Assembly (NCBI RefSeq): GCF_014077505.1
Contig: NZ_JACGWA010000001.1
Location: 496,001-560,000, forward strand
Origin: Colwellia sp. BRX10-3
GTDB taxonomy: Bacteria > Pseudomonadota > Gammaproteobacteria > Enterobacterales > Alteromonadaceae
DNA length: 64,000 nt
Direction: 5' to 3'
The position numbers and the translations under genes are program-made. Below the pieces are notes generated by a model that worked only from the letters and a program-made list of their open reading frames with translations, had not been told where the DNA came from and did no database searches. Position 1 is the stretch's first letter. The number at the start of each line of letters is the position of its first letter. Positions 1-64,000 of the stretch are shown in pieces.

Positions 1-2968
1 ATACGCCAGCGAAGATCACCACACCGATAACCATTCTGCTTTCAGCGCCAGGTCCTACCGCTAATACCAATGGAATAGCACTGGTGACTGTCGTAAAGGT
101 GGTCATTACGATAGGTCTTAAGCGTTGTGTGGCAGCAGCAATTAACGCCTCTTCAAACGCGATACCTTTGTCACGTAACTGATTGGCAAATTCAACAATC
201 AAAATACCATTTTTCGCTGCTAAGCCAATCAACATGACAATACCAATTTGACTGTATATGTTCAGGCTCATTCCCATGAGCTTAAGGCCAGCTAAAGCGC
301 CAACCAATGCTAATGGTACGGTTAACATAATAACAAAAGGGTGAATAAAGCTTTCAAATTGAGCCGATAAAACTAGGTAGGTTATAACAAGGGCTAGAAT
401 AAAAATAAAGCCAATAGAGTTACCTGATTCTTGTAATAACTGTGACTCACCTTTATAAGCTACTTGTACTTCTTCAGGTAAATGTTCAGCAACCGCACCA
501 TTCAAAAATTCCAAAGCATCGCCTAGTGCATAGCCTGTGGCTAAATTTGCGCTAATTGTAACACTGCGGAGACGGTTAAAACGATTGAGCTGCGATGATG
601 TTGCACTCTCTTCAATAGTGATTAAATTCGATAATGGTATTAATTTATTACTGACAGTGGAGCGAACAAAAATATTATCAATGTCTTTAGGGTTTGAAAA
701 ATCAGTTTTCTCGCCGCGCACAACCACATAATATTCTTCACCGCGTTCAACAAAGTTGGTGACTCTACGCTGTCCCAACATAGTTTCCAACGTACGACCA
801 ATATCACCAACCGATACGCCTAAATCAAAGGCCCTGTTGTGATCAATTTTAACCAGTAATTGCGGGTAGGTTTCTTTGTAGTCACTATCAATACTGTGTA
901 AATTCGGATTTTCTTGCGCTTTTGCAATAATAATATCACGCCATTTCGCTAATTCTTCATAAGTATTACCTTGTAATACAAAGGCAACGGGTGATGAAGA
1001 ACCTCCGCCACTTAAGCCACTGCGCATCATAGCAAAGGCTCTAACATCAGTAACTTGAGCCAGTTCGCCATTCATTTTATTAATAAATTCAAATGTATTG
1101 GTAATACGATCTTTCCAGGCTGGCATACCAACAATAGCAATACCACCCGTGCCACCAAAACCAGGTACTCGCACAATAACTCGGTCGAGTTCACCACTTT
1201 CTTGATGTACCAATAATTTTTCTTCTATTTGCTGCATATTTTTGACGTTATTTTCATAACTTGCCCCTTCAGCACCACGCATCATAACAAAGAAATTTCC
1301 TCTGTCTTCTTTAGGCGTGTATTCCGAAGGTAACTGATTGAATAAACCGTAAACAGCAAATAACGACAAAATAATAACAAGAAAGATCATCAGTGGTTGA
1401 TGAATACTAGCTTTTAAAGAGCGCCCATAAGCGGCTTCCAGTTTAGCAAAGCCTTTATCTAACTTTTGACCAAACGATGAGCTACGCTCCTTATGCTTCA
1501 ACATTTTTGAACACATCATTGGGGTGAGAGATAATGCAGTTAAACTAGAGAAAATTACCGCTGCAGCTATCGCAATAGCAAATTCTGTAAATAATCGCCC
1601 AACGTTACCCGATAAAAATATCAATGGTACAAACACGGCAACAAGCACTAACGTAGTAGCAATAACCGCAAACGCGACTTCTCGACCACCTTCGTATGCA
1701 GCTAGTAATGGAGTTTGTCCACGTTCAATTCTCCGGTAAATATTTTCCAGTACAACAATAGCATCATCTACCACCAAGCCGATGGCCAGCACCATTGCCA
1801 GTAAGGTTAGCAAGTTTATTGAAAAACCAAGCCACGACAGCACCATCATAGAGCCAATTAGCGCCACAGGCACCGTAACCGCTGGAATAAGGGTTGCTCT
1901 AACATTACCCAAAAACAAAAATATAACCAATACCACCATTAACATGGCGATACCGAGTGTGCTATAAACTTCATCAATTGAGCCTTGAATAAACACTGAT
2001 GAGTCATAACTATTGGTAATTGTTGTACCTATTGGCAGCCCACCACGAACCGACATCATTTCTTTACGAGCAGCTTTGACCACTTCAAGAGTATTGGCTT
2101 TTGACTGTTTAATAATGCCTAAACCCACCATGTTTTTGCCATTACCACGAAACATGTTTTCTTCATCTTCTGCACTCAAGGCTATTTTGGCAACATCACC
2201 CAGATAGACTAAAGATTTATTATCATTACGCGCCACCACCATAGTGGCAAAATCAGCTTCGGTTAAATAACTACGTTCAACTCGAATAGAAAAGTCTCGA
2301 TCGATTGATTCAACTTTTCCTGCCGGTAATTCAACATTTTCGGCTCGCAAGGTTTGTTCTATGTCATTAACCGTGACGCCTCTGGCGGCCATTGCTTTAC
2401 GGTTTAGCAACACATTCATGGCGTAGGTTCTTCCACCACCAACCTGTACACGCGCAACGCCGTCAACCACAGAAAACAGGTCAACAATATAACGTTCAGC
2501 ATAATCAGTTAGCTGCAATGTACTCATTACATCGCTTTGTAAAACAAACCAAACAATGGCACTTTCGTCATCATTTGCCTTAAAAACCTCAGGCGGTTCA
2601 GCTTGTTCAGGTAAGTTATTTAATGCCCGAGAAATTCTGTCGCGCACATCATTAGTTGCAGCGTCAATATTACGATCAAGGTCAAATTCAATAGAGATAC
2701 TAGAACGGCCAACGCGGCTGGTAGAGTTTATTGATTTAACCCCTTCAACGCCGCTAATTCTATCTTCAAGTATTTGCGTAATTTTACTTTCAACTATCGC
2801 TGCAGACGCCCCAGGATATGAAGTATTAATACTCACCACTGGTGGGTCAATATCAGGGTATTCTCGCAGAGGTAAAGTTAAAAAGGCAACAATGCCAAAA
2901 GTGATCAATAGTAAATTTATTACCGTGGCAAATACTGGACGTTTAACCGAGAGATCAGATAAAATCAC
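1..2968 (-). CDS. RND efflux pump permease (HAE1/AcrB-like), 3' end cut by window
   Basis: This is the inner-membrane proton-driven permease of a tripartite RND drug/solute exporter. About 989 residues are visible and the C-terminus runs off the left edge; the family is usually 1020-1050 residues. The N-terminus reads VILSDLSVKRPVFATVINLL, which is the cytoplasmic lead plus TM1 typical of these pumps. The TM4 motif GLVVDDAIVVLEN lies near residues 396-408 and carries the paired aspartates of the proton relay. The start is a GTG whose first bases overlap the TGA of the upstream adaptor (GTGA, 4 nt), so the two are translationally coupled. No outer-membrane TolC-type channel gene is adjacent. 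Membership of the HAE1 branch rather than the heavy-metal branch is inferred from the VVDDAIVV motif. Substrate is unknown. Confidence 0.93.
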   Translation of the reverse strand, partial: MILSDLSVKRPVFATVINLLLITFGIVAFLTLPLREYPDIDPPVVSINTSYPGASAAIVESKITQILEDRISGVEGVKSINSTSRVGRSSISIEFDLDRNIDAATNDVRDRISRALNNLPEQAEPPEVFKANDDESAIVWFVLQSDVMSTLQLTDYAERYIVDLFSVVDGVARVQVGGGRTYAMNVLLNRKAMAARGVTVNDIEQTLRAENVELPAGKVESIDRDFSIRVERSYLTEADFATMVVARNDNKSLVYLGDVAKIALSAEDEENMFRGNGKNMVGLGIIKQSKANTLEVVKAARKEMMSVRGGLPIGTTITNSYDSSVFIQGSIDEVYSTLGIAMLMVVLVIFLFLGNVRATLIPAVTVPVALIGSMMVLSWLGFSINLLTLLAMVLAIGLVVDDAIVVLENIYRRIERGQTPLLAAYEGGREVAFAVIATTLVLVAVFVPLIFLSGNVGRLFTEFAIAIAAAVIFSSLTALSLTPMMCSKMLKHKERSSSFGQKLDKGFAKLEAAYGRSLKASIHQPLMIFLVIILSLFAVYGLFNQLPSEYTPKEDRGNFFVMMRGAEGASYENNVKNMQQIEEKLLVHQESGELDRVIVRVPGFGGTGGIAIVGMPAWKDRITNTFEFINKMNGELAQVTDVRAFAMMRSGLSGGGSSSPVAFVLQGNTYEELAKWRDIIIAKAQENPNLHSIDSDYKETYPQLLVKIDHNRAFDLGVSVGDIGRTLETMLGQRRVTNFVERGEEYYVVVRGEKTDFSNPKDIDNIFVRSTVSNKLIPLSNLITIEESATSSQLNRFNRLRSVTISANLATGYALGDALEFLNGAVAEHLPEEVQVAYKGESQLLQESGNSIGFIFILALVITYLVLSAQFESFIHPFVIMLTVPLALVGALAGLKLMGMSLNIYSQIGIVMLIGLAAKNGILIVEFANQLRDKGIAFEEALIAAATQRLRPIVMTTFTTVTSAIPLVLAVGPGAESRMVIGVVIFAGV

Positions 2969-4023
2969 GACTTATTCTCCAGCGCGTTCACTGCAGAACC
3001 ATCGCGTAATTTTAAAGCGCCTTCAACCACAACTTCAGTATTAGCATCTACACCACCAACAACTTCAACAAAACCTCGGTAACGGCGGCCAATTTCTAAT
3101 TGCTTTTTAATAGCTTTACCTGCTTCTACGACAAAAACAAAATGCTGATCTTCAATCGGAATAACCGCACTTTCAGGTACTTGTAATATTTGCTCTACTT
3201 TACGCACTACTTGTAAATTCAACAACATGCCTGCACGTAATTTATGGTCAGTATTGGGGATTTCAGCACGTACTTTCAAGGTGCGAGTTACACTGTCGAT
3301 ACGAGAATCTATCGAAGATATTTTGCCAATAAATACATTTTCTTTGTAAGCTGTATTTGTCGCTTCTATGCGTTGGCCAATAGAGACAGTAGTTAAGTAG
3401 CGCTCTGGAATTGAGAAATCAACTTTAATAATACTCAAGTCATCTAAACTGGTAATAACATCACCAACGTTAATCAAGGCACCAAGACTAATTTCACGAA
3501 AGCCCAAAATGCCTGAAAAAGGTGCTTTAATGGTAAATTCAGCCAGTTTTATTTTTGCACTGAGCAGCTGTGCTGAAATAGCCTTAGTTTTTGCTTCTTG
3601 TTGATCAACCAGCGACTGAGATGTTGCTTTTTGTTTATACAAATCTTGAAAGCGGTTCAGTTGGGAAACAGATTCAGCAAGGTTAGCCTGGAGTTCTTTA
3701 ACTTTAGCGGCCTCTTCTCGACTATTAAGGCGAACTAAAACATCACCTTTATTAACGGTTTCACCGTCTTGAAATAAAACCTCATCCACTAAATCTGAAT
3801 ATTTACTGGTAATGTACACTTGTTCGTTTGCCCGTGAAGTGCCTACAGCTTCTACGGAATCTTTATATTCAGCCAGCACTATCTTTGCCGTTTTTACCGA
3901 CACAACCCGTTGATATTTTTCTTTGGTCGTTGCCTCTTCAGGCCACTGCAAGTAAACAATTAAGGCAATTAACACACCAACGAGTAATAACAAAGGTAAG
4001 CGACGACTAATAGCTGCAGACAT
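2965..4023 (-). CDS. RND efflux periplasmic adaptor (membrane fusion protein)
   Basis: This is the periplasmic adaptor linking the RND permease to an outer-membrane channel. The 352-residue product has an N-terminal membrane anchor (about residues 8-26), a lipoyl/hairpin region (SKYSDLVDEVLFQDGETVNKGDVL, about 70-95, with its second half after a coiled-coil of about residues 105-150), then beta-barrel and membrane-proximal domains. The ORF extends upstream to a TTG at 4029, but I prefer the ATG at 4023, two codons in, because it precedes the basic stretch and hydrophobic anchor directly. It lies first in a two-gene operon with the permease. No TetR or MarR regulator is adjacent in the window. 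Confidence 0.92.
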   Translation of the reverse strand: MSAAISRRLPLLLLVGVLIALIVYLQWPEEATTKEKYQRVVSVKTAKIVLAEYKDSVEAVGTSRANEQVYITSKYSDLVDEVLFQDGETVNKGDVLVRLNSREEAAKVKELQANLAESVSQLNRFQDLYKQKATSQSLVDQQEAKTKAISAQLLSAKIKLAEFTIKAPFSGILGFREISLGALINVGDVITSLDDLSIIKVDFSIPERYLTTVSIGQRIEATNTAYKENVFIGKISSIDSRIDSVTRTLKVRAEIPNTDHKLRAGMLLNLQVVRKVEQILQVPESAVIPIEDQHFVFVVEAGKAIKKQLEIGRRYRGFVEVVGGVDANTEVVVEGALKLRDGSAVNALENKS

Positions 4024-4248
4024 AAACAAAGCTCTCTAAATTTGCGAAAATTTTCAGTAGTATTACTATAACCTAGATACGGTAAACGCTCGATACAACT
4101 TAGCCTAAGATTTAAGGCTTTGGTCGCAAAATTAGAAAAAACAATTAACTTTGTGATTATTAAGATATAATTTAGTTATATATATGCCAAATGAAGAATA
4201 GTGAGTATTCGCCATTACTTCATATTTTACATTTTAAGGATTGAACTC

Positions 4249-4983
4249 GTGAAAATTATTGCCTCAATTATTGTTATTTTATTATTACTTGGTGGTGGAG
4301 CTCTTTGGTTTTTAGCCAACGGCTCATTAAATGACTATATTAAAAATCAAATTGAAACAGTTGGCACACAAGTCACAGAACAGGCTGTTACAGTAAAAGC
4401 GGTTGATATTAAGCTTACTAGCGGCGCCGGTAGTATTTTAGGTATTAACTTAGCTAACCCCAAAGCCTATAGCCAACCTAACGCCTTTGCTTTAGAAGAA
4501 GTAACACTTGATATTAATTTAGAAAGCTTAACCTCATCACCTATTATTATTGATGCCATCGTGATCAAATCTCCACAAGCTTTTGTCCAATTTACCCAAA
4601 CTGGTGGTTCTAATATCCAAGATATTTTAGATGCCATCGAGCGTAACACACCTAAAGATGATGCCAGTGCTGCCGATACAACAAGTGGTAATGAACCTAG
4701 AATAAAAGTCAGTAAAATTATTCTTGCCGGAACCGCTCTAACGATTGATTTAAGTGCCTTTGGTAATAAAGAGCATAATGCTACATTAGCGGATATAACG
4801 TTAAGTAATGTGGGCGGTGATGCCGGTTTACCCGCCAGTCAATTAGGTAGTGAGATTGTCAAACAAGCATTATCTAAAATTTGGCAACAAGCTAAAGCAA
4901 CACAAAAGAAAAAGTTAACTGATAGTGCTACAGAAAAACTAAAAGAAAAAGCGAAGAAAAAATTGACTGATTTATTTGGATAA
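4249..4983 (+). CDS. AsmA-like membrane-anchored protein of unknown function
   Basis: The 244-residue product has one N-terminal membrane segment (KIIASIIVILLLLGGGALWF), followed by a region resembling the start of AsmA-type proteins (small polar/beta repeats, with TLDINLESLTSSPIIIDAIVI reminiscent of the AsmA 'increasing mass' motif). It ends in a very lysine-rich tail (KKK clusters, about residues 219-243). An ORF is open from 4201 (GTG), but the GTG at 4249 has an AAGG ribosome-binding site at a good distance and starts right at the anchor, so I use it. It stands alone, with an opposite-strand gene upstream. AsmA-like proteins act in envelope lipid transport or assembly; the role here is not established. 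Confidence 0.75.
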   Translation: MKIIASIIVILLLLGGGALWFLANGSLNDYIKNQIETVGTQVTEQAVTVKAVDIKLTSGAGSILGINLANPKAYSQPNAFALEEVTLDINLESLTSSPIIIDAIVIKSPQAFVQFTQTGGSNIQDILDAIERNTPKDDASAADTTSGNEPRIKVSKIILAGTALTIDLSAFGNKEHNATLADITLSNVGGDAGLPASQLGSEIVKQALSKIWQQAKATQKKKLTDSATEKLKEKAKKKLTDLFG

Positions 4984-5073
4984 TCTTAATTTTTTAATGG
5001 TAAAGCCCTAGCCGAAATCAGTATCAGAATTTGGCTAGGTTTATAAAAATAACAAACCATAGGATACGTCGTA

Positions 5074-5670
5074 ATGAAAGTGAATACCCCATTAAAACCA
5101 CTAGCAATTCTCTGCGCTTTGTTATGCTCCAATGCAGCGATAGCAAACCAATATGAAATCAGCGTTATGGGTGGGCAAATGTTTAGTTCTGATTTGGTTG
5201 CCAGTGATGATAGCGATATCAATGTTGACTCAGGCAGTAACATTGCTGTTGGATTTGCATGGCAAGAGAATGTTAATGGCCAAGGCCAAATACTTTTGAA
5301 TCGTGTTAGTTATGATTTTATCGGCCAAAATGAAGACAACAATAAACTAAATATCACTTATGCACATTTTAATGGCGTGGCTCTGTTCCGTCAGCAAAAC
5401 TATGTAACAACTTTGAGTTTAGGTTTTGGTGGCGCTTATTTTGATGCCGAACAAGGTAGCGAAGAAGTTTATCCTTCAGCCAGTGTAGCCTTTGGTACAC
5501 GCTATGAATTTTCTAAAAGCATGGCATTGGTGACAGAATTACGGGCCTATGCCACGCTAATTGACGAAGATGATGCTATGTTTTGTCAACAAGAAATATG
5601 CAGTGCAAACTTCACCGATTCATTATGGATAGATAGTTCAATTGCTGTCGGTATTGCCATTAAGTTTTAG
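5074..5670 (+). CDS. Small outer-membrane beta-barrel protein (porin-family-like)
   Basis: The 198-residue product has a clear signal peptide (MKVNTPLKPLAILCALLCSN, cleavage after about AIAN at residue 25). The mature part alternates polar and hydrophobic residues and ends in a C-terminal phenylalanine (IAVGIAIKF), the usual signal for outer-membrane barrel insertion. Two cysteines close together (CQQEIC) may form a disulfide in a surface loop. The start ATG follows an AGGA box. A small 8-strand barrel is likely. I cannot assign a substrate or a named family; a YfaZ/OmpA-barrel-like role would be a guess. It has no operon partners. Confidence 0.72.
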   Translation: MKVNTPLKPLAILCALLCSNAAIANQYEISVMGGQMFSSDLVASDDSDINVDSGSNIAVGFAWQENVNGQGQILLNRVSYDFIGQNEDNNKLNITYAHFNGVALFRQQNYVTTLSLGFGGAYFDAEQGSEEVYPSASVAFGTRYEFSKSMALVTELRAYATLIDEDDAMFCQQEICSANFTDSLWIDSSIAVGIAIKF

Positions 5671-5719
5671 TTTGTTAAGCTCTTACTTTAGCAGCTCCAA
5701 ATAGCTTGTTGTTATATTA

Positions 5720-5766
5720 AAGCTATTACTTTGACCAATATGTAAAATGGTGAAAAGTAATAGCTT
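5720..5766 (+). repeat. Inverted repeat, 13-bp perfect stem, 21-nt loop
   Basis: The left arm AAGCTATTACTTT (5720-5732) is exactly complementary to the right arm AAAGTAATAGCTT (5754-5766). It lies 50 bases past the stop of the outer-membrane barrel gene, so it could stop or stabilise that transcript, but no run of T follows it. It is not a classical intrinsic terminator. Confidence 0.6.
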
Positions 5767-6020
5767 CGTTATACCCAACCAGAAATATTTATCTTCATTA
5801 ACATCGAATACACCCCTCGATTAATTTATCAACAAACCATGATTACTTGCCTAGCTTTGCCTCAACTTCGTTTCATCTAACTGATATCTTTTTAATTAAT
5901 TTAATATTATCGTCTACTCTCTGGTAGCATAAATAGAGGCTGATAGTGGCTAAAAAAGATCATTCAGCCATAGTTAATCCAATTGACATAAAGTGCATTA
6001 TTGACCCGTCAACCATGATC

Positions 6021-6056
6021 AAAAAAATCGCACTGATGACTCTTCAGCTGCGATTT
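6021..6056 (-). terminator. Intrinsic terminator of the thioredoxin-like gene
   Basis: Read on the minus strand, AAATCGCA pairs with TGCGATTT and inner TGA/TCA-type pairs extend the stem around a small bulge. Seven T residues follow. It lies about 60 bases downstream of the stop at 6116. Confidence 0.8.
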
Positions 6057-6115
6057 CATTACTAGATTCAATCTAGATGGTTATTTACTTAAAACAAAAT
6101 TACAAGATTACAAAG

Positions 6116-6589
6116 CTATAACATGGCTGAAATATCAGCCGTTAGTGACACATTAGGACGCTCTATAATACGACCAATTTCTTTATCGCCTTGATAAACA
6201 ATAAAGGTTGGGGTGTATTTTATATCGTGTTTTTTTGCTGAGCCGTTAGGCTCTGATTTTTCATAATCGAGTCCAATTAAGCGATTAGACAGTGTTGGGC
6301 TTTCGGCAACCATTTTAAAAAATCTAGGCACTTCACGCTGACTGTCATGGCACCAAGAGCCGAAATAAACTTCTATATGTAAATCATTTGGCCAACCTTT
6401 AATTTCAGCAATTTCATTATCAGACAACTGAAATGTTTGATAGCTTTGCTGAAAAGACTTATGTTCACTCATTAATTGCTGCTGACTAACTTCGCCAATA
6501 GCCATAGCCGTTTTATCCACTTGACTATTCGCGCAGGCAGAAAGAACAACAAGAATAATACTTGATAGAATAGCTGGAAACTTCTTCAT
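6116..6589 (-). CDS. Thioredoxin-fold lipoprotein with CxxS site
   Basis: The 157-residue product begins with a lipoprotein signal peptide; the lipobox LSAC puts the acylated cysteine at residue 19. The thioredoxin fold is recognised from YFGSWCHDS (residues 75-83) and the cis-proline loop YTPTF (125-129). The usual second active-site cysteine is a serine (C80-H-D-S83), so it is a monothiol type. That suggests a role in mixed-disulfide exchange or thiol reduction rather than full disulfide oxidation. The start ATG has an AAGGA box 5 bases upstream. The gene stands alone with its own terminator at 6021-6056. The mature protein would be a membrane-anchored periplasmic domain. Confidence 0.82.
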   Translation of the reverse strand: MKKFPAILSSIILVVLSACANSQVDKTAMAIGEVSQQQLMSEHKSFQQSYQTFQLSDNEIAEIKGWPNDLHIEVYFGSWCHDSQREVPRFFKMVAESPTLSNRLIGLDYEKSEPNGSAKKHDIKYTPTFIVYQGDKEIGRIIERPNVSLTADISAML

Positions 6590-6720
6590 TTCATTCCTTG
6601 TTTTAACTTTTTTATTAATATTTATTTAATTCGTTTAAAGCAATATCGATTCACTTTTCTGCAGAGAAAACTATAACAATTTATAAGATAACCAGCTACT
6701 TGTGAACATTACTTTATTGC

Positions 6721-7863
6721 TTAATGTTTTTTAAGTTGGTCGGCTTTAATTAACATCTCTTTACTTTCTTGCATGAAAATATCAGCATAATCACCGAACC
6801 AATCAGCCACTTGTGAAAACATGGTAGTGAAAGATTCTTTATCATTTAATTGCACGTCTTCTAATAATTCTAAAAAACGATAAGCAAAACGCTTCATCAT
6901 AGCAATGTTGTCCTGATTAGCGAATATAATATCAGTGTAAAGAATAGGGTTTTGCGCAAACAAACGCCCTACCATAATCAACTCTAAACGATAAATGGGT
7001 GAACTCATCTCCACCAACTGTGCTATATCAGCTCCCTCAGCCATTAAGTGATAACCGTAGGCAATAGTTGAGAAATGTCGCATTACTTGCACCATAGACA
7101 TCGCTTGATCATGAGTATGTGCCTCAACAGGGTGAATTTTTGCCCCCCACACTCTAAATTGCTCGAGTAACCAATGATACTTTTGTGGAAAGCGCCCTTC
7201 ACAAGCAATAATAGTTTGTTTAACTAAACCCGTTACATCAGGCCCAAACATAGGGTGTAAGCCGACAACTGGGCCAGCATGTACTTTCATCATTTCATAC
7301 AGTGGCGCTTCTTTAATACTGGTAACATCTGCCAAAATGCAGTTTTCAGGCAATGCCCCTAATTTTTGGATAACCATGGCCGTTAATCTAATTGGAACGG
7401 CTACTATCACTAGACTAGCCTCAGATAAAATTTCAGCACTATTTGGCCAGTCGGCTTGCTCTAGGGTTTGCACTTGATAATGAGAACGCGTAAATAAATC
7501 AACAAATATTCGTCCTAATTGCCCTTCACCACCAATAACAACTACTTTTTTACAATCTGGATTTACACAACGATAACCACTAGCATCTTGGCTAATATAA
7601 GAGTCTTGCATCAAGCGTCGAAGAATATCTTCTATTAATTCTGGCGATAAGCCGGCCTCTATTGCTTGTTGGCGGCGAAGCTGTAATAGACTAGCTTCAC
7701 GTTCAGGAGCGAAAATCGGCATACCCTCTGCGCTTTTTAATAAACCAACTTTCGTGGTAACAGCGCGACGCTTGGCTAATAATGCAACGAGTTGACAATC
7801 AATTTCGTCAATTTCATTGCGCAATTCACCTAACTTTTCTTCAAATGTAGAATTGTTGTTCAT
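6721..7863 (-). CDS. tyrA: Bifunctional chorismate mutase / prephenate dehydrogenase (T-protein)
   Basis: This enzyme turns chorismate into prephenate and then oxidatively decarboxylates it to 4-hydroxyphenylpyruvate, the last committed steps to tyrosine. The first ~90 residues are the AroQ-type mutase (LRNEIDEIDCQLVALLAKRR, about residues 14-33). From about residue 105 comes the Rossmann dehydrogenase domain (VVVIGGEGQLGRIFVDLF, with GxGxxG as GGEGQLG). The HPMFGP motif at about residues 202-207 is part of the prephenate site. Length is 380, close to the 373 of the E. coli enzyme. It lies 30 bases after the DAHP synthase gene on the same strand, giving an aroF-tyrA operon, an arrangement known from enterics where tyrosine controls both. 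Confidence 0.96.
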   Translation of the reverse strand: MNNNSTFEEKLGELRNEIDEIDCQLVALLAKRRAVTTKVGLLKSAEGMPIFAPEREASLLQLRRQQAIEAGLSPELIEDILRRLMQDSYISQDASGYRCVNPDCKKVVVIGGEGQLGRIFVDLFTRSHYQVQTLEQADWPNSAEILSEASLVIVAVPIRLTAMVIQKLGALPENCILADVTSIKEAPLYEMMKVHAGPVVGLHPMFGPDVTGLVKQTIIACEGRFPQKYHWLLEQFRVWGAKIHPVEAHTHDQAMSMVQVMRHFSTIAYGYHLMAEGADIAQLVEMSSPIYRLELIMVGRLFAQNPILYTDIIFANQDNIAMMKRFAYRFLELLEDVQLNDKESFTTMFSQVADWFGDYADIFMQESKEMLIKADQLKKH

Positions 7864-7893
7864 TGCTGGTGTTTTTTCCTATTCACTCAAGAC

Positions 7894-9003
7894 TTAATTA
7901 ATACGTTGTTTTAAAACGACTTCAAGCTTAGCACTAGCATCAGAGATAAGCTTTTCTGTCGTTTCAAAATCGATACAAGCATCAGTAACAGAAACGCCAT
8001 ATTGCAGCTGGTCAAATGGTAGTTCTGAACTTTGATTACCTGAGTTAATATTACTCTCTAACATAATACCAATAATAGTTTTATTGCCCGCACAAATTTG
8101 ATCGAAAACATTATCAGCCACTAACGGTTGACGGCGATAGTCTTTATTAGAGTTACCGTGAGAGCAATCAACTACAATACCTGGTTCTAAATTTTGTTTT
8201 GCTAACTCTTCTTCACATAAAGCAACATTATCGGCATCATAATTAGGCTTTTTACCACCGCGCAAAATTACGTGCCCATCAGGATTACCTGAGGTTTTAA
8301 TCAGTGCAACTTGCCCTTGACGATTAATACCCATAAAACGATGTGAAGAGGCAGCAGACTGCAAAGCATTAATAGCAACACCAAGGCCACCACTAGTACC
8401 ATTTTTAAAACCTATTGGCATCGACAGACCGCTGGCCATTTCACGATGTGTTTGTGACTCTGTGGTACGCGCGCCAATGGCAGACCAACTAAACAGTTCA
8501 GCTAAATATTGAGGACTAATAGGATCTAGTGCTTCAGTAGCTAATGGTAAACCTAACTCGGTCAAATAAATCAATAATTCACGCGCTTTACGAAGGCCAC
8601 TTTCTACATCAAATGAACCATCCATATGCGGGTCATTAATCAGTCCCTTCCAACCAACCGTAGTGCGTGGCTTTTCAAAATAAACTCGCATAACTATGTA
8701 TAAACTATCTTGATATTTATCGTGTAATACCTTCAACTGTCGCGCATAAGCTTTTGCAGCATCAAGATCATGAACTGAGCAAGGGCCGGCAATCACTAAT
8801 AAACGATGATCTTGTTTGTGAATAATATTAGCGATGATGCTTCGAGCGTTTTTAACAAAAACACGGCCAGCTTCTGGCAGCGGTAACTCTTCACGTAAAG
8901 CATTTGGGGTAATTAAGATTTCTTCGGCATTGACGTGAATATCGTTCAGTCTGCTTTTAGGTATTTGGCTTGCGTCGGACGTCGTTAAACTTGATTTTGA
9001 CAT
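7894..9003 (-). CDS. aroF: 3-deoxy-7-phosphoheptulonate synthase (DAHP synthase, class I)
   Basis: This enzyme condenses phosphoenolpyruvate and erythrose 4-phosphate, the first step of the shikimate pathway. The 369-residue product has the class I AroFGH sequence: LLVIAGPCSVHD near the active site, YFEKPRTTVGWKGLINDP, and GNSNKDYRRQ. The ORF is open to 9027, but the ATG at 9003 has an AGGAAAG box and matches the usual N-terminus (MSKSSLTT), so I use it. The symbol aroF is chosen because of the coupling with tyrA 30 bases downstream; by sequence alone I cannot separate the Tyr- from the Phe-sensitive isoenzyme. A TyrR-like box lies upstream at 9170-9187. Confidence 0.93.
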   Translation of the reverse strand: MSKSSLTTSDASQIPKSRLNDIHVNAEEILITPNALREELPLPEAGRVFVKNARSIIANIIHKQDHRLLVIAGPCSVHDLDAAKAYARQLKVLHDKYQDSLYIVMRVYFEKPRTTVGWKGLINDPHMDGSFDVESGLRKARELLIYLTELGLPLATEALDPISPQYLAELFSWSAIGARTTESQTHREMASGLSMPIGFKNGTSGGLGVAINALQSAASSHRFMGINRQGQVALIKTSGNPDGHVILRGGKKPNYDADNVALCEEELAKQNLEPGIVVDCSHGNSNKDYRRQPLVADNVFDQICAGNKTIIGIMLESNINSGNQSSELPFDQLQYGVSVTDACIDFETTEKLISDASAKLEVVLKQRIN

Positions 9004-9169
9004 GGTTCTTTCCTGAATATAAAGCAATAAGTATAAGTTTTTAAGTAAAGTATTTTCGGCTAGCAGCTATTTTATGCTAATAACAAGGTCGCTAGAAAAG
9101 CGACTAGCTAAAGTATGGGAGGTAATAATATCGATATTGCAGATTGTGCACTTTTTACGCCTTTCTAAC

Positions 9170-9187
9170 TGTAAGCTTAAGTTTACT
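9170..9187 (-). promoter_or_regulatory. Candidate TyrR operator upstream of aroF-tyrA
   Basis: The sequence TGTAAG-CTTAAG-TTTACT fits the TyrR box pattern TGTAAA-N6-TTTACA with a change only at the inner left A and the outer right A. It lies about 170 bases upstream of the aroF start, in the only sizeable non-coding stretch before the aroF-tyrA operon. Function is inferred from pattern and position. Confidence 0.4.
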
Positions 9188-9255
9188 TAATTCGTACCGT
9201 TTATATTACACTATAATTTACTTAGGTACAGCCCTATTGTTAAATAATAAGGGAT

Positions 9256-9280
9256 AAAAAAAGCGCCTCTCGGCGCTTTT
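9256..9280 (-). terminator. Intrinsic terminator of acs
   Basis: Stem AAAGCGCC/GGCGCTTT with a 4-base TCTC loop. On the minus strand it is followed by a run of T and lies 20 bases past the acs stop. The plus strand also has Ts, so it could work both ways. Confidence 0.85.
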
Positions 9281-9299
9281 ATCTCAACAACATATCTCT

Positions 9300-11243
9300 T
9301 TAGCTATGAACGATTCGATTACTAACTAAATGTTCAACAACTGCAGGATCTGCTAGCGTTGAAGTGTCACCTAAAGTATCAAGGTCATTTTCAGCAATTT
9401 TACGCAAAATACGGCGCATAATTTTACCTGATCGGGTTTTAGGCAATCCTGGAGCATATTGAATGTAGTCAGGTTTAGCGAAACGCCCTAATTCTTTAGC
9501 AACAAACTCAGTTAGCTCTGCTAACAACTCAGTAGACTCTGTCGCGTTATTCATTAAAGTGACATAAGCATAAACGCCTTGGCCTTTAATTTCATGTGGA
9601 TATCCAACGACAGCAGCTTCAGCCACTGCTGGATGCAATACCAAAGCACTTTCTATTTCAGCAGTACCTAATCTATGGCCAGATACATTTAAAACATCAT
9701 CAACGCGACCCGTTATCCAGTAGAAACCGTCTTCATCACGTTTTGCACCATCACCAGTAAAGTAATTTCCCGGATATTGGCTTAGGTAAGTTTGATAGAA
9801 GCGCTCATGATCGCCATAAACACTGCGTAATTGCCCAGGCCAACTACCTGTGATCATTAATAAACCTTGGTTTTCACCTTCAAGGGTGTTGCCATCTTTA
9901 TCAAATAAAGCAGGTTTAACACCAAAAAACGGTTTACCTGCTGCACCCGGTTTCATATCAACTGCACCTGGTAGCGAAGTAATTAATATACCGCCAGTTT
10001 CTGTTTGCCACCAAGTATCAACCACAGGACAATTATTTTTACCTACGACTTCATAATACCAGTGCCATGCTTCAGGATTAATGGGCTCCCCCACGGTGCC
10101 TAAAATGCGCAACGATGATAAATCTGCTTTTTCAACAAAACTATCACCCACACTCATTAATGCACGAATAGCCGTTGGTGCAGTATAAAAAATATTCACT
10201 TGGTGCTTATCACACACTTGCCAAAAGCGACCAGCATCAGGGTAAGTAGGCACGCCTTCAAAAACCAGCGTTGTCGCACCGTTAGCTAATGGTCCGTAAA
10301 AAATATAAGAGTGACCTGTGATCCAACCCGCATCAGCCGTACACCAATAAATTTCACCCTCTTTATAATCGAAGACATATTTATGGGTCATTGCGGCGTA
10401 AAGTATATAACCTCCACAAGTATGCAGAACACCTTTAGGCGTGCCTGTCGAACCTGAGGTATATAAAATGAATAGTGGATCTTCAGCATCCATTACTTCA
10501 GGTTCACAAGCTGCTGGTAGTTTGGCGACTTCTTCTTGATAATTGACATCAATTTTGTTGTTCCAAGCCACGTCTCCGCCAGTGCGTTGCACTACAATCA
10601 CGGAATGAACATTTGGACAGTCGGCAACGGCTGCATCAACATTTACTTTCAACGGAATAACACGACCACCACGGAGACTTTCATCCGAAGTAACAACCAC
10701 CTTACAGTCGGCATCAATAATACGTGAACGAATCGCTTCAGTTGAAAAACCACCAAATACCACAGAATGAACTGCACCTATGCGCGCACAGGCTAGCATG
10801 GCGTAACCAATTTCTGGGATCATCGGCATATATATGCACACACGATCACCTTTTTTCACGCCGCGTGCTTTTAGTAAATTAGCAAATCGACACACATGAT
10901 CATGTAGCTCTTGATAGGTGATTTTTTTATCTTCACTCGGGTCGTCGCCTTCCCAAATAATGGCAGTTTCATCAGCTTTACTGACTAAGTGACGGTCAAT
11001 ACAGTTATAGCTAACATTTAATTTACCACCAGAAAACCATTTAATATTGGCAGATTTCAAATCAACATCAGAGACACTATCCCATGGCTTATACCAGTCG
11101 AGAAACTCTTCAGCTTGTTCAGCCCAGAAAACATCGGGTTGCTCAATTGACTGTTGATACATAGCATCATATTTTGCAGAATCAATATAAGTGTGGGCTT
11201 TTGCCTGCGCTAATACGGGATAACGGCTTTTTAGTTCTTGCAT
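9300..11243 (-). CDS. acs: Acetyl-CoA synthetase
   Basis: This cytosolic AMP-forming enzyme activates acetate to acetyl-CoA through acetyl-AMP. The 647-residue length matches the family. The ATP-binding loop [11 protein letters not shown] is at residues 261-271. The C-terminal catalytic lysine sits in [10 protein letters not shown] (K607), the site of the regulatory acetylation known for Acs. The start ATG at 11243 has an AAGGA box 6 bases upstream. It is a single-gene unit with a terminator at 9256-9280. The ~290-base upstream region holds its promoter, where I could not define a convincing CRP site. Confidence 0.97.
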
Positions 11244-11485
11244 GCTTAATCCTTGAAGTCTAAATATTTAATGGCTTGTCGACACGTTCAGCAAAGGCTT
11301 GGCTTAACTATCGTGCTACTTTAACTTACCAACATCATAGCGTAAGTTTTGGCACTGGAAAACACCACTAAAGTCGAATACCAATGGTTCTTGCATATTA
11401 ATTCTCTACAAAAATTACATTATTTAAATGTCGAAAACACATTAAAACTTAGTTTTAGAATAAACAAGATATTAAAATCAAAAGG

Positions 11486-11516
11486 ATAGAAAGAAGCCCA
11501 ACCGAATGATTGAGCC
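11486..11516 (-). terminator. Probable intrinsic terminator of the PEP-CTERM gene
   Basis: On the minus strand GGCTCAA pairs with TTGGGCT (two G-U pairs) around an 8-base loop and is followed by TTCTTTCT. It lies about 20 bases downstream of the stop at 11537. The stem is modest, so confidence is moderate. Confidence 0.55.
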
Positions 11517-11536
11517 GTTATATAAATTTATATTGG

Positions 11537-12241
11537 CTAGCTTTTATATTTACGAAAGCCCATAAAACATAAGAACAAAGAAAATAGCCCTAAAGTTGTT
11601 GGTTCAGGTACTGGTATAGCGGTTATTGTGACTGCTTGTGAAGTTATGGCTGTGGGTTGAAAAGCGACAGCTTCTCTATAGGTAAAAAATGATTCAAACA
11701 TATCTTTCTTGGGAGTTCTAATATAGTCCCCCGCTGAAACTATTCCGGTATTACCATTAGTAGTGTAATAAGCCATATATTGCTCGTAGAAGTCTCCACG
11801 CATATCGCTGGTAAAGCCTTTAATACCAAAATATTTAGACTCACTATCCTGCGATTCACCTAGTATAGTCATTTGATTGACATGCTGAGTAAAGTCTGTT
11901 GATGGCTTGCGGTGTGTATAAAATTCAGAATAATCAGTTACTGTGCCATAACTATTAGTATCACTCTTATCAAAAGAGAAATCAAAATTAGTTAGTAATA
12001 CACTCACTAATTTACTACTTGCAAACGTCCAGCCTGCATCTAAATTAGCTAAATAGTCTTGATATTCAGCTAATTCTAGCTCGCGAGTAAAAGTTAAATC
12101 TAGCCACTCAAAATTGGTTTCACTGTCATAAGTAATACCACCAGCAATCCCTAAATAATTTCTTTCAATTAATGAAGCTGATGCAAACGATGACCAAAGG
12201 CAGAAGATTAATATGAATTTAAAAAAAAGTAGCGCACGCAT
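11537..12241 (-). CDS. PEP-CTERM sorting-domain secreted protein
   Basis: The 234-residue product has an N-terminal signal peptide (MRALLFFKFILIFCLWSSFA, cleavage near SAS-L) and a C-terminal PEP-CTERM tripartite signal. That signal is VPEP at residues 211-214, a hydrophobic segment (TTLGLFSLFLCFMGF), then a basic end (RKYKS). Proteins with this tail are cut and sorted by an exosortase (EpsH/XrtA), usually in strains that make exopolysaccharide. The body has the 'GGITYDSETNFEWLDL' opening often seen in this class, but its function is unknown. No exosortase is in the window, so it must be elsewhere. An exact (ATT)7 tract lies just upstream of the ribosome-binding site. Confidence 0.88.
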   Translation of the reverse strand: MRALLFFKFILIFCLWSSFASASLIERNYLGIAGGITYDSETNFEWLDLTFTRELELAEYQDYLANLDAGWTFASSKLVSVLLTNFDFSFDKSDTNSYGTVTDYSEFYTHRKPSTDFTQHVNQMTILGESQDSESKYFGIKGFTSDMRGDFYEQYMAYYTTNGNTGIVSAGDYIRTPKKDMFESFFTYREAVAFQPTAITSQAVTITAIPVPEPTTLGLFSLFLCFMGFRKYKS

Positions 12242-12259
12242 TAATGGAGTTCTCCGAAT

Positions 12260-12280
12260 ATTATTATTATTATTATTATT
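12260..12280. repeat. Trinucleotide tract (ATT)7 upstream of the PEP-CTERM gene
   Basis: Seven exact ATT units. On the coding (minus) strand this is (AAT)7, ending about 19 bases before the start codon and just before the GGAGAAC ribosome-binding region. Length changes here would alter promoter or leader spacing, not the reading frame. Confidence 0.85.
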
Positions 12281-12486
12281 TTTAAATATATAGCTTTGAG
12301 AAACACTTAGTCCATTAACATTTCTGTTACAAATTTACAGACATTTAGTTACATATTCAATATTTAATCGTTTTTTTATTATTAAAGTCCATAAGTTACA
12401 TTGATTTATCAACTGGTAAAACCAGTCTTCCCCCCGTTTTGCAGAGTATTTGAGGGATAAGTTAAGGAATTTAGAAAAAACAACAC

Positions 12487-12519
12487 AAAAAAGCCTGTTT
12501 GATTTCCCAAACAGGCTTT
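12487..12519 (-). terminator. Intrinsic terminator of the rpsP-rimM-trmD-rplS operon
   Basis: On the minus strand AAGCCTGTTTG pairs with CAAACAGGCTT around a 6-base loop and is followed by a run of T. It lies about 55 bases past the rplS stop. Confidence 0.92.
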
Positions 12520-12575
12520 CTTCATCATCTTTCTTTACTAAAAAATTAGCAGATATTACTCTAGTTAAAGAGGAA

Positions 12576-12929
12576 TTATCTTTTGCCCAATTTCTCTTTG
12601 ATACGTGCAGAACGACCTGAACGCTCACGAAGATAGTAAAGCTTAGCTTGACGAACATCACCGCGACGTTTGATTTCAATTGAATCAACGATTGGGCTAT
12701 GTGTCTGGAATACACGCTCTACACCAACACCGTTCGAGATTTTACGAACAGTGAATGCAGAATTGATGCCGCGGTTTTTAATAGCAATTACAACACCTTC
12801 AAATGCTTGAAGACGTGATTTATCACCTTCTGTAACTTTTACTTGTACAACAACGGTATCGCCTGGGCTATACGCTGGTACATCTTTTTTCATTTGCTCA
12901 GCTTCAAGCTGCTTAATAATATTACTCAT
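12576..12929 (-). CDS. rplS: 50S ribosomal protein L19
   Basis: L19 sits at the 30S-50S interface of the ribosome. The 117-residue product matches the family throughout (FSPGDTV-type motif as [13 protein letters not shown], residues 20-32, and [13 protein letters not shown] at the end). It is the last gene of the conserved rpsP-rimM-trmD-rplS operon, 12 bases after trmD, and is followed by a strong terminator. An AAGG box precedes the ATG. Confidence 0.98.
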
Positions 12930-12941
12930 AATACCTTCTTC

Positions 12942-13820
12942 CTAGGGTTCACAGTCATCAGTAGCATTTTTGTTATCAGCTTTAATGGCTGTTAACATTT
13001 TTTGCTGCTCTGCTGTCAGAGCTAGGTTAGTTAATAGTTCTGGTCTTCTAGTCCACGTTCTTTCTAACGACTGATATTGGCGCCATTGCCTAATATGTTC
13101 GTGATTACCACTTAATAGCACTTTAGGAACAGACTTTGCCTCGTTAACCGAAACGTCCATAACCTCTGGCCTAGTGTAATGTGGACAATCTAATAAACCG
13201 TCAGAAAATGAATCCTGCTCGGCCGATTGTTGATGTCCTAATACTCCAGGCACAAAGCGTGCTACGGCATCGATTACGTTCATAGCAGGTAATTCCCCAC
13301 CACTTAATACGTAATCTCCGACCGACCATTCTTCGTCAATTTCTGACTCAATTAGTCGCTCATCTATACCTTCATAACGTCCTGCTATAAATATCAGTCT
13401 GTCATGTTGTGCTAATTCACGTACACCAGCTTGGTCCAATTTCCGTCCTTGCGGCGACAAATAAATAACCTTCGCTCTACCCTTTTCTTTAATAAGATCA
13501 GGGCTGCTATCTTCATCTGCAGCTTTTCTTGCAGCTTGGATAGCATCACGTAATGGTTGAACCATCATAAGCATCCCTGGTCCGCCGCCGTAAGGTCGGT
13601 CGTCCACAGTACGATGTTTATCACGAGTAAAGTCTCTTGGGTTCCACGTGTGAAACTCAATTAAGCCATTACGAATCGCTCGGCCTGTCACCCCATACTC
13701 AGTAATTGCGTCAAACATCTCAGGAAAAAGGCTTATCACCCCAATCCAGATTTTCTTATTGCTAAGCTTGTCTGTTAATACACTATTACTCAAGTTAGAA
13801 ACCTGGGTCCCAGTCAACAC
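12942..13820 (-). CDS. trmD: tRNA (guanine-N1)-methyltransferase
   Basis: TrmD methylates G37 of tRNAs with a G at position 36, using S-adenosylmethionine and a trefoil-knot fold, and so prevents frameshifting. The conserved core starts at [20 protein letters not shown] and includes the knot motifs [23 protein letters not shown] and [10 protein letters not shown]. At 292 residues it is longer than the E. coli enzyme (255) because of both N- and C-terminal extensions. The start is uncertain. The GTG at 13820 overlaps rimM by 26 bases and lacks a good ribosome-binding site. A TTG at 13793, one base after the rimM stop and with an AGG box, would give 283 residues. Confidence 0.95.
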
Positions 13821-14325
13821 AAATTTGTTTATCTTCAGCGCTGATCGAAAGTATAACTTGGTCCATTAAGTAAGGAATTAACCTTTCTTTCTTCCCAAAG
13901 CCATCTTTCAGATTAGCTTTAACAACCAGTACGTCGTTAGCGCCCGTTTCCATTATGTCGGAAACCTGACCTAGGTCGTAACCTTTGTCAGTAACAACTG
14001 CCATGCCGATTAGATCACGCCAATAAAACTCACCTTCCGGTAAGTCTGATAACGCCTCTTCGCTGACAAAAATTTCTGAACCAACAAGCTTTTGGGCTAC
14101 ATCGCGATCATCAATTCCTGCAACTTTAACAACAAGACCATTGTTATGTTTGCGCCAATCGGTAATATCTACTGATTGAATCTTATTTCCTAATTTTAAA
14201 GACCAAGGAAAATAGTCTAGTATGGCTTCATGGTCATCTGTGAATGAATGAATTTTCAACCAACCTTTGATACCGTAGACTGCGCCTACTTTACCTAAGG
14301 TGACATCTTTACCAATTACTTCCAC
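13795..14325 (-). CDS. rimM: 16S rRNA processing protein RimM
   Basis: RimM binds S19 in the 30S head and helps late 16S rRNA maturation. The 176-residue product has the N-terminal RimM domain ([21 protein letters not shown], about residues 10-30) and the C-terminal PRC-barrel domain ([12 protein letters not shown] and [10 protein letters not shown]). The start is GTG with an AGGAG box. It is the second gene of the rpsP operon, 29 bases after rpsP. Confidence 0.97.
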
Positions 14326-14354
14326 AACAAACTCCTAAAACCTACCAATTTAAT

Positions 14355-14603
14355 TTAAGCTGCTTTTTGAGCATCTTTAACTAATTTGGCCACACGATCA
14401 GATACAGTTGCACCTTGACCAACCCAATGGTTGACACGGTCTAGGTCTAAACGTAATTTTTCCGCTTGACCTTGCGCTGTAGGGTTGAAGAAACCAACTT
14501 TCTCGATGAAACGACCATCGCGAGAGTTACGGCTATCTGCAACAACAACCTGATAGAATGGACGCTTCTTTGCGCCGCCACGAGCTAAACGAATGGTAAC
14601 CAT
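14355..14603 (-). CDS. rpsP: 30S ribosomal protein S16
   Basis: S16 is an early-assembly protein of the 30S body. The 82-residue product has the invariant start [20 protein letters not shown]. It leads the rpsP-rimM-trmD-rplS operon. An AGAGGA box precedes the ATG. A structured leader (14667-14697) lies about 65-95 bases upstream of the start. Confidence 0.98.
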
Positions 14604-14666
14604 ATCGTCCTCTATATAATTTAAGTGTTAAAACGAATTTTCCAGACATTTCTATCGCCTCAGCGA

Positions 14667-14697
14667 CAGAAAAGCTCGCGTATTTTACGCTTTTCTG
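14667..14697 (-). promoter_or_regulatory. Hairpin in the rpsP operon leader
   Basis: CAGAAAAGC (14667-14675) pairs exactly with GCTTTTCTG (14689-14697). An overlapping alternative hairpin GCGT-AAAAT-ACGC lies inside it. It falls in the likely 5' leader of rpsP, where a fold could influence expression, but no ribosomal-protein leader motif known to me matches it. Confidence 0.4.
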
Positions 14698-14849
14698 CTG
14701 ACAAAGCAACCTAAAGCGAGTGTTAGATGAATTATTTCGCAAATTAGTACCGCTATTATTAATATAACGATATAATTCGTCCTCCACACCTTTTATAACT
14801 TAGCGTCACATCAGCTACGCTTAATTAGCCTTTTCTGGCTGGAAATCGA

Positions 14850-15821
14850 ATGACTCAACTTGCAAACAGTAGTGCAAAAGGATTAACGCTAGCCATGATC
14901 ACGGCTATTATGTGGGGTATTTTGCCCCTGGCGCTAAAATCTGTTTTAGTGTTAATGGACGCTTATACCATTACTTGGTACCGCTTCGCCTTTGCTGCAT
15001 TTTTCGTCACATTATTGTTATGTGCAAAAAATAGAATACCCAGTTCAGCGATTAAAAGTACCAGTAAAATGAAACGGCTTTTATTTGCCGCCATACTATT
15101 AAGCTTAAACTACATATTATATCTCGTTTCTTTGCATTATATTCCAGCCGAAACTGCACAAATGCTTATTCAAATGGCGCCATTTTTCATGTTACTTGGT
15201 AGTGTTGTTTTGATGAAAGAGCATTTTAGTCGCGGTCAAATGGTGGGGTCCTTTATACTTATTTCAGGCTTGTTGTTATTTTTCAATCAACAATTCATTA
15301 ATAACACGGGTCTTGATAACCATGATTTTTTTCTCGGTTTTATTATTATGTTTGGCGCTGCAGTAACTTGGGCGGCCTATGCCATCATTCAAAAACAAAT
15401 GTTAGGTTATTACAGCTCAAACCAAATAATGTGGTGTATTTACTTATTAAGCGCATTGTTTTTTTTACCACTTGCCAGCCCTTTGCAAATAACAACTTTA
15501 GATAATACCGCATTACTCCTGTTATTATTTTGCTGTGCAAATACCCTAATTGCCTATGGAACTTTTGCTAAATCATTAGAATATTTACCAACGGCAAAAG
15601 TCAGTGCCACTTTAGCGATTACGCCATTATTAACGGTGATTTTCGCTACTATCGCTGAGCAAATCTGGCCAAGCACATTCCAAGCTCAACATTTGAATGT
15701 ACTCGCTTATATCGGCGCAGGCTTGGTGGTATTTGGTTCAATGTTAACTGCCCTAGGTGAAAAAATACTCAATAGAAAGAATATCAATGCATTGAAATTT
15801 TATTTAGGATTTAACAAATAA
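14850..15821 (+). CDS. DMT-superfamily permease with two EamA domains
   Basis: This is an inner-membrane carrier of the drug/metabolite transporter superfamily. The 323-residue product has about ten hydrophobic segments in two homologous EamA halves (first half ending near LILISGLLLFFN, second beginning near GFIIMFGAAVTWAAYAIIQK), followed by a cytoplasmic basic tail. The AITPLLTVIFATIAEQ region in the ninth helix is typical of EamA carriers that export amino acids or metabolites. Substrate cannot be read from sequence. It is a single-gene unit transcribed divergently from rpsP and converging on ffh. Confidence 0.85.
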   Translation: MTQLANSSAKGLTLAMITAIMWGILPLALKSVLVLMDAYTITWYRFAFAAFFVTLLLCAKNRIPSSAIKSTSKMKRLLFAAILLSLNYILYLVSLHYIPAETAQMLIQMAPFFMLLGSVVLMKEHFSRGQMVGSFILISGLLLFFNQQFINNTGLDNHDFFLGFIIMFGAAVTWAAYAIIQKQMLGYYSSNQIMWCIYLLSALFFLPLASPLQITTLDNTALLLLLFCCANTLIAYGTFAKSLEYLPTAKVSATLAITPLLTVIFATIAEQIWPSTFQAQHLNVLAYIGAGLVVFGSMLTALGEKILNRKNINALKFYLGFNK

Positions 15822-15903
15822 CAGCGTTTTAATTCGCTATTGTCATGATCATGCAGTAAAGCTCTACCTTGATATAAGCGTTGAATAGTTTTAATGCAGA
15901 AAA

Positions 15904-15932
15904 CAAAAAAGGTAGCAATGAGCTACCTTTTT
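15904..15932. terminator. Bidirectional terminator between the EamA permease and ffh
   Basis: AAAAAGGTAGC pairs with GCTACCTTTTT around a 5-base loop, with A and T runs on either side, so it can stop transcripts from both convergent genes. Confidence 0.88.
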
Positions 15933-15962
15933 AGATAATGAATTAATGCTTAGCGTATTGAA

Positions 15963-17345
15963 TTAACGGCCAAACGGGCCACCGCCCATGCCACCACCTG
16001 GAGGCATCATACCCTTCATTGAGCGCATCATTTTTTGCATGCCGCCTTTGCCTGACATTTTCTTCATCATTTTTTGCATTTGAGTAAATTGTTTAAGTAA
16101 CTTATTTACTTCTTGTATTTGTGTGCCTGCCCCTGCCGCTATACGACGCTTGCGTGAGCCTTTAATAATATCCGGACGTTGTCGTTCTGCTTTAGTCATA
16201 GAGTTAATCATAGCTTCCATACGGATAGTGACTTTATCATCCATTTGGCCTTTAACTTGCTCCGACATATTACCCATACCTGGCAACTTATCCATTAGAC
16301 CCATCATGCCACCCATACTTTTCATTTGTACGAGTTGATCACGAAAATCTTCTAAATCAAAACCTTTACCACTTTTTACTTTTTTAGCCAGTTTTTCGGC
16401 TTGCTTACGATCAACCTTTTGCTCTACTTCTTCAATTAAAGAGAGTACATCCCCCATACCCAATATGCGTGATGCTATTCTGTCTGGATGAAATGGCTCT
16501 AGGGCTTCAATTTTCTCACCAACACCCATAAACTTGATTGGCTTGCCAGTAATATGACGAATAGACAACGCCGCACCGCCACGGGCATCACCATCAGTTT
16601 TAGTTAAGATAATACCAGTTAACGGTAAAGCATCATTAAATGCTTTCGCTGTATTGGCAGCATCTTGACCCGTCATGGCGTCAACGGTGAATAAAGTTTC
16701 AATCGGATTAATGGCGGCATGTAGCTGTTGGATTTCAGCCATCATTTCGCCGTCAATATGCAAACGGCCGGCAGTATCAACAATTACTACATCAAAAAAG
16801 TTTTTCTTCGCGTGGTCAATTGCGCCGTTGGCAATATCGATTGGTTTTTGTTTAATGTCACTTGGGAAAAAGCCAACGTTAATTTCAGTAGCCAACATTT
16901 CAAGTTGTTTTATCGCGGCTGGTCGATAAACATCCGCACTCACCACTAATACTTTCTTCTTTTCACGCTCGGTTAAGAATTTCGCTAATTTTGCAACTGA
17001 GGTAGTTTTACCCGCACCTTGTAAACCCGCCATTAACACGACAGCTGGGGGCACTGCTTTTAAATCAAGCGCTTCGTTAACATCGCCCATCGCAGATTCT
17101 AGTTCTTTTTGAACTATTTTTACGAACACTTGCCCTGGCGTTAAGCTTTTCGAAACATCTTGCCCAACAGCACTTTCTTTTACTTTGGCAATAAATTCGC
17201 GAATAACCGGTAAAGCGACATCGGCTTCTAATAAGGCCATCCGCACTTCACGTAAAGTTTCTTTTATATTGTCTTCAGTTAAGCGACCACGGCCACTGAT
17301 ATTTTTTAGTGTTTTCGTTAAACGATCGGAAAGATTTTCAAACAT
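15963..17345 (-). CDS. ffh: Signal recognition particle GTPase Ffh
   Basis: Ffh binds 4.5S RNA and signal sequences of nascent inner-membrane proteins and delivers them to FtsY. The 460-residue product has the N domain (1-90), the G domain with P-loop GLQGAGKT at residues 107-114, DTAGR and TKTDGDARGG motifs, and a methionine-rich M domain ending in a glycine/methionine tail (MMPPGGGMGGG). Length matches the family. It is monocistronic, facing the EamA gene. Confidence 0.98.
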   Translation of the reverse strand: MFENLSDRLTKTLKNISGRGRLTEDNIKETLREVRMALLEADVALPVIREFIAKVKESAVGQDVSKSLTPGQVFVKIVQKELESAMGDVNEALDLKAVPPAVVLMAGLQGAGKTTSVAKLAKFLTEREKKKVLVVSADVYRPAAIKQLEMLATEINVGFFPSDIKQKPIDIANGAIDHAKKNFFDVVIVDTAGRLHIDGEMMAEIQQLHAAINPIETLFTVDAMTGQDAANTAKAFNDALPLTGIILTKTDGDARGGAALSIRHITGKPIKFMGVGEKIEALEPFHPDRIASRILGMGDVLSLIEEVEQKVDRKQAEKLAKKVKSGKGFDLEDFRDQLVQMKSMGGMMGLMDKLPGMGNMSEQVKGQMDDKVTIRMEAMINSMTKAERQRPDIIKGSRKRRIAAGAGTQIQEVNKLLKQFTQMQKMMKKMSGKGGMQKMMRSMKGMMPPGGGMGGGPFGR

Positions 17346-17709
17346 AAATGACTCAAATATTAACTTTGCGCAAAAAATTAGCTCTATTATACCCGTACAA
17401 TTAATTAGCGAAAGTAGAAGTTATGCTTTTAAGGTAATGGTACACCTTATATAAAATAAAAAAGCAGGAATAGCGTTCAGTAACAGTGAAGAATTTATGA
17501 AAAACTTTCTAAAATTGTGCCAATTTTGATTTGGTATCAGGGGTGGCGGAATATTAACATTTGTAGCTATTAAATCTTTGCGTAAACTATTGATATAAAG
17601 TGAGCAATAGTTATGGAGTCTGTAAGCTATTCTGCTAGAATCGCAGAGTGAATATTAACTAATGGTATTTATTAACTTGTAAGCAGTTTTTAATTTTTCG
17701 GAGCCCTTT
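17346..17709. other. Divergent promoter region between ffh and ypjD
   Basis: This 364-base stretch holds no gene that I can support. It must contain the outward promoters for ffh and ypjD. I see only a weak TCTGC/GCAGA hairpin near 17630-17650 and no clear operator. Confidence 0.5.
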
Positions 17710-18510
17710 GTGGAATTTTCAAGTATCACTTCATTTACTGCCTTTGTATGTTACAGCTTAGCGACGATATCAATTTTGTCTCGTTTGTTTCACCCTAAAG
17801 GGCCAAATTTAATTATTACTTTAATTTTTGCCTGTTTAGCGATCATTTTTCATGTACTAAGCAGCTCACAATTTTTATTTACTCATAACAACCTAAACTT
17901 CTCGCTACCTAATGTAGTTTCGCTGGTCAGTTTAATTATTAGCTTAGTTATTTCAACGGTCGCTTTACGCTTCAAGGTTAATTTATTACTACCGGTAGTT
18001 TATGGCTTTGCTGGTATTTGGCAACTCAGTATGATTTTCATTTCGCCCATAGGCAACATGGAAATTGTTGCTGATAAAATTGCTATGTTAAGCCATATTA
18101 CTCTCGCCCTTATTGCTTATTGTGTTTTAGTTATCGCGACCTTATATGCCTTTCAAGTTGCTTATATCAATACGAAATTAAAAAGTAAAAACTTCCAAGC
18201 AGTTCATCACTTGCCACCTTTAATGCAAGTTGAACGACAATTATTCATTATTTTACTGTTAGGTAGCATCTGCTTATTGCTTAGCCAAGTGTTAGGTTTT
18301 TTGTTTCTTGATGGTATGATCTCAAAAGAGAATGCCCATAAAACAATTTTATCTCTTATTGCCTGCACAATTTACTTTGTTACCTTGTGGGGACATTTTA
18401 AACAAGGTTGGCGTGGCCAACGCGTGCTGACATTAACATTAATTGCCACCTTCATACTTACTTTGGCTTATTTTGGTAGTCGATTTGTGAAAGAATTTCT
18501 CTTATTATAA
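17710..18510 (+). CDS. ypjD: Inner-membrane cytochrome c assembly-family protein YpjD
   Basis: The 266-residue product has about eight membrane segments and belongs to the CcmC/CcsA-like cytochrome c assembly family (YpjD in E. coli, 263 residues). The hallmark is the C-terminal half with LIAYCVLVIATLYAFQVAYI and LPPLMQVERQLFIILLLGS, matching YpjD. The name-giving function is unproved; haem handling is inferred from the family. The start is a GTG with a GGAG box 6 bases upstream. The downstream corC-like gene follows after 83 bases, the same pairing (ypjD-yfjD) as in E. coli, where the genes flank ffh as here. Confidence 0.92.
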   Translation: MEFSSITSFTAFVCYSLATISILSRLFHPKGPNLIITLIFACLAIIFHVLSSSQFLFTHNNLNFSLPNVVSLVSLIISLVISTVALRFKVNLLLPVVYGFAGIWQLSMIFISPIGNMEIVADKIAMLSHITLALIAYCVLVIATLYAFQVAYINTKLKSKNFQAVHHLPPLMQVERQLFIILLLGSICLLLSQVLGFLFLDGMISKENAHKTILSLIACTIYFVTLWGHFKQGWRGQRVLTLTLIATFILTLAYFGSRFVKEFLLL

Positions 18511-18593
18511 TTTTTAGCGTATAAGAGAACTTTGTATTACATTTCCAAATTTGCGATGTAATATTAGTAACAATTTATTTATAGGATCCCTTT

Positions 18594-19871
18594 TTGGATA
18601 ACATCTCTACCGATATGCTGTTTGTCGTGCTCGGCATACTCATATTCATATCAGCCTATTTCTCTGGCTCTGAAACGGGCATGATGTCGATTAATCGATA
18701 TCGGTTAAAACACTTAGAAAAGCAAAATCATCGCGGCGCCAAACGTGTCAGTAAATTACTGGCAAAACCAGATAAATTAATTGGCTTGATCCTGATTGGC
18801 AATAACTTAGTCAATATTTTTGCGACCCTGATTACCGGCATAATAGCGCAACGATTATACGGCGATGCAGGTGTGTTTTATTCAGGTTTGTTACTGACCT
18901 TAGTTATTTTAATTTTTGCCGAAATAACACCAAAGACACTGGCCGCACTGTACCCAGAAAAAGTCGCTTTTCCGAGTTCATTAATCCTCACTTTATTGCT
19001 GAAGCTTCTATACCCATTCGTTATCGCGGTAAATTGGATCACCAATGGCATATTAGCCATATTAGGTATTAGTTCAGAACAACGAGAGCAGCACAGCTTA
19101 AGCTCTGAAGAATTACGTACTGTGGTAAATGAGTCTGGTGCATTATTGAAATCTCAAGATCAAGATATGCTAGTCGGCATACTCGATTTAGAAAATGTCA
19201 CCGTTGAAGATATTATGATCCCACGCAATGAGCTTGTTGGTATCGATATTAATAACGAGTGGAAGCGTATCCAAAAGCAACTAACGCAATCGAACCATAC
19301 TCGAGTGCTATTATATCGTGACAATATTGACGACGTTGTGGGTTATGTTCATATGCGTGATGCTTTACGATTAGTGTCGAAAGAACAATTTACCAAAGCG
19401 ACGTTGTTACGCGCTGTCCGGGAAATTTACTTTATTCCTGAAGGTACACCACTTAATGTACAACTGTTAAAGTTTCAACACGCAAAAGAGCGAATAGGCT
19501 TAGTGGTTGATGAATACGGTGATATTCAAGGTTTAGTAACGTTAGAAGATATTCTTGAAGAGATCGTTGGTGATTTCACCACAACCATGACACCGACAAC
19601 CAGTGATGAAGTCAACATTCAACCTGACGGTAGTTATTTAGTTGATGGCAGTGCAACCGTACGTGATGTGAATAAAGAAATGACCTGGAGCTTCCCAACT
19701 GATGGGCCAAAAACGATTAATGGCTTAATTTTGGAATACCTTGAAGATATTCCGGAGGCAAACTTAAGCGTTAGAATATCTGGTTACCCGCTTGAAATTA
19801 TCGAAGTGAAAGACAATATGATCAAAACGGTTAGAATTTTGCCCGACTTTTATGACGGTATAAAATCGTAG
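18594..19871 (+). CDS. CNNM/CorC-family membrane protein with CBS pair (YfjD-like)
   Basis: The 425-residue product has an N-terminal DUF21/CNNM membrane domain of four segments (MLFVVLGILIFISAYFSGSE and on), a pair of CBS domains (about residues 200-330, with DIMIPRNELVGID and GYVHMRDALR) and a C-terminal CorC/HlyC transporter-associated domain (PDGSYLVDGSATVRDVNKEM). Family members bind Mg-ATP through the CBS pair and are linked to Mg2+/Co2+ efflux. The start is TTG with an AGGA box 7 bases upstream. Its position after ypjD and near ffh matches the E. coli yfjD locus. Confidence 0.93.
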   Translation: MDNISTDMLFVVLGILIFISAYFSGSETGMMSINRYRLKHLEKQNHRGAKRVSKLLAKPDKLIGLILIGNNLVNIFATLITGIIAQRLYGDAGVFYSGLLLTLVILIFAEITPKTLAALYPEKVAFPSSLILTLLLKLLYPFVIAVNWITNGILAILGISSEQREQHSLSSEELRTVVNESGALLKSQDQDMLVGILDLENVTVEDIMIPRNELVGIDINNEWKRIQKQLTQSNHTRVLLYRDNIDDVVGYVHMRDALRLVSKEQFTKATLLRAVREIYFIPEGTPLNVQLLKFQHAKERIGLVVDEYGDIQGLVTLEDILEEIVGDFTTTMTPTTSDEVNIQPDGSYLVDGSATVRDVNKEMTWSFPTDGPKTINGLILEYLEDIPEANLSVRISGYPLEIIEVKDNMIKTVRILPDFYDGIKS

Positions 19872-19900
19872 TAATTTAATGCTAAGTAACAGTTTATATA

Positions 19901-19938
19901 AAAGCACACTTGATAGTTAATCAAGGGTGCTTTTTTTC
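19901..19938 (+). terminator. Intrinsic terminator of the CNNM/CorC gene
   Basis: AAAGCAC-A-CTTGA pairs with TCAAG-G-GTGCTTT (one mismatch) around a 7-base loop, followed by a run of seven T. It lies 30 bases past the stop. Confidence 0.92.
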
Positions 19939-20065
19939 TTTATGTCCCTGAATAACTCATGTTTTATAACGTTCTACTTTAACAATTATCCATTTCACTT
20001 AACGCTCTGCACTAAGTAAACATCATTTATGCATAAACAAATTCTGCACTACTTCAAAAGCATTT

Positions 20066-20156
20066 TGTGGATAGAATAATCATCACGCAAAGTTAATAAC
20101 AAAGTTATACACAGCTTTAGATCTGAGGATCATGTTTCCACAATTTCTGTGGATAA
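20066..20156. promoter_or_regulatory. Cluster of DnaA-box-like 9-mers
   Basis: Four sites lie in 91 bases: TGTGGATAG (20066-20074, one off consensus), TTATACACA (20105-20113, identical to the E. coli oriC R2 box), GTTTCCACA (20134-20142, two off) and TGTGGATAA (20148-20156, perfect reverse-complement consensus). Two GATC sites lie between them and an AT-rich tract follows. The window lacks the usual oriC neighbours (mnmG, dnaA, rpmH), so a DnaA-titrating or regulatory locus is as likely as an origin. Confidence 0.5.
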
Positions 20157-20707
20157 CAAATGCAAACCCTCTAAGAATTAAGCTTTGAATTTTGCAATCA
20201 ATTTTTCGTAAAAACACCAAGTTTTTTTTAAAAAACACCTAACTTATTTTCTAGCCCTTACTCACACTGAGTTGCTAAAAAATAATGCTAATTTTATTAA
20301 CTTTGGCAAGAAGTATGCAGTATTTACCTCCAAAAAAGTCAGCAGAAAAAATTAGAGAAGACGATACTCATTTATTAAATAGGCTTTTGTTTAAAATAAA
20401 TTATCAATGGGCTTTTCATACCTTATTTAATCCTAACAACAACGGAATGTTTAGCCACAACAGAAAAGTTTGTATTAGCGTGCTAGTTCAAACAAAATAA
20501 CTAACATGGTCACTACTTTCTAGTGTTAAAAAATGATAGTTAGTAATAACTGGGTACAGAAGATGGAAATAGAAGACTATGATAAAACATCTGCAGAACA
20601 AGACATTTCTACGCTAAGTGTAAGTTTGAGGCATGAGGTTGAATAGAGTAAAATGTTGGTACTAGCTAGAGGCTAAAAACTTGTTAGCCTCTGCCATAGT
20701 ATACTAG

Positions 20708-21340
20708 TTAGTCACCAAAAAATAAGCGCCATAACCAACCGTGATCAAGCTCTTCTTCACAGCTTTTAAGCTGACCGCTGTAGCGTTTAGCGCGGTTATC
20801 AACTTTACGGGCAACCTTACTTAGCCAAGCTTTTTGCTTATAACTTTTACGCTTAAAGCCACCCCAGCCTTCGTGATAGTTTAAATACTGGTTATACGCA
20901 TCCCATTTAGACACTTTATTAATTTTTTGAGTTTTAAAAATAAACCACCCCATAAAATCGATAGCATCTTCAAAGTCATCACGATCAGCACCGGAATTGT
21001 CTGTTTCTCTAACGTAGTCCTCCCACGTCATAGTTTTTGCCTGTGAATAGCCATATGCGCTACTTACACGACCCCAAGGGATAAAGCCAAGAACATAGTC
21101 CCTAGGAGGCAATGCACCGGCTTTAAATGAGCTTTCTTGATACATCATACTCATCGGTACATGAATGGGTACACCCCAACGCTCACGCATTTCTTTGGCA
21201 GCAAAATACCAATCTCTGTGCTCGCGAAATATTTCACAAAGATTTTCAGGATTTTTTGGAGGACTCGTGGCGCAACTCGATAACGTAAAGCAAGCCAACG
21301 CAGAAATAATAAGTGTTTTAAAAAAAGTCATGAATGCCAT
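20708..21340 (-). CDS. Lytic transglycosylase-like (SLT domain) lipoprotein
   Basis: The 210-residue product carries a lipoprotein signal with lipobox LSSC (acylated cysteine 23). The SLT-type catalytic start is MMYQESSF with the likely acid glutamate E69. The later AYGYSQAKTMTWEDY and YLNYHEGWGGF blocks match transglycosylase-like lipoproteins that bind or cleave peptidoglycan. It would sit in the periplasm, anchored to the outer membrane. The ATG at 21340 has no strong ribosome-binding site; a second ATG three codons in (21331) is possible and changes nothing functional. It is monocistronic. Confidence 0.85.
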   Translation of the reverse strand: MAFMTFFKTLIISALACFTLSSCATSPPKNPENLCEIFREHRDWYFAAKEMRERWGVPIHVPMSMMYQESSFKAGALPPRDYVLGFIPWGRVSSAYGYSQAKTMTWEDYVRETDNSGADRDDFEDAIDFMGWFIFKTQKINKVSKWDAYNQYLNYHEGWGGFKRKSYKQKAWLSKVARKVDNRAKRYSGQLKSCEEELDHGWLWRLFFGD

Positions 21341-21490
21341 TACTTAGTGTTGAATGGTTAATATCATGCCAGAATATTTATCACTTTTCAGATTTAAAGT
21401 CGTGATATATGACACTTTTAGCCAAAGAGCTTTAAAAACACTTAATTTTGATAGATAGGAGAAAAAGACTGTAACAACATGAACTTCAAA

Positions 21491-21521
21491 TATATAAACT
21501 TTACTATATAAAGTTTATATA
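21491..21521. repeat. Perfect 13-bp inverted repeat, 5-base spacer
   Basis: TATATAAACTTTA (21491-21503) and TAAAGTTTATATA (21509-21521) flank CTATA. Outside the arms GAAC and GTTC extend the symmetry loosely. It lies about 150 bases upstream of the transglycosylase start and could be an operator or an RNA hairpin; no T run follows. Confidence 0.6.
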
Positions 21522-21864
21522 GGTTCAGGAACTGTTTTTATTTTCAATACTCATAGTGAATAAGTGCGTTATTCCCTTATAGTGTTTTATATTTTATTTC
21601 ACATTTATTAAATAATAAATGTGCTTTATTTTGCGCTAAATTTATTAGATTTAACGATAGACTTACACTTATAAACTTGAAATAGAGTTAAACAGATAAG
21701 AAATATGCTCGATAAAACAATGAAGTAATTTAGATAAAAAGCTGATGAGTTTTCATTAAGGAAGAAAGGATAAATTAATTGCATAAAAAATGAACTAATC
21801 AAAAGTGTACGGGTCAAAATCTTTGAAAGCTACCACTCCCTGGACTGCTTTCTTGTTATTTGCA

Positions 21865-21891
21865 GCGCGTTACCCTAACGCGCTTTTTTTT
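21865..21891 (+). terminator. Orphan intrinsic terminator on the + strand
   Basis: GCGCGTT (21865-21871) pairs with AACGCGC (21877-21883) around a 5-base loop, followed by eight T. On the minus strand no T run follows, so it is directional. No + strand gene lies between it and the terminator at 19938, so it probably ends an unannotated transcript such as a small RNA. Confidence 0.75.
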
Positions 21892-21977
21892 GCCTGCTAT
21901 TTATGGAAAGGTTACCAGAGCGTCGATACAAGAGTATGGTTAAACGTGACGCGCTGATATTAAAAACTACATTATTC

Positions 21978-23570
21978 TCAAGAAAAATAGTCTTGCAAAA
22001 AAGTATCAAAATCCACTTTATCGCCCTGCTCAATCGCTGACTGTTTTTGTAATGAGTCTGCTACTGATTTGGTGAAGTATTCTTCGCTGAACTCTTGATA
22101 GTCATTGGCCAAAAGCTGTTGACGATACTCGACGGCCTTACTTAGCGCCAGTTTTGTTAAGGAATGATTTTCATTTACCACGGCCGCTAAAATTTGTGCT
22201 GAAGGTGTTAAACTCGCATCGCTAATTTTAGCTGCTTCCGCCTTAAGTACCTGACTGTATAACTGGCTATCGTTTGCTTGATCTAACAAGGTTGCAATAT
22301 CAGACATTTTAGCAAAGATTTCATTGCCCCATTGTTTAACAGATTTTTCTGCTGCGCTATTTTCTGCATTGTCGCCAGTAATGTCACGTAACAATAATGT
22401 CGGATCACGACCTCTTACTACCACTGCATCCATATTTTCTTCACTGGTTGCTTGTGCTTCGCAGTTAAGTATTGGGCTGGGTTCAAGCATACAAAAAGTA
22501 AGAAACACATCTAAAAATCTAACTTGTTCAACCGTAACACCTGTTGCTGAAAAAGGGTTAACATCGAGCGCCCTAACTTCAATATATTCAACACCTCTAT
22601 TTCTTAACGCTTCTGACGGCTTTTCACCGGCCTTAGCCACACATTTTGGACGAACTGGTGCGTATAATTCATTTTCTATTTGTAATACATTACTGTTAAG
22701 TTGCTGATATTTACCATCGACTTTGATGCCAATTTTTTCAAATTTTTTCGAAGGTAAATTGATGGCATTTTTCACCCCATCTAAATAACCCGATAAATTG
22801 TTATAGCAAATTTGCAACGACGACTGTTCGCTATTGGTATAACCTAAATCGCTCATCCTCAAAGAAGTAGCATGATCAAGGTACATGTAACCTTTATCCG
22901 TTTTTTTAAACGGCAGATCTGTGGGTTTATTTTTTAGAAATGAACCACAAATAGCCGGTGAACTCCCATATAGATAAGGGATCAGCCAGCAAAAGCGTTT
23001 GTAATTTCTTAATAGCGCAAAGTACTTATCAGAAATATAATCGTCAAGCCCATCAGTATTGTGCTCAACTTCTTGCATTGATTGAAAAAAGCTTTTCGGA
23101 AATGAAAAATTAAAATGTATACCTGAAATAACCTGCATCATGCTGCCATAACGATTTTTTAAACCTTGGCGATAAACTGTTTTCATTCTACCTATGTTAG
23201 ATTTTCCGAATTGCGCTAAAGGTATTTTATCGTCGTCATCAACAAAGCACGGCATACTCATTGGCCATAAAAGCTCACCATCAAGTTGGCTTAAAGTAAA
23301 TTTTTGCACATCTTCAAGTTGGGCAATAACCGTTTCAGGTTTATGACTAACAGGGGTGATAAATTCCATCAGGGTTTCTGAGTAATCAGTGGTAATATTG
23401 GGATGTGTTAACGCTGAACCTAATCGTTCACTGTGCGCGCGTTCAGACAAACGTCCTTGTGGCAACACTCGAAGTGCTTCACGTTCTATACCTCGACCCA
23501 ATTGGCTCAAAGAAGTTTGATGCTTTTCTTGAGCAAAAGCCTTGATATATTCGTTTAATGATAATGTCAA
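21978..23570 (-). CDS. gshA: Glutamate-cysteine ligase (proteobacterial type 1)
   Basis: This enzyme joins glutamate and cysteine with ATP, the first step of glutathione synthesis. The 530-residue product matches the E. coli type (518 residues) along its length: GRGIEREALRV near residues 23-33, DYSETLMEFITP (metal/ATP region), SGIHFNFSFP, and YIEVRALDVNPF. The start is TTG at 23570 with an AGGAAT box 6 bases upstream; there is no in-frame ATG nearby. It is monocistronic. It belongs to the glutamine-synthetase-fold superfamily, which also includes the odd protein at 51751-52854. Confidence 0.96.
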   Translation of the reverse strand: MTLSLNEYIKAFAQEKHQTSLSQLGRGIEREALRVLPQGRLSERAHSERLGSALTHPNITTDYSETLMEFITPVSHKPETVIAQLEDVQKFTLSQLDGELLWPMSMPCFVDDDDKIPLAQFGKSNIGRMKTVYRQGLKNRYGSMMQVISGIHFNFSFPKSFFQSMQEVEHNTDGLDDYISDKYFALLRNYKRFCWLIPYLYGSSPAICGSFLKNKPTDLPFKKTDKGYMYLDHATSLRMSDLGYTNSEQSSLQICYNNLSGYLDGVKNAINLPSKKFEKIGIKVDGKYQQLNSNVLQIENELYAPVRPKCVAKAGEKPSEALRNRGVEYIEVRALDVNPFSATGVTVEQVRFLDVFLTFCMLEPSPILNCEAQATSEENMDAVVVRGRDPTLLLRDITGDNAENSAAEKSVKQWGNEIFAKMSDIATLLDQANDSQLYSQVLKAEAAKISDASLTPSAQILAAVVNENHSLTKLALSKAVEYRQQLLANDYQEFSEEYFTKSVADSLQKQSAIEQGDKVDFDTFLQDYFS

Positions 23571-23961
23571 AATTATTCCTGATGCGTTACGCCAGCTAGT
23601 AACTGTTATTTAAGGGTGAAATGTCAATTTTCAATAGCTACAGTGATTTATTATTATCTAAATATGAGCTAGAACGAATAAAAAAGGTAGTAAGCGAGGT
23701 GTTAATTTTAGATAACTCACTTTAAACTCACCACCTTTAACTGATAAAATATATGCTATGTTGCGGCATTTATCCTTATCGACCCAAGTATTGACCCGAT
23801 TCAAGCAAAGTATATTTCTTTTTCTTTATAATTTTTAACTTAATGTCTGCAAGCATAGAGTTTCTTATTTCATGAGCTTACGGTAAAGTTAGGGGCTTTT
23901 GATCTTTTACGTTATTGCCAAAAGTTCAAAAGCCCCTGACATAAAATAATAAAGGTTTACT
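23571..23961. other. Intergenic region with antiporter leader
   Basis: This 391-base stretch between divergent gshA and nhaC contains their promoters and a long hairpin directly before the antiporter gene (23891-23937). No gene is visible. Confidence 0.6.
23891..23937 (+). promoter_or_regulatory. Long hairpin in the leader of the NhaC-like antiporter
   Basis: AGGGGCTTTTGA (23891-23902) pairs exactly with TCAAAAGCCCCT (23926-23937). After one T-T mismatch, inner CTTTT/AAAAG adds five more pairs and leaves an 11-base loop. It ends 24 bases before the start codon, so it is in the 5' leader and close to the ribosome-binding site. It could be a regulatory RNA fold. No known riboswitch consensus is apparent to me. 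Confidence 0.55.
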
Positions 23962-25320
23962 ATGCAAGACAGTGTTTTTAGCTTACTTCCCCCGCTTGTT
24001 GCTATTGTCATTGCCATCTGGCGAAAAAATGCACTTTTCGCACTTTTGTGTGGCGTAATACTTTGTTATTTAATGATAGCAAATGGCAACCCCATAGACG
24101 GTATAACTGGCACAACATTTGGCATTGCTGGAGTATTTTCCTCTTTAGGTAACGTTTACATTGTTAGTTTCAGCTTATTAATTGGTGCATTAGTGACGCT
24201 AATGAATCAGTCAGGTGCAGTAAACGGTTTTATTAACCACCTTGCTTCATTAAATTTAGTGAAAAATAGCCGACAAGCCAGTATTTTACCAACGGTGATC
24301 GGAACCACCATTTTCACCGATACTAATTTGAGTATGTTCACTGCCGGCATGGCAAGTCAAAAATTATTTGATCATCATGGGCTTAGCCGAGCTAGACTGG
24401 CTTATTTGGTTGATTCAACCTGTGCACCTATCAGTATTCTATTTTTAGTTAATGGTTGGGGAGCTTATGTTCTTGGCTTGCTAGATGGTTATTCATTTGA
24501 TGACCCAGTGGGTATTTTAATCGGCACCATCGGCTATAATTTTTACGCTATTATTGCTGTTGCTCTGGCTTATTACACCGCTTTTAGTGGCAGAGTTTTC
24601 GGGCCATTAAAGCATGCTGAATCCGTTGTACAAGAAAAGCAAAAAAACACGGTAGACCATGTTGCTCCAGCACATATTATGTGGCTACCTATGCTTACGC
24701 TGTTAATTGGCACTTTTGTGCTACTTTGGTATACAGGTAACGGCGATATACGAAGAGGCTCAGGCGCTTTTTCTGTATTTTGGTCGGTGGTTACAGCTTT
24801 AGTATTCTTGGTACTGTTAATAATGAGTCACAAGCTCATGTCTTTTTCTACTATCTTTAAAACCATCATTACCGGTATTAAATACATGTCGCCTGCCGTG
24901 GCAATTTTAGTGTTATCGTTTGCCTTTGGCGACGCCATTAAAGCCCTGGGTACTGGCGTTTATGTCAGCCAGTTAATTAACGTTGAAGTACCCTTGTTTT
25001 TAATGGCGCCAATCTTATTTATTGCGGCTGCTATTATGGCATTTGCGACAGGAACTTCATGGGGCACCTTTGCGATACTCATTCCCATTGCGGTGCCTAT
25101 CGCACAACAAAGTGGCTTGCCTATTGAGTTTTTAGTGGCTGCAGTACTGGGTGGTGGTATTTTTGGTGACCATGCTTCACCTATTTCAGACACCACAGTG
25201 GTTGCCTCTATTGCCAGTGGCTGTGATCACTTTGAACACGTTAAAACACAATTACCTTATACCTTAGTCGGAGGGATACTAACGTTGATCATTTACATCT
25301 TTATCGGGCTTAGTTTTTAA
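23962..25320 (+). CDS. nhaC: NhaC-family Na+/H+ antiporter
   Basis: This inner-membrane carrier has about 11 segments in 452 residues. The NhaC signature region is seen as TVIGTTIFTDTNLSMFTAGMASQ (about residues 112-134) and GTSWGTFAILIPIAVPIA plus GGGIFGDHASPISDTTVVAS (about 366-410), which carry polar residues inside the membrane. The family exchanges Na+ (or organic cations/acids) for H+. Substrate is not certain from sequence. Its stop overlaps the ATG of the pseudouridine synthase by one base (TAATG). A long leader hairpin precedes it. Confidence 0.86.
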   Translation: MQDSVFSLLPPLVAIVIAIWRKNALFALLCGVILCYLMIANGNPIDGITGTTFGIAGVFSSLGNVYIVSFSLLIGALVTLMNQSGAVNGFINHLASLNLVKNSRQASILPTVIGTTIFTDTNLSMFTAGMASQKLFDHHGLSRARLAYLVDSTCAPISILFLVNGWGAYVLGLLDGYSFDDPVGILIGTIGYNFYAIIAVALAYYTAFSGRVFGPLKHAESVVQEKQKNTVDHVAPAHIMWLPMLTLLIGTFVLLWYTGNGDIRRGSGAFSVFWSVVTALVFLVLLIMSHKLMSFSTIFKTIITGIKYMSPAVAILVLSFAFGDAIKALGTGVYVSQLINVEVPLFLMAPILFIAAAIMAFATGTSWGTFAILIPIAVPIAQQSGLPIEFLVAAVLGGGIFGDHASPISDTTVVASIASGCDHFEHVKTQLPYTLVGGILTLIIYIFIGLSF

Positions 25321-26024
25321 TGACAGAGCAAAGCTTAACCATTGTCGATCATCAAGCTGACTTTTTGGTCATTGATAAACCTCAAGACATAGGCTTTCAT
25401 GATGAAGATAATCTCGGTAGTGGCTTATTTTCTCAAATAAAAACCCAACTAAAAGCACAATTTTCATTAACCGAGCTATATCCTGTTCATCGTTTAGATA
25501 AAATGACTTCTGGGTTAATTATTGTTGCTAAAAATAGTGCTACCGTTAGAGCATTTCAACAACTGTTCGAACAACATCAGGTTGAAAAATATTATCTAGC
25601 TATCGCCGAAGGTAAGCCGAAAAGAAAACAAGGCTTAATCAAAGGTGATATGGAAAAAAGTCGAAGAGGTATGTGGAAGTTACTACGCACCATGGATAAT
25701 CCAGCGGTCAGTCAATTTTTATCTTACAGCATCGCCCCGAAACAACGACTCTATTTAATCAAACCTCATTCAGGTAAAACTCATCAAATAAGAGTAGCAC
25801 TTAATAGTATAGGTGTACCTATACTGGGTGATCCGCTTTACAACACTTGTATGAACACAGATAGGGGCTACTTACATGCCTTTGCTTTAAGCTTTAACTT
25901 GAATGATAGGCAATATCAGTATTGCTTACCGCCAAGCACAGGTACTGTTTTTCATAATACGTCAACGCTTGAGATTATAGAACAACTCACACCACCTTGG
26001 CAGCAACAGTGGCCTAAACTATAA
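25320..26024 (+). CDS. RluA-family RNA pseudouridine synthase
   Basis: This enzyme converts uridine to pseudouridine in RNA. The 234-residue product has the catalytic HRLDKMTSGL motif with aspartate D60, and the later KPHSGKTHQIRVAL and ILGDPLYN blocks of the RluA family. There is no S4 domain, and the length fits the short TIGR01621-like type. RNA target unknown. Its ATG shares an A with the antiporter stop, so translation is coupled, although the functions look unrelated. A terminator follows at 26061-26088. Confidence 0.92.
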   Translation: MTEQSLTIVDHQADFLVIDKPQDIGFHDEDNLGSGLFSQIKTQLKAQFSLTELYPVHRLDKMTSGLIIVAKNSATVRAFQQLFEQHQVEKYYLAIAEGKPKRKQGLIKGDMEKSRRGMWKLLRTMDNPAVSQFLSYSIAPKQRLYLIKPHSGKTHQIRVALNSIGVPILGDPLYNTCMNTDRGYLHAFALSFNLNDRQYQYCLPPSTGTVFHNTSTLEIIEQLTPPWQQQWPKL

Positions 26025-26060
26025 AGTACTTTAAACATCAATAAGTGGCGACTAAAAAAC

Positions 26061-26088
26061 AAAAAGGGAGCAAATTAGCTCCCTTTTT
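26061..26088. terminator. Bidirectional terminator
   Basis: AAAAAGGGAGC pairs with GCTCCCTTTTT around a 6-base loop. It serves the pseudouridine synthase on the + strand and the NSS transporter on the - strand. Confidence 0.92.
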
Positions 26089-26133
26089 GCTGACCAAACT
26101 TTCCTAAACTATTCTAAACTTCATGGTAAAAAC

Positions 26134-27480
26134 TTACAGTGAATGCCAGAAAACAATACCGATTGCTGTTGGGCAAACAAATTTAGTGTACCAAGGCCAA
26201 ATTTTCCAAAATAACGAATGTTCAACCATATCATTACCTTGCTTAAGTTCAGTCAAAATGTCGTTACGGAACCAAATCCAACCAACGAATACACAACACA
26301 ACATCGCAATAAGCGGTTGACCATAAACCGTAGAAATTGAAATAACTAAACCAAAAAGCACATCAAAATTAAACACAATTAAAGCGCTTAAAATAAAAAT
26401 ACCTAGGCCAATAAAAGTGGTCGCTTTTTTCCGTTCAATATTGTGGCGCTCTACGACATATGAAACTGGCCCTTCTAGCATTGAAATACTTGATGTTAAC
26501 GCTGCAATAGACATTAAAACAAAAAAGCCAAAGCCAACAAATAAGCCAATAGACCCCATGCCGTTAAATAACGTGGGTAGCACATCAAAAACTAAATTAG
26601 GACCAGAAATGAGACCACCATCAGCATCGAAAATAGCGACGCCTTGTGCTTGAGCTACATACATAGATGGAATAATTAATAATCCAGCTAAGAATGCAAT
26701 TGAAACGTCAATCAAGGTAACTTGTGCGCCTAAGGTCACTAAATTTTCTTTCTTAGAAATATAAGAGCCGTAAATCACCATTACACTGGTACCTAATGAC
26801 AACGAAAAGAATGCTTGCCCTAAAGCGCTGATTAATAAATCAGGTTCAAATACACGAGAAATATCAGGATTTAAATAAGCGGCAAAGCCTTCTTTTGAAC
26901 CATCCAAAGTAAAGACATAGATGATCAATAAAATCAGCAAACCTATTAGCATAGGCATTAAGCGCTTAGACCACTTTTCAATGCCCTGTTCAACACCACG
27001 GCGAATTATCGCGATAGTGAGCATCATAAATAAAGCGGTAAAAATTAAATTACGCTCTGTAGATTGTGATGTAAGCCAGCTTGAAGCTTCATTAAAGCCT
27101 AATAAAGACGTAACAGGCTCAATAGCATATGACATCATCCAACCCGCTAAAATGCCATAAAAGCTTAAAATTAGTGCTGCACAAATAATGCCGCCAAAGC
27201 CGACAACAAAAGCAAAGCGTTTGTGAAAAATATTTCGAGATATTTTCTGTAGTGACGTCACTGCATTGGCTTGTCCGTAACGCCCTATCAGTAACTCCGC
27301 CATAAAAGCGGGATATGCTAAACAAAAGGCAAGCACTAAGTAAACCAGCACAAATGCCGCGCCACCATTACTTGCGGTTTGTGTTGGAAAACCCCATATA
27401 TTACCTAACCCTACGGCAGAACCCGCAGCAGCCATGATAAAACCAAAACGAGAACTGAACGCACCTCTAGAAGCAGCCAT
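26134..27480 (-). CDS. Sodium-dependent transporter, NSS/SNF family
   Basis: This inner-membrane symporter couples Na+ entry to uptake of an amino acid or related solute. The 448-residue product begins with SSRFGFIMAAAGSAVGLGNI, the unwound TM1 that binds Na+ and substrate in LeuT-fold proteins (about residues 9-28), followed by WGFPTQTASNGGAAFVLVYL. It has about 11-12 membrane segments. Length fits the bacterial family. Substrate is unknown. It is a single-gene unit, with a terminator shared at 26061-26088. Confidence 0.93.
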   Translation of the reverse strand: MAASRGAFSSRFGFIMAAAGSAVGLGNIWGFPTQTASNGGAAFVLVYLVLAFCLAYPAFMAELLIGRYGQANAVTSLQKISRNIFHKRFAFVVGFGGIICAALILSFYGILAGWMMSYAIEPVTSLLGFNEASSWLTSQSTERNLIFTALFMMLTIAIIRRGVEQGIEKWSKRLMPMLIGLLILLIIYVFTLDGSKEGFAAYLNPDISRVFEPDLLISALGQAFFSLSLGTSVMVIYGSYISKKENLVTLGAQVTLIDVSIAFLAGLLIIPSMYVAQAQGVAIFDADGGLISGPNLVFDVLPTLFNGMGSIGLFVGFGFFVLMSIAALTSSISMLEGPVSYVVERHNIERKKATTFIGLGIFILSALIVFNFDVLFGLVISISTVYGQPLIAMLCCVFVGWIWFRNDILTELKQGNDMVEHSLFWKIWPWYTKFVCPTAIGIVFWHSL

Positions 27481-27672
27481 TTAAAACCATCATTATTATT
27501 ATTTGAATAAGCTAATTTACTTAAAGTATCAGGAAAAAAACAGCGTTTCTTATGAAAAAACGCCATGAAAGGTGTTTTAATTCATATTTGCACCGTAAAG
27601 ATTTAAGTACTGGTTAAATTACAGTCGAAAGTGAATTTACTTTTATCTATGATTATCAGAGACATTAAAAGT

Positions 27673-27700
27673 AAAAAAGAGGCCAATGCCTCTTTTAAAA
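27673..27700 (-). terminator. Intrinsic terminator of yajQ
   Basis: AAAAGAGGC pairs with GCCTCTTTT around a 4-base loop, followed on the minus strand by Ts. It lies about 65 bases past the yajQ stop. Confidence 0.85.
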
Positions 27701-27763
27701 AACGTATATATGCAGCGGTCAGTTTTAGTAAATACCTATACTTTAACCTTCAACCTTTAATGT

Positions 27764-28246
27764 TTAATCTTTAAAGTTATTAAACTGAAACGACTGTTCT
27801 AATTCTGTTTCTCTGAGTAACTGCATCACAGCTTGCAAATCGTCACGTTTTTTACCCGTAACACGCACTTGTTCACCTTGGATTGAAGCTTGCACTTTTA
27901 ACTTACTGTCTTTGATCAGCTTAACAACTTTTTTAGCAACAGGTTGCTCTATTCCTTCTTTGAAAGTGGCTACTTGGCTATAGTTTCGTCCCGAACTTTC
28001 AATGCTTCCTAACGTTAACGCTTTAGCATCAACCTTTCTTTTGACTAATTGTCCGCGCAGTAGGTCTGACATTTGTTTTAATTGATGATCTGAATCACCT
28101 TTCATAGTCACTGCAGGGCTTTTCCATTCAAAGCTTGCTGCAGCGTCGCGAAAGTCGTAACGAGTGGCTAATTCACGATTAGCATTTTCTGTAGCATTTT
28201 TTACTTCTTCCAAATTTATTTCGGAAACAATATCCATTGAAGGCAT
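27764..28246 (-). CDS. yajQ: YajQ-family nucleotide-binding protein
   Basis: The 160-residue product matches YajQ, a two-domain ferredoxin-like fold that binds nucleotides; homologues in Xanthomonas and Pseudomonas bind cyclic di-GMP. The start [18 protein letters not shown] and the pattern [13 protein letters not shown] are typical, as is the end [17 protein letters not shown]. Cytosolic. It stands alone, with a terminator at 27673-27700. The link to c-di-GMP is inferred from the family; a GGDEF protein occurs in this window at 52988-54847. Confidence 0.94.
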
Positions 28247-28441
28247 GACGATTCTCTATCTAACAATAATTAGTCATATATTATCAATATATGAAATTAA
28301 TACCAATGGCGATAATAACAAATAACTCGCTTTGCTTTGAAGTAATGCGTTTAACACCATAGAACAGTGATAGTTTTCGTTGCTTAGCCCTGATATGATA
28401 AATATCATCTAATTTTGTAAAGTACGATTACCAACACCTCA

Positions 28442-28807
28442 ATGAAAAGTCGCTATCATTTATCCATTCTTGGCATTTTTGTCATACTATTTTTTTGTCT
28501 ATACTTTAGCTCTGTCGACTTTAGGCGCTTAGTTTTTCGCAGTACAGAAATCGACTCTATTGGCCATATTATCAGTTTTTTCTGCTTAACTTGGGTGCTG
28601 CACAGTATATTAAAACTGCCGCTATTTAATACCATGTTAACCGTCGCTTTTTATGGTGTACTCACTGAGTTAGGTCAATATTATTTAGGTTTTCGCAGTG
28701 CACAAGTGAGTGATTTTATTTCTGATTTAATCGGTATTGCATTATTTGGTATAATTAGATGGTCGATATTGATGTACCGAAATCGTTCAGGCAATAAGTC
28801 AGCATAA
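28442..28807 (+). CDS. VanZ-like small membrane protein
   Basis: The 121-residue product has four hydrophobic segments and the VanZ-like pattern: an N-terminal helix, DSIGHIISFFCLTWVL in the second, ELGQYYLGFRSAQVSDFISD with the conserved acidic and glutamine positions, and a final LIGIALFGIIRWSI. VanZ gives low-level teicoplanin resistance in enterococci, but these short relatives have no known function. Its stop overlaps the panE start (TAATG). Confidence 0.82.
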   Translation: MKSRYHLSILGIFVILFFCLYFSSVDFRRLVFRSTEIDSIGHIISFFCLTWVLHSILKLPLFNTMLTVAFYGVLTELGQYYLGFRSAQVSDFISDLIGIALFGIIRWSILMYRNRSGNKSA

Positions 28808-29703
28808 TGAATATTGTTATTGTTGGTCAGGGCGCTATTGGCCTGCTTTGGTATCATCACTTGGCTAAATCACCGACCAATTTAGTCAGCATATCTTGCT
28901 CTTCAAGAACAATATCTATCCCCAACAAATACAAGTTTACCGACATTAAAAACCAAAGTGATCAGTTTCCAATAACTATTGCTAATGATGCCACGTTTGC
29001 TGAGGCAGAATTAATATTGGTTTGCGTGAAGTCTTATCACGTAAAAGCGGCTATTAATGCTATAAAAAATAAAATATCAACTCAGACAATAATTATTTTT
29101 TGTCACAACGGCATGGGCGCATATCATGATTTATCGACACTTAGTCAAGCTTGTTTAGCGTTATTAACCACCCATGGTTGTAAAATAAATAAACCTTTTC
29201 ATGCCCAGCATACGGGTTTAGGTCATCATGATTTGGGGCTGATTAATGGCGATATGTCACCATTAATTCGAGAGAACATTACCGCTACACTTGCGCAAGC
29301 ATTACCAACATTGGCGTTTACAAATAGCATTAAAGAAAAGCAATGGCTTAAATTAGCCATAAATTGTGTTATCAACCCGATAACTGCTGTTGAAAATATT
29401 GATAATGGTCAGCTGCTTGATAAAAGATTCATCCCGGTAATTACTGAATTAATTAGAGAAATTATTGCAGTAGCTGCTCATGAAAATATTAATTTTGAGT
29501 TTAACGAGCTAAAAGAAACAATATTACAGGTCGCGCAAAGTACCGCCAAAAATTGCTCTTCTATGCGTAGCGATATTCTCCAGCAACGTAAAACTGAGAT
29601 TAAATATATCAATGGCTACATAGTCAGCTTGGCTAGAAAAGCAGGCATTGATGTGACCAACAATGAAAAGTTAATACAGCAAGTTAAAGCGTTAGATGTA
29701 TAA
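28807..29703 (+). CDS. panE: 2-dehydropantoate 2-reductase
   Basis: This enzyme reduces ketopantoate to pantoate with NADPH in pantothenate and CoA synthesis. The 298-residue product starts with the Rossmann motif IVIVGQGAIGLLWYHHL (GxGxxG as GQGAIG, residues 7-12). The KQWLKLAINCVINPITAVEN block contains the catalytic lysine (about residue 180) and substrate asparagine. Length matches the family. It overlaps the VanZ-like stop by one base and is likely co-transcribed. Confidence 0.9.
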   Translation: MNIVIVGQGAIGLLWYHHLAKSPTNLVSISCSSRTISIPNKYKFTDIKNQSDQFPITIANDATFAEAELILVCVKSYHVKAAINAIKNKISTQTIIIFCHNGMGAYHDLSTLSQACLALLTTHGCKINKPFHAQHTGLGHHDLGLINGDMSPLIRENITATLAQALPTLAFTNSIKEKQWLKLAINCVINPITAVENIDNGQLLDKRFIPVITELIREIIAVAAHENINFEFNELKETILQVAQSTAKNCSSMRSDILQQRKTEIKYINGYIVSLARKAGIDVTNNEKLIQQVKALDV

Positions 29704-29778
29704 TAAAAATTGAAATGACAACTGATTTTTTAATGTTACATAACCTTTATGCTATTACTTTATAGACGAAGGTATTAT

Positions 29779-31233
29779 TTATGGGCGATACACTTTCACA
29801 TTGGTAAAGCCTGCGCCTAATAAATATAGCGCCTGTAATTTACTCATTACACCTTGGTCACAATAAAGTAAGTAATCTTTCGACTTATCTAAATCGCCAA
29901 ATTGAGTGGTCAACTTGTAGAAAGGTAAGTGCATAATCTCTACGCCGTCTAACTCTAAAGGGTTGTCATCTTCTTCTTCAGGGCTACGAATATCGAGTAC
30001 TACCGAATTAGCCGGAATGTTATCTAAGGTGTCAACAGCATGAATTTCTGCTTCACTTTCTTTGCCAATATCTCGAATATCAAATATGCGAGTTTCGGCA
30101 ATAACTTTATCAAGAATTGAGAAGTCAAAATTGGCCTCTTCCGCTTCAACTTTCGCCAATACCGCTTTTACCGTTGGTTTTTTAGAAATAACACCACAAT
30201 ATTCTGGGATGGTTTTGGCAAAATCTTCAGTACCAATTTGGCGCGCTATATCAATAATATCTTGTTTATCGTAGGCGACTAATGGTCTTAGAATCAAAGT
30301 TTCTGTTACACGGTCAATAACATTTAAGTTAGTTAACGTTTGACTAGATACTTGTCCTATTGCTTCGCCGGTAACTAAAGCTTGAATATCCATTTTTGCG
30401 GCTATTTTTTCTGCAGCTCGCATCATCATACGTTTAAGCACAACGCCCATTAGGCCGTTGTCAATATTTTCCAAAATTTCGGCGACTACCGGCTCGAAAT
30501 CTACCGCGAAAAACTTCACTCGATGTGATGCACCAAATTTATTCCATAAATAGTAACTAACTTGCTTAACACCCACTTCGTGAGCAGCACCACCTAAATT
30601 AAAGAAACAATAATGCGTACGAGCACCTTTCTTGATCATTTGATAGCTAGCAACACCTGAGTCAAAACCACCTGACATCAGTGATAACACATCTTCTTGC
30701 GTGGCAATCGGGAAGCCGCCCATGCCCTTGTGGCGCTCTGTTACAATAAATAAATTTTCATTTTTAATTTCTAAATATACAGTAACATCGGGTTTTGATA
30801 ATTTAACGCTAGCAGATTCAACCTGTTGATTTAATCCACCACCGACATACCTTTCAACTTCCATAGAATTAAAGTCGTGCTTACCTGTACGCTTTACTCG
30901 AACAGAAAATGTTTTGTTTTCAATACTTTTGGCATGAACCGCTAACGTTTTTTCATAAATATCATGAAGATCAGTAAAGCTGGTTTGTTGTACTTCGAGA
31001 AACATCGGAATGCCTGGCGTTGATTGTAAAGTTTCAATCAATTTCAAACGGTTTTCTGGCGTGTTATTGGTCGTATTAACTTCAATATTGTCCCAGTTCA
31101 TTCGTGTGGTAACTTGGTCATCAACACGACGTAAAACATTTTTCACACTCGATTCTAAAATCTTAGTAAAACGCTTACGCACCGGTCGGCTTTTAATCGT
31201 AATTTCAGCCTGTAACTTAACAATAAATTTCAT
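29779..31233 (-). CDS. thiI: tRNA 4-thiouridine synthase / thiamine thiazole sulfurtransferase ThiI
   Basis: ThiI transfers sulfur to U8 of tRNA and, in many bacteria, to ThiS for thiazole synthesis. The 484-residue product has an N-terminal ferredoxin-like and THUMP region, the PP-loop ATPase motif [11 protein letters not shown], and a C-terminal rhodanese domain with the catalytic cysteine in [13 protein letters not shown]. The cysteine in [13 protein letters not shown] is the disulfide partner described for the E. coli enzyme. The frame is open to 31251, but I use the ATG at 31233 because MKFIVKL.AEITIKS is the conserved start. Confidence 0.96.
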
Positions 31234-31287
31234 TAACAATAACACCCACACTTAGAATGGCGCGCATTATATATTAAGCACAGCCAT

Positions 31288-31317
31288 AAAAAAAGGAGTA
31301 CATCATTTGTACTCCTT
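31288..31317 (-). terminator. Intrinsic terminator of pomA-pomB
   Basis: On the minus strand AAGGAGTAC pairs with GTACTCCTT around a small loop and is followed by a run of seven T. It lies about 40 bases past the pomB stop. Confidence 0.88.
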
Positions 31318-31354
31318 ACTTAAGCTTGCTTTTGTATAAAGGCGATATTTATCG

Positions 31355-32290
31355 TTACCTAATAGAAATAGGATCTGTCTCTTTCGCTTTACCTTGGTTA
31401 ATCGCAATTTCAACACGGCGATTTCTTCGACGGTTTAAGCGATTATTATTAGGTACTAAAGGACGTGTGTCTGCATGGCCAACAACCATTAAGCGAGATT
31501 GGTCAAAACCTGGCACTTTAATAATTTCATGAGCAATAGCCACCGCGCGTTTACTTGATAAGTCCCAGTTAGAAGTAAATAACTCAGAACTTATACCTTG
31601 ATTATCGGTATTTCCAGAGATCATAATTTCACCCGGCACTGTATTTAATAACAAACCAATTTCTCGCATAATGGGTTTAAATTGCGGTTGTAAAAATGCT
31701 GAACCAGAGGGAAATGAGCCATTTTCACGAATACGAATGATAACCTGCTGTCCGAGTGATTCTAACTCAATCGCACCGTCTTGAATTTGTTGCTCTAATT
31801 GATCCGCTATTTTTTTCACCAGCTCGTTCACTTGTTCTTGTGATGCTTGCTCTAGTTCATCTTTTGCTTGCTGTATTGCCTCTGTCGACATTGCATCTGC
31901 AGTGCTTTGTGATTGGCCTCCACGTTCAGCGCCACGTTGTTCTTGGCGACCACCTGCTGAGGTTTCGTCACCGGCTTGAAATTCCAACATTTGTTGGGTC
32001 ATTTCCATAGTTTGTTGTTGAATAACTTCGATGGGGGTTGGCTCAGGCTTACCTGGGCGAAATTCCTGAGCAATAATACTGGTGCCTTTAGGAATGTCTT
32101 TAACTTCTATTTTGTTCTGCACACCAAAAGCAAACTTCATTGAACCAGCGATTTGTTTAAACTTTAATACGTCCATTTCGGAAAATGATAAAAGTAAGAC
32201 GAAAAAACACATCAATAGCGCCATTAAATCGGCAAATGTGCCCATCCATGGTGGTAATCCTGGGGGTGGGCATTTACATTTATCTGCCAT
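31355..32290 (-). CDS. pomB: Sodium-type flagellar stator protein PomB (MotB family)
   Basis: PomB pairs with PomA to form the Na+-driven stator of the polar flagellar motor. The 311-residue product opens with CKCPPPGLPPWMGTFADLMA, where the ion-binding aspartate (D21) sits at the start of the single membrane segment (about 18-41). A glutamine/glutamate-rich linker follows. The C-terminal OmpA-like peptidoglycan-binding domain (GNTDNQGISSELFTSNWDLS) comes from about residue 215. The start has a GGGGAG box. It lies 11 bases after pomA, and both end at the terminator 31288-31317. Confidence 0.95.
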   Translation of the reverse strand: MADKCKCPPPGLPPWMGTFADLMALLMCFFVLLLSFSEMDVLKFKQIAGSMKFAFGVQNKIEVKDIPKGTSIIAQEFRPGKPEPTPIEVIQQQTMEMTQQMLEFQAGDETSAGGRQEQRGAERGGQSQSTADAMSTEAIQQAKDELEQASQEQVNELVKKIADQLEQQIQDGAIELESLGQQVIIRIRENGSFPSGSAFLQPQFKPIMREIGLLLNTVPGEIMISGNTDNQGISSELFTSNWDLSSKRAVAIAHEIIKVPGFDQSRLMVVGHADTRPLVPNNNRLNRRRNRRVEIAINQGKAKETDPISIR

Positions 32291-32301
32291 AATTGACTCC
32301 C

Positions 32302-33066
32302 CTACTCTTCAGTTGTATCAACAGCTCGCTTACCTTCAGCAAGGTAGTTCTTCAGCAAGCCTTCAATAACACGCGGATTTTGACCATCTTGAATACCTAA
32401 AACGGCATCAAGTACTAACTCTTGATTCATTTTTTCTTCTGCCAAACGTAACTTTAATTTAGACGCAATAGGTATAGCAATGACGTTCGCCAAAAATGCA
32501 CCGTATAAGGTTGTTAGCAGTGCCACTGCCATCGCTGGACCAATCGCTTTGGGGTCATCCATATTAGATAACATAGCAACCAAACCTATCAAGGTGCCTA
32601 TCATACCCATCGCGGGGGCAACATCGGCTAGTGCCATCATCATATTAGAGCCGGTTTCATGACGCTCTGTCGTGAGATCGATATCTTTTTGCATGGTTGC
32701 TCGCACCACGTCGGCATCATGACCGTCGACCAACATATCAACACCTTTTTGCATAAAAGCATTAGAAATTTCAGCTTCCTCTAATGCCAAAAAACCGCCT
32801 TTACGTGCGGCATCAGCCATTTCTACTGATTTTTCAATTAACTCTTCAGGTTTTTCCAATTTAAACATGAAGGATTTACCAATAATTTTCCCCATACCAA
32901 AAAACTGTCTTAAATTATAATTGGCTAAGACAACAAAAATTGAGCCACCAAAAACAATGATCACTGATTGAGCATCTATAAACATGCCAATGTCACCGGC
33001 GAGTAACATCGCCATAACGAGTAACCCTATTGCACCGACTATGCCTATTAACGTTGCTAAATCCAC
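32302..33066 (-). CDS. pomA: Sodium-type flagellar stator protein PomA (MotA family)
   Basis: PomA forms the ring of the stator that surrounds PomB. The 254-residue product has four membrane segments: LIGIVGAIGLLVMAMLLAG, SVIIVFGGSIFVVLANYNL, and the pair MALADVAPAMGMIGTLIGLV and AMAVALLTTLYGAFLANVIA. Between them lies the large cytoplasmic loop with charged residues that contact the rotor. The sodium type is inferred from the close match to Vibrio/Shewanella PomA and the PomB partner. The start is GTG with a GGAGG box 6 bases upstream. Confidence 0.95.
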   Translation of the reverse strand: MDLATLIGIVGAIGLLVMAMLLAGDIGMFIDAQSVIIVFGGSIFVVLANYNLRQFFGMGKIIGKSFMFKLEKPEELIEKSVEMADAARKGGFLALEEAEISNAFMQKGVDMLVDGHDADVVRATMQKDIDLTTERHETGSNMMMALADVAPAMGMIGTLIGLVAMLSNMDDPKAIGPAMAVALLTTLYGAFLANVIAIPIASKLKLRLAEEKMNQELVLDAVLGIQDGQNPRVIEGLLKNYLAEGKRAVDTTEE

Positions 33067-33099
33067 AAATGCCTCCGATAATTTTTCTTAGCTATACTT

Positions 33100-33113
33100 A
33101 TACCAATTGGTAT
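33100..33113. repeat. Dispersed palindrome ATACCAATTGGTAT, copy 1
   Basis: Perfect 14-bp palindrome in the pomA-xseB divergent region. Another exact copy is at 39988-40001 and a 13-bp variant at 39498-39510. Confidence 0.7.
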
Positions 33114-33315
33114 TACTACGCTGATAATACCTGATGAATAGGTCTTACGCGAATACTTATATTTTTAGTTATAGCTCTATTATCGCCCATATTGTCAATA
33201 ACTTAAGAAGATAATATTAATATCATCTATATCAACATCATTTCATCATTAATTGACCCAGCGCTCCAGCTAAGGTAAGTTTGCGCCTAGAGTTCATATC
33301 ACGCTAAAAAAGTCC

Positions 33316-33570
33316 ATGGCCAGAAAAAAAATTGAAAATTTAAGCTTTGAAGAATCATTAGTTGAATTAGAAACAATTGTACAAAATTTAGAACAAGGCG
33401 ATCTTAATCTTGAAGACTCAATGACCTTATTTGAACGCGGCCTTCACTTGAGCCAACACAATCAAGAAAAGCTTAAAGGTGCTGAACAGCAAATTAATAT
33501 TTTGTTGGAAAAAAATGGTCAAGCCAAATTAGAAAAATTTAATACAGACGAGACAAACATCAGTGACTAA
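33316..33570 (+). CDS. xseB: Exodeoxyribonuclease VII small subunit
   Basis: XseB joins several copies per large subunit (XseA) to make the single-strand exonuclease VII. The 84-residue product has the typical helical sequence LSFEESLVELETIVQNLEQG and LEDSMTLFERGLHLSQHNQEKL. It overlaps ispA by 8 bases and opens the xseB-ispA-dxs operon, a common grouping in gammaproteobacteria. Confidence 0.95.
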   Translation: MARKKIENLSFEESLVELETIVQNLEQGDLNLEDSMTLFERGLHLSQHNQEKLKGAEQQINILLEKNGQAKLEKFNTDETNISD

Positions 33571-34453
33571 ACTTGCACATATTGATGATGTGCAAACGCG
33601 CATTAATGATTATCTGACAAAAAAGCTCGAAAGCTTATCACTTAATGATGAAAAATTATTAGACGCCATGCGCTATGGCTTACTCATTGGTGGCAAGCGT
33701 ATGCGGCCATATTTAGCGTATATTACAGGCGCAACATTAGATGCACAGCAAAGTGATATAGACGGTGTAGCCGCCGCAATAGAATGTATTCATGCCTACT
33801 CACTTTTACATGACGACTTACCAGCAATGGACGACGACGACTTACGCCGCGGCCAATTAACCTGTCATAAAGCCTTTGATGAAGCAACCGCTATTCTCGC
33901 TGGCGATAGCCTGCAAACCTTAGCTTTTGATATTATCGCCAATCATGATTTTTCTGCAGCAGTCGACAGCAAACGCATTAATTTATTACGCTATCTAGTT
34001 AATGCGGCTGGTTATCAAGGTATGTGTGGTGGCCAAGCACTAGATTTAGCCGCAACCAATAAAGCGATTTCACTAGCACAATTAGAAAACTTACATTCCT
34101 TAAAAACCGGTGCTTTACTCGAAGCTTCAGTGAAGATGGCCGCAGAATGTAGTGATAACGCAACAGCAGATGATAAAGAACAATTAGCACTTTATGCCAA
34201 ACTTATTGGCTTAGCTTATCAAGTACGTGATGATATTATCGATATAACATCAACAGAAGAAGAGCTTGGTAAACCCGCAGGTTCTGATCTTGCCGCCAAT
34301 AAAAGTACCTACCCAGCATTGCTAGGTTTACAAGGCGCACAAGACAAAGCAGAAAACTTATATCAACAAGCGCTTCAAGCTTTAGCCACTTTGCCCTACA
34401 ATACACAAAGCTTGTCCGACTTTGCGACTTTCATTGTCAGTCGCAAAAATTAA
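33563..34453 (+). CDS. ispA: Farnesyl diphosphate synthase
   Basis: This prenyltransferase adds two isopentenyl units to dimethylallyl diphosphate to give farnesyl diphosphate. The 296-residue product carries both aspartate-rich motifs, DDLPAMDDDDLRRG (FARM, about residues 87-100) and YQVRDDIIDIT (SARM, about 222-232), plus GGKRMRPYL. The start is GTG, 8 bases inside xseB. It feeds from the same MEP pathway as dxs, 22 bases downstream. Confidence 0.96.
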   Translation: MTKLAHIDDVQTRINDYLTKKLESLSLNDEKLLDAMRYGLLIGGKRMRPYLAYITGATLDAQQSDIDGVAAAIECIHAYSLLHDDLPAMDDDDLRRGQLTCHKAFDEATAILAGDSLQTLAFDIIANHDFSAAVDSKRINLLRYLVNAAGYQGMCGGQALDLAATNKAISLAQLENLHSLKTGALLEASVKMAAECSDNATADDKEQLALYAKLIGLAYQVRDDIIDITSTEEELGKPAGSDLAANKSTYPALLGLQGAQDKAENLYQQALQALATLPYNTQSLSDFATFIVSRKN

Positions 34454-34475
34454 TTTTTAAATTTAATAGAATAAT

Positions 34476-36359
34476 ATGACTATAAACCTAGCTGAATACC
34501 CTTTACTGGCCAACATAAATTCTCCTGATGATTTGCGAAAATTAGATCAAAAGCAATTAACAAAAACCAGCGAAGAGTTAAGACGTTATCTGCTAAATTC
34601 AGTCAGTAAAAGTAGTGGCCATTTTGCCTCGGGTTTAGGCACAATAGAATTGACTGTCGCCTTACATTACGTTTATAACACACCATTTGACCACTTGCTG
34701 TGGGATGTTGGACACCAAGCATACCCTCATAAAATACTCACGGGTCGACGTGAACAATTACATACTATACGCCAAAAAGACGGTTTACATCCATTTCCTT
34801 GGCGCGAAGAAAGCGAATATGATGTGCTCAGTGTGGGTCACTCAAGTACCTCAATTTCCGCGGCTTTAGGCCTGGCAGTTGCAGCAGAGCAGGAAGCGAG
34901 AAGTCGTAAAGTTGTGGCTGTTATTGGTGATGGCGCTATGACGGCTGGTATGGCATTTGAAGCCTTAAATCATGCTGGTGACATCAATAAAGATATGTTA
35001 GTTATCTTAAATGATAATGAGATGTCGATTTCAGAAAATGTTGGCGCTTTAAACAATCATTTAGCTAAATTACTTTCTGGCAGTATATATACCGGCATAC
35101 GTGAGGGTAGTAAGCGCATACTTAAGAACATTCCACCGATAAAAGAATTAGCCAGTAGAGCAGAAGAGCACTTAAAAGGCATGGTTGTGCCAAGCACTTT
35201 CTTTGAAGAACTTGGTTTTAACTATATTGGCCCAATTGATGGCCATGACGTAAATGGCTTAGTCGATACCATTACCAATATGCGTAACCTTAAAGGGCCG
35301 CAGTTACTGCATATTGCCACTAAAAAAGGTAAAGGCTACCAACAGGCTGAACAAGATCCGATAAAGTACCACGCGGTACCTAAGTTTGATCACACAGAAA
35401 CCAGCCTACCTAAAAGTGCGCCAAGTTTACCAACCTATTCGGCAATATTTGGCGATTGGCTATGTAAAGTTGCAGAACAAGATAGTCAGCTTGCCGCTAT
35501 TACACCTGCTATGCGTGAAGGTTCAGGTATGGTGGAGTTTAGCCAACGATTCCCCAAGCAATATTATGATGTTGCTATTGCTGAGCAACATGCGGTGACC
35601 TTTGCTGCAGGTTTAGCTATTGGCGGACAAAAACCCGTTGTGGCTATTTACTCGAGCTTTTTACAGCGCGGATATGATCAATTTATTCATGACGTTGCGA
35701 TTCAGAACTTACCAGTATTATTTGCTATAGATAGAGCAGGCATTGTCGGTGCAGATGGGGCAACTCATCAAGGCGCATTTGATTTAAGTTTTATGCGTTG
35801 CATTCCTAACATAACCATAATGACACCATCTGACGAACGCGAATGTCAGCTAATGCTCAACACTGGTTATCAATTAAATACACCTGCAGCCGTGCGCTAC
35901 CCACGCGGCTGCGGCAATGGTGCTGAGCTACCAGGAATCAATGAAACCATTGACCTTGGTAAAGCCAAGGTTATTCGTGAAATCGAAAATAACAGCAATG
36001 CTGAAGTTAAAGTGGCAATACTGAACTTTGGTACCACATTAGCACAAGCGAATATCGCCGCTGAATCACTCAATGCCACGTTAATCGATATGCGTTTTGT
36101 TAAGCCATTAGATCAATTAATTATCCAAGACTTATGTGCCAGTCACGACTGTATTGTAACGGTTGAAGATAATGCTATTGCCGGTGGCGCTGGCTCTGGT
36201 GTTAATGAATTTATTTTAAGCCAAGGTATCGCGAAAAAAATCCTCAATATTGGCTTACCAGATAGCTTTATTAAACACGGTACACAAGTTGAAATTCATC
36301 AAGAACTTGGCCTAGATAGCCAGGGGATTATTGAGAAAATAAAGCAATTTATCGCCTAA
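34476..36359 (+). CDS. dxs: 1-deoxy-D-xylulose-5-phosphate synthase
   Basis: Dxs joins pyruvate and glyceraldehyde 3-phosphate with thiamine diphosphate in the first, rate-setting step of the MEP isoprenoid pathway. The 627-residue product has [16 protein letters not shown] (about 71-86), the thiamine-diphosphate motif [15 protein letters not shown] (about 153-167), the catalytic [10 protein letters not shown] (about 370-379) and [16 protein letters not shown]. It ends at a strong terminator at 36390-36427. Confidence 0.98.
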
Positions 36360-36389
36360 CCTAAAGCCCTAATAAATTCCTGTAATAAT

Positions 36390-36427
36390 AAAAAAGCGAT
36401 TTGAAGGCATTCAAATCGCTTTTTTTT
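36390..36427. terminator. Terminator between dxs and ribBA
   Basis: AAAAAGCGATTTGAA pairs with TTCAAATCGCTTTTT around a 4-base loop, with long A and T runs on both sides. It is strong in the dxs direction and usable by ribBA. Confidence 0.93.
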
Positions 36428-36491
36428 AGAAATAGCTAAACCACAATCACATAAAAATCAACGCCTGGCGATTTTAGCCTAAAAGATATTG

Positions 36492-37601
36492 TTACTCAGC
36501 AATATATTCCACTACTTCTAAGCCAAAGCCTGAAAGTGAATGATATTTTGTTTGTGAACTTAATAGCCGCATTTTACTGACGCCTAAATTAGCTAAAATT
36601 TGTGAGCCAACACCGACGTTGCGTGAACCAACATGACGTTTAACTTCTTTAACAGCTTCACCGGCGTCAAGCTTAGCGTATTTTTGAACTTGAGCAATCA
36701 ATTCTAATGGTGACTCGTGCTTGCCTAATAAGACTAATACACCACCTTCTTTACCAATTTTTTCCAAAGCATCAGCCATTGGCCATTTAGCTACACTTTC
36801 ACGCTGGCTAAATAATAAGTCTCTGAAGGTATTTTCTAAATGCACACGTACTAACGTTGGCTCTTCAGGCTTTATTTCACCTTTGGTCAGGGCAAAGTGT
36901 GCTTGGCCATCAATAGTGTCTTTAAATACGGTTAAATCAAAATCACCAAATGCGGTGGGTAATTTACACTGCGATATACGTTCAATGGTGGTTTCGTTAG
37001 CATTGCGATATTCAATTAAATCTGCAATCGTCCCCATTTTTATGCCATGTTTTTCAGCGATAATTTCTAGGTCTGGACGACGCGCCATAGTGCCGTCTTC
37101 ATTTAAAATTTCAACAATAACAGCCGCTGCTTCAAGGCCTGCTAGTCGTGCTAAATCAACACCGGCTTCAGTATGGCCAGCACGATTCAATACACCACCA
37201 TCTTTAGCAATTAATGGGAAAATATGACCCGGTTGTACAATCGAATTGTGGTCAGCATTTTTACCAACGGCTGCTAAAACAGTAGTGGCACGATCAGCTG
37301 CAGAAATACCTGTTGTTACCCCTTCAGCCGCTTCAATAGAAACAGTGAAATTAGTGGTAAATTGCGCGTCGTTTTTATCAACCATTAACGGTAATTTTAA
37401 AAGCTCACAACGTTCAGCCGACATAGGCATACAAATAAGGCCACGACCATGTGTTGCCATAAAGTTAATCGCCTCAGGCGTAACTTTTTCTGCCGCCATA
37501 ATGAAGTCGCCTTCATTCTCTCGATCTTCATCATCCATTAAGATGACCATTTTACCTTGAGCTATATCGTCGATAATCTCTTGTGGCGTGTGTAAATTCA
37601 T
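36492..37601 (-). CDS. ribB: 3,4-dihydroxy-2-butanone 4-phosphate synthase with degenerate GTP cyclohydrolase II-like domain
   Basis: The first ~200 residues are a complete RibB domain ([20 protein letters not shown] and [25 protein letters not shown]-type motif as [16 protein letters not shown]) that makes the four-carbon unit of riboflavin from ribulose 5-phosphate. The C-terminal ~165 residues align to GTP cyclohydrolase II in layout but lack the zinc motif C-x5-GSxRCDC and the following catalytic block, so that activity should be absent. Such RibB-plus-remnant fusions are known in Shewanella and relatives. The frame opens at 37628, but the ATG at 37601 has an AGAGG box. It is the last gene of ribD-ribE-ribB here. 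Confidence 0.93.
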
Positions 37602-37611
37602 GACAACCTCT

Positions 37612-38271
37612 TTATTTAATAAAACCATTGCGCGCTAATAGCGCATGCGTAACACCAGACGGTTCTTGCTTGTCGGAAGTTTGCTTGGTAAGTAATCTTT
37701 CTATGTAGCGGGCAATTAAATCTACTTCTAGATTAACTTTAGTGCCCACTTTGTATTTACTGATAATTGTTTGACCTGTGGTATGCGGGACAATCGTTAA
37801 ACGAAATTGTTCGTCGCTTAAACTATTTACCGTCAAGCTTGTACCATCAATTGTCACTGAGCCCTTTTCTGCAATATAGGCAGATAGTTCTGCAGGCATA
37901 GTTATCCAATAATCTATGCTATTGCCTTTATGTTCTATGGCGCTAATTTCACTCACCGCATCAACATGACCCGAGACCATGTGGCCACCAAATCGCGTGG
38001 TGGGTAACATTGCTTTTTCAAGATTAACGCTATCACCCATTTGATAATGTGCTAAACCAGTACGCGTTAAAGTCTCGCTAGACACATCGGCGCTAAAGCT
38101 GGTGTTATCCACAGCAACAACCGTTAAGCAAATACCATTGGTGGCAATTGAATCGCCTAATTTAACATCTGATAAGTCTAATGCTGCTGTATCTATGGAG
38201 ATGCGTGCGCCGTCACCTGAGCTATTTATAGATTTTAAACGCCCTACGGCTTCTATGATCCCTGTAAACAT
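37612..38271 (-). CDS. ribE: Riboflavin synthase alpha subunit
   Basis: This enzyme dismutates two 6,7-dimethyl-8-ribityllumazine molecules to riboflavin. The 219-residue product has two repeated lumazine-binding halves, starting [15 protein letters not shown] and near residue 98 [16 protein letters not shown]. Length is typical. It lies between ribD and ribB on the same strand, 10 bases before the ribB start. Confidence 0.96.
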
Positions 38272-38332
38272 ATTTTATGTCTCGTCTTCTGTATAGCTGA
38301 TGATTTATATTGAAATTGAAACTTTTTACCGG

Positions 38333-39460
38333 TTAACGACTAAACTTTGCCGTTATTCTAATATCTTTACCCACCATACGAATATCATCAACATCAACGC
38401 TTTTAGCATCAGATAACTGCAATATCGTTGGCATATTAACTAAACCTTTACCGTCATTGCCGAGCAATTTTGGCGCTTGGTAAAGCACGAGTTCATCAAC
38501 TAAGTTTGCGCTGATAAATGCGCCTGCAAGCTGGGCACCTGACTCAATTAATATGTCATTTAACCCTTGTTGAGCCAAGTAAGCTAATAATAAACGCAGA
38601 TCGATATGTTCACTTTCTGCGGTTTTAGCTATTGCTACTTGCTCTACAAAATGCGGCCAAGCTTGGCTGTTTTCAATAGTATGTCGAATTAATAATATTT
38701 TACTTGTCGTTTTGAAGATAGCTAGATCGGGGGTTAGACGATTTTTGCCATCAATAATAATACGAACAGGCTGTCTAATGTCTGATTCTGCATAAGTGTT
38801 TTTTAATTCACCTAGAGCATTCCAACGCACAGTCATTTTAGCATCGTCAAAAATAACTGAACCTGCGCCACAAATAATACCGCAACTTTGAGCTCTAAGT
38901 AGTTGAACATCAGCGCGAGCTTCAGTTGAGGTGATCCACTGACTTTCACCACTGGCCATCGCAGTTTTTCCGTCTAGGCTTGCGGCTAATTTACAGCGTA
39001 CATAAGGCAATTTAGTGGTCATCAACTTAATAAAACCAGGGTTTAATGCTCGAGCGTCTTGTTCAAGCAGTCCAAACTCGGTAGTAATTCCTGCGTTAGC
39101 TAGGCGTTCAAGGCCACGACCAGATACTCTTGGATCAGGATCAACCATAGCGGCGATAACATGACCTACTTTTGCTTTAATCAGTGCTTCTGCGCATGGC
39201 GGGGTTAAACCAAAGTGACTACAAGGCTCTAACGTGACATAAGCAGTAGCACCTTTAGCTTTGCTGCCGGCTTGTTTTAGTGCATAAACTTCTGCATGCC
39301 CTTGCCCTGCTTTTTTATGAAAGCCTTCACCAACCACTTCGCCATTGAGCACGATGACACAACCAACACGAGGATTAGGTGGTGTGGTAAAATGCCCGCG
39401 CTTTGCCAAGTAAATGGCGCGTTGCATAAATTGGTGATCTTGTAACGAAAAATTGCTCAT
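38333..39460 (-). CDS. ribD: Bifunctional riboflavin deaminase/reductase RibD
   Basis: RibD deaminates the pyrimidine intermediate and then reduces its sugar. The 375-residue product has the zinc deaminase motifs GHAEVYAL (about 53-60) and PCSHFGLTPPC (about 78-88), then a reductase domain from about residue 150 (RCKLAASLDGKTAMASGESQW). It starts the rib genes of this cluster, 53 bases after nrdR. Confidence 0.96.
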   Translation of the reverse strand: MSNFSLQDHQFMQRAIYLAKRGHFTTPPNPRVGCVIVLNGEVVGEGFHKKAGQGHAEVYALKQAGSKAKGATAYVTLEPCSHFGLTPPCAEALIKAKVGHVIAAMVDPDPRVSGRGLERLANAGITTEFGLLEQDARALNPGFIKLMTTKLPYVRCKLAASLDGKTAMASGESQWITSTEARADVQLLRAQSCGIICGAGSVIFDDAKMTVRWNALGELKNTYAESDIRQPVRIIIDGKNRLTPDLAIFKTTSKILLIRHTIENSQAWPHFVEQVAIAKTAESEHIDLRLLLAYLAQQGLNDILIESGAQLAGAFISANLVDELVLYQAPKLLGNDGKGLVNMPTILQLSDAKSVDVDDIRMVGKDIRITAKFSR

Positions 39461-39497
39461 TATTGGACTCAGGGTTAACTCATTATGGCGCTTAGCT

Positions 39498-39510
39498 ATA
39501 CCAATGGTAT
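39498..39510. repeat. Dispersed palindrome variant ATACCAATGGTAT, copy 2
   Basis: 13-bp palindrome with a single central A, in the nrdR-ribD gap. It is related to the exact copies at 33100-33113 and 39988-40001. Confidence 0.65.
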
Positions 39511-39513
39511 TAA

Positions 39514-39969
39514 TTAATCATCATCGCCTAAACGCGCGATTTCTTCACCAAATTCTTTAATGTCTTCAAACGAACGATAAACAGAAGCAAAACGAATATA
39601 AGCTACTTTATCCAAACTTTTCAGCTGTTCCATAATAATAGTACCAAGCATTTCACTGGACACTTCGCGCTCGCCTGTTGCGCGTAGTTGCGATTTAAGT
39701 TTATTAATCGACAACTCCATTTCTTCAGTGCTTACCGGTCTTTTTTCTAACGCACGTAATAAGCCATTACGCATTTTATCTTCGTTGAAAGGTTCGCGAG
39801 AACCGTCACGCTTAATAATGCGTGGCATCACTAACTCGGCAGTTTCAAAAGTCGTATATCTTTCATGACACGCTAAACATTCACGACGACGACGCACTTG
39901 ATGACCGTCTGACACTAAACGTGAGTCGATAACTTTAGTATCGTTAGCTGAACAAAAGGGGCAATACAT
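39514..39969 (-). CDS. nrdR: Transcriptional repressor NrdR
   Basis: NrdR senses ATP/dATP and represses ribonucleotide reductase genes. The 151-residue product has the zinc ribbon [15 protein letters not shown] with [12 protein letters not shown] (cysteines at residues 3, 6, 31, 34) and the ATP-cone domain from about residue 49 ([17 protein letters not shown]). It lies between glyA and ribD as in many gammaproteobacteria. Confidence 0.97.
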
Positions 39970-39987
39970 TGATAAATTCCATTGTTA

Positions 39988-40001
39988 ATACCAATTGGTA
40001 T
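39988..40001. repeat. Dispersed palindrome ATACCAATTGGTAT, copy 3
   Basis: Exact copy of the 14-bp palindrome at 33100-33113, here upstream of nrdR. Confidence 0.7.
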
Positions 40002-40105
40002 AAAGATCATGAGCTATTTAATGCCGGTATTTTAATTGAAAACAGCTCATTAAGCGAAATATCTTACGATTATTAGCACTATATCTTACTCAATAAAAAA
40101 CAGTC

Positions 40106-40135
40106 AAAAAAAATGGCCACTAATGTGGCCATTTT
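40106..40135 (-). terminator. Intrinsic terminator of glyA
   Basis: AATGGCCAC pairs with GTGGCCATT around TAAT, followed on the minus strand by eight T. It lies about 60 bases after the glyA stop. Confidence 0.92.
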
Positions 40136-40193
40136 AGTTATTTACTTTAGGTTGAATAAAGCAAAAAAACGTTTCTCGTATTGCTAAGAATAG

Positions 40194-41450
40194 TTACTTA
40201 TAAACAGGGAAGCGAGCACATAGCTCACTAACAGCTGCTTGTACTTTAGCGATAACGGCGTCGTTGTTAATATCATCTAAAATATCACAGATCCAGCCAG
40301 TGGTTATTTTGGTTTCTTCAACACCAAAACCACGACGAGTAATTGCTGGTGTACCTAAACGTAGGCCAGAAGTTACAAACGGTGAACGTGGGTCATTAGG
40401 TACAGAGTTTTTATTCACTGTGATGTGAGCACGACCTAAAGCGGCATCAGCATCTTTACCGGTAATATCTTTATCAATTAAATCCAGTAATAATAAATGG
40501 TTATCAGTACCGTTAGACACAACTTTATAACCACGTTCTTGTAATACCGCCACCATAGCTTTGGCATTATCTAAAACATTTTGCTGATAAACTTTAAACT
40601 CTGGTGCTAATGCTTCTTTAAATGCCACGGCTTTCGCAGCAATAATGTGCATTAATGGTCCGCCTTGGCCACCTGGGAAAACCGCGCTGTTCAATTTTTT
40701 ATAAATCGCTTCGTCATTACAACCAGAAACAATTAAGCCACCACGTGGGCCAGCTAATGTTTTATGTGTAGTGGTAGTAACAACATGTGCATGTGGCACT
40801 GGGTTAGGATATAAACCCGCGGCAACTAAACCGGCAACGTGAGCCATATCTACAAAGAAATAAGCATCTACTTTATCGGCAATATCACGCATACGGGCCC
40901 AATCAACCACACCAGAAAACGCTGAAAAACCACCAATAATCATTTCTGGTTTATGCTCTATTGCTAAACGCTCTAATTCAACGTAATCAATATCGCCAGT
41001 TTCAGGGTGCAAACCGTATTGAATCGCTTCGTATGACTTACCAGAAAAGTTAACATGTGAGCCATGTGTTAAATGGCCACCGTGCGCCAAGCTCATGCCT
41101 AACACTTTACCGCCGGGAGACACTAAGGCTTGAAAAACTGCTGAGTTTGCTTGTGAACCTGCATGTGGTTGCACGTTAGCGTAAGTAGCGCCAAATAATT
41201 CTTTTGCACGGTCAATGGCAAGTTGCTCTGCAATGTCAACATACTCACAACCACCATAATAACGTTTGCCTGGGTAGCCTTCAGCATATTTATTGGTTAG
41301 TTGTGAACCTTGAGCTTCCAGTACACGTGGACTACAGTAGTTTTCCGAAGCGATGAGTTCAATATGTTCTTCTTGACGAACAACTTCATTGCTCATTGCT
41401 TGATAAAGTTCTGGATCAAAATCTGCAATATTCATATCACGTGTAAACAT
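40194..41450 (-). CDS. glyA: Serine hydroxymethyltransferase
   Basis: GlyA converts serine and tetrahydrofolate to glycine and methylene-tetrahydrofolate, the main source of one-carbon units. The 418-residue product carries the PLP lysine in [13 protein letters not shown] and the conserved [15 protein letters not shown]. The start ATG has a TGAGGA box. It has its own terminator at 40106-40135, so nrdR is probably transcribed separately. A remarkable 18-bp inverted repeat lies upstream at 41593-41630. Confidence 0.98.
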
Positions 41451-41592
41451 GTTTTATCCTCAAATAGTCTGCTATTAGCAATACTGGGGTGGCGTTAGTT
41501 CATAATTAATTGCGGCATATTTTGCCTGAACTTGTCGTATTTGTACACGCAAAAACCGCGTTCTGTTAGTTCATTTTGCAATCAAATATACT

Positions 41593-41630
41593 TTGGAGTG
41601 AGTGATAAAAACTTTTATCACTCACTCCAA
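41593..41630. repeat. Perfect 18-bp inverted repeat with 2-base centre
   Basis: TTGGAGTGAGTGATAAAA (41593-41610) and its exact complement (41613-41630) flank the bases AC. It lies 143 bases upstream of the glyA start and 112 bases past the stop of the sigma-factor operon. No T run follows on either strand, so it is unlike an intrinsic terminator. It could be a strong operator, an RNA hairpin of either transcript, or a repeat element. Confidence 0.8.
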
Positions 41631-41741
41631 TAAATAGTTCAAACTAATATACTGACTTGAAACCGCAAAAACAACAAATTTAATACAGGAATAATGATAT
41701 GGGCATGAATATAATTCCACTAAAACAATTAAACCTGACTT

Positions 41742-42422
41742 TTATACTGATTTAGTTTTTAATAGCTTTTGGTATTCTTGCTTACGTTGTCTATGTAGGT
41801 AGTCAACTACAATATAGACAATAACCATAAAGCCATTAGCCATTAAATATGCCGGTAAAACAGCTTTGCTACTTGTTTGACTTGAGGTATACACAAACCA
41901 ATTAATCAGCGGTAAAAAAGGTAAAAATGAGATTTTTGTAATCCACATGTATTGCATTGATGATTTACTACTAGCTATCGCATTATCTATAGCTTTTTCA
42001 GGACTGTCACAAAGTTGTGACCATGTTGCGACACGGATCTTAGTTTCAAAATAAACGAAAATTAATGACAGTAAGCTGCCGAGCCCAAGATAAATATTAA
42101 GAGGCTCTCCCCATTCGCCATTATAAACACCGTATAAAAATGCAATAAATAAAGCTATGGTTGCAATAATATTTAGCGCGAAACAAAATTTTGCACCAAT
42201 AGTTCTGCGCCGTGTACGCTTCACTAAAGCTAGAATATCTGTTTTTACAGTCGGTTGTGTTTGCCAATCTTGAGTGAGCTCTGCCCAAGTATCATCTAGT
42301 AATTCAGGCGCATCAGTACTTTGCTTTTCTCTTTGAGCCACCAGTGTTTCTGTAGAGACACGTTCGCTTGTTGATTGCTCACTTTCGATCGCCATTTTAA
42401 CTTTATCGTTTTTTTCGCTCAT
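41742..42422 (-). CDS. Membrane protein paired with an ECF-like sigma factor (possible anti-sigma)
   Basis: The 226-residue product has a hydrophilic N-terminal ~75 residues (rich in E, S, T and Q), then about four membrane segments (FCFALNIIATIALFIAFLYG, YLGLGSLLSLIFVYF, ITKISFLPFLPLINWFVYT, YLMANGFMVIVYIVVDYLHR) and a short basic tail. Its ATG overlaps the sigma-factor stop (ATGA, 4 nt). A cytosolic N-terminal region fused to membrane helices and coupling to a sigma gene fit a membrane anti-sigma factor, but no zinc-binding HxxxCxxC motif is present. That role is inference. Confidence 0.7.
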   Translation of the reverse strand: MSEKNDKVKMAIESEQSTSERVSTETLVAQREKQSTDAPELLDDTWAELTQDWQTQPTVKTDILALVKRTRRRTIGAKFCFALNIIATIALFIAFLYGVYNGEWGEPLNIYLGLGSLLSLIFVYFETKIRVATWSQLCDSPEKAIDNAIASSKSSMQYMWITKISFLPFLPLINWFVYTSSQTSSKAVLPAYLMANGFMVIVYIVVDYLHRQRKQEYQKLLKTKSV

Positions 42423-43033
42423 ACTGCCTCCAACAATTGCATCAATTTTGCCTTTGCTCTTTGTAGCCTAACGCCAACTAAGTTGGTAGATATTGCTAAC
42501 ACGTCAGCAATATCTTGATAACTCATCCCCTCTAGCGCCAAGGTAATTACTTGCTGCTGTTCAAGCTTCAACTGACGAATGGCTTGGGCAAGGCGTTGTT
42601 GTCTTTGGTTTTGATCTAGTGACTGATATGGTGTGAGTTGCGGGCAAACCGAGGTATCATGCCCTACCGCTTCATTACTCGATTGAATACTATCTACAGA
42701 CTGAAAATCTTGCTCTGTTTTTACTGTTTTAACGGCTTTAGCAACATGCGTTGCTAAAACATTATGAGCAATTCGAGCGATAAACGTTTTGGCGGCTGAG
42801 TCAGCGCGAAAGCTAGGTAAAGCTCGCCATATATTTAAGGCAATTTCTTGAAAAAGCTCTTCTTGAATTGCAGGAACGGCTTCAAAACCGTTAATAATAT
42901 GACGCAGGAGTTTCTCATGTTCAGAAATCCAGTTAATAAATATTTCTTGATTGCTCAATGAATAACCCAGTTTATGTTTAGCCGTTTTAAAACAGTCTTG
43001 TTTTTGGATGACTAATTCTACTGGGTTATTCAT
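42419..43033 (-). CDS. ECF-like RNA polymerase sigma factor
   Basis: The 204-residue product has sigma region 2 (IQEELFQEIALNIWRALPSF and AAKTFIARIAHNVLATHV, about residues 55-100) and region 4 with a helix-turn-helix (LEGMSYQDIADVLAISTNLVGVRLQRAKAKL, about 165-195). There is no region 1.1 or 3, as usual for ECF factors. The frame opens at a GTG at 43054, but the ATG at 43033 has an AGGA box. It overlaps the next membrane gene by 4 bases and lies 24 bases after the ABC permease, in a five-gene operon. Confidence 0.88.
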   Translation of the reverse strand: MNNPVELVIQKQDCFKTAKHKLGYSLSNQEIFINWISEHEKLLRHIINGFEAVPAIQEELFQEIALNIWRALPSFRADSAAKTFIARIAHNVLATHVAKAVKTVKTEQDFQSVDSIQSSNEAVGHDTSVCPQLTPYQSLDQNQRQQRLAQAIRQLKLEQQQVITLALEGMSYQDIADVLAISTNLVGVRLQRAKAKLMQLLEAV

Positions 43034-43057
43034 TTTATACAATCCTACTGTCACTCT

Positions 43058-44221
43058 CTAACTCAAAGACATCACTACTTTTTCAGACGTTAATCTTTTA
43101 GCCAAGATTAAGACCAACACCACAGTTAATGCGATAGTCGCCACACTGGTAAATAGCAATGCATTCCAGTCAATGGGTAAACCTTTAAACACGTCTTCCA
43201 TTAACAATGACTGACCAGAAATAGGCATCCATTCAACCCAAGCCGGTTTATCGTCCATCATCATTAACGCAAATGGAATAAAGCTTGGCGCCATAATCAA
43301 CATAGTTACCGTAGATTGTGCTTCTTTAAAGCTTTTGGCCTGAAAGGCAAATAATAGCTGTAGTGAGGCCGCGAGGAAGCAAATAGGTACCAATAGCAAT
43401 AACAAAATAACAAAGGTACTGGCGTCAATATTAAAGGTTGCGCCTATTTTCGTTAGATCAACAAAGTTCATCGCTACCGAGGTAAGTACCAGCATTAATA
43501 TAATAGAGATAATGGCAATTGAACTGGCACAGCTCAATTTCGCCAGCACTATTTTTAAGGTACTAACCGGCTGACACAATAACATTTCCAAAACATTACG
43601 TTCTCGTTCGCCAGCACTTGAGTCAATAGCAACTGGCAAACCTGACATAAACGCCGCCATCATTAAATAAACACCTAAAATTAGAGAGATCATCACTGCA
43701 TTACTACTAGGTAGCGAGGTATCTTGTTCAAGCAATTTAATGGGTTGCAATAATTTAGTATCAATACCGCGCACTAATAACCGCTTATAGCCAATAAGTA
43801 GCGAGTGTTCGCTAACAACATCTTTAATCCGACGAATAGGAGAGGTTAACGACTTCTCGTTATAATCTGCGCGCAAGGTTAATTCAATTGGCTTACCGGC
43901 AGCCATATCTTCAATAAAGGTGTCAGGAATGGTCAATTCAATGTTGCGTTCATTCCAGTTACGCTCTTCATCTTCAGGTACATCAGCAAAAGATAAAATG
44001 TTCTCGTCTTTTAGTGCTTTAATCAGTTTTGGCGCATGTTGCTCACCGCTATATTTTACATATACTGCGGGGTTATCCACGGCTTCTTTAATGGCTACTT
44101 TTAACATCACCATAATCATAACTGGCATCAACAAGGCCATGCTCATCGCCACCATTAATGCGCGCCTGTCGCGAAAGGCTTCTTTAAATTCTTTCACCAT
44201 TAAGGCTTTCAATTGTATCAT
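43058..44221 (-). CDS. ABC-2 type transporter permease (NatB-like)
   Basis: The 387-residue product has one N-terminal membrane segment, a large extracytoplasmic domain (about residues 45-175) and five or six C-terminal segments (MISLILGVYLMMAAFMSGLP and on). This is the ABC-2 layout of NatB/YhaP-type permeases. The AGERERNVLEMLLCQPVSTL stretch is the cytoplasmic coupling region typical of the group. It overlaps the ATPase gene by 4 bases (ATGA-type). Family members export Na+, drugs or lipids; the substrate here is not known. Confidence 0.9.
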   Translation of the reverse strand: MIQLKALMVKEFKEAFRDRRALMVAMSMALLMPVMIMVMLKVAIKEAVDNPAVYVKYSGEQHAPKLIKALKDENILSFADVPEDEERNWNERNIELTIPDTFIEDMAAGKPIELTLRADYNEKSLTSPIRRIKDVVSEHSLLIGYKRLLVRGIDTKLLQPIKLLEQDTSLPSSNAVMISLILGVYLMMAAFMSGLPVAIDSSAGERERNVLEMLLCQPVSTLKIVLAKLSCASSIAIISIILMLVLTSVAMNFVDLTKIGATFNIDASTFVILLLLLVPICFLAASLQLLFAFQAKSFKEAQSTVTMLIMAPSFIPFALMMMDDKPAWVEWMPISGQSLLMEDVFKGLPIDWNALLFTSVATIALTVVLVLILAKRLTSEKVVMSLS

Positions 44222-44964
44222 GCTGCTACTCCTTCATCTGAGCCTATTAATTTAACGAAGGCTTCTTCTAATAACTTCTCTCCAGCTAAATCACATAACT
44301 CTTGTGGCGTGCCTTGAGCCGCTAACTTGCCATTAGAAACGATGATCACTCGATCACATAAGGCAGCAACTTCTTGCATAACATGAGAAGAAAATAAAAT
44401 GCAGTGCCCCTTTTCTTTAAATTTAGCTAAATGGTTGCGCAAAACTCGTGTACTCATGACATCTAAACCACGGGTTGGCTCGTCCAGCACAAAATTTTTC
44501 GGTTGATGTACTAAAGCCTGAGCTAAAGTCACTTTCATGCGCTGGCCTTGAGAGAACCCCACCGTTTTGCGGTGCGCTAATTCAGTCATTTCCAAATCAG
44601 ATAGAATTTGCTCAATGGCGGCATGCTTATTCGCACCTGTCATGCCATGAATACTGGCAAAATAATCAATTTGTTCATAAGCAGTTAGTCGCTCATATAA
44701 ACCAAACTTATCAGGGAAAATACCTAAGAGTTTTCGTGCTTTAATAGGTTCTTCTGTTACTTTAATCCCATCAATAGTCGCGTAGCCTTCATCGGCACGG
44801 AGCAAACCATAAAGCGTGCGTAAACAGGTCGTTTTACCAGCACCATTTGGGCCTAATATACCCGTTATTTCGCCATCTTTTGCAGTAAAAGATAGGCCAT
44901 CTAAGGCTTTAACCGTATTTTTTTTACTGACAAAACTTTTATGTAAATTATTAACTTCAATCAT
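44218..44964 (-). CDS. ABC transporter ATP-binding protein (NatA-like)
   Basis: The 248-residue ATPase energises the adjacent ABC-2 permease. Walker A is GPNGAGKTT (about residues 38-46), the Q-loop follows, the signature is VGFSQGQRMKVTLAQAL (about 133-149, with SQGQ for the usual SGGQ), and Walker B is NFVLDEPTRGLD (about 157-168), with the switch histidine in FSSHVM. It starts 3 bases after the hydrolase stop and overlaps the permease by 4 bases. Confidence 0.94.
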   Translation of the reverse strand: MIEVNNLHKSFVSKKNTVKALDGLSFTAKDGEITGILGPNGAGKTTCLRTLYGLLRADEGYATIDGIKVTEEPIKARKLLGIFPDKFGLYERLTAYEQIDYFASIHGMTGANKHAAIEQILSDLEMTELAHRKTVGFSQGQRMKVTLAQALVHQPKNFVLDEPTRGLDVMSTRVLRNHLAKFKEKGHCILFSSHVMQEVAALCDRVIIVSNGKLAAQGTPQELCDLAGEKLLEEAFVKLIGSDEGVAA

Positions 44965-44967
44965 GAT

Positions 44968-46467
44968 TTATTCCTTTGCTTGGGTTGGCATAGCGTTTGG
45001 CGATAAGTCAGGTACTACGCCACCATTTAAACCCACCATAAATGACTCATCAGGAATTTCTTCAAGACATGATTCATCAAGTTCCTTTGGCGTTTGTTTG
45101 TCTAAAAATTCATTCACAATTTTGATACCACAAGTTGTAGAAGCCACTATATGCGCATTGTTTTTAGAAATAATGTGATGACTATTAGGTAAATTAACGT
45201 GAGACTTTTCGCCGTTACTCGCTGGTGTAACTGGGTCTAACTCTCCTGACATAATAAGAGTTGGTATATCAGCGGTAACTGTTTGATAAAAATCAGCACT
45301 AGGTTGATACGTTGGCCAAGCAGCACAAGCTTTACCAACCATCACTAAACTCATTCCTTTAGCAAAATTATTATCAGCATCAACGGCTTTCATGTCGGCA
45401 GATATTTTTGGAAAGTCTTCATTGCAAACAATATTTAAATGCAAACCTATATATATACCCATACCACCTTCGCTTTGAGCAATAATACCGGCTAATGGCA
45501 TATAGTTACCTAAATACGCTTGATGAATTAACAACGGTACTAAGCTCCGTGTTTCCATCGAGTACAATTGCATTTGTATACTTGAAATGAATTTATCCTT
45601 GCTAATGGTGAAAGCAGTTTTAGTACCTAACCTTGGGTGTGCAATTTCTACTGTTACTGCCGCTTGAGATAGTTTATTAGTAATGGCGGTAAATTCTTTC
45701 GCCAATTCAGGATATTGTGTCGCACAGCTTTCTTCGTTCTGGCAGTTTTCAATTAACTTGATAAAAGACTGTTCGGCGCTTTTTCCAAATAAGCCAATGG
45801 GCACTTCAATAGGGCCAACACTGTCGAGAACTACACTCTTTAACGATGTCGGGAACATACGCATATAAACTAAACCAGCACGCGTGCCATAAGAGCCACC
45901 GTAAATATGTACCTGTTGGTGACCTAATGCTGCTCGAACCGCATCGAAATCTCGAATAGCATTTTCTGAATTATATTGACTTAAGTCGCCCTTAAGTTGT
46001 GCTATACATTGTTCAATATCAGCAAGTGAAAAATCTTCTGGCAAGCTAGTGTAGGGGTCCACTTCCAATGAATCTTCACACTGTAATGGATGAGATTTTC
46101 CCGTGCCACGTTGATCAATAAGAATTAAATCACGCGTTTTTCTGATTTCACTAAAACCACGATAAATTTGCGCCGAAAGCTCAGCAGCAGCCTGACCAGG
46201 CCCGCCAGCTAGAAACATTAATGGCAGTTTTTCTGTACTATTATCTATCGCCGGTAACACCACAAAATTTATATCTATTTTTGTGCCATCAGCTTTAGCA
46301 TAATTTTCAGGGGCGACATAAGTGCCGCACTGTACTTGTTGTCTAATGCCTTTTATATGGCAACTTTCTAATGTCAGTTGCTGTTTTACCATATCTTCAG
46401 CAACACTACTGTTGCTTATCGCAATGAGTAAACTCGCACCAAACAAAGCTTTCCAATTTATCTTCAT
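44968..46467 (-). CDS. Secreted alpha/beta-hydrolase peptidase (TAP/prolyl aminopeptidase-like)
   Basis: The 499-residue product starts with a signal peptide (cleavage after about VAE, residue 24), so it is exported. It has the oxyanion loop LAGGPGQAAAEL, DQRGTGKSHP, and the nucleophile elbow YGGSYGTRAG (serine near residue 194). Later comes SGELDPVTPASNGEK and a histidine near NAHIVAST, as in tripeptidyl aminopeptidase-like exopeptidases. Several cysteines suggest disulfides. A periplasmic peptidase is likely. The AAGGAAG box makes the start clear. It is the first gene of a tight operon with an ABC exporter and a sigma factor. Confidence 0.87.
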   Translation of the reverse strand: MKINWKALFGASLLIAISNSSVAEDMVKQQLTLESCHIKGIRQQVQCGTYVAPENYAKADGTKIDINFVVLPAIDNSTEKLPLMFLAGGPGQAAAELSAQIYRGFSEIRKTRDLILIDQRGTGKSHPLQCEDSLEVDPYTSLPEDFSLADIEQCIAQLKGDLSQYNSENAIRDFDAVRAALGHQQVHIYGGSYGTRAGLVYMRMFPTSLKSVVLDSVGPIEVPIGLFGKSAEQSFIKLIENCQNEESCATQYPELAKEFTAITNKLSQAAVTVEIAHPRLGTKTAFTISKDKFISSIQMQLYSMETRSLVPLLIHQAYLGNYMPLAGIIAQSEGGMGIYIGLHLNIVCNEDFPKISADMKAVDADNNFAKGMSLVMVGKACAAWPTYQPSADFYQTVTADIPTLIMSGELDPVTPASNGEKSHVNLPNSHHIISKNNAHIVASTTCGIKIVNEFLDKQTPKELDESCLEEIPDESFMVGLNGGVVPDLSPNAMPTQAKE

Positions 46468-46876
46468 TTTATCTTCCTTTTAAAATATTAACTGCTTAGT
46501 CTGAGCATTGACGACTTTATTACACTTTTTTTAAAAAAATTCTCAATTAAATTTATTTTTAATGACTAACACTGTCAGCCTTATCTAAATGGTCAGTAGA
46601 ATATACTTAGCTTGAGCATTGATTTAAGTATCGAAAAGCTAAGTAAAATAGTATGCCTGGTTAAAGTCATCCTTATCTTATTTCATATTTAGGCTATAAA
46701 TTAATTAAGCTTAAAATACCCTAACCCTATTAAGTTTGATTTTGGTAATTCATTTAACGATATAAAAATAGACTGATACGTCAAAAACACGAAATAACAG
46801 AATTAATCATTCACATATTCGTCAAATAAAGATAAAGTCTATTATAGGAATTAATCGCCAAATAAGAGGATGACTG
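46468..46876. other. Divergent promoter region of the hydrolase operon and the EF-hand gene
   Basis: These 409 bases carry no gene. They should hold the promoters for the five-gene minus-strand operon and for the EF-hand gene. I see AT-rich blocks, but no operator or terminator that I would defend. Confidence 0.5.
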
Positions 46877-47095
46877 ATGGAATTAAATCAGTGGGTAGAT
46901 GAACTATTTGAAGTGTTTGATGAAGACAAGGACGGAGTCATTAATAGAAGTGAATTTGTCGAATTGATTGACTGCTTATTGCAAGATAAAGGCATTCGAA
47001 TGTGTGAAACCATATTCAATCGCTTTGATAAAAATCATGATAACTCTATTTCAAAAGATGAGTTACGCGAAATGGTTATCGACCTAGCATTGTAA
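46877..47095 (+). CDS. Small cytosolic EF-hand protein
   Basis: The 72-residue product is almost entirely a pair of EF-hands. The loops are DEDKDGVINRSE (residues 15-26) and DKNHDNSISKDE (51-62), both with the acidic positions and final glutamate needed for calcium binding; the second has Asn in place of Gly at position 6. There is no signal peptide or membrane segment, so it is a free calmodulin-like protein. The start has a GAGGAT box. No neighbour suggests a partner; a calcium sensor or buffer is inference. Confidence 0.85.
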   Translation: MELNQWVDELFEVFDEDKDGVINRSEFVELIDCLLQDKGIRMCETIFNRFDKNHDNSISKDELREMVIDLAL

Positions 47096-47102
47096 TTCTT
47101 AC

Positions 47103-47139
47103 TTTGCGTTTATATATCGCTCGTTTATATAAACGCAAA
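47103..47139 (+). terminator. 14-bp perfect hairpin after the EF-hand gene, possible terminator
   Basis: TTTGCGTTTATATA (47103-47116) pairs exactly with TATATAAACGCAAA (47126-47139) around a 9-base loop. It begins 8 bases after the EF-hand stop. Only ATTTA follows, so it is a weak intrinsic terminator or a stabilising 3' hairpin. Confidence 0.5.
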
Positions 47140-47502
47140 ATTTACCTATGATTGTACTCAATATTGCCTTGCTTTTTCTAGCGTAATCCATTGTTTTTTC
47201 AATGACGCTTATTGCAATTTTAAAATATCAAACGAACCCACCAATTTTTTATAGACTTATTTTTAGTACATTCTCTGTCATTCCAATATTTTCTAAAATA
47301 CATTAATTAAATGTACTTGCTCAGTTATTAATTTTTCAGAAATTGTATAATTCCCATTAAAATAAATCATCGAGCATTCTTACTTATCATTGTTCACAAA
47401 CTAGTTAGATTGGTATGACAATAGTATACATTAACGTGCCAATTACAGCACTAAAGGTCAGACCACTAGCATTCCAATTCCTGGTTTGTTACCATCATCA
47501 GA

Positions 47503-47514
47503 GTACACGTGTAC
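47503..47514. promoter_or_regulatory. 12-bp palindrome GTACACGTGTAC before the hemolysin III gene
   Basis: A perfect palindrome 25 bases upstream of the GTG start. The position would suit an operator overlapping the transcription start. No known regulator box matches it confidently. Confidence 0.35.
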
Positions 47515-47539
47515 ACTGAAATAGGAGTATATATATATC

Positions 47540-48175
47540 GTGCAAATTCAAGATTACGGCTTAGCAGAAGAAATTGTCAATGCGGTTAGTCATGGAGTGG
47601 CAGCATTACTTAGCGTTGCTGGCTTAACACTATTGGTGACTTTAGCCTGGATACAAGCTGATATGCTTAAAGTGATTAGTTTTAGTATTTATGGTGCTAG
47701 CCTAGTTTTGTTGTTTAGCGCTTCAACACTTTATCATGCGTTATTACATGAAAAAGCAAAAAGCATCTTCAAATTATTGGACCATTGTGCGATTTATTTA
47801 TTAATTGCCGGCACATATACGCCACTGATGCTAGTGACATTAGCTGATGACATTGGCCCTACCGTGTTAGCAATTATCTGGGTCTTAGCCATTGCAGGTA
47901 TCGCTTTTAAGGTTAATTTTGGTAATAAATATAAAAAATTATCACTCTCAACTTATTTAGGTCTAGGCTTAATCTCACTAACATTTATACATAAATTAAA
48001 CGATAAACTGGCGCCTGAAGGTATGTTTTTACTCGCCTTGGGTGGGATTATATATGGTTTGGGTACTATTTTTTATGTTAGAAAAAATAAAAAGTATAGC
48101 CATGCTATTTGGCATTTTTTTGTGTTTTCTGCCGCTGTTTGTCATTTTTTTATGATATTTTTCTACGTACTATAA
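47540..48175 (+). CDS. Hemolysin III / PAQR-family membrane protein
   Basis: The 211-residue product has seven membrane segments and the PAQR/hemolysin III signatures: EIVNAVSHGVAALLSVAG near the start, FSASTLYHALLHEK (about residues 55-68), LDHCAIYLLIAGTYTPLMLV, and HAIWHFFVFSAAVCHFF near the end. The spaced histidines and aspartate form a metal (zinc) site in this family. E. coli YqfA is a homologue. Function in bacteria is uncertain. The start is GTG with an AGGAG box about 12 bases upstream. Confidence 0.93.
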   Translation: MQIQDYGLAEEIVNAVSHGVAALLSVAGLTLLVTLAWIQADMLKVISFSIYGASLVLLFSASTLYHALLHEKAKSIFKLLDHCAIYLLIAGTYTPLMLVTLADDIGPTVLAIIWVLAIAGIAFKVNFGNKYKKLSLSTYLGLGLISLTFIHKLNDKLAPEGMFLLALGGIIYGLGTIFYVRKNKKYSHAIWHFFVFSAAVCHFFMIFFYVL

Positions 48176-48380
48176 TTGCCTAAATACGGCGAATAATTAA
48201 CCTAGCTGTGTACTTGTATCGGTACGTTAATTCAAAAAAATCTAGCGTAAATTTATATTTATGACGACAACTATACAGGTTAAAGTTCGGTATAAACTTC
48301 AACCTATGTAATTTATATAGATATGAGACACAGTAAATATTAATTCTAAATATTAAGTATTAACAAGAGTTAAACTCAGA

Positions 48381-49529
48381 TTAGTTCTCTAGCAAGAAAC
48401 GTTCAAATATTACCAATGTTTTAGCAAAACTCCTTTGGCCTAACCCTAAACGAAAGTAATTCCCCTTAAGCCCGAACAACTCACTTGGCAACGCTAAAAT
48501 TCCACTTTGCTTGGCCAGTTTTTGTGACCAAGAAGTTATTGAGGTAATATTTCTAACCTCTACTAGCGCAAGGATCCCAGCCTGAGGTGCTTGCCAGCTT
48601 AATTTTTCTGGATGTCTGGCAATAAGTGCCGAGAAAAGCGTAATATTGTCGAGAATAACTTGATTGTTGAGAGCTAAAATATCTTTACTATTTTTTAATG
48701 CTAGACATGCTAATTTTTCATCTATTTTAGAGCAGCAAATAGAATTAACCGCTTTAATAGCAATGAGACTATGCCGTAAAGTATTATTAGTCGTAATAGC
48801 CCAACCAATACGAACTCCCGCTAAGCCTAAACTTTTAGACATAACACCAACCACAATACTTTTTGGGTAATCTAAATAACGATGCGCTAAAGCTAAACTG
48901 TGGTAATTGCTTGCTTGCGAAACATCGTCACTTAACAAATAACAATGATATTGCTGTGCCAATTGCAATATTTGATTGGCGAGATTGGTATCAATTGTAC
49001 TGCCGGTTGGGTTATGCGGAGAATTAAGCACGATAAGCCGGGTTTTCTCATTCACGAGTTGATTAAAGTCTTCAATGTTTACTTGCCAGTTATTTTCAGC
49101 ACAAAGTGCGATTTCTCTAACAGTAACCCCCATCAACTCTGCCATGTTCACCAAAGAAGGATAACTTGGTGTTAGTACAATAATTTCGTCGCCAGCACTT
49201 AACACGGTATGATAAATGGCCGATAGTGCTTCCTGTGCACCGCAAAATGTTACGGCGCTTTCAGCATCGATTATTCGGCTATGGCAGTTTAAATTTTTAT
49301 GAAAATCAACTATTTCTTGCCGTAAAAGCACATCGCCTTGAACCGGCGAATACTGCAAAAGTGTGTTACTAATACCAGCAATTTGAGCAGCATCAAAATT
49401 ATCAGTACTTAGCCGACATAACTGTTCAAGCGTCAAAGCTTGTGCGGTCGAATCACTTAAATTGTATTTAACATAGCTTGCTAGGCTCTGACTAAAAGCA
49501 ATGTGCTTGGGTAACATGTAAGTAGGCAT
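48381..49529 (-). CDS. Fold-type I PLP enzyme, candidate ovothiol C-S lyase OvoB
   Basis: The 382-residue product is a class I/II aminotransferase-fold enzyme. The PLP lysine is K232 in VMSKSLGLAGVRIGW, the phosphate/pyridine contacts are NSPHNPTG (N173) and SDDVSQ (D201), and the carboxylate arginine is in YFRLGLG. The usual DEVY is DDVS here, so it departs from standard transaminases. It follows ovoA after 58 bases on the same strand. Ovothiol synthesis needs a PLP lyase (OvoB) to cleave the 5-histidylcysteine sulfoxide made by OvoA, so that is the best role; it is inference from fold and position. Another aminotransferase role cannot be excluded. A second ATG at 49517 is possible. Confidence 0.82.
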   Translation of the reverse strand: MPTYMLPKHIAFSQSLASYVKYNLSDSTAQALTLEQLCRLSTDNFDAAQIAGISNTLLQYSPVQGDVLLRQEIVDFHKNLNCHSRIIDAESAVTFCGAQEALSAIYHTVLSAGDEIIVLTPSYPSLVNMAELMGVTVREIALCAENNWQVNIEDFNQLVNEKTRLIVLNSPHNPTGSTIDTNLANQILQLAQQYHCYLLSDDVSQASNYHSLALAHRYLDYPKSIVVGVMSKSLGLAGVRIGWAITTNNTLRHSLIAIKAVNSICCSKIDEKLACLALKNSKDILALNNQVILDNITLFSALIARHPEKLSWQAPQAGILALVEVRNITSITSWSQKLAKQSGILALPSELFGLKGNYFRLGLGQRSFAKTLVIFERFLLEN

Positions 49530-49587
49530 CGACTAGATATCCATTATTAAGTCAATGATCATGCTGATGCGCATATAAGTAGTCAAC

Positions 49588-51717
49588 TTATTTAGCTCGC
49601 CAAACACTGAGCTGACAGTGAGATAAATTAAAATTACGCGCTGAATCTGTAACAACTCGCGTTAATTCCTTTATAGAAACCGGTTCAAAGTCAGCATTAA
49701 GCTGATGGGTTAACGCATCAATACCTGATAAATTTTCGCCATTAACTTTCATACCACTGAGCCATTTAGATTTTTCTGTTGTCTGCAACTTATGGTTGTA
49801 ATCAGAAAGAATGATCAGTATACCTGACGGGTTCAGCCGACTTACGGCATTAGCCAATAAGCGCTTAGGATCATAGCTTTGTTCCAAAGCATGCTGGATC
49901 AAAATAACGTCATAGTGGTCAAAATTATCTTTAAGATTACAGCCATCAGCTTGACTAAATAATATCCGCTTACCATTTACATTATTAACCTTGTCAGCCA
50001 AAGTTATTTCATTATATTGGCAAATATCGCCTTCAATAGTGTTGGTATAACGAACACTTGCGCCAGTTTGCAATTGCACGCCGTATTGAATGGTGCGCGC
50101 TGAGAAATCTACAGCATCTATATGTTGAAAATGCTGGCTAAGTTCAAATGCTACGCGTCCAACGCTACAACCTAAGTTAAGTAAACGCTTAGTGCTGGCA
50201 TTTTCAGCCGCTATTACACTTGCCACTTTTTGTGCTATTTGCTGGCCGTAATTTTCGTAACCCAAGGCATTCACGCCAAAATAGCACTCAAGTTGCTGGC
50301 AAATGTCTTTACTTGTTTCATATTTATTAACCGTTACTGGTGAATTATTCGGTTGATTACTCACTACATAACGAAAACCTGCATGTTGATAAAAATGTCG
50401 GCGAAAGGCATAACGCGAAGAGGTCAAGGTTTCATTACCTGTAGACATCCAAGAGCCGCCTTTGATTAGATTATGTTTACCGTCAAAAGTTGGTGTCGAA
50501 AAGTCATCGTATAATGGGTGAACATTAAAACCAGCAAAACCATCAATTGCTGACTCAGTCCATTGCCAAGTATTACCAATAACGTCGAAGAAATCGCCAT
50601 TTTGGTGCTGGTTAACTGGGCATGAAGAGGCATAGTAGGCTAAATTAATATTACCTGGCACCTCTTGCCACTGGTGTTGATCACCACCAACATGCTCTCT
50701 AAGACAATACCATTGTGCTTCAGTGGGCAAACGAGTAAAACCTATCGTACTTTCTTGTCGCCACTGGCAGAACGCTTTCGCTTCTAAACAATTAACTTCT
50801 ACTGGCCAGTCTAACGGTAATAGCATTTCGCTTGCTAAATTGCGCTGATAATATTGGCCAGCACTACAAAACCAAAACCTTGGCATTTTAGCTTGGGTAA
50901 ACTCCAACCATGCAAGGCCTTCTTGGCACCAAAACTGCTTTGACTGATAGCCGCCCGCTTCAACAAAGCCCATGTACTCATGATTAGACACTAAAAATTT
51001 AGCCGCACTAAAGTCGTCAACATCTACCGATTGGTGACCATATTCATTGTCCCAACCAAAAGTATTGTCTTGTGCTTTTTTGCCCAAAGATAAGGTTTGA
51101 GACTTAACCGGAATTAATTCGTTTTCTGGTGCCACCGATGAATGCAAGCAAGGCTGCCATTGTTCAGTATTTGTTAGCCATTTTAATGGCAACATACGCA
51201 TAATAACCGATGATGTTTCAAGGTGAATGCGCTCGTGCTCACAGCCCATCAAAATGATCCATGCTAGCGAGTCTTGCTTGATCGGCAAACTCAACTCCAT
51301 GGTATCAATCAAATCTAACACTAGGTTGTATACTTGTTCACGATAAGTCCTAACTTCATCAACGTTTGGCCAGTCATAATGCTCACTATTGAGATCATCC
51401 CAACTCATTTCATCGACACCAACTGCACAAATAGCCTCTAATCGGCTGTTAATGCGTTGATTGATGTATTTTCCTAGGATCAATTTATTGACATAGAAAG
51501 TCGCAGTATGTCCAAAATAAAAAACCAACGGATGTCTTAACGACTCTGGTCTTAAGAAGTAAGCATCGTCATTATTAATAAGGGAGAACAATGACTCATA
51601 GGTCGACCAAGTATTTTTAAAGTACGCGGTTAACTCTTGTCGCTTTTCTGCTATCGAATTGCCATCAAGTGTTGGCGTATTTAATTGATTTATCATGTAA
51701 TTTTCACTAAATATCAT
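49588..51717 (-). CDS. ovoA: Bifunctional OvoA: 5-histidylcysteine sulfoxide synthase / 4-mercaptohistidine N1-methyltransferase
   Basis: OvoA joins cysteine to carbon 5 of histidine with O2 and Fe(II), and its C-terminal domain later methylates the imidazole, giving ovothiol. The 709-residue product has an N-terminal DinB-like domain with the metal histidines H70 (YFGHTATFY) and HERIHLE (H161, H165). The formylglycine-enzyme-like domain ends in GGSWMSTGNETLTSSRYAFR and HAGFRYV (about residues 415-450). The Rossmann methyltransferase has RLLNLGCSVGRVAFEL (about 510). Length matches known OvoA. An internal ATG at 51696 (MINQLNTPTLDG) is an equally good start; neither has a strong ribosome-binding site. 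Confidence 0.94.
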   Translation of the reverse strand: MIFSENYMINQLNTPTLDGNSIAEKRQELTAYFKNTWSTYESLFSLINNDDAYFLRPESLRHPLVFYFGHTATFYVNKLILGKYINQRINSRLEAICAVGVDEMSWDDLNSEHYDWPNVDEVRTYREQVYNLVLDLIDTMELSLPIKQDSLAWIILMGCEHERIHLETSSVIMRMLPLKWLTNTEQWQPCLHSSVAPENELIPVKSQTLSLGKKAQDNTFGWDNEYGHQSVDVDDFSAAKFLVSNHEYMGFVEAGGYQSKQFWCQEGLAWLEFTQAKMPRFWFCSAGQYYQRNLASEMLLPLDWPVEVNCLEAKAFCQWRQESTIGFTRLPTEAQWYCLREHVGGDQHQWQEVPGNINLAYYASSCPVNQHQNGDFFDVIGNTWQWTESAIDGFAGFNVHPLYDDFSTPTFDGKHNLIKGGSWMSTGNETLTSSRYAFRRHFYQHAGFRYVVSNQPNNSPVTVNKYETSKDICQQLECYFGVNALGYENYGQQIAQKVASVIAAENASTKRLLNLGCSVGRVAFELSQHFQHIDAVDFSARTIQYGVQLQTGASVRYTNTIEGDICQYNEITLADKVNNVNGKRILFSQADGCNLKDNFDHYDVILIQHALEQSYDPKRLLANAVSRLNPSGILIILSDYNHKLQTTEKSKWLSGMKVNGENLSGIDALTHQLNADFEPVSIKELTRVVTDSARNFNLSHCQLSVWRAK

Positions 51718-51750
51718 TATAGTTTGGCGTAGTGAGTAAAAGCTAAAGCT

Positions 51751-52854
51751 TTAAAGTATGATACTAGGCCGTTGAAATTGTTTTAAATAATTATCTTTTA
51801 ATAATTGCCCGGTGCTTGACTGAGTATTATTTTCGCCTTGATAGTTTGTCGCACTGAGCGCTTTATCAATACTTCGGCTGAACCAGTCATTATTGGCAAA
51901 TAATGTAATCGCACCTATATGATGCTGTTGGTCATGTAACGAGCTGGGTAATTGCCCATATTCTTCGCTCTGCACTTGTTGGTTATTTTCTCTATCATCA
52001 ATAGCGTCAATCACGTTCAACAAGGCGAAAATCACGTTCAAATACGGGTTATAATGCTCGCTAGATGCACCTAGCCTATGCTCAATACGGGTTGTTTTAT
52101 GCCAATTATTTTCGCTGATAATGACATTGTTTTTATCATCATATATTAGTGGTTCAACCCCCATTTTTTGATTGTGTTTACCAATATCTCGATATAACGC
52201 AATACTGCCTTGATGACCGCCGGAAATATCTACTGGCGAACACAACTCTTCTGCTAAGCCATATTTCGACTTTAACGCTAAACGCTCAAAAGCTTCTTCT
52301 TCGGGTAAATAAATTAAGCAGCAAGCTAAACTTGTGCGTAAAAAATGCTGCTGCAAACATTCAGCAAAACTACCCGAAACAAGTAAATTATTGCCGATTA
52401 AATCCTGCACACTAACATTAATTTGTACCGCGTTCGGTATGTGAACAGCACGGTTATCGCCACTAAAAATGTTTTCGCATCCAGCAGCTAACTTGCCATA
52501 ATCACCAGCCCAAACCACAGGCTTTATCAGGGTTTTTGTTACCCCTTGTTCAGCAAAAAGTTTTGGTAGTACATAAATAGCACGATGCAAGTTTTGCGCT
52601 TCTTTTAATGGGCTTTGGCCATTAAAAATTGAAACATACTCCCACTGGTTACTCCAATATTCAGCAACCACTTCGCCGTCAATTCCCAGCGCTAATAATT
52701 GCTTATTCACTTGCCTATAATCTATTTTCTTACCAATTGGTTTTTGATAACACCCTTCTAGTTCAAAGTGTATTAATGCACGAAACCCACGTTTATTAAT
52801 ATAATCCTGTAAACTCAAAATTATGGCTTCTGAGAGCCTATTTAAACTATTCAT
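51751..52854 (-). CDS. Divergent glutamine-synthetase-fold protein next to ovoA
   Basis: The 367-residue product resembles the glutamine synthetase catalytic domain in order: HFELEG (29-34, E31/E33), EYWSNQWEY (65-73, like EVxPGQWE), RAIYVLPKLFAEQGVTKTLIKP (91-112) and RIEHRLGASSEHYNPYLNV (256-273). The N-terminal beta-grasp domain is missing or very short, and the histidine expected near NAVQINVSVQDL appears to be glutamine. It may therefore ligate an amine other than ammonia or have lost the reaction. The ATG at 52854 is preferred over an upstream TTG. It lies 33 bases before ovoA on the same strand, so a link to ovothiol metabolism is likely but unproved. Confidence 0.78.
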   Translation of the reverse strand: MNSLNRLSEAIILSLQDYINKRGFRALIHFELEGCYQKPIGKKIDYRQVNKQLLALGIDGEVVAEYWSNQWEYVSIFNGQSPLKEAQNLHRAIYVLPKLFAEQGVTKTLIKPVVWAGDYGKLAAGCENIFSGDNRAVHIPNAVQINVSVQDLIGNNLLVSGSFAECLQQHFLRTSLACCLIYLPEEEAFERLALKSKYGLAEELCSPVDISGGHQGSIALYRDIGKHNQKMGVEPLIYDDKNNVIISENNWHKTTRIEHRLGASSEHYNPYLNVIFALLNVIDAIDDRENNQQVQSEEYGQLPSSLHDQQHHIGAITLFANNDWFSRSIDKALSATNYQGENNTQSSTGQLLKDNYLKQFQRPSIIL

Positions 52855-52987
52855 AATGGACAAATGCTTGAACTTTGATATTACGTTTAACCTTGAACAA
52901 TAATAAACCTTATAGCCAATTTACAAACAATTAGTACTGGGTTTAAATTATTTATTACTTGTTATACGTAACAATGATGGTTTTGGA

Positions 52988-54847
52988 TTAAAAAACATTA
53001 ACTTGATTTTTACCTAAGTGTTTTGCTTGATAAAGTGCTTGATCGGCGTTGATATATAATTGGTTTACATCTTGGCATTGCTCAGAAAATGCTGCAATGC
53101 CAATACTAACAGTTACAATGTCTTTATGGCCTTTAATCATTGCTGATGTGTTAGTTAAAGCTAAAAATCGCTGAGCAATTTTTGTTGCTTCAATAATATT
53201 TGTTCTAGGTAAAATACACAAAAACTCTTCACCTCCAATGCGCCCAAAAATATCGTCTTGGCGAAAAATATCTCTTCCCACTGCCGCAATCTTTCTGATG
53301 ACTTCATCACCAATAGGATGACCGTAATTATCATTTACTTTTTTAAAGTCATCAATATCAATTAAGATAACCGACAATTTCATCTTTTCAGGATGACTAG
53401 CTAATACAGCCGTATGTAGATAATCAAAAATATACCGTCGATTAAATAAACCCGATAAAGAGTCTTTTATTGATAATAAATGCATTTTTTTATTTGTTCG
53501 GTACTGTACGGCAATAACAATGAGTACAATCAGGATTACGCAAATGATAAAAATATTAAAATAAATTTGTAATATACTGCTGTTTTTTCGTTTCTCTAGT
53601 TCGAGCATTTCAACTTCTGATAGTTTCTCTGCCAGGTTTTGTGCTATTTGCTGACGTTCGCCTTCCATTCTCGCCCTCACCTTTAGCAATCTATCAGATG
53701 AATTTTTTAGTAATAATGCTGTATATTCAAGATGATATTGCTTAAGCATGCCATAACTAATACCGAACTGACCACGCGCATACGCTAATTCACTTGATAT
53801 TTTTATCACTTCAAGTTGCCAGGTTGTTCCTATTAACTCTGGAATATCGGCAAAAATATTTGCCGCGTTAAACAGTGCCTCTTCAGCTTCTTCGAGTCGC
53901 GCTAGTGTAATTAAACAACTTGCTTTACGTTTATATAATTCGGCATTGTAATCAATAACACCTTTTAGGGCTAATGCCTCATCAATAACAGCAATAGCAT
54001 CAAGACAATCACCTTTTTCAGCTAATGTCATACCAAGACCATAAGTTGCAAAAAAGCTAATATTTGAATTGGGGGTATAACCAATTTGTTGTTTATATTT
54101 TTCAAAATATTCAATGGCTAAATCATATTTCTGCCAATATCGATAGGTTGATGCTAGCCCATAAATAGCTTCGGCAATATGGGCTGGGTATTTTAAATTT
54201 TGATAGGCTTCAAAAGCTCTTTGATAATACTCAATGGATTTTTTATAGTCATTTAAGTAACCATAAATAGCACCATAAGTTTCGTTTATGGAGGCAATTA
54301 AAAACTGATCTTTTATGGCAAATGCTTCGACATAGGCTTCTTGAATATCGTCTAATGAAGTGTCAAATATTTCGGTAAGGGTTTTTGTATAGGCAAGTTC
54401 TTGCTTTGTGAATATGTACAAGCTGCTTAATTTAACTTCTTTCGCCTGCATTAAAGCTTTGACGAGTGCTTCTTGAGATAATCTATAATTGCCCTGTCTA
54501 CGATGGATAAGACCTTGAAATAGACTTAAACGCGCTTGAATAGCTAAAGGCGTTTTAGCGTTAACTAAGGCGTTAGCTTGTTCAACCGTGCGATTAAAAT
54601 CATCATAGAAGTAAATGAGGTTCTCTGCTTGGGCTTTACGCAATAACCACCAAAGGTATGTTAGTTCATCATATGATTGAGCCGCTAACTGCAAGCCGAC
54701 GAGTTTTTGATAAGACTGCCAAGGCTCTAGATATATGGGATGATCCATGTTAATAAAATTAACACGATCATCCGCTATTGTAGCTACAGGAAAACTTAAC
54801 AATAGTATGATTAAAGTTGCACAATAAAATTGCAAAGCTTTTTTCAT
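52988..54847 (-). CDS. TPR-containing membrane diguanylate cyclase (GGDEF)
   Basis: The 619-residue product has a signal peptide (cleavage near TIADD, residue ~26) and a large periplasmic region of tetratricopeptide-like repeats (about 90-380). A coiled-coil, one membrane segment (IFIICVILIVLIVIAVQY, about 430-450) and a cytoplasmic GGDEF domain follow. The active site is GGEEF (538-542), and an RxxD inhibitory site (RQDD, 529-532) lies five residues before it, so it should make cyclic di-GMP with product feedback. The TPR domain probably senses a protein or peptide in the periplasm. It is a single gene. YajQ in this window is a possible c-di-GMP binder. Confidence 0.93.
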   Translation of the reverse strand: MKKALQFYCATLIILLLSFPVATIADDRVNFINMDHPIYLEPWQSYQKLVGLQLAAQSYDELTYLWWLLRKAQAENLIYFYDDFNRTVEQANALVNAKTPLAIQARLSLFQGLIHRRQGNYRLSQEALVKALMQAKEVKLSSLYIFTKQELAYTKTLTEIFDTSLDDIQEAYVEAFAIKDQFLIASINETYGAIYGYLNDYKKSIEYYQRAFEAYQNLKYPAHIAEAIYGLASTYRYWQKYDLAIEYFEKYKQQIGYTPNSNISFFATYGLGMTLAEKGDCLDAIAVIDEALALKGVIDYNAELYKRKASCLITLARLEEAEEALFNAANIFADIPELIGTTWQLEVIKISSELAYARGQFGISYGMLKQYHLEYTALLLKNSSDRLLKVRARMEGERQQIAQNLAEKLSEVEMLELEKRKNSSILQIYFNIFIICVILIVLIVIAVQYRTNKKMHLLSIKDSLSGLFNRRYIFDYLHTAVLASHPEKMKLSVILIDIDDFKKVNDNYGHPIGDEVIRKIAAVGRDIFRQDDIFGRIGGEEFLCILPRTNIIEATKIAQRFLALTNTSAMIKGHKDIVTVSIGIAAFSEQCQDVNQLYINADQALYQAKHLGKNQVNVF

Positions 54848-55047
54848 AGATTATCCAAGGTGAGAGTCTGTTTGGCCTTTATCTTAAGCTATCACAAAAA
54901 CAGCAGATGAACGACCAATAATCATACAGTACAGTTTAGATACAAATAGCGATTGTCATAAATTACTCAACCAGTTTATTTCTATCGCTATGCAAATTCA
55001 ATAATTCAAGCACTAGGCTTAATTGCATTAGTATAAATATATTGGAA

Positions 55048-55278
55048 TTAGTCAGCTTGATAAAGTTGATTAAAGCTTTTAATGTTGAAACCTTTAAGTA
55101 CTTGATCGCCTATTTTCAATACCGGAACGCCTCGTAAGTTCAATTTAGAAAACTCTTTCTGCCCTGCTGGCGTCTTTACATTGCATGTACGAAAAGGAAT
55201 GTTTTTATCTTCGAGGTAACGTTTAGCCGTTTGGCAATGTGGACAATTGCTCATGGTATAGAGAATGATACGTTTCAT
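55048..55278 (-). CDS. Glutaredoxin
   Basis: This is a small dithiol glutaredoxin. The 76-residue product has the CPHC active site (in YTMSNCPHCQTAK, residues 11-14 of the motif region), the GVPVLKIGDQVLKGF glutathione site with cis-proline, and no extra domain. The open frame extends to a TTG at 55329, but the ATG at 55278 directly before KRIILYTMS gives the normal length, so I use it. It lies between the diguanylate cyclase and the fumarylacetoacetase-family gene. A NrdH/GrxC-type role is possible but not distinguishable here. Confidence 0.9.
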   Translation of the reverse strand: MKRIILYTMSNCPHCQTAKRYLEDKNIPFRTCNVKTPAGQKEFSKLNLRGVPVLKIGDQVLKGFNIKSFNQLYQAD

Positions 55279-55362
55279 AAGGGGAAGTTTAAGGGATTGA
55301 TTTGGTCTAATTATCGCATAGTTTGACAAAAATTATGTGAGATTTTATCTGCGAGCTACCTA

Positions 55363-55974
55363 CTAAACAGCTTGCCACTCTTTTGTTACTAACACAGTGT
55401 TTCGAGCCAGTACTCGCCCTTCAAAAACATCACCGGCTACAATTTCACCAACACCGGCAGGCGTACCTGTCATGACAATATCGCCATCTTCTAAAACTAG
55501 AAAGGATTGAATTTCATCTAATATTGCTTGCGGTGAATGTAGCATCATAGCTATCGAACCCGCTTGTCGGCATTCGCCATTAATAATAAGTTCTAACGCC
55601 AGATGTTCATCGATTGTATCTATGGTAACAAAGTCGCTAAAAAGTGCCGAGCTGGTAAAAGCTTTAGCACGTTCCCAAGGCAGGCCTTTGGCCTTTAGCT
55701 GAGACTGTAATACTCTTTTGGTTAAATCTAAACCTATAGCAACCGCACAAAACTTACCTTGTTGATACAAAAAGCAAAGTTCTGCTTCATAATGTAAGGT
55801 TTCTTGATGATAAGACTCTAGCTTTTCGCCAATGGCAGCATTAGATTTAATAAATAACACCATATTATCAGGAACTTCATTCCCGAGTTCGCTGATATGT
55901 GCGGCATAATTTCGGCCGACACAAATAATTTTAGATGGTGTAATGTAACCATTATCAACTTTAACTGAATTCAT
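55363..55974 (-). CDS. Fumarylacetoacetate hydrolase-family protein (YcgM-like)
   Basis: The 203-residue product has the FAH core: KIICVGRNYAAHISELGNEVP near the start (YcgM-type), the acidic metal ligands in HYEAELCFLY, LDLTKRVLQSQLKAKGLPWERAKAF, and GDIVMTGTPAGVGEI. Family members hydrolyse acylpyruvates or decarboxylate oxaloacetate; which one is not clear. It is slightly shorter than E. coli YcgM (219). It is followed on the same strand by the glutaredoxin after 84 bases. Confidence 0.9.
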   Translation of the reverse strand: MNSVKVDNGYITPSKIICVGRNYAAHISELGNEVPDNMVLFIKSNAAIGEKLESYHQETLHYEAELCFLYQQGKFCAVAIGLDLTKRVLQSQLKAKGLPWERAKAFTSSALFSDFVTIDTIDEHLALELIINGECRQAGSIAMMLHSPQAILDEIQSFLVLEDGDIVMTGTPAGVGEIVAGDVFEGRVLARNTVLVTKEWQAV

Positions 55975-56032
55975 TTGACAGCCCTTTCAAATAAGTTAAA
56001 GCACCATTCTAAAGCTTAATATGATCTATTTA

Positions 56033-56383
56033 CTATACTTTAACTAACTTTAACTCAGGTTTAATACTATGCAATGGCGGTACTTTAACAATATCCGACA
56101 CTCTTTGCTTTTGCTTAAAACGGTCAAAATTAACGGTATCTAGCCCTAATTGCTGACTCATTTTCACGAAGGTTTGGTAATCTTCACGTGTAAAATCATC
56201 ATCTTCCCTAGTAAGTAAACCATCAATGTACGCACTGTTACCATTTAAGGCAAAGTTAGCTACGGCAGAATAGGGTTTACCAAAATCATCAACGCGTATT
56301 GCGCGTACTGATTTTACTTCAAAAATCCATTTATCAATTTGAACATAACGGGACAAAGTATCTGAGGAAGACTGATCATTCAT
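56033..56383 (-). CDS. Hypothetical protein, 116 residues
   Basis: I do not recognise this gene. The product is soluble, acidic in the middle (TREDDDFTREDYQTF) and basic at the C-terminus, with no signal peptide, membrane segment or cysteine. The central ADFxLNGNSAYIDGLLTREDDDF-like part suggests a short beta-rich region. It lies between the FAH-family gene and the EF-hand lipid-free secreted protein on the same strand. Coding is supported by its length in a low-G+C genome and lack of any better frame here. Function unknown. Confidence 0.72.
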   Translation of the reverse strand: MNDQSSSDTLSRYVQIDKWIFEVKSVRAIRVDDFGKPYSAVANFALNGNSAYIDGLLTREDDDFTREDYQTFVKMSQQLGLDTVNFDRFKQKQRVSDIVKVPPLHSIKPELKLVKV

Positions 56384-56477
56384 TTTGGGGGCCTTAAATT
56401 CAGTAAAAATATCGACTGCTTGGTTGGGAATAACGTCAACAGTCTAAAAAACGAGCTATTAGCTCATAAATAAACAA

Positions 56478-56783
56478 CTATAGCAAAGATTTTTTGATAT
56501 AGACTAAGTATTGATTAAATTCTTTTTCATTAATTTCTTTATCGCCATTAACATCAAGCTGGTCGAATACTTTTGTTAATTTAACGTTTTCAGCTAATTC
56601 TTTTGCGCTTAAGGTGTTACTTTTATCGGCATCATAATCTGTGACTAACTGAGAAAAAGATGATGTTGGCTCAGCAACTTTAGGTAGTGCTTTGGTAACA
56701 TCATTGTGAGCAAAAACAAAGTTTGATACAAGAGAAGCTACAACAACAGTAATAGACAATTTTTTTAAACTAAGATTATTCAT
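56478..56783 (-). CDS. Secreted EF-hand protein
   Basis: The 101-residue product has a signal peptide (MNNLSLKKLSITVVVASLVS, cleavage after VFA, about residue 25) and two EF-hand loops, DADKSNTLSAKE (51-62) and DVNGDKEINEKE (77-88). Both have the spaced acidic residues and the final glutamate. It would bind calcium in the periplasm or outside the cell. The AGAAGGA box supports the start. It is the second EF-hand protein in the window, and the two are not close relatives. Confidence 0.85.
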   Translation of the reverse strand: MNNLSLKKLSITVVVASLVSNFVFAHNDVTKALPKVAEPTSSFSQLVTDYDADKSNTLSAKELAENVKLTKVFDQLDVNGDKEINEKEFNQYLVYIKKSLL

Positions 56784-57141
56784 ATCTGAATCCTTCTAAT
56801 TGATTAATAAGCACATCAAACGAATATGCCAACCATGGCTAGTGCCACATACAACGAACACCTTGCACATCTCATGCCAAAACATAAGTCACTGATTTTT
56901 ATAAATTTAAATTAAAAGCTCTGCAACATATGTCACCAATTAGCAACAACTAATCTGTTCAATAATTTACAAATAGCTATGAACGCAAGTGCATGCAAAA
57001 TAAACCCAACCAAATCAATAGCTTGAGTTAAATGATTGGTTCTGTTTAAGCTGTCTCCATTTTGAGACACTATTGTTTTATTAGCGTTTTTAGCTAACAC
57101 TACAAGGGTATTTATTAAGAAATAAGGCCATAGCACGCATT
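56784..57141. other. Divergent region upstream of glrK
   Basis: No gene is visible. It carries the promoters of the EF-hand gene and the two-component operon. A GG-N10-GC match (57038-57051) is a weak sigma-54 candidate toward glrK, followed by a TGTCTC/GAGACA hairpin near 57052-57069. In E. coli the small RNA gene glmY lies in this position, but I see no GlmY-like structure. Confidence 0.4.
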
Positions 57142-58650
57142 GTGAGTAATTCAACTACACTAGGAAGTAGAGCGCATAACAGAAGCTTATCGATAAAAGG
57201 CTTATCAATAAAATCATTAACCTTATTGGGCTTTGGTTTAGTTGCTTTGCCACTGGTCATTGCTTTAATTTTTGGTGCATCACAAGTCAATACGCTTGCT
57301 AACAAAAGTGCCAGTGCAATTACGGGTATTACTAAAGTATTGGATCAGCAGCAATTACTTAAAAGCAGTCAAATTAAAATGGAGCGCAGTGCTGCGCAAT
57401 ACTTAGTACTACGTGATCCTGTTTTGGCAACAAGTTATATTGAACAAAGTAGGCAAATATTGAACTTAGCTCAACGATTGATTGCTACTAGCGAGGATTC
57501 AAAATTACAGCAATTGGTCACTCAATACGCACAAACTGTTACGGCGCTTATTGAAATCACCATGCCAGAAGCTGAAAAAAAATCAGCAACTGATAGCACA
57601 ATAATCAAACCGATACAGATTAAGTTTACTGCCCTTAATGCCATATATGAGCTCATTACTCAGCGTAGTAATGAGCTTCATACCTCGCATATCACAAGTA
57701 TTAAACAAGCAGCGCAAGCCGTTCGTGATATTATGATCCAGAGTTTAGTGATTATTCCTATCAGCATTCTTATTGCTGGTCTATTCATTTTCTTAATAAC
57801 AAGTCCGTTAAAAGTACTCACAAAAAATATTTTTAGATTACAACAAGGGCACTTTGATCATGAAATTAAAGTAGCAGGTTCACCAGAAATTCAAGAAATA
57901 GCACAAGCGTTGGAAAGCATGCGTACGCGTTTACAAGCATTAGAGTTACAAAAGTCGAGCTTTATTCGCCATATATCACATGAATTAAAAACGCCGCTAG
58001 CGGCGATTAGAGAAGGTACTGAACTGCTCTATGATAATAGTGTGGGTGAGCTAAATGCCGAGCAACAGGAAATTTCTCACATTATTAAAGACAGCGTTTT
58101 CCGTTTACAAAAACATATTGAAGACTTACTCGACTTTAATATTGTACTCGACTCAACAAGTTTACAAGATTCAGAGCCGATGCAGGTTAATGACGTAATA
58201 TATCAAGTAATAGCAGACCGAAAATTAGATGTTAAACGTAAAAAGCTTAATTTTAATCATGATTTAAACGATATTTCTCTATTAAGTAACCGTAAACAGG
58301 TGGCTGTTATTATCGATAATATATTGTCCAACGCGATAAAGTACTCACCCGATGAAGGCATCATAGATATTTCATCAACGCTAGTAGATGAACATCTCAA
58401 TCTCATTATTAGCGATCAAGGCATAGGAATTGCTCAAGCAAATCAGAGCAAAATATTCGATGCATTTTATCAAGGCCCACCACCTGAACACAGTTTAATC
58501 AAAGGCAGTGGCTTAGGTTTGACCATAGTAAAAGAACTATTATTGCGCCTCAATGGCGATATTGAAATTTTGAATAAGCAAAGCGACCAACAGGGAACTA
58601 GCATAAAAATCACTTTACCTCGTGCTTTTCGCCAAGAGGAACAGGTTTAA
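57142..58650 (+). CDS. glrK: Sensor histidine kinase QseE/GlrK
   Basis: This is the membrane sensor of a QseE-QseF (GlrK-GlrR) two-component system. The 502-residue product has a first membrane segment (about 27-48), a helical periplasmic sensor (about 49-195), a second segment (198-220), a HAMP linker (about 220-270), a HisKA domain with phosphoacceptor H280 in HISHELKTPLAA, and an HATPase domain (NILSNAIKYSPDEG, DQGIGIA, GSGLGLTIVKELL). The start is GTG. It shares one base with the next gene, a QseG-like lipoprotein, and the response regulator follows, the same order as in E. coli. Confidence 0.92.
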   Translation: MSNSTTLGSRAHNRSLSIKGLSIKSLTLLGFGLVALPLVIALIFGASQVNTLANKSASAITGITKVLDQQQLLKSSQIKMERSAAQYLVLRDPVLATSYIEQSRQILNLAQRLIATSEDSKLQQLVTQYAQTVTALIEITMPEAEKKSATDSTIIKPIQIKFTALNAIYELITQRSNELHTSHITSIKQAAQAVRDIMIQSLVIIPISILIAGLFIFLITSPLKVLTKNIFRLQQGHFDHEIKVAGSPEIQEIAQALESMRTRLQALELQKSSFIRHISHELKTPLAAIREGTELLYDNSVGELNAEQQEISHIIKDSVFRLQKHIEDLLDFNIVLDSTSLQDSEPMQVNDVIYQVIADRKLDVKRKKLNFNHDLNDISLLSNRKQVAVIIDNILSNAIKYSPDEGIIDISSTLVDEHLNLIISDQGIGIAQANQSKIFDAFYQGPPPEHSLIKGSGLGLTIVKELLLRLNGDIEILNKQSDQQGTSIKITLPRAFRQEEQV

Positions 58651-59243
58651 TGGCTAATTTACAGCAACTTAAAACTACAATACTAGTATTGAGCATAACG
58701 CTACTACTGTTATCAGGATGCCAGCTGACTAAAAAATATGATAACAGCAGCACAAGCTATGGTGAGTATTACCTAACGTTGCAACAACTTAGCCAGCAGC
58801 AACTTGCAGAAGAGATTACTAAGCAGCAAAAAAACGTTGAAAGTCAGGAGAGAAAAATCATCCAAGTTGACTTTGACGCGCAAATTAAGCTGCTACTCCT
58901 TTATAGTCTTCCCAAGTCACCTATTTACAATAGCTTCAACGCTAAATCTTTGTTAAATAAACTAAATAGTGAAGAAGACAATTCCGCATTCGCTAATATC
59001 GAGCCAAGTGAACAGGCTTTTTTCTCTTTATTAAACGATCAATTAAATCAACTTTTATTGATGAGAAATCGTTTACTTGCGCAACAGCAAAAACAATTAC
59101 AAGAACAGCAACAGCGGGCAATCAAGCAGAAGAAAAGTACAATACAACAGCAACAACATTTAATTGAACAAGTGAGATTATTAGAACAAACCATTAAACA
59201 ACTAAAAAATATTGAACAAGCTATTGATAATAGAGATCAGTAA
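58650..59243 (+). CDS. qseG: QseG-like lipoprotein
   Basis: The 197-residue product has a lipoprotein signal with lipobox LSGC (acylated cysteine 24), followed by a glutamine-rich, strongly helical coiled-coil body. QseG of enterics is an outer-membrane lipoprotein that contacts the QseE sensor. The assignment rests on position between the kinase and regulator and on the lipobox; sequence identity is not something I can measure here. It overlaps the kinase stop by one base (TAATG). Confidence 0.82.
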   Translation: MANLQQLKTTILVLSITLLLLSGCQLTKKYDNSSTSYGEYYLTLQQLSQQQLAEEITKQQKNVESQERKIIQVDFDAQIKLLLLYSLPKSPIYNSFNAKSLLNKLNSEEDNSAFANIEPSEQAFFSLLNDQLNQLLLMRNRLLAQQQKQLQEQQQRAIKQKKSTIQQQQHLIEQVRLLEQTIKQLKNIEQAIDNRDQ

Positions 59244-59352
59244 TCAAGTAATGAAAAGCGTTTTTGTATTTAAGCAAACTAGCGTTCAAGATCAACTTAA
59301 GCCATATTTTTAACAATATATTTTAGCTATAAATAAGTATCGAGAAATACTC

Positions 59353-60726
59353 ATGACCAATCTTAATCAAGCTGCCGTTGCAACGGACAGTAAAATTCTT
59401 ATCGTCGATGACGACCCTAGCTTATTACGATTACTCGGTATTCGTTTATCTGCAGCAGGCTATCAAATTGAGTCTGCAAAAAATGCCAAAATTGCTTTAG
59501 GCCGACTAGAGAGCTTTCATCCACAATTGGTGATCAGCGACCTAAAAATGGAAGGCATGGATGGCATGGCGCTATTTGAGCAAATTAGAGCTAAGCACCC
59601 CCATATTCCTGTAATCATTATGACCGCTCATGGCACTATACCTGACGCTATTAACGCCACTAAACAAGGCGTTTTTAGTTTTCTAACCAAACCTTTTGAA
59701 AGTAAAGAGTTACTAGAAATTGTACAACAGGCTATTCGGTTACAACCAGCTGAACTAAACCATAGTCAGGCTGATAATCAATGGCGTGACAAAATTATTA
59801 GCCGAAGCACCATTATGGAATCGCTTTTACAACAAAGTAAACAAGTGGCAAAAAGCGACTTCAGTTTACTTATTCATAGCCAAAGTGGCACGGGTAAAGA
59901 ACTCTTGGCAAAAGCTATTCATTTAGCGAGTCCGAGGCATCAACAAAAATTTATTGCCATTAACTGCGCCGCTATTCCTGAACAATTGCTAGAGTCTGAA
60001 TTATTTGGCCACAATAAAGGCGCATTTACGGGTGCTGAAAAAAATCATATCGGCTTATTTCAAGCAACCGATGGCGGTACACTATTTCTAGATGAAATTG
60101 GTGATATGCCCATAAGTTTTCAGGTAAAACTTTTACGAGCATTGCAAGAGCGAGAAGTACGCCCGGTAGGCAGCACACAATCGATTAAAGTTGATGTTAG
60201 AATTATTTCAGCGACGCATAAAAATTTACAGCAAGCCATTATTGATAAAACATTTCGAGAAGATCTGTATTACCGACTCAATGTTGTTGAGCTTGAATTA
60301 CCCCCTTTATCTGAACGCAGAGAAGATATTCCATTACTTGCTCAACACTTTTTAAGTAAATCAACAGACCAATCCCACATCAATATTTCCGGTTTTTCGC
60401 AAGAAGCAATGGAGATTTTGATCAGTGCTGATTGGCCAGGAAATATTAGGCAATTGCAAAATGTTGTTGAGCAAGCTGTCGCTTTATCTACAGAGCCTTT
60501 AATAGGTGAAATGTTGATAAAAAATGCCCTACGCGATAAGACCACTATTTTGCCGTCATTTGTGCAAGCCAGAGATAAGTTTGAACGCGACTACCTCGCC
60601 AAATTATTAAAAATAACTGCAGGAAATGTTTCACAAGCGGCAAAAATAGCGCAAAGAAATCGTACCGAATTTTATAAGCTACTCAATCGCCACCACCTTT
60701 CAGCGGAGGCATTCAGAGAAGAGTAG
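59353..60726 (+). CDS. glrR: Sigma-54-dependent response regulator QseF/GlrR
   Basis: The regulator activates sigma-54 promoters, in E. coli mainly glmY and rpoE. The 457-residue product has a receiver domain with phosphoacceptor D63 (ISDLKM) and K113. An AAA+ domain has Walker A SQSGTGKE (176-183), the sigma-54 contact loop GAFTGA (223-228) and Walker B GGTLFLDEIG. A Fis-type helix-turn-helix (GNVSQAAKIAQRNRTEFYKLL) is at the end. It starts 109 bases after qseG. The terminator at 60736-60774 follows. Confidence 0.95.
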   Translation: MTNLNQAAVATDSKILIVDDDPSLLRLLGIRLSAAGYQIESAKNAKIALGRLESFHPQLVISDLKMEGMDGMALFEQIRAKHPHIPVIIMTAHGTIPDAINATKQGVFSFLTKPFESKELLEIVQQAIRLQPAELNHSQADNQWRDKIISRSTIMESLLQQSKQVAKSDFSLLIHSQSGTGKELLAKAIHLASPRHQQKFIAINCAAIPEQLLESELFGHNKGAFTGAEKNHIGLFQATDGGTLFLDEIGDMPISFQVKLLRALQEREVRPVGSTQSIKVDVRIISATHKNLQQAIIDKTFREDLYYRLNVVELELPPLSERREDIPLLAQHFLSKSTDQSHINISGFSQEAMEILISADWPGNIRQLQNVVEQAVALSTEPLIGEMLIKNALRDKTTILPSFVQARDKFERDYLAKLLKITAGNVSQAAKIAQRNRTEFYKLLNRHHLSAEAFREE

Positions 60727-60735
60727 AATATAAAA

Positions 60736-60774
60736 AACCACTTCAAGATACCGTATTCAGCACTTGAAGTGGTT
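60736..60774 (-). terminator. Terminator between glrR and the FKBP gene
   Basis: AACCACTTCAAG pairs exactly with CTTGAAGTGGTT around a 15-base loop. On the minus strand TTTTTT follows, so it mainly ends the FKBP transcript; the + strand tail is A-rich. Confidence 0.8.
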
Positions 60775-60868
60775 AAAAGATATAGAATTTAATAACAGAG
60801 AGCCTTTTTTAAAAACTGTATTAAAAACTCTTTAACTTCAATTTCTACAATTAATTAATCTGTTTTTA

Positions 60869-61342
60869 TTAATTAATCGCAAGTAATTCAACATCGAATA
60901 TCAACAATGAGCCACCAGGAATTTTACCTGTTGCACTATTTCCATAAGCGAGTGCTGCGGGTATAAATAAACGGGTTTTCTCACCTACCACCATGAGTTG
61001 TAAACCTTCGGTCCAGCCTTTAATTACCTGATTTAAACCAAAGCTTATCGGTTCGTTTCTCTCAACAGAACTGTCGAAGACCGTGCCATTAAGTAAAGTG
61101 CCATGATAATGCACTTTAACTTTTGTACTGGCTTTTGGATGAACGTCACCCTGCCCTTCTTTTAATACCTGATACTGCAAGCCAGAAGCTGTTTCAATCA
61201 CACCATCGACTTTTTTATTATTCTGCAAAAATTCAGCAGATTCCAATAAATTAACTTTCGCTGCTTCACGGTTAGCATTATTGCGTACGAAGAAGCTAAC
61301 GATTAAGCCCAGCACAATAATCAGCATAATATACTTGATCAT
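60869..61342 (-). CDS. Membrane-anchored FKBP-type peptidyl-prolyl isomerase
   Basis: The 157-residue product has an N-terminal membrane anchor (IKYIMLIIVLGLIVSFFV), a short linker, and an FKBP domain from about residue 50: TASGLQYQVLKEGQG, KVKVHYHGTLLNGTVFDSS, FGLNQVIKGWTEGLQLM, and YGNSATGKIPGGSLLIFDVEL. These match the FkpA/FklB group catalytic fold. The domain would sit in the periplasm. The start has an AAGGA box. It lies 115 bases after the RsuA-family gene, and the terminator at 60736-60774 serves it. Confidence 0.93.
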   Translation of the reverse strand: MIKYIMLIIVLGLIVSFFVRNNANREAAKVNLLESAEFLQNNKKVDGVIETASGLQYQVLKEGQGDVHPKASTKVKVHYHGTLLNGTVFDSSVERNEPISFGLNQVIKGWTEGLQLMVVGEKTRLFIPAALAYGNSATGKIPGGSLLIFDVELLAIN

Positions 61343-61457
61343 CTTTATTCCTTATTGTTGTTTTTATTAACGTGTTAATACTCATGTTTTTCAGTAATAT
61401 TTTCTCATCTGTGCTTTTAATTAATAACTAAGATATTTTTAATTAAGCATACAGTAG

Positions 61458-62168
61458 CTATTTATCAATATTATTAACCTCTAACGGCGTTAGCGTTCTA
61501 CTTAGCCCTGAAGGCAATTGACTATCAAGTTGTAAATTCCCAATAGAAAATCGATGCAAAGCCATAACAGGGTTGCGAAATCGACCAAACATGCGTTTAA
61601 TTTGGTGATAACGTCCTTCAACAAGCTCAACTTGGGCCTGATAATCAGAAAGAATAATTAATGTTGCAGGTTTTGTCGTAATATTTTCAAACGCGAAATA
61701 CATACCCTCGGCAAAAGCTGTGACATATTCTTCGCTTAGTTTATTTTGCAAAGTCACTATGTATCGTTTGGTTACTTTTTTCATAGGTAAAGTTAAACGC
61801 TCCGACCAACGACTATCATTGGTCATTAGCACCAAACCTGAAGTATTAAGATCAAGTCTCCCCACAATATGTAGCTCATTTTTAAACGGGTATTCAAGTA
61901 AATCAAGCACCGTTTTATGCTTTGTATCTCGGGTGGCACTGACCACGCCAATAGGCTTATTCAACATAATATAATAGGCTGAATTTTCTTGAATCACCTT
62001 ACCATCTAATGTTACATGGCTAAAAGTATCAATAATTACATCAATATCATGAGCGATAACACCATTGAGCAACACCCTATTTTGCGCCAACATCAGTCGC
62101 ACATTTTTGCGACTGACCTGACAATATTGTGCCAAAAACCGATCCAGTCTTGCCTTATTTAACGCCAT
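61458..62168 (-). CDS. RsuA-family 16S rRNA pseudouridine synthase
   Basis: This enzyme modifies a uridine in 16S rRNA, U516 in the RsuA case. The 236-residue product has an N-terminal S4 RNA-binding domain (LDRFLAQYCQVSRKNVRLML) and the catalytic GRLDLNTSGL motif (D106), then RYHQIKRMFGRF. The frame opens at a TTG at 62177; the ATG at 62168 is three codons in and is preferred. It lies 28 bases after the MscS gene on the same strand. Confidence 0.92.
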   Translation of the reverse strand: MALNKARLDRFLAQYCQVSRKNVRLMLAQNRVLLNGVIAHDIDVIIDTFSHVTLDGKVIQENSAYYIMLNKPIGVVSATRDTKHKTVLDLLEYPFKNELHIVGRLDLNTSGLVLMTNDSRWSERLTLPMKKVTKRYIVTLQNKLSEEYVTAFAEGMYFAFENITTKPATLIILSDYQAQVELVEGRYHQIKRMFGRFRNPVMALHRFSIGNLQLDSQLPSGLSRTLTPLEVNNIDK

Positions 62169-62196
62169 AATTAACAAACATTACATTGCATAGAAA

Positions 62197-63090
62197 CTAA
62201 GCTATATCTTTAATAAGATGAATATCGCGTTGTGGGAATGGAATTTTAATATTGGCTTTATCTAACGCGAGATAAATCTCTTTATAAGCTTTGTATTTAG
62301 CGCTATATAAGCCTTCAGTTGGGGTCCATAAACGCACCGCAATATTAATAGCACTATCAGCAAAGGCATCGATGCCAATCAAGGGTTTACGGGCTTTACT
62401 GACAATATCTAACTTGCCAATAACATCTTCGAGCATGGCCACCACTTCTAATGGGTTTTCGCTATAATCAATGCCGACACTTAACTCTAATAATGAGTCA
62501 TGTTTTGAGTTGTGTAACACTTCACCAACTATATGTTTATTAGGAATAGTAATTTCAACATTATCTTCATCAGTTAAAATTGTGTATGCCAATAATACTT
62601 CTTTAACTAGGCCAGTAACACCTTGCACGGTAATAGTATCACCGACAACAAAAGGTCGAATAATAATAATATTAAAGCCGGCAGCATAATTAGACAGCAA
62701 CCCTTGTAATGCTAAACCCGCACCTAATGAAATAGCACCTATTGCAGCAATAAATGGCGTAACACTAATGCCTAATTTACCTAAAGCGATTATCGCGATC
62801 ATTACCACTATCAACATTTTACTGGCATTAGCTAAAAAACGACTTAAAGTAACATCAAGCTTATGTCGCTCACATAATCGAAGGACTACGTTAGCTATTT
62901 TACCCGCAAAAATGAAACCAATAATCAAAATGATTAACGCACCAATTAATTGAAAACTATAATTGGTAAAAAACTCTACAATAATATTATATATACGGCC
63001 GACTTGGTCAATTTCATTTTTCAGTAAGCTTGCAGGATCTAAGGTTTTGATCACCTGATCAGTTGTACTTTCGGTGCTAGATTCAGCCAT
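62197..63090 (-). CDS. MscS-family mechanosensitive channel
   Basis: The 297-residue product has three membrane segments (LIGALIILIIGFIFAGKIAN, MLIVVMIAIIALGKLGIS and the pore helix GAISLGAGLALQGLLSNYAAG with the glycine/alanine packing of TM3), then the cytosolic beta domain (GVTGLVKEVLLAYTIL, IPNKHIVGEV). It resembles E. coli MscS (286 residues) in length and layout. It relieves hypo-osmotic shock. The rsuA-like gene follows after 28 bases. Confidence 0.95.
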   Translation of the reverse strand: MAESSTESTTDQVIKTLDPASLLKNEIDQVGRIYNIIVEFFTNYSFQLIGALIILIIGFIFAGKIANVVLRLCERHKLDVTLSRFLANASKMLIVVMIAIIALGKLGISVTPFIAAIGAISLGAGLALQGLLSNYAAGFNIIIIRPFVVGDTITVQGVTGLVKEVLLAYTILTDEDNVEITIPNKHIVGEVLHNSKHDSLLELSVGIDYSENPLEVVAMLEDVIGKLDIVSKARKPLIGIDAFADSAINIAVRLWTPTEGLYSAKYKAYKEIYLALDKANIKIPFPQRDIHLIKDIA

Positions 63091-63437
63091 AAATTAATTC
63101 CATATAGTGTTCAGTTTTCAGTGGGTCTATATTACGACAATTTACCGTCAAATTTACAATATAATTAGGAATTACTTATGTTTTTCAATACAAGTTGCTA
63201 GATTTAGTTCGCATTTATCCTGCTAACTAACATCAGAATCAGTATTTTTTTTAGTTTTTTGAAGTAAAGGTTTTAAAATTAGCGTTAATTTTCTGGACTC
63301 AAATCATCGACGACTTCCCCCAAGCTTTAAGCATTCAACATATAAAGAGAAGGGTTTATTATTGCCGCTAGTTATTGTAGTTAGCTTTGCTATTACATAA
63401 CAGCAATCCTGTGAACACTATGTATTGATAGACAACA
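63091..63437. other. Intergenic region between mscS and DUF1501 gene
   Basis: This 347-base stretch holds no gene. It contains the promoter of mscS and the 3' flank of the DUF1501 gene. A weak TTGCTG/TAGCAA hairpin is near 63392-63412 without a T run. Nothing else is notable. Confidence 0.5.
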
Positions 63438-64000
63438 CTAAATCATTAAATTGATTTTACTTAAATCGAAAGCTGCATGATTAGGTAATACAGTTTGAAT
63501 TTGCGATGGGGTAAGGCCATACCAACTCAACATGCTTTGCACATATTGTTCAACAGAACTTGTTGGAATAATTCGGCCTCGGCTTTTGTAATCATCGACA
63601 CCACCAATAGCTAAACTTGGCATAGCACCATAAATATCGCCACCGCGAACTGCATCACCTATCACTAATTGATGATTGCCCCACGCGTGATCAGTGCCAT
63701 CACCATTGCTACTTAACGTTCGGCCAAATTCCGAAGCAGTAAATGTAGTAACCTCTGAGCTAGCACCTACTTCAACTAAGGCATCGTAAAAGGCTTTCAA
63801 AGACTGAGATAACGTACTAAAAAGCAGGGGTTGATCTCTATTTTGGTCGTCATGCGTATCGAAGCCTCCCATTTCCACAAAAAATATTTGGCGAGACATG
63901 CCCAAAGCATCTCGGGCGGCAATCATATTGGCAACCGTTTTTAACTGTGATGCTAAACCATAGCCATTATCTTCGGGGAATACTGTGGTAAGTTGAGGAG
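63438..64000 (-). CDS. DUF1501 protein, 5' end cut by window
   Basis: This is the C-terminal part of a DUF1501 (alkaline-phosphatase-fold-like) protein. The frame stays open to the right edge, giving about 187 residues. The motifs are FFVEMGGFDTHDDQNRDQP, TFTASEFGRTLSSNGDGTDH and HAWGNHQLVIGDAVRGG, the family's conserved core. Such proteins usually carry a Tat or Sec signal at the N-terminus and often follow a DUF1800 gene; both would be outside the window. Function is not known. Confidence 0.9.
   Translation of the reverse strand, partial: PQLTTVFPEDNGYGLASQLKTVANMIAARDALGMSRQIFFVEMGGFDTHDDQNRDQPLLFSTLSQSLKAFYDALVEVGASSEVTTFTASEFGRTLSSNGDGTDHAWGNHQLVIGDAVRGGDIYGAMPSLAIGGVDDYKSRGRIIPTSSVEQYVQSMLSWYGLTPSQIQTVLPNHAAFDLSKINLMI

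Follow-up and report, generated by a model that had tools for sequence, protein, structure and literature searches.

Among the genomes surveyed, proteins with a predicted glutamine synthetase (GS) fold and metal-type carboxylates are encoded almost exclusively beside OvoA, and the OvoAs found in this association combine a near-intact sulfoxide-synthase domain with a remodelled or absent methyltransferase domain. From these observations we propose, at roughly even odds (probability about 0.5), that the GS-like protein is a GS-superfamily carboxylate-amine ligase, dependent on ATP and metal and dedicated to the OvoA pathway, where it would conjugate 5-thiohistidine, perhaps by γ-glutamylation. 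A search of the open-access literature turned up no account in print.

The locus spans positions 48381-52854 of the window (the whole 64,000-nucleotide stretch of Colwellia sp. BRX10-3 DNA analysed), where the genes for the GS-like protein, for OvoA and for a PLP enzyme follow one another in that order on the minus strand (Table 1). As the original prediction had it, the three genes are codirectional, and the ORF coordinates bear out intergenic gaps of 33 and 58 bases. We take the GS-like ORF from an ATG at 52854; its longest mechanical start is an in-frame TTG at 52863. The PLP enzyme, placed by Pfam, had no NCBIfam model above its own cut-off among the best 25 of 103 matches and is 30% identical to the PLP enzyme adjoining the GS-free OvoA of locus L075. 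An OvoB-type C-S lyase activity is a plausible prediction for it. A similar PLP gene adjoins only 27 of 68 GS-linked OvoAs. On the other side of the locus, the TPR and GGDEF gene often precedes the GS-like gene in Colwelliaceae.

Table 1. Features of the OvoA locus in window coordinates.
Feature	Position	Strand	Basis
GS-like protein, 367 aa, family without Pfam or NCBIfam name, found beside OvoA	51751..52854	-	ORF; AlphaFold2/Foldseek GS fold
E31-x-E33 (HFELEG), invariant carboxylates at the putative site of two GS metal glutamates	52756..52764	-	71 sequences; hhalign collinear with GS GPEPEFF
E65-YWSNQW-E72, putative second metal-type glutamate pair	52639..52662	-	Invariant residues in 71 sequences; match to GS EVATAGQNE by hand
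HIPNAVQINVS (138-148), apparently at the place of GS NGTGMHVHQS	52411..52443	-	Invariant residues in 71 sequences; hand register
RIEHR (256-260), putative counterpart of the GS RIEVR block, then NPYL	52075..52089	-	blastp and hhalign against the host's own GlnA
OvoA, 709 aa	49588..51717	-	TIGR04344 and TIGR04345 above cut-off; 8KHQ E 1.7e-215
OvoA sulfoxide-synthase domain, residues 14-451, conserved	50365..51678	-	Profile match and alignment
Methyltransferase domain at the C-terminus of OvoA, residues 466-707, with its SAM motifs but with 11 GS-free-fixed residues replaced	49597..50322	-	Alignment
PLP enzyme of fold type I, 382 aa, probably a C-S lyase of the OvoB type	48381..49529	-	PF00155 E 8.2e-46
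TPR and GGDEF protein, upstream neighbour, not argued to belong to the pathway	52988..54847	-	Pfam and synteny

Co-occurrence with ovoA across genomes, the check proposed with the original prediction, was found in both sets of genomes searched. All 43 GS-like genes in 147 genomes of the family lie directly upstream of OvoA and codirectional with it, and in a GTDB scan OvoA adjoins the GS-like gene at 68 of 70 loci; the two sets have genomes in common, and the scan, made with short peptide patterns, may miss distant members. Within the family sample the GS-like gene accompanies 43 of the 53 OvoA carriers and occurs in none of the 94 genomes without an over-cut-off OvoA. Class-wide, 17 of 19 OvoA genomes lack it. 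The 68 scan loci comprise 63 in the order GS-OvoA, four in the order OvoA-GS (where the two genes abut or share a few bases) and one divergent pair, so that the association survives a change of gene order; the two exceptions are a contig break and one metagenome-assembled genome (MAG; G536) in which a GS-like gene was found and OvoA was not detected. Records of Paraglaciecola, Psychromonas, Hyphomonadaceae, Robiginitomaculum and Rickettsiales contain the pair as well. Plasmid records searched for the GS-like gene gave no match. The trees of the two proteins disagree on locus L137, which groups with L139/L142/L143 for the GS-like protein and with L144 for OvoA, a tentative result given the long branches. 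The GS-like gene is dispensable: genome G032 (locus L061) has an OvoA of the GS-linked clade, with the changed methyltransferase retained, and no GS-like gene. Locus L139 has a MurE-like gene beside the pair, and L142/L143 have genes for an aminotransferase and a cleavage enzyme; each occurs in a single lineage, and they were dropped as candidate pathway parts.

Sequence profiles did not place the GS-like protein. At E≤1 the window protein matched no Pfam family, at E≤10 no PDB sequence, and in NCBIfam one model below its cut-off (E 0.19), while the family profile drew two chance-level PDB matches (E 1.1 and 2.3). Across 35 homologues there were matches to 11 Pfam families, every one of them to a single protein (best E 0.011); no GS family, and so not PF00120, was among the 11. 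A PF00120 search of the host genome found one place, GlnA on another contig, and did not match the GS-like gene. Invisible to sequence profiles, the GS fold is supported by two predicted structures. AlphaFold2 models of the window protein and of a relative 39% identical to it (pLDDT 86.7 and 88.8) each had a GS or GS homologue as best PDB match in Foldseek (E 4.2e-12 and 1.1e-11, probability 1.00), with query TM-scores of 0.50-0.65 and rmsd of 5-11 Å. Among the matches listed, identity to GS-type structures was 11-17%, and these matches included γ-glutamylmethylamide synthetase, 1-naphthylamine GS and the GS homologue 4HPP. The GS fold that had been read from the letters thus passed the fold-prediction check.

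Profile-profile alignment to GS was very weak overall (hhalign P 0.001-0.015, probability 3-22%). Residues 2-337 aligned with GS 98-447 at P 0.001 in a run whose GS set was partly contaminated by apparent wrong-frame GlnA paralogues; a GlnA-only set aligned residues 5-340 at P 0.015, and a set rebuilt by phmmer gave P 0.0024 over residues 146-325 and, as a separate segment, matched the E31/E33 strand at P 0.051. Controls yielded P values of about 0.5 for γ-glutamylcysteine ligase (GCL), 0.2-0.3 for GCS2 and 0.28 for OvoA. The first ~100 residues of GS are absent from the GS-like protein, and both models begin with a helix and the E31/E33 strand. The weak but collinear alignment to GS 98-447 and this start of the models support the proposed loss of the N-terminal β-grasp part. 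Relatives within the family are 43-76% identical and omega is 0.05-0.17 in the 10 gene pairs, out of 11, for which it could be computed, some of them with saturated dS; the ORF is therefore a real gene under selection.

In an alignment of 71 sequences (the window protein and 70 loci, a residue being counted as invariant among rows with letters there), E31, E33, E65, E72, R191, R256, E258 and R260 are invariant, and so are W67, Q70 and W71 and, further along, H138, P140, N141, Q144, N146 and S148. The E31/E33 and E65/E72 pairs and RIEHR lie at the positions originally given for them, with H259 of RIEHR varying to F or Y in a few sequences. Judged from the sequence register, the metal-type carboxylates and RIExR would be equivalent to the corresponding GS residues. 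A phosphagen-kinase identity was set aside as one without the GS glutamate pattern, which we take to be absent there.

In the window the partner OvoA scores 651.4 bits against TIGR04344 (cut-off 400), which covers the sulfoxide-synthase domain, and 234.5 bits against TIGR04345 (cut-off 170). We compared 69 GS-linked OvoA rows (68 loci and the window; no OvoA row came from L124 or L145, and for L120, split over two ORFs, the larger piece alone was used) with 25 GS-free OvoAs, nine of the ten from the family set and 16 from the class set; L061 was left out because it lies inside the GS-linked clade. The sulfoxide-synthase domain retains H62, H70, H161 and H165 in all aligned rows that have a letter at these positions. 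Of the columns fixed in the 25 GS-free OvoAs, 64 GS-linked OvoAs have lost 11 of 59 in the methyltransferase domain versus 3 of 140 in the sulfoxide-synthase domain (Fisher p 1.2e-4, treating related sequences as independent). The SAM motifs are retained. Read by eye from the alignments, solved OvoATh2, OvoM and OvsM have these residues in 32 of the 33 possible cases, the exception being L643, which is R in OvoM. None of the 11 is kept in 51 of the 64 GS-linked OvoAs and one or two in the other 13, a count that only restates the 11/59 result since the columns were picked for differing; the independent supports are the contrast between the domains and the presence of the residues in the solved enzymes. 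OvoATh2 (8KHQ) resembles the window OvoA in its sulfoxide-synthase domain and overall architecture; the GS-linked methyltransferase differs in lacking the QYxxF, NLIDRL, SPYT and PFVIRETxRKxQH motifs of GS-free OvoA, OvoM and OvsM.

Five alphaproteobacterial GS-linked OvoAs appear without a methyltransferase domain: the four scanned do not match TIGR04345, and L143 was judged by length. Elsewhere in their genomes we found no over-cut-off TIGR04345 protein; the genomes are MAGs, so the domain's absence there is weak evidence. The methyltransferase change amounts to about one event in gammaproteobacteria and one or two domain absences, which makes the independent sample small. Purifying selection is retained in the GS-linked methyltransferase domain. 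Of its 242 columns, 32 are at least 95% fixed in GS-linked OvoAs versus 60 in GS-free ones, the figures for the 444 sulfoxide-synthase columns being 188 and 140, and the dN ratio of methyltransferase to sulfoxide synthase is 0.9-1.9 in eight GS-linked pairs versus 0.6-0.8 in three GS-free pairs. On these figures the changed domain may be in decay and not retargeted; judged by conservation, the changed residues would contact the acceptor. New here is the remodelling or loss of the methyltransferase in GS-linked OvoAs beside a conserved sulfoxide-synthase domain. With the methyltransferase remodelled or absent, the GS-linked product may not be free ovothiol A, and the earlier premise that OvoA and a PLP lyase make ovothiol A at this locus has to be changed.

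The core of the original prediction, an extra ligase step in the OvoA pathway, is supported by the co-occurrence with ovoA and the predicted GS-like fold taken together. In the pathway that we propose, the OvoA sulfoxide-synthase domain would couple histidine and cysteine as usual and the PLP C-S lyase would free 5-thiohistidine. The GS-like enzyme would then phosphorylate a carboxylate, probably the γ-carboxylate of glutamate, and transfer the acyl group to the α-amine of 5-thiohistidine, giving an N-acyl (γ-glutamyl) 5-thiohistidine. In gammaproteobacteria the remodelled methyltransferase domain would methylate this conjugate instead of free 5-thiohistidine, a step gone in the alphaproteobacterial members. 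We infer the ligase activity, its action after the sulfoxide synthase, glutamate as the acyl donor and methylation of the conjugate. That OvoA has its own family of GS-fold ligases, which produce N-conjugated thiohistidines such as a γ-glutamyl form, with the OvoA methyltransferase retargeted to the conjugate, we put at somewhat less than an even chance.

The ligase could instead activate the carboxylate of 5-thiohistidine or ovothiol and couple that group to ammonia, to an amine or to an amino acid, which would give a thiohistidine amide or dipeptide. We consider this unlikely, though deserving of serious weight: the fold and pairing evidence applies to it equally, a change of methyltransferase acceptor would follow just as well, and the missing N-terminal domain and the flap Glu of GS, probably replaced according to our hand alignment, suggest that ammonia, which GS uses, has given way to another nucleophile. 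The residue that speaks for our preferred reading is R191. Invariant in the 71 sequences, it falls in hhalign at the Arg of GS YKRL, which we take to be R321, a ligand of the glutamate carboxylate, and so favours glutamate as the phosphorylated substrate.

An improbable variant has the ligase acting before OvoA, on histidine, so that OvoA would sulfurise a histidine amide or γ-glutamyl-histidine. In gammaproteobacteria the GS-like gene does come first (63/68 loci), but the order is reversed in four loci. Histidine amide and histamine are reported to be 5-sulfanylated by OvoA (PMC9103826). At position 175 of OvoA, all 69 GS-linked sequences have M, L or E. Of the 26 others, 25 have Q there, and the remaining one, L061, which belongs to the GS-linked clade, has M; the sulfoxide-synthase domain too could thus have changed partner or substrate. 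Against this stand the loss of just 3 of its 140 fixed columns and the fact that, of the five fixed columns that fall below half in gammaproteobacteria, 175 alone is also altered in each of the five alphaproteobacterial OvoAs.

In a hand register of HIPNAVQINVS against GS NGTGMHVHQS, with GS residues numbered as we presume them to be, Gln144 and Asn146 stand where GS has its two histidines. The usual catalytic histidine thus appears to be replaced by the invariant Q144, as originally suspected. With this metal His and probably the flap Glu replaced, the protein could be a pseudo-enzyme or chaperone that binds OvoA or thiohistidine as scaffold, sensor or protector and makes no bond, the change at position 175 then marking an interface. 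We think this quite improbable given that the metal-type carboxylates and RIExR are invariant in the 71 sequences, among them L144 and L145, whose identity to L142 is 25% and 24%, and that omega is as low as 0.05-0.17.

EgtA and other γ-glutamylcysteine ligases are GS-superfamily ligases linked to sulfur transfer onto histidine, and an EgtA-like enzyme could feed OvoA with γ-glutamylcysteine as in the mycobacterial ergothioneine route. GCL belongs to the GS superfamily, and the spacing of the four glutamates resembles what we take to be that of E. coli GCL. The GS-like protein nevertheless has no Pfam match to PF04262 or PF04107 and the poor hhalign P values given above, GCL is absent among the 50 Foldseek matches listed per model, a separate GshA is encoded within the window (PF04262 E 2.5e-164) and the sulfoxide-synthase domain is that of a typical OvoA. 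We set the GCL/EgtA identity aside for want of profile similarity and regard this route as very unlikely. Synteny in close relatives does extend to much of the surroundings (GGDEF, glutaredoxin, FAH). That the GS-like gene is an ordinary chance neighbour, passed on with the syntenic region in Colwelliaceae, is nevertheless scarcely credible when the pair is kept amid different surrounding genes, also beyond Colwelliaceae, with reversed order in four loci, and when the GS-like gene is missing from all 94 genomes of the family that have no over-cut-off OvoA.

PMC12631010 describes the 5-thiohistidine N-acetyltransferase (5THNAT) of Bacteroidota, which is sometimes co-encoded with truncated OvoAs without a methyltransferase domain and takes 5-thiohistidine, not ovothiol A, as its substrate. 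Common to both systems are an extra OvoA-adjoining enzyme, some OvoAs without a methyltransferase, and a modification of 5-thiohistidine, which that text reports for 5THNAT and we propose here. By contrast, 5THNAT is a GNAT enzyme using acetyl-CoA, whereas the proteobacterial protein has a predicted GS fold, no Pfam acetyltransferase match and presumably an ATP-driven reaction. With the GS family itself (GlnA) the GS-like protein shares the predicted catalytic-domain fold, the order of the carboxylate motifs and the RIExR and NPYL block; it differs in having no PF00120 match, in the absent N-terminal residues, in the His read as Gln and in its OvoA neighbour.

Ovothiol is a natural antioxidant, and a bacterium is usually called an ovothiol producer because it carries ovoA. 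Marine bacteria with GS-linked OvoA of the Colwellia type may make a relative of ovothiol not yet described. If GS-linked OvoAs make a conjugated thiohistidine, the ovoA-based inference would fail for 43 of the 53 OvoA carriers in the family sample, and many Colwelliaceae and Paraglaciecola taken for ovothiol producers would make a different, undescribed low-molecular-weight thiol. The paired change, an extra ligase with a methyltransferase remodelled or lost, offers a sequence marker separating two kinds of OvoA. The proposed conjugation would add a further class of 5-thiohistidine chemistry, with an undescribed thiol and an uncharacterised ligase family.

The locus comprises three consecutive genes, separated by 33 and 58 bases, that encode a protein with a predicted glutamine synthetase (GS) fold (GS-like), OvoA and a fold-type I PLP enzyme. 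OvoA passed both curated cut-offs, scoring 651.4 bits for the sulfoxide-synthase (first) domain (TIGR04344, cut-off 400) and 234.5 bits for the C-terminal methyltransferase domain (TIGR04345, cut-off 170). The PLP enzyme belongs to the aminotransferase class; none of the best 25 of 103 NCBIfam matches exceeded its own cut-off. It is likely OvoB, the C-S lyase of the ovothiol route, because an enzyme 30% identical to it adjoins an OvoA lacking a GS-like neighbour (L075); a similar gene adjoins 27 of 68 OvoAs that have one. Among named relatives the nearest are Colwellia species, and Colwellia sp. MB02u-6 has a GS-like protein 86% identical to that of the window. The window also encodes a glutamate-cysteine ligase (GshA; PF04262, E 2.5e-164) about 25 kb from the locus, so the strain probably makes glutathione too. 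The gene preceding the GS-like gene often encodes a TPR-GGDEF protein.

Features of the locus and its surroundings (window coordinates)
Feature	Position	Strand	Length
Three-gene locus	48381-52854	-	
GS-like protein	51751-52854	-	367 aa
OvoA	49588-51717	-	709 aa
OvoA position 175	51193-51195	-	
Fold-type I PLP enzyme	48381-49529	-	382 aa
GshA	21978-23570	-	
PF04262 match in GshA	22422-23543		
TPR-GGDEF protein	52988-54847	-	

In a family sample of 147 genomes from 52 genera, the GS-like gene was present in 43 and an over-cut-off OvoA in 53. All 43 GS-like genes lay directly upstream of OvoA and codirectional with it, 10 OvoAs had no GS-like gene, and none of the 94 genomes without an over-cut-off OvoA carried one. 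A GTDB-wide pattern scan, its genomes partly shared with the family sample, matched 112 stretches, 72 of them confirmed, in 70 loci: 63 in the order GS-OvoA, four OvoA-GS with genes that abut or overlap by a few bases, one divergent and two without OvoA on the locus. At L124, which lacks OvoA, the contig breaks, and the OvoA of that genome lies at base 13 of another contig; in the MAG of L145, which has a GS-like gene, a search for OvoA at E<=1e-40 gave no match. The GS-free OvoA is the common form class-wide, since of 369 genomes 19 had OvoA and two, a member of the family besides the window genome, had the GS-like gene. Genome G032 retains the upstream TPR-GGDEF-similar gene and an OvoA of the GS-linked clade (L061), 366 bases apart and with no GS-like gene; the GS-like gene is therefore not needed for OvoA to persist.

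The scan also recovered members in Paraglaciecola, Psychromonas, Hyphomonadaceae, Robiginitomaculum and Rickettsiales records. In the GS-like tree L137, from Hyphomonadaceae, joins L139, L142 and L143; in the OvoA tree it groups with L144, far from those three, a disagreement that is tentative because of long branches. In L139 (Rickettsiales MAG) the gene immediately after the OvoA-GS pair (2451-3983) encodes a MurE-type ligase that exceeds the TIGR01085 cut-off with 332 bits. In the Robiginitomaculum MAG L142 (7140-9312) the pair is followed by genes for a class III aminotransferase and a 3-keto-5-aminohexanoate cleavage enzyme-like protein (below cut-off), and by look the same two follow it in L143, also from Robiginitomaculum. 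L144, with an OvoA-like gene divergent from the GS-like gene, is a MAG recorded under the doubtful-looking name 'Rickettsia typhi isolate MoE-02may19-87'. In Colwellia maritima (L120:7146-9321) OvoA is split over two overlapping ORFs, by frameshift or sequencing error.

The window GS-like protein matched no Pfam family at E<=1, PF00120 matched 0 of 35 homologues, and nothing significant was found in NCBIfam or among PDB sequences. Profile-profile alignment with GS was weak and collinear, with P values of 0.001-0.015 and, in a clean repeat, 0.0024, whereas control profiles (the glutamate-cysteine ligase families GCL and GCS2, and OvoA) gave P 0.2-0.5 against the GS-like profile. Because the longest alignment begins at GS residue 98, the N-terminal GS domain appears to be absent. 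The gene had an omega of 0.05-0.17 in the 10 of 11 pairs that were computable, several with saturated dS.

An AlphaFold2 model of the window protein (35-row alignment; pLDDT 86.7, pTM 0.89) found glutamine synthetases as its best Foldseek matches in the PDB (E 4.2e-12, prob 1.00), and 115 chains reached E<=0.001. All 50 matches listed belonged to GS or its relatives, gamma-glutamylmethylamide synthetase among them. The L142 protein, 39% identical to that of the window, was modelled as well (pLDDT 88.8, pTM 0.91) and had the same family on top (4HPP, E 1.1e-11, TMq 0.65), with 155 chains reaching E<=0.001. As judged from the two models, the protein is a distant relative of GS, because query TM-scores were 0.50-0.65 and rmsd values 5-11 Å. 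Among 71 GS-like sequences 33 positions were invariant (leaving aside rows with a gap at the position), among them E31, E33, E65, E72, H138, N141, Q144, N146, S148, R191, K226, R256, E258 and R260. In a hand register we take these to cover the five GS metal carboxylates and the glutamate-binding arginine, and a glutamine presumably stands at the place of the usual GS histidine.

We then set the GS-linked OvoAs of gammaproteobacteria, 64 in all (the window and 63 loci), against 25 GS-free ones (9 family, 16 class), leaving L061 out of the latter since it sits inside the GS-linked clade. Columns were called fixed at >=95% in the GS-free set and lost at <10% in the GS-linked set. The sulfoxide-synthase domain had 140 fixed columns, of which 3 were lost and 2 more fell below half; the methyltransferase domain had 59, with 11 lost and 9 more below half (lost columns 11/59 vs 3/140, Fisher p 1.2e-4). 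Across the 444 columns of the first domain, 188 were >=95% fixed in GS-linked vs 140 in GS-free OvoAs. Position 175 was Q in 25 of 26 OvoAs without an adjoining GS-like gene, the 26th, L061, having M; in 69 GS-linked OvoAs from separate lineages it was M (63), E (5) or L (1), never Q.

The 11 lost methyltransferase residues (Y475, F478, L610, D612, R613, P639, T641, L643, F687, T692 and H698) fall in the QYxxF, NLIDRL, SPYTxL and PFVIRETxRKxQH blocks. By eye in alignments, the solved OvoATh2 (8KHQ), OvoM (9BXL) and OvsM (9BXH) together keep 32 of the 33 residues expected, with R for L643 in OvoM as the sole exception. Against these three a GS-free methyltransferase domain scored 257-265 bits and the window domain 113-153. 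The SAM motifs are kept in GS-linked OvoAs (G520, D537, D591 and N594 in 64/64, G516 in 63/64), and omega of the domain was 0.05-0.12 in eight GS-linked pairs. Simple retargeting is countered by looser columns (32 of 242 >=95% fixed in GS-linked vs 60 in GS-free OvoAs) and faster relative evolution (methyltransferase/first-domain dN ratio 0.9-1.9 in eight GS-linked pairs vs 0.6-0.8 in three GS-free pairs). The domain has thus either changed its acceptor or is being lost. In all five alphaproteobacterial partners OvoA stops at or shortly past the first domain (467-575 aa frames); four of the five, when scanned, exceeded the TIGR04344 cut-off with TIGR04345 unmatched, and none of the five genomes (MAGs) yielded a TIGR04345 protein above the cut-off. 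Some OvoA-like proteins without the methyltransferase domain are already in print, in passages of PMC9103826, where the lone 'glutamine synthetase' mention was a reference title on mycobacterial glnA.

The near-intact first domain suggests that histidine-cysteine coupling is unchanged in GS-linked OvoAs. The methyltransferase is remodelled or missing, which suggests that it has ceased to act on free 5-thiohistidine. Both would be explained by a GS-fold ligase that works between the coupling and methyltransferase steps and acylates (or amidates) 5-thiohistidine, in the simplest case by adding a gamma-glutamyl group; the strongest rival is that the ligase activates the carboxylate of thiohistidine. 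Among the open-access matches listed, none connected a GS-like protein with the biosynthesis of ovothiol or thiohistidine. According to PMC12631010, a 5-thiohistidine N-acetyltransferase adjoins OvoA, uses 5-thiohistidine rather than ovothiol A, and in some cases accompanies OvoAs without the methyltransferase module; it is a close logical parallel to the proposed GS-fold ligase.
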